Part shown: positions 1 to 9,280 of the stretch, one piece after another
How the letters are laid out: each line of letters opens with the position of its first letter
Numbering within the stretch: position 1 is the first letter of the stretch
From: an uncultured bacterium
Lineage (GTDB): Bacteria > Hydrogenedentota > Hydrogenedentia > Hydrogenedentales > CAILVY01
Assembly: GCA_937951485.1 (NCBI GenBank)
Contig: CALEDJ010000052.1
Location: forward strand, 1 to 9,280
Reading direction: 5' to 3'
Length of the DNA: 9,280 nt
Notes under the pieces: model-generated
Database searches by the model: none
Seen by the model: only the letters and a program-made list of their open reading frames with translations
Told to the model about the DNA's origin: nothing
Position numbers and translations under genes: made by a program

Positions 1-221
1 TGGGGCATGCTGTCGCTCCTCGCCATCGAGGAGAACCCAACACGCAGCCGGTGTATATGGCGTAACCTGGGGCATGCTGTCGCTCCTCGCCATCGAGGAG
101 AACCCAACACGCAGCCGGTGTATATGGCGTAACCTGGGGCATGCTGTCGCTCCCCGCCATCGAGGAGAACCCAACACGCAGCCGGTGTATATGGCGTAAC
201 CTGGGGCATGCTGTCGCTCCC
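1..221. repeat. 67-bp tandem repeat array, 3.3 copies
   Basis: Direct repeats of 67 bp start at 1, 68, 135 and 202; the last is cut after about 20 bp where a REP-like palindrome takes over. Copies 1 and 2 are identical and copy 3 differs by one base (T to C at 154). Each unit carries an inverted repeat CTCCTCG-CCAT-CGAGGAG (16-33 in copy 1), which the copy 3 change disrupts. The period is not a multiple of three, so this is not a repeated protein domain. There are no unique spacers, so it is not a CRISPR. The window begins exactly at a repeat boundary, so the array may continue to the left or mark a contig end. Confidence 0.9.
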
Positions 222-255
222 TCTCCCTCCGGGAGAGGGGTGGGGTGAGGGGAAA
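219..255. repeat. REP-like palindromic dispersed repeat
   Basis: A perfect 9-bp hairpin, CCCTCTCCC-TCC-GGGAGAGGG (219-239), is followed by GTGGGGTGAGGGG. This motif, a CCCTCTCCC palindrome next to a GGGGTGAGGG tail, is a familiar intergenic dispersed repeat in many bacterial genomes (general knowledge). It directly abuts the last partial copy of the 67-bp array and shares its CGCTCC bases. No T-run follows on either strand, so a terminator role is not supported. Confidence 0.55.
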
Positions 256-439
256 CAAAAACAGGACACCCCGATACACGGGTCAATGATGCCTCAGAAA
301 TTCCCACGGAGAGGTTTGCGTATAGGTTAAGCCCCCCACATCATCTTGATTCAACAGGATTTTCCAAGGGTTTCGGGCATGGTCTTTCACCATCCTCAAT
401 AACCTGTTTTGGACAACACTGACCACCGACATATTACTT
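256..439. other. AT-richer intergenic stretch without a convincing gene
   Basis: Between the repeats and element A the composition is visibly less GC-rich than the genes. It holds a nested imperfect inverted repeat: outer arms AACAGG (353-358) and CCTGTT (403-408), inner arms ATGGT (379-383) and ACCAT (389-393). A weak promoter-like pair for the plus strand is TTGGAC (409-414) and TATTAC (432-437) with 17 bp between; both boxes match consensus poorly. A minus-strand reading frame crosses this stretch (283-591) but runs through the element A hairpin and has no clear ribosome binding site or family match. It could be a decayed gene remnant. Confidence 0.4.
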
Positions 440-539
440 GAGGCATTTGCGAAATGGACGATTTTTGCGTTTAAGAACACGAAATATCCGGGATTTTTGA
501 TGGAATTGAGGTTTGAAACGCCCATTTCGCAAATGCCTC
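440..539 (+). repeat. Element A: 100-bp inverted-repeat element upstream of the activase operon
   Basis: Perfect 18-bp inverted arms, GAGGCATTTGCGAAATGG (440-457) and its reverse complement (522-539), enclose a 64-nt interior. Each arm is itself a near-palindrome, CATTT-GCG-AAATG. The exact centre carries AAATATCCGGGATTTT, which can form a small apical stem (GAAAT with ATTTT) around the loop ATCCGGG. The whole is 42% GC, below the neighbouring genes. Element B (8676-8775) has the same length, arm length and interior length. No target-site duplication is obvious. It could be a MITE-like non-autonomous element, a structured leader RNA, or a paired binding site for a DNA-binding protein. It ends 108 bp before the chosen activase start. 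Confidence 0.85.
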
Positions 540-647
540 TGCTTGTTTTGTGCAAGATTGAATGCCTTTTCCATGTGGATGCGCGCGTCACTTGTCGGCA
601 TGACCGACCCGATGCCGATTGGCAAGCGTCAGGCCCAATCCATTACC

Positions 648-1604
648 ATGGCGCGCATGAGCGCGGTGGAAGCCACGATATTCAATCTGCAGAAGTTCTC
701 GACAGAGGACGGGCCGGGCATTCGGACCACCGTTTTTTTCAAGGGCTGTCCGATGCGGTGCCCATGGTGTCACAATCCCGAATCGCAGTCGTTTTCGCCG
801 GAAGTGGTGTGGCATGGGGGGCGTTGCCTGGGGGACCGGGGCTGCCTGAAAGTCTGTCCGGAAGACGCGCTTCAAGTGGCGGACGGGCGGATGGTCCTGA
901 ACCGGCAACGCTGCACCGGCTGCGGCGATTGCGTGGCGTACTGTCCCGCATCCGCGCTGGAAATGCACGGGCAACGACTCCCGGTGAGGGCGATCTTTGA
1001 AATGGTGGCGCGGGACGCCGCGTTCTACGCCGCGTCGGGCGGCGGCGTGACGCTTTCCGGAGGGGAGCCGCTCGCGCAACCTGCCGCGGCGATCGCGCTG
1101 TTGGAGATGCTGAGGGAGGCGGGTATTCATACCGCCCTGGACACCTGCGCCGCCGCGCCGGATTCTGTACTGGGCGCGGCGCTGGCGCACACCGACCTGG
1201 TGCTGCTCGATGTGAAAACGACCGACCCGAAGCGGCACTTGGAATATACCGGGCTGCCGTTTGACCGGGTGGCGCGCGCAGTGGACCGCATCAACGCGAC
1301 GGGGATTCCGGTGTGGGTGCGCACCCCGGTGATCCCCGGATACACCGATGATGAGGCCAATATCCGGGATGTGGCTCTCTTTGTCGCAGAGCGGCTGAAA
1401 CACTGTGAACGCCACGATTTGCTCGCATTTTCCAACCTCTGTGAATCGAAATACGCGCAATTGGACCGGCCTTTTCCGTTGGCCGGCGCGCCGCTGCTGA
1501 ATCCGGCGACGATGGCGCACCTCTGCGCCGTGGCCCTCCAGGCGGGATCGCGGCATGTGCATTGGAGTGGTCCCATGCGCGTGGCCGAAGGGCTGTGGTC
1601 ATGA
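648..1604 (+). CDS. Glycyl-radical enzyme activating protein (PFL-activase family, ferredoxin insert)
   Basis: This radical SAM enzyme reductively cleaves S-adenosylmethionine and places a glycyl radical on a partner enzyme of the pyruvate formate-lyase superfamily. From 648 it has 318 residues. The radical SAM CxxxCxxC is C34, C38, C41, within a family-typical stretch (GIRTTVFFKGCPMRCPWCHNP). An insert with two ferredoxin-like cluster motifs follows: C60-x2-D63-x2-C66-x3-C70-P, where Asp replaces the usual second Cys, then a complete C89/C92/C95/C99-P. The SAM-binding SGGEP is at 137-141. The frame stays open upstream to an ATG at 513, but that lies inside element A and adds residues with no family resemblance. 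ATGs at 648 or 657 fit the usual N-terminus; neither has a clear Shine-Dalgarno. The stop overlaps the next gene by 4 nt. The partner enzyme is not in the window, so its substrate is unknown. Confidence 0.92.
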   Translation: MARMSAVEATIFNLQKFSTEDGPGIRTTVFFKGCPMRCPWCHNPESQSFSPEVVWHGGRCLGDRGCLKVCPEDALQVADGRMVLNRQRCTGCGDCVAYCPASALEMHGQRLPVRAIFEMVARDAAFYAASGGGVTLSGGEPLAQPAAAIALLEMLREAGIHTALDTCAAAPDSVLGAALAHTDLVLLDVKTTDPKRHLEYTGLPFDRVARAVDRINATGIPVWVRTPVIPGYTDDEANIRDVALFVAERLKHCERHDLLAFSNLCESKYAQLDRPFPLAGAPLLNPATMAHLCAVALQAGSRHVHWSGPMRVAEGLWS

Positions 1605-2413
1605 CCCTGTCGGACGACGCGGCGCTGCTTCGGGCCTTGTCGAGCGACCGCACGCCGAAATTTCTCGCCACCCTCGACGAAAAGGGCGCGCCGAATTGCG
1701 TGCCGGTCACGACCATTCAAGCCTACGACGGATTGAATACCCTCATATTCGGCGAGTTTTTCATGCAGAAGACCCGGCGCAATCTGCTGCAGAATCCACG
1801 GGTCGCCGTGGCGGTGATGGACGATGCCTTCCGGTCCTGGCGCATCCAAGGCCGGTTCCTGGGATTTCAGGAAACCGGCGATTGGGTCGAGTTCATCAAC
1901 CAGATGCCGCTGTTCAGGTACAACGCCTACACTTCCATCCGCGCGGCGGGCGGCATTCATGTGGAGGACGTTCTTGCGGCGGCGGCGCCCGGGAAGGCGG
2001 CATTGACCCTCCATTTCCTTCGCGCATCTGCGGCGGCGCTTCTGCTGCGACGCGGCGACCCGGCCCGCCCCTGCATGCCGGGGCGCGTTCAGGAAAAATT
2101 CCGCCGCCTGCGCGCCGTGCGCGCCGCCGCCTGGCGCGGCAAGCATGACCACCCCCGGGCGTGCTGTCTTATGGCCTGCATTGCCGCAGGGGCCGACCGG
2201 CTGCTTCTGGCCGACCCGCTTTTCGACGCCTGCGCCGCCGACCTCCCCGCCGGGACGGCCTTGGCCGTCGCGGTGATCACACCGGAACCGGTGGCGTATC
2301 AAGTGAAAGGGCGTTATGCAGGCCCTCGTTTCGGCGTGAAAATCCTGGACTGCGCGGAATGTTACAGCGCCAGCCCGCCCCTTCTGGGCGAACGACTGGA
2401 CCACCGCCAATAA
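1601..2413 (+). CDS. PNPOx-like FMN-binding split-barrel protein, apparently duplicated
   Basis: This 270-residue protein begins at an ATG overlapping the activase stop (ATGA), so translational coupling is likely. Residues about 18-90 (TPKFLATLDEKGAPNCVPV, then G-x3-M-x-KT-x2-NL-x2-NP-x-VAV, then WRIQGRF) look like the pyridoxamine 5'-phosphate oxidase-like fold, which usually binds FMN or F420. Residues about 184-245 (P-x-ACCLMA, DRLLLADPLF, LPAGTALAVAV, VAYQVKGRY) follow the same order of strands, which suggests a second, diverged split barrel. An Ala/Arg-rich linker (about 125-182) joins them. Its reaction cannot be assigned. Family members range from flavin reductases to heme-related and sensory proteins. 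Coupling to an activase suggests a redox role for the same glycyl radical system, but this is inference. It ends at TAA, 101 bp from the stop of the convergent operon. Confidence 0.8.
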   Translation: MTLSDDAALLRALSSDRTPKFLATLDEKGAPNCVPVTTIQAYDGLNTLIFGEFFMQKTRRNLLQNPRVAVAVMDDAFRSWRIQGRFLGFQETGDWVEFINQMPLFRYNAYTSIRAAGGIHVEDVLAAAAPGKAALTLHFLRASAAALLLRRGDPARPCMPGRVQEKFRRLRAVRAAAWRGKHDHPRACCLMACIAAGADRLLLADPLFDACAADLPAGTALAVAVITPEPVAYQVKGRYAGPRFGVKILDCAECYSASPPLLGERLDHRQ

Positions 2414-2461
2414 CGCGGGTTCTGGTGCGCAATCTGAAATACCGGCGGCCTCATGATGTCC

Positions 2462-2490
2462 GAGACTGCTTGGCTTCGCTCGCAATGACG
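2462..2490. repeat. Short dispersed-repeat-like sequence in the convergent gap
   Basis: The gap between the two convergent operons contains, read on the minus strand, CGTCATTGCGAGCGAAGCC followed by AAGCAGTCTC. This closely resembles the 'TCATTGCGAGCGAAGCGAAGCAATCTC' intergenic repeat known from many unrelated bacterial genomes (general knowledge). No strong terminator hairpin with a T-run is visible in the gap on either strand, so how the convergent transcripts end is not clear from sequence. Confidence 0.4.
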
Positions 2491-2514
2491 AAAATTCAGG
2501 ATGGGCGGGTGAAT

Positions 2515-4194
2515 TCAAAATTCAAATGGAATCATTTCCAGCAGCATCCGGGCTTTCTCGAAACGGGGGTCAAGTTGCAGGGCGGCCTGCGCCTGGCGGC
2601 GTGCGCCTTCCGCGTCGCCGATGCTGAGCAGGGCGGCTCCGTAATTGACACGCAGTTCCGCGTCGTCGGGGTCGCGCTCGACAAGCCGCGAGAAGATATC
2701 CGCTGCGGCGGCGCTCTGCCCCAACGCGAGGTGTGCGGCGGCGAGGTCGTTCCACGCGGCGTCGCTGTTGGGGCTGATTTCGCAGGCGCGCTGAAAATGC
2801 GGCAGGGCGACATCGGCTCGTCCCGCCCACATCCAATACGTGCCGATGTTGCAGTACGCCACGTAGTTGTTGTGCTGCACGGTGAGGGTGTGGTTGAACA
2901 AGGTCACGGTGTTTTTCCAGTATCCGGTCTGCCGCCAGGCAAGCGGCGGCAATGCCGCCGCCGCAATCAATGCCGCCGCAACGGCCGCCGCGCGCACGCG
3001 CGGGCGCCGCTGGAAGGTCCCGGCCAGCGCGTAACTGCATCCCATGAACAGGCCCGTGTGCGGGATATAAGCGAATCGGTCGGCCATGGCGTGATGCCCG
3101 ATGGAGACGATGCCGATCACCGGAACAAGGGTTCCGAGGAACCACAACACGCCGACGAAAAGTGGGCGCTGGCGCTCGCGCAGCAGCCATAGCGCGGCGC
3201 ATACCCCCGCAATCAGCGCGGCCGCCGCGACCGCCTTCCACCACGGCGCGAAATCCGGCGATCGCATGTAGGGAATTGCCAGGGGATGCGGCCAAACGGT
3301 TTTCACGGCATACATGACGTAGCCCACAAGGGAATTGGCGATGCGCTGCGACAGCGAGAGGCGGTCCGCCGGCACAATCGCCTCGTCCTCCGCGAACATG
3401 GTCAGGACGGCGACGCCGGCCGCCATGGCGAACAACGGCGCTTTTTCCAGGGTGAGACGCGCCAGGCGCAGCGATGTCTCGCGCAGCGGGCCGCGCAGGT
3501 CCGCCCGCCGGTAGGGCCAGTAGTCCAGCAGCAGCAACGCGCAGGGCAGGCTCACGGCCATAGGTTTCGACATCATGGCCAGGGCCGCCGTCGCGACCAC
3601 GGCGGCGGCGCGCACCCCGCCGCGCCGCTTCACCCAGCCGTCATACGCGATAAGCGTCCACAGCCAGAAAAAACCGCAGAGCACTTCCTTGCGCGCGGCG
3701 ACCCACGCCACCGCTTCGACGCGCAGCGGATGCCATGCGAAGAGCGCCGCCGCAAGCGCCGCCGGCCAGAACGCGCCCGTGGCGCGGTGGAGAAAGACCA
3801 GAAACAGGACCGCGTTGGCGGTGTGCAACACGATGCTGCTCAGATGGTGCCCGGCGGGATTCAGGCCGAAAAGTTGGTAATCCGCCCAATGCGAGAGGCG
3901 CATCAGCGGCGCCCAAAGACAGTCCTCAAACGAGGTGAAGGCCCAGTAGAGCAGCGAAAACGACATCCCGCCCCGGATATTCGTGTTCTCCACGACGTAG
4001 GCGTAATCGTCATAATGGACGAAGTCATGGCCCAACGCGCGCACAAAGATCAGAAACGTCACCGCCGCGATGCCGGTCGCGACGGCGACATGAAGAGCGA
4101 ATCTGTCCGTTGATTCCGGGTTCACGCGGCCGCATGCATCCCTTGAAAACGTGCAATCTGTTGCAGGTTGTCCACTGAAAAAGCAGCATAACAC
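2515..4194 (-). CDS. Polytopic membrane protein with C-terminal TPRs (TMTC / O-mannosyltransferase-like)
   Basis: This 559-residue protein has about ten hydrophobic segments between residues 35 and 420, then a soluble tail of about three tetratricopeptide repeats (443-545). Its landmarks are those of bacterial TMTC/PMT-like proteins: an acidic pair in HYDDYAYV (D62, D63) in the first external loop, SHWADYQLFGLNPAGHHL (101-118), HPLRVEAVAWVAARKEVL (155-172), LLLDYWPYRR (221-230) and HAMADRFAYIPHTGLF (368-383). The family is thought to transfer sugars from lipid-linked donors to proteins across the membrane, with the TPRs binding partners. The substrate is unknown. It starts 36 nt after the upstream gene, with AGGG 6 nt before the ATG. 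A GTG at 4125 is an alternative start that would drop a Cys-rich, otherwise unexplained N-terminus. It is the last gene of the operon. Confidence 0.88.
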   Translation of the reverse strand: MLCCFFSGQPATDCTFSRDACGRVNPESTDRFALHVAVATGIAAVTFLIFVRALGHDFVHYDDYAYVVENTNIRGGMSFSLLYWAFTSFEDCLWAPLMRLSHWADYQLFGLNPAGHHLSSIVLHTANAVLFLVFLHRATGAFWPAALAAALFAWHPLRVEAVAWVAARKEVLCGFFWLWTLIAYDGWVKRRGGVRAAAVVATAALAMMSKPMAVSLPCALLLLDYWPYRRADLRGPLRETSLRLARLTLEKAPLFAMAAGVAVLTMFAEDEAIVPADRLSLSQRIANSLVGYVMYAVKTVWPHPLAIPYMRSPDFAPWWKAVAAAALIAGVCAALWLLRERQRPLFVGVLWFLGTLVPVIGIVSIGHHAMADRFAYIPHTGLFMGCSYALAGTFQRRPRVRAAAVAAALIAAAALPPLAWRQTGYWKNTVTLFNHTLTVQHNNYVAYCNIGTYWMWAGRADVALPHFQRACEISPNSDAAWNDLAAAHLALGQSAAAADIFSRLVERDPDDAELRVNYGAALLSIGDAEGARRQAQAALQLDPRFEKARMLLEMIPFEF

Positions 4195-4230
4195 GCCCTG
4201 TCCGGATTCGCCAATCCCCGGGCTGCGCCG

Positions 4231-6126
4231 CTATTTCCGATACTCCAGCAGTTCCAGATTGCGACGGGCGGCGGATTGGCGCGGCTCCAAGGCAAGTGCG
4301 TCGCGGAAGTATCGCTCTGCGGCGTCGTACAGGCCGGCCTTGGCGCAGAGGACTCCGATGTTGTTCAGCACCACGGGGTCCCGTCCGTAGTGGCCGCGGG
4401 CCTCTTCGAGCAGGGCCAGTCCGGCGTCTGTGTCGCCCGCGCGCAGGCGTTCTTTGGCCTTGGCCACGGCGATTTCGTAGAGGATCAGTTCGGCGGTGAA
4501 ATCGCCGCGCGCGTCGCGCGGGTCGAGCGTATGCCATCGGTATTCGGCCCAATAATCGCGTGGTTCCATCGTTTCACCGGGGCGCAGCACGCGATAGACC
4601 AGCCCCGCCTGCGCGAAGCGCGCCCCTGTGCCGGGCGGCAACCTCGGGGAGACAGACATGTAGACCGGGCGATCCGTGTTTTCCAGCAGCCAGGCGATGA
4701 TGCGGGGCTCGTCGCGCCTTCGGGGGAATTCGCCGATATCGGCGCGCATCGGTTCCGGCATCTCCGCGATAAGCGCGGGCTCGAGGTAGCCGCATTTACG
4801 CCCGATGAAGACATCCGGGCGTACGCCCTCGACGGCCTGCAGGTACACGGCGGCGAAACTCTGGTGGTCGGCATCGGGGATGTAGATGGCATTCGCGGAA
4901 AGGGAATTCAGGACATTCAGGGCGTAATCATGCGCCCAGTAGAATTCCGATTTGTCATTGTGGTGCCAATGTCGGGCGAGCGGACTCAGCACGCAGACGG
5001 CCGCCGCGGCCATGGCAAGCCAGCGCCCGCCGCGCCATCCGGCGATCGCGCTCAGCGCCGCGCCGATGCCGACAGCGGTGACCATGTAAGCCGGGATGCC
5101 GAAGACCGTCATCACCCACAGCCATTCCTTGTCGAAACTGAAATTCTGCACGAAAGCCGATCCCGCCACCGTCCCAAGCGCCACCGCCCACAAGAACAGC
5201 CCGTAGCCCAGATGCCGCCGCAACAGGAGCAGCATGCCCGCCGCGCCGAAGACGCCGACCCACGGCCTAAACTCGCGCCACCAGAATCCGCCCATGACAG
5301 CCATCTGCCGCGCGAAACGCCCCAATTCACGCGGATGCTCGGTCAACAGGAAGGCAAGTTGTTTGCGCCGGACCACATCCCAGAAGTTTTGCAGGGTCTC
5401 CGGGTTGCCCCAGTCCATGACGGGATTCGCCATGGACCGAAGGGGTAGATACAGATAGACCAGCGACCCCAGCGCGGCAAGACTCGCCAGAACGCCATAG
5501 GTTTTCCACCGCAGCGCGGGCGCATCGCTCGAAAAGAGGAACAAAGCGAAGAGTGGTCCGAGCAGCATCATGGTGTTGTGCACGCCGAGGCCGAGGCCGT
5601 ATAGCAGCGCAAACACATGGAGCAGGCGGTCCCGGCGGGTCTGATGCCAGCGCAGGAGCAGCAACACGCAGGCGGCGACAACAAACGCGTTGAGCGTATA
5701 GACCTCCGCGATGACGGCCTGTTCCCAGAATTCGCGCGAAAAGGCCAGCGCCAACCCGCCGCATAGGGCCGCCGGGCGGTGGCGCGTCAACAAGATAATC
5801 AGCAGCGCGATGAGAAAGACGGTCCCCGCCCCGAAAACAGCGGACATGAGGTTCACGCGCCATGCGACGCTGCCCCAGGGAAGCCAGGTGAAAAGGTGCG
5901 CCAGGATACACCATGTGGGATAGCCGGGAGGATGGGGGATGCCCAGCGACCATGCGGCGGTGATGAATTCGCCGCTGTCTTCGCCGGTGACCGTGGGCGC
6001 GAGGGTGCGCCAATACACCGCCAACGCCGCGACCGCGGCCGTGAGGGCCGCGCCGTAATCGGCGGCGCCGAAGGCGCGTGCGCCTGCGGGGGCAGTCGCG
6101 GCGTTCTCCGGATGCCGCGTTATCAA
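4231..6126 (-). CDS. DUF2723 membrane protein (GT-C-like) with C-terminal TPR
   Basis: This 631-residue protein has an N-terminal DUF2723 domain, the family that includes eukaryotic TMEM260 and looks like a GT-C membrane glycosyltransferase. Family features seen are TGEDSGEFITAAWSLGIPHP (47-66) with an acidic ED pair (49-50), followed by PGYPT. About ten membrane segments follow to about residue 370, then a soluble domain and TPR-like helices at the end (about 545-628). The start is the TTG at 6126-6124: it overlaps the plsY stop (TTGA) and has AGGAG 8 nt upstream. The frame is open further upstream, but that part lies inside plsY and is an overlap artefact. No ATG occurs before the conserved acidic motif. 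Together with the next gene it gives two adjacent TPR-bearing membrane proteins of GT-C type, suggesting a shared surface-glycosylation task (inference). Confidence 0.88.
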   Translation of the reverse strand: MITRHPENAATAPAGARAFGAADYGAALTAAVAALAVYWRTLAPTVTGEDSGEFITAAWSLGIPHPPGYPTWCILAHLFTWLPWGSVAWRVNLMSAVFGAGTVFLIALLIILLTRHRPAALCGGLALAFSREFWEQAVIAEVYTLNAFVVAACVLLLLRWHQTRRDRLLHVFALLYGLGLGVHNTMMLLGPLFALFLFSSDAPALRWKTYGVLASLAALGSLVYLYLPLRSMANPVMDWGNPETLQNFWDVVRRKQLAFLLTEHPRELGRFARQMAVMGGFWWREFRPWVGVFGAAGMLLLLRRHLGYGLFLWAVALGTVAGSAFVQNFSFDKEWLWVMTVFGIPAYMVTAVGIGAALSAIAGWRGGRWLAMAAAAVCVLSPLARHWHHNDKSEFYWAHDYALNVLNSLSANAIYIPDADHQSFAAVYLQAVEGVRPDVFIGRKCGYLEPALIAEMPEPMRADIGEFPRRRDEPRIIAWLLENTDRPVYMSVSPRLPPGTGARFAQAGLVYRVLRPGETMEPRDYWAEYRWHTLDPRDARGDFTAELILYEIAVAKAKERLRAGDTDAGLALLEEARGHYGRDPVVLNNIGVLCAKAGLYDAAERYFRDALALEPRQSAARRNLELLEYRK

Positions 6127-6713
6127 ATCCGGTTCTCCTCGCCGCGAAGGATGCGCGCGATATTGCTCCGGTGCTTGATAATCACCAGCGCGGCGACGAG
6201 CAGCGTCATCACGCGGATGGGCGTGGACAGCGGCACGCAGAAGACCGCGATGCTCATGGCGAAGGCGGCGGCAATGGACCCCGTGCTGACCATCCGGGTC
6301 GTCGCGACCACCACCCCGAAGACCACCGCCGCAATCAGCGTGGGGATCGGCGCGAGCGCCAGAAAGACCCCGGTGCTCGTGGCGACGCCCTTGCCGCCGC
6401 GAAATTTCAGGAAGACGGAGAAGGAATGCCCGAGAATTGCGGCAACGCCGCAGGCCAGCGGCAGGTGGGGCCACGGAGAGAAAAGGGGCGAAAACAATAC
6501 CGGCAGCAGGCCCTTGGCCATGTCGCCCGCCAACGCCACGGCGCCGAGACGCTTGCCCAGCACCCGCATCGTGTTTGTTGCGCCGATGTTCTTGCTGCCG
6601 TGTTCGCGGATGTCTATGTGGCGCAACCGCATCCCTATCCACAGTCCCGTGGGCACGGAACCCAGCAGGCAGGACAGCAGCAATGCGGCGACGATGCCTG
6701 CATATTCCATCAT
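6123..6713 (-). CDS. plsY: Glycerol-3-phosphate acyltransferase PlsY
   Basis: PlsY is an integral membrane enzyme that moves the acyl group from acyl-phosphate to the sn-1 position of glycerol-3-phosphate, making lysophosphatidate in the first step of phospholipid synthesis. The 196-residue length is typical. The family motifs are present in order: SVPTG (19-23), GSKNIGATN (39-47), D64-x2-KG, GHSFSVFLKFRGGKG (95-109) continuing into VATSTG, and HRSNI (181-185) near the C-terminus. About five to six hydrophobic segments are visible. Its ATG overlaps the der stop by 4 nt (ATGA), and its own stop overlaps the TTG start of the DUF2723 gene by 4 nt, so the three are probably translationally coupled. 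A GGGAGGG about 12 nt upstream may serve as ribosome binding site. A second ATG immediately follows the first. Confidence 0.96.
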   Translation of the reverse strand: MMEYAGIVAALLLSCLLGSVPTGLWIGMRLRHIDIREHGSKNIGATNTMRVLGKRLGAVALAGDMAKGLLPVLFSPLFSPWPHLPLACGVAAILGHSFSVFLKFRGGKGVATSTGVFLALAPIPTLIAAVVFGVVVATTRMVSTGSIAAAFAMSIAVFCVPLSTPIRVMTLLVAALVIIKHRSNIARILRGEENRI

Positions 6714-8059
6714 GGCTTCGGCGATCCCTCCCGCAGTTCCAGTTTCAGCGGCACACCTTCAAAACCATAACGCTTGCGCAGCGCATTCTCAAGAAAGCGC
6801 AGATAACTGAAGTGAAAAAGGCGTTTCTGATTCACAAAAAAGACAAACGTCGTCGGTTTCACGCCCGCCTGCGTGGCGTAGTAAATCTTGGCCGCCTTGC
6901 CTTTATGGGTTGGCGGACGGTGCTCCGTGCGCAATGCCTCCACCAGCCGGTTCAATTCGCCGGTGCTCACGCGGAGCGCGGCCGCAGCCGCCACCCGGTC
7001 CACGTAATCAAAAACGGTAAAGAGGCGCTGGCGCGTTACACTGGAGATGGTGAGATACGGCACGAATTTGATCTGGGGCATCTTCAGGTCAATCTCGTCG
7101 TCAAGCGCCTTGAAACGCTTCTCCCGCTGTTCAACGAGGTCCCACTTGGACCACGCCAGCACCATCGCCGCGCCGTTTTCCATGGCATAGCCGAGAATCC
7201 GCTTGTCCTGCTCCGTGATCCCTTCGACGGCGTCCACCAGCACGAGGCAGACATCAGCGCGGCGGATGGCGCGCAGCGTGCGCGCGATGCTGAAATGTTC
7301 GACCTTGGCCTTGATCCCGGCCTTTTTGCGCAGGCCCGCCGTATCAATCAGAAGATAATCCCGGTTTTTCCAGCGGAATTCGATGTCAATCGCATCGCGC
7401 GTGGTGCCCGGCTTTTCGTCCACAATCGTGCGTTCCTCGTTCAGAATCGCATTGATAAACGAGGATTTCCCGACGTTGGGCTTGCCCACCACGGCCACCT
7501 TGGTGATTTCCCCTTCGGCGCTCTCCTTTTCCGGCGCGGGCGCGCCGGTTTCAGGGAGATGCTCCACCACGGCGTTCAGGAGGTCCTCGATGCCGATGCC
7601 GTGTCCGGAAGAAATGGCGTGGGGTTCGCCGAGGCCGAGCGCATAGAAATCGAATCGGCTCTCTTCAAGCCGGGGGTTGTCCAGTTTGTTTACGGCCAAC
7701 ACGACGGGCTTACCGCAACGGCGCAACATTTCGCAGGTTTCGTGATCCACGCGGGTCAATTCCTGCCGCCCGTCAATCACGAAGAGAATCACCTGCGCCT
7801 CATCCAGGGCCGCCCGCACCTGTTCCTGCATCTTGCGCGCGACAGCGTCGTCGGGACGCTCGATAATGCCGCCTGTGTCCACCAGCCGGAATCGCCGCCC
7901 GCGCCACTGCGCCTCGCCGAAGAAGCGGTCGCGGGTGATACCGGGCGCGTCATGGACGATGGCGCGCTGCTTGCCGAGAATGCGGTTGAACAGGGTGGAT
8001 TTGCCTACGTTGGGCCTGCCGCAGATGGCGACCAGGGGGAACGTCTGTTTCCGGGGCAT
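6710..8059 (-). CDS. der: Ribosome-assembly GTPase Der (EngA)
   Basis: Der is an essential cytoplasmic GTPase with two tandem G domains and a KH-like C-terminal domain; it acts in maturation of the 50S ribosomal subunit. The 449-residue length is typical. G domain 1: GRPNVGKS (14-21), DTGG (61-64), NKLD (124-127). G domain 2: GKPNVGKS (192-199), DTAG (239-242) and SKWD (304-307), where Ser replaces the usual Asn of NKxD. The C-terminal domain includes RPPTHKGKAAKIYYATQAG and PTTFVFFVN, as in the family. It starts at an ATG 29 nt after the pgsA stop, with an AGGCGG-like ribosome binding site about 10 nt upstream, and its stop overlaps the plsY start. der next to plsY is a gene order I recall from several phyla. 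Confidence 0.97.
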   Translation of the reverse strand: MPRKQTFPLVAICGRPNVGKSTLFNRILGKQRAIVHDAPGITRDRFFGEAQWRGRRFRLVDTGGIIERPDDAVARKMQEQVRAALDEAQVILFVIDGRQELTRVDHETCEMLRRCGKPVVLAVNKLDNPRLEESRFDFYALGLGEPHAISSGHGIGIEDLLNAVVEHLPETGAPAPEKESAEGEITKVAVVGKPNVGKSSFINAILNEERTIVDEKPGTTRDAIDIEFRWKNRDYLLIDTAGLRKKAGIKAKVEHFSIARTLRAIRRADVCLVLVDAVEGITEQDKRILGYAMENGAAMVLAWSKWDLVEQREKRFKALDDEIDLKMPQIKFVPYLTISSVTRQRLFTVFDYVDRVAAAAALRVSTGELNRLVEALRTEHRPPTHKGKAAKIYYATQAGVKPTTFVFFVNQKRLFHFSYLRFLENALRKRYGFEGVPLKLELREGSPKP

Positions 8060-8088
8060 GGATCATTCCGCCTTTCGTGCGCCGCGAA

Positions 8089-8640
8089 TCAGGCCGCATC
8101 CTTGGCGAAGGCCTGCATGCAGCCCGCGTAGATATAGTCTGCAAGCGACGCCGCCGACACGACCACCGTGACCATCAGCAAGTGTGGCGCGAACGGCACC
8201 CAGAGCAGCACGCCGATCATGGTGCTCATCTGGAATACGGTGGTCGCCTTGCCGGTCCAGCGGGGCTTCACCTTCATCGGCCCGAAATATTCATTGATGG
8301 CAAAGGCGCCGAGCACGATGATGGCATCGCGCACGAGCACCACGACAGGAAACCACATCGGCACCACCTCGCCGAAGGTCGGATTCGCCGCGAGAAACAC
8401 AAAGCCCAGATTGATAATCAACTTGTCCGCCAACGGATCGAGGCGCGCGCCGAAGGCGGTGCGCTGGTTCAGGCGCCGCGCAATGTAACCGTCCAGGATG
8501 TCCGAAAGCGAGGCGGTCACGTAAATCCCCAGCGCCATATGCCGCAGCCATTCCCGGCCGGGGGCATAACAATAGATCAGCACGAGAAAGACCGGGATGA
8601 GCAACACCCGCAGAATGGTGATTTTATTTGCGATATTCAC
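8089..8640 (-). CDS. pgsA: CDP-diacylglycerol-glycerol-3-phosphate 3-phosphatidyltransferase PgsA
   Basis: PgsA is a membrane enzyme that condenses CDP-diacylglycerol with glycerol-3-phosphate to phosphatidylglycerol phosphate, committing precursor to anionic phospholipids. The full CDP-alcohol phosphotransferase signature is present: D47-x2-D50-G-x2-A-R-x8-G64-x3-D68-x3-D72, with all expected residues. The GTG at 8640 is preferred: it gives 183 residues and the family-typical N-terminus NIANKITILRVLLIPVF. An in-frame ATG at 8682 would add 14 residues, but that codon lies inside the arm of element B, has no Shine-Dalgarno, and encodes residues unlike the family; automatic callers may choose it. 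Related CDP-alcohol phosphotransferases share the motif, so a different head-group acceptor is possible, though the length and N-terminus fit PgsA best. It is the first gene of the five-gene operon. Confidence 0.93.
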   Translation of the reverse strand: MNIANKITILRVLLIPVFLVLIYCYAPGREWLRHMALGIYVTASLSDILDGYIARRLNQRTAFGARLDPLADKLIINLGFVFLAANPTFGEVVPMWFPVVVLVRDAIIVLGAFAINEYFGPMKVKPRWTGKATTVFQMSTMIGVLLWVPFAPHLLMVTVVVSAASLADYIYAGCMQAFAKDAA

Positions 8641-8675
8641 AGTTCGCGCCGCCGAAATCTTCCTCAACGTTCGCT

Positions 8676-8775
8676 GAGGCATTTACGAAATGGGCGGTTT
8701 TGATACCGGCATTATGGAAAATCTTGGATATTTTCCATTCACATGCGAAGAAACGGTCCATTTCGTAAATGCCTC
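8676..8775 (-). repeat. Element B: 100-bp inverted-repeat element in the pgsA leader
   Basis: Perfect 18-bp inverted arms, GAGGCATTTACGAAATGG (8676-8693) and its reverse complement (8758-8775), enclose a 64-nt interior. At the exact centre is a perfect 9-bp hairpin, ATGGAAAAT (8714-8722) and ATTTTCCAT (8730-8738), with a 7-nt loop that reads ATCCAAG on the minus strand. Compared without gaps, element A (plus strand) and element B (minus strand) match at about 35 of 64 interior positions, against about 21 of 64 in the other orientation. The arms differ from those of A at one base per arm, and the change is mirrored, so pairing is kept. It lies between the predicted promoter and the pgsA start, so it would be transcribed in the leader. 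Confidence 0.85.
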
Positions 8776-8883
8776 TTGCTCTGTCCGTAATAAATGCCGC
8801 AAAAAATGCCTGCGGCCTGCCACGACAAAGGGACAACCCCGCGCCCTGCCTGTGGAAACGGCCTGAGCCGCACCCGTGACGCT
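8776..8883 (-). other. Upstream part of the pgsA leader with a small hairpin
   Basis: Between the predicted promoter and element B no gene is seen. On the minus strand GCCGCA and TGCGGC (8811-8816 and 8796-8801) form a 6-bp stem with a 9-nt loop, followed by ATTTATTA. This is too weak to call a terminator but could be a pause or attenuation site. No known riboswitch is recognisable. Confidence 0.35.
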
Positions 8884-8912
8884 ACTATACCGTTTCCTAT
8901 GAAAACATGCAA
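8884..8912 (-). promoter_or_regulatory. Predicted sigma70-like promoter for the pgsA-der-plsY operon
   Basis: On the minus strand TTGCAT (8912-8907; 4 of 6 to TTGACA) is followed after exactly 17 bp by TATAGT (8889-8884; 5 of 6 to TATAAT). Transcription would begin near 8877, giving a leader of about 240 nt before the GTG of pgsA that contains all of element B. The prediction rests on consensus match and position only. Confidence 0.5.
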
Positions 8913-9052
8913 CCGCAAGATCACAGGCGGGCGGAGCAGCCGCGCCGTCCCCCCAGCAAGCCTCAACAGGCCGAAACCTGCATTTTGAGACTTGCGCGCA
9001 ATGCCGTGGTTGGCTGCCAGGCGGCCACGGCGGCGTGCTGGAAATAATTATT

Positions 9053-9082
9053 CCGGGGACGCCCGCCTGGGGGCGTCCCCGG
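9053..9082 (-). terminator. Hairpin terminator after the right-end gene
   Basis: A perfect 12-bp GC-rich stem, CCGGGGACGCCC (9053-9064) and GGGCGTCCCCGG (9071-9082), has a 6-nt loop and can be extended by two A-T pairs. On the minus strand it lies 20 nt after the stop at 9103 and is followed by AATAATTATTT, a moderately T-rich tail. This fits a rho-independent terminator for the minus-strand gene and would insulate the pgsA promoter from read-through. Confidence 0.75.
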
Positions 9083-9102
9083 AAAGACTTACTCGACAGT
9101 TC

Positions 9103-9279
9103 TTATCCGCCGGGCGACGGCCCTGGGCAGAACCCGTCTTCCGTGCCGTCCAGCGGACAGTAGTAATAGCCGCCGGAATTGTAGAACTGGATCACCCGCA
9201 GCAACTCGGACAGGCTGATCAGCCAGTTCTGCGGATTATAATCCGAGGCGTGCGGTGTGCAGGTGTGGTCCGCGCCGGG
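9103..9279 (-). CDS. C-terminus of a protein with an LSELLRVIQFYN tail domain (partial, dockerin-like)
   Basis: Only the last 58 residues are in the window; the gene continues beyond the right edge. The visible part reads PGADHTCTPHASDYNPQNWL, then ISLSELLRVIQFYNSGGYYY, then CPLDGTEDGFCPGPSPGG. The stretch from D13 to E25 followed by LLRVIQ looks like one EF-hand or dockerin-type half: acidic or polar residues, a hydrophobic Ile, then Ser-x-Ser-Glu and a helix, with one residue more than the canonical 12-residue loop. I associate tails of this kind with the C-termini of large, probably secreted proteins in Hydrogenedentota and related lineages, where they may act as an anchoring or sorting module; this is from memory and not certain. 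A strong terminator lies 20 nt downstream. The main body and function of the protein are unknown. Confidence 0.8.
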   Translation of the reverse strand, partial: PGADHTCTPHASDYNPQNWLISLSELLRVIQFYNSGGYYYCPLDGTEDGFCPGPSPGG

Positions 9280-9280
9280 A

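Follow-up and report, generated by a model that had tools for sequence, protein, structure and literature searches.

Short, gene-less MITEs described in bacteria include the Correia elements of Neisseria and MITEAba12 of Acinetobacter, and ISAba12 has been proposed as the parent insertion sequence of the latter (PMC10969869, PMC6382973). Among insertion sequences, the IS1634 and ISH3 families are characterized by target duplications of 4–6 bp, and the ends of IS1634 follow the rule C-----YT (PMC2266710). The stretch of 9,280 nucleotides analysed here (the window), from an uncultured member of the Hydrogenedentota, carries two copies, A and B, of a 100-bp family that is almost certainly a MITE, that is, a non-autonomous, gene-less element moved in trans by the putative transposase of a related full-length insertion sequence. 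Elements of this kind are well known; the 100-bp family itself is new. No description of the family, or of the enzyme that would move it, was found in the searchable literature and databases, and a search of papers for its end sequence returned only two unrelated papers with a 12-base match.

Both copies are 100 bp long and consist of perfect 18-bp inverted arms around a 64-nt interior, with a GC content of 42% in each compared with 63% in the window (Table 1), which confirms the design reported in the initial annotation. By chance, ~1e-5 perfect 18-bp inverted repeats with spacers of up to 100 bp would be expected in the window. B is inverted relative to A, and the interiors agree at 35 of 64 positions with B read on the minus strand and at 21 of 64 on the plus strand; the earlier estimate of about 55% interior identity thus holds for the minus-strand reading. 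The match of 14 of the 16 central base pairs is confirmed. A small palindrome, CATTTGCGAAATG, lies in each arm behind a GAGG tetranucleotide. The one arm difference between the loci, a G/A change at position 10 that has its counterpart in the opposite arm of B, is likewise present as described.

Table 1. Coordinates of the two 100-bp elements, their terminal inverted repeats and their flanking duplications in the window.
Feature	Position	Strand	Remarks
Copy A of 100-bp MITE	440..539	+ (family orientation +)	Model score 123.5 bits, E 2.9e-27
Left terminal inverted repeat of A, GAGGCATTTGCGAAATGG	440..457	+	Perfect complement of 522-539
Right terminal inverted repeat of A	522..539	-	Perfect complement of 440-457
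Left decayed target-site duplication of A, TACTT	435..439	+	4/5 match to TGCTT at 540-544
Right decayed target-site duplication of A, TGCTT	540..544	+	Sequence; 4/5 match to TACTT
Copy B of 100-bp MITE, diverged sub-lineage	8676..8775	-	Model score 88.8 bits, E 2.0e-18, minus strand
Terminal inverted repeat of B, GAGGCATTTACGAAATGG	8676..8693	+	Perfect complement of 8758-8775
Opposite terminal inverted repeat of B	8758..8775	-	Perfect complement of 8676-8693
Left decayed target-site duplication of B, TCGCT	8671..8675	+	4/5 match to TTGCT at 8776-8780
Right decayed target-site duplication of B, TTGCT	8776..8780	+	Sequence; 4/5 match to TCGCT

The genome searched comprises 4.55 Mb in 77 contigs, and copies were collected from search results and retrieved stretches of sequence. 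When up to two mismatches were allowed, the arm pattern was identified 72 times in the forward and 73 times in the reverse direction, and not once in a backwards-read control. A covariance model based on 56 aligned copies recovered ~67 full-length copies at ≥66 bits, a number in which diverged copies may be undercounted because only 150 of 1,720 first-look candidates were scored. The genome search that the initial annotation had proposed yielded many further copies. Nearly all fetched arms are paired at a distance of 98–102 bp and few are single; the copies are gene-less and mostly 98–102 bp in length, and they show scattered insertions and deletions in the alignment. Their terminal inverted repeats span 16–18 bp, the arms have a mean identity to the consensus of 91% (82 copies), and the copies have a GC content of 48% versus 59% in the surrounding loci. 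Three near relatives of A, with scores of 96–97 in a global alignment (+1/0) to the 100-bp element, indicate that some of the spread has been fairly recent. A 111-bp sibling family that shares the ends but not the interior, represented by at least 10 copies, was found among the weaker model matches. Mutually similar flanks were observed around copies L057 and L078, and likewise around L018, L084 and L088, which suggests that these copies either inserted into another repeat or were duplicated along with their flanks.

The copies insert by transposition. Of 86 candidate copies, 26 are immediately flanked by an exact 5-bp direct repeat, versus 0.4 expected from shuffled partners, and 41 by a repeat with at most one mismatch, versus 2.3 expected. 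About half of the copies have no recognisable target duplication, which could reflect their age. At locus L011, a 111-bp sibling is nested in a 100-bp copy and flanked on each side by TTGATG, a 6-bp duplication of a motif that is single in uninterrupted copies: the junctions read GGATTCTTGATG, sibling, TTGATGGAACC, and undisturbed copies preserve the empty site, GGATTTTTGATGGAAC. Another small element, the ends of which (GTAACCGTTCACGGGG) we take to resemble those of IS66, lies with an 8-bp duplication, CGGGATTT, inside the 100-bp copy of L003 (1501-1763). The same junction between this second element and the 100-bp element occurs in L063 and L066, which indicates that the 263-bp composite probably spread as a unit or that the site is preferred.

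Terminal inverted repeats, many copies, 5-bp target duplications and nested insertions together identify the family as a MITE, one of the options named in the initial annotation. It has terminal repeats and a target duplication, is short, gene-less and dispersed in many copies, and is also AT-rich and intergenic, both being typical rather than strict properties of MITEs. Mobilisation in trans with a 5-bp staggered cut would follow from this anatomy. A related full-length insertion sequence would supply a DDE-type transposase that binds the inverted ends and either cuts the element out or copies it, and the element would then be joined to the 5-bp staggered cut. The ends, needed by the transposase, would be conserved and the interior free to drift, which would leave diverged interiors inside near-identical arms.

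REPINs are likewise about 100 bp long and contain two REP sequences in inverted order, each with a small palindrome, that are moved by a RAYT (Y1 tyrosine) transposase. The length of the present family and its arm architecture, in which the small palindrome stands behind GAGG as in REPs, would fit such an origin. However, single-strand Y1 transposition makes no target duplications, whereas those of the 100-bp family are clear, and the Y1_Tnp model (PF01797) had 0 matches in the 94% complete draft genome that contains the window (G000). Among 30 Y1 loci fetched from relatives, a convincing end lies nearby only at L336 in G009, and it is of the GTGCC type; the scarcity of single arms also counts against REPINs. 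The target duplications and the lack of any Y1 transposase in the genome led us to reject a REPIN/RAYT origin, which we consider extremely improbable.

The MITE copies are concentrated between genes. Based on gene calls from a purpose-written, simple codon-usage caller, 13 of 76 insertion points (17%) fall inside predicted genes, compared with 78% of points placed at random in the same loci. The copies between genes have tandem (28), divergent (27) or convergent (5) neighbours, proportions that are close to those of random intergenic points. In the window, A precedes the likely start of a radical-SAM activating-enzyme-like gene by ~115 bp, and B immediately precedes a CDP-alcohol phosphatidyltransferase gene. 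The longest reading frame of the latter begins inside an arm of B, and the true start may be further in. Other repeats and a hairpin were also observed in the window: positions 1-201 hold three tandem copies of a 67-bp unit, a fourth begins thereafter and is followed, up to 240, by a REP-like stretch, CTCCCTCTCCCTCCGGGAGAGGGGTGGGGTGAGGGG, and positions 9051-9084 encode a terminator-like, G+C-rich hairpin of 14 pairs with a T-rich tail on the minus strand. Text similar to the repeats at 1-240 is found in L063 beside another copy of the 100-bp element.

From the matched change in B, the initial annotation had suggested that pairing of the arms is constrained or keeps being restored, a suggestion that the family as a whole does not bear out. 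Across 82 copies, 227 arm positions are changed on one side only and 17 carry different changes on the two sides; the same change is present in both arms 7 times, versus 11.8 expected under independence of the arms. The test for covariation that had also been proposed was negative across the family, with an RNAalifold covariation term of only -0.17 kcal/mol. Because the arms served to find most of the copies, those with heavily altered arms are under-represented in these counts; the model search, which weighs the interior too, recovered mostly the same set of copies. One-sided decay together with nil covariation indicates that it is the sequence of the arms that is conserved and not their pairing, as would be expected for putative transposase binding sites. 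A single matched change looks like compensation when two copies are compared and, as a rule, vanishes when the whole family is counted.

The same counts bear on the proposal of a structured RNA or cis-regulatory hairpin kept by selection on pairing, which would accommodate the change in B and the finding that both window copies, taken singly, fold much more strongly than shuffled sequences (z -6.7 to -7.8). Such folding is due to the inverted repeat itself and is expected of any inverted repeat, the arm changes and covariation term are those of unconstrained arms, an Rfam scan of the window gave no match, and sites between convergent genes are not favoured (5 of 60 intergenic copies). We therefore regard selection on pairing as highly unlikely and retain the MITE interpretation.

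Perfect arms were identified in eight copies, seven with the consensus sequence and the eighth being B, the only perfect non-consensus copy. Hairpin-templated correction, in which one arm is copied from the other, would keep copies such as B perfect and would act on the MITE rather than being an alternative to it. It is suggested by B alone, where perfect ACG/CGT arms enclose a diverged interior, but the arms decay independently in the rest of the family, and B has partial relatives, the nearest being L296 and L087 with L298 in addition, so that its interior may reflect an older sub-lineage and not decay after insertion. Such correction seems unlikely. Most plausibly, B was copied from a source element in which both ends already had ACG, or its arms arose through one chance or template-switch event, rather than being maintained as an RNA or DNA structure.

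Related elements are present in several other genomes of the order. In G002 they are ~120-130 bp long, with the same or similar ends, and several copies are flanked by 5-6-bp duplications; G009 contains elements with the ends GTGCC and GAGGC, and element length in these two genomes is about 120-140 bp overall. The same or similar ends occur in fewer places in G047, G026, G010, G060 and G006, mostly as single ends, some of which may be due to chance. Across contigs of 84,980 species, the arm pattern was found at 17 loci, eight of them in Hydrogenedentota; the other nine are at about the level expected by chance for 18 fixed bases in 257 billion. The pattern was not found in viral contigs, nor were copy A or the insertion-sequence-like end of G047 found in the plasmids searched.

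No complete parent insertion sequence with these ends (GAGGCATTTGCGAAAT) was found in the genome of the window or in its order, so that mobilisation in trans remains an inference. Loci fetched by the transposase models PF07592, PF01609, PF13701 and NF033559 carry none of the family ends, and derivation from IS1380, IS4/IS5 (PF01609) or ISAzo13 was rejected for lack of shared ends in the loci scanned. Target duplications of 4-6 bp make IS1634 and ISH3 similar to the 100-bp family, and the CAGGCATT end variant of G002 conforms to the IS1634 end rule; most copies in the genome of the window, however, begin with G. An IS1634 origin was also rejected: no IS1634 gene was found in G000, and 30 loci of the order fetched with the IS1634 model, a subset of the matches, have no such ends, one having CCCAACTTCCGCAGTTA instead. 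In G010, the ISAzo13 gene next to one arm belongs to a copy with ends of its own, GGCGTTAATAAATAAAGGTA, and was rejected as the parent, and the large open reading frames beside single arms in relatives are ordinary genes. The possibility, raised at the outset, that the arms are the ends of a known insertion sequence thus met with no full-length homologue in the loci scanned.

In G002 and G047, several contigs break off 100-140 bp into an end of the family type and carry longer, insertion-sequence-like inner sequence. In three sets of these contig ends (L115, L116 and L117; L109 and L110; L111, L130 and L131), two or three contigs share an identical longer inner sequence, and these ends are probably collapsed copies of full-length insertion sequences. 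Contig breaks of this type are an effect of a multi-copy full-length element on short-read assembly, which indicates that a parent probably exists in G002 or G047; the ends could not be extended past the breaks, and neither an interior nor a transposase was found in the bins. Ends of GAGGC or GTGCC followed by ATTTGCGAAA, inner palindromes and a 5-bp duplication might represent an undescribed insertion-sequence family of Hydrogenedentota, of which the MITE would be the visible trace after its parent was lost from, or left unassembled in, the genome of the window, a proposal that we put forward only tentatively.

The family represents an abundant MITE burst, recent in part, within an uncultured phylum about which little is known. 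Its nested insertions date one family against another, and its ends are the sequence needed to find the transposase. Unlike MITEAba12 with ISAba12, it has no known parent insertion sequence. Like MITEAba12 and the Correia elements, it is short and gene-less, with terminal inverted repeats and target duplications, and it occurs in many, mostly intergenic copies that can form a stable stem-loop; it differs from both in its ends, its length and its host phylum.
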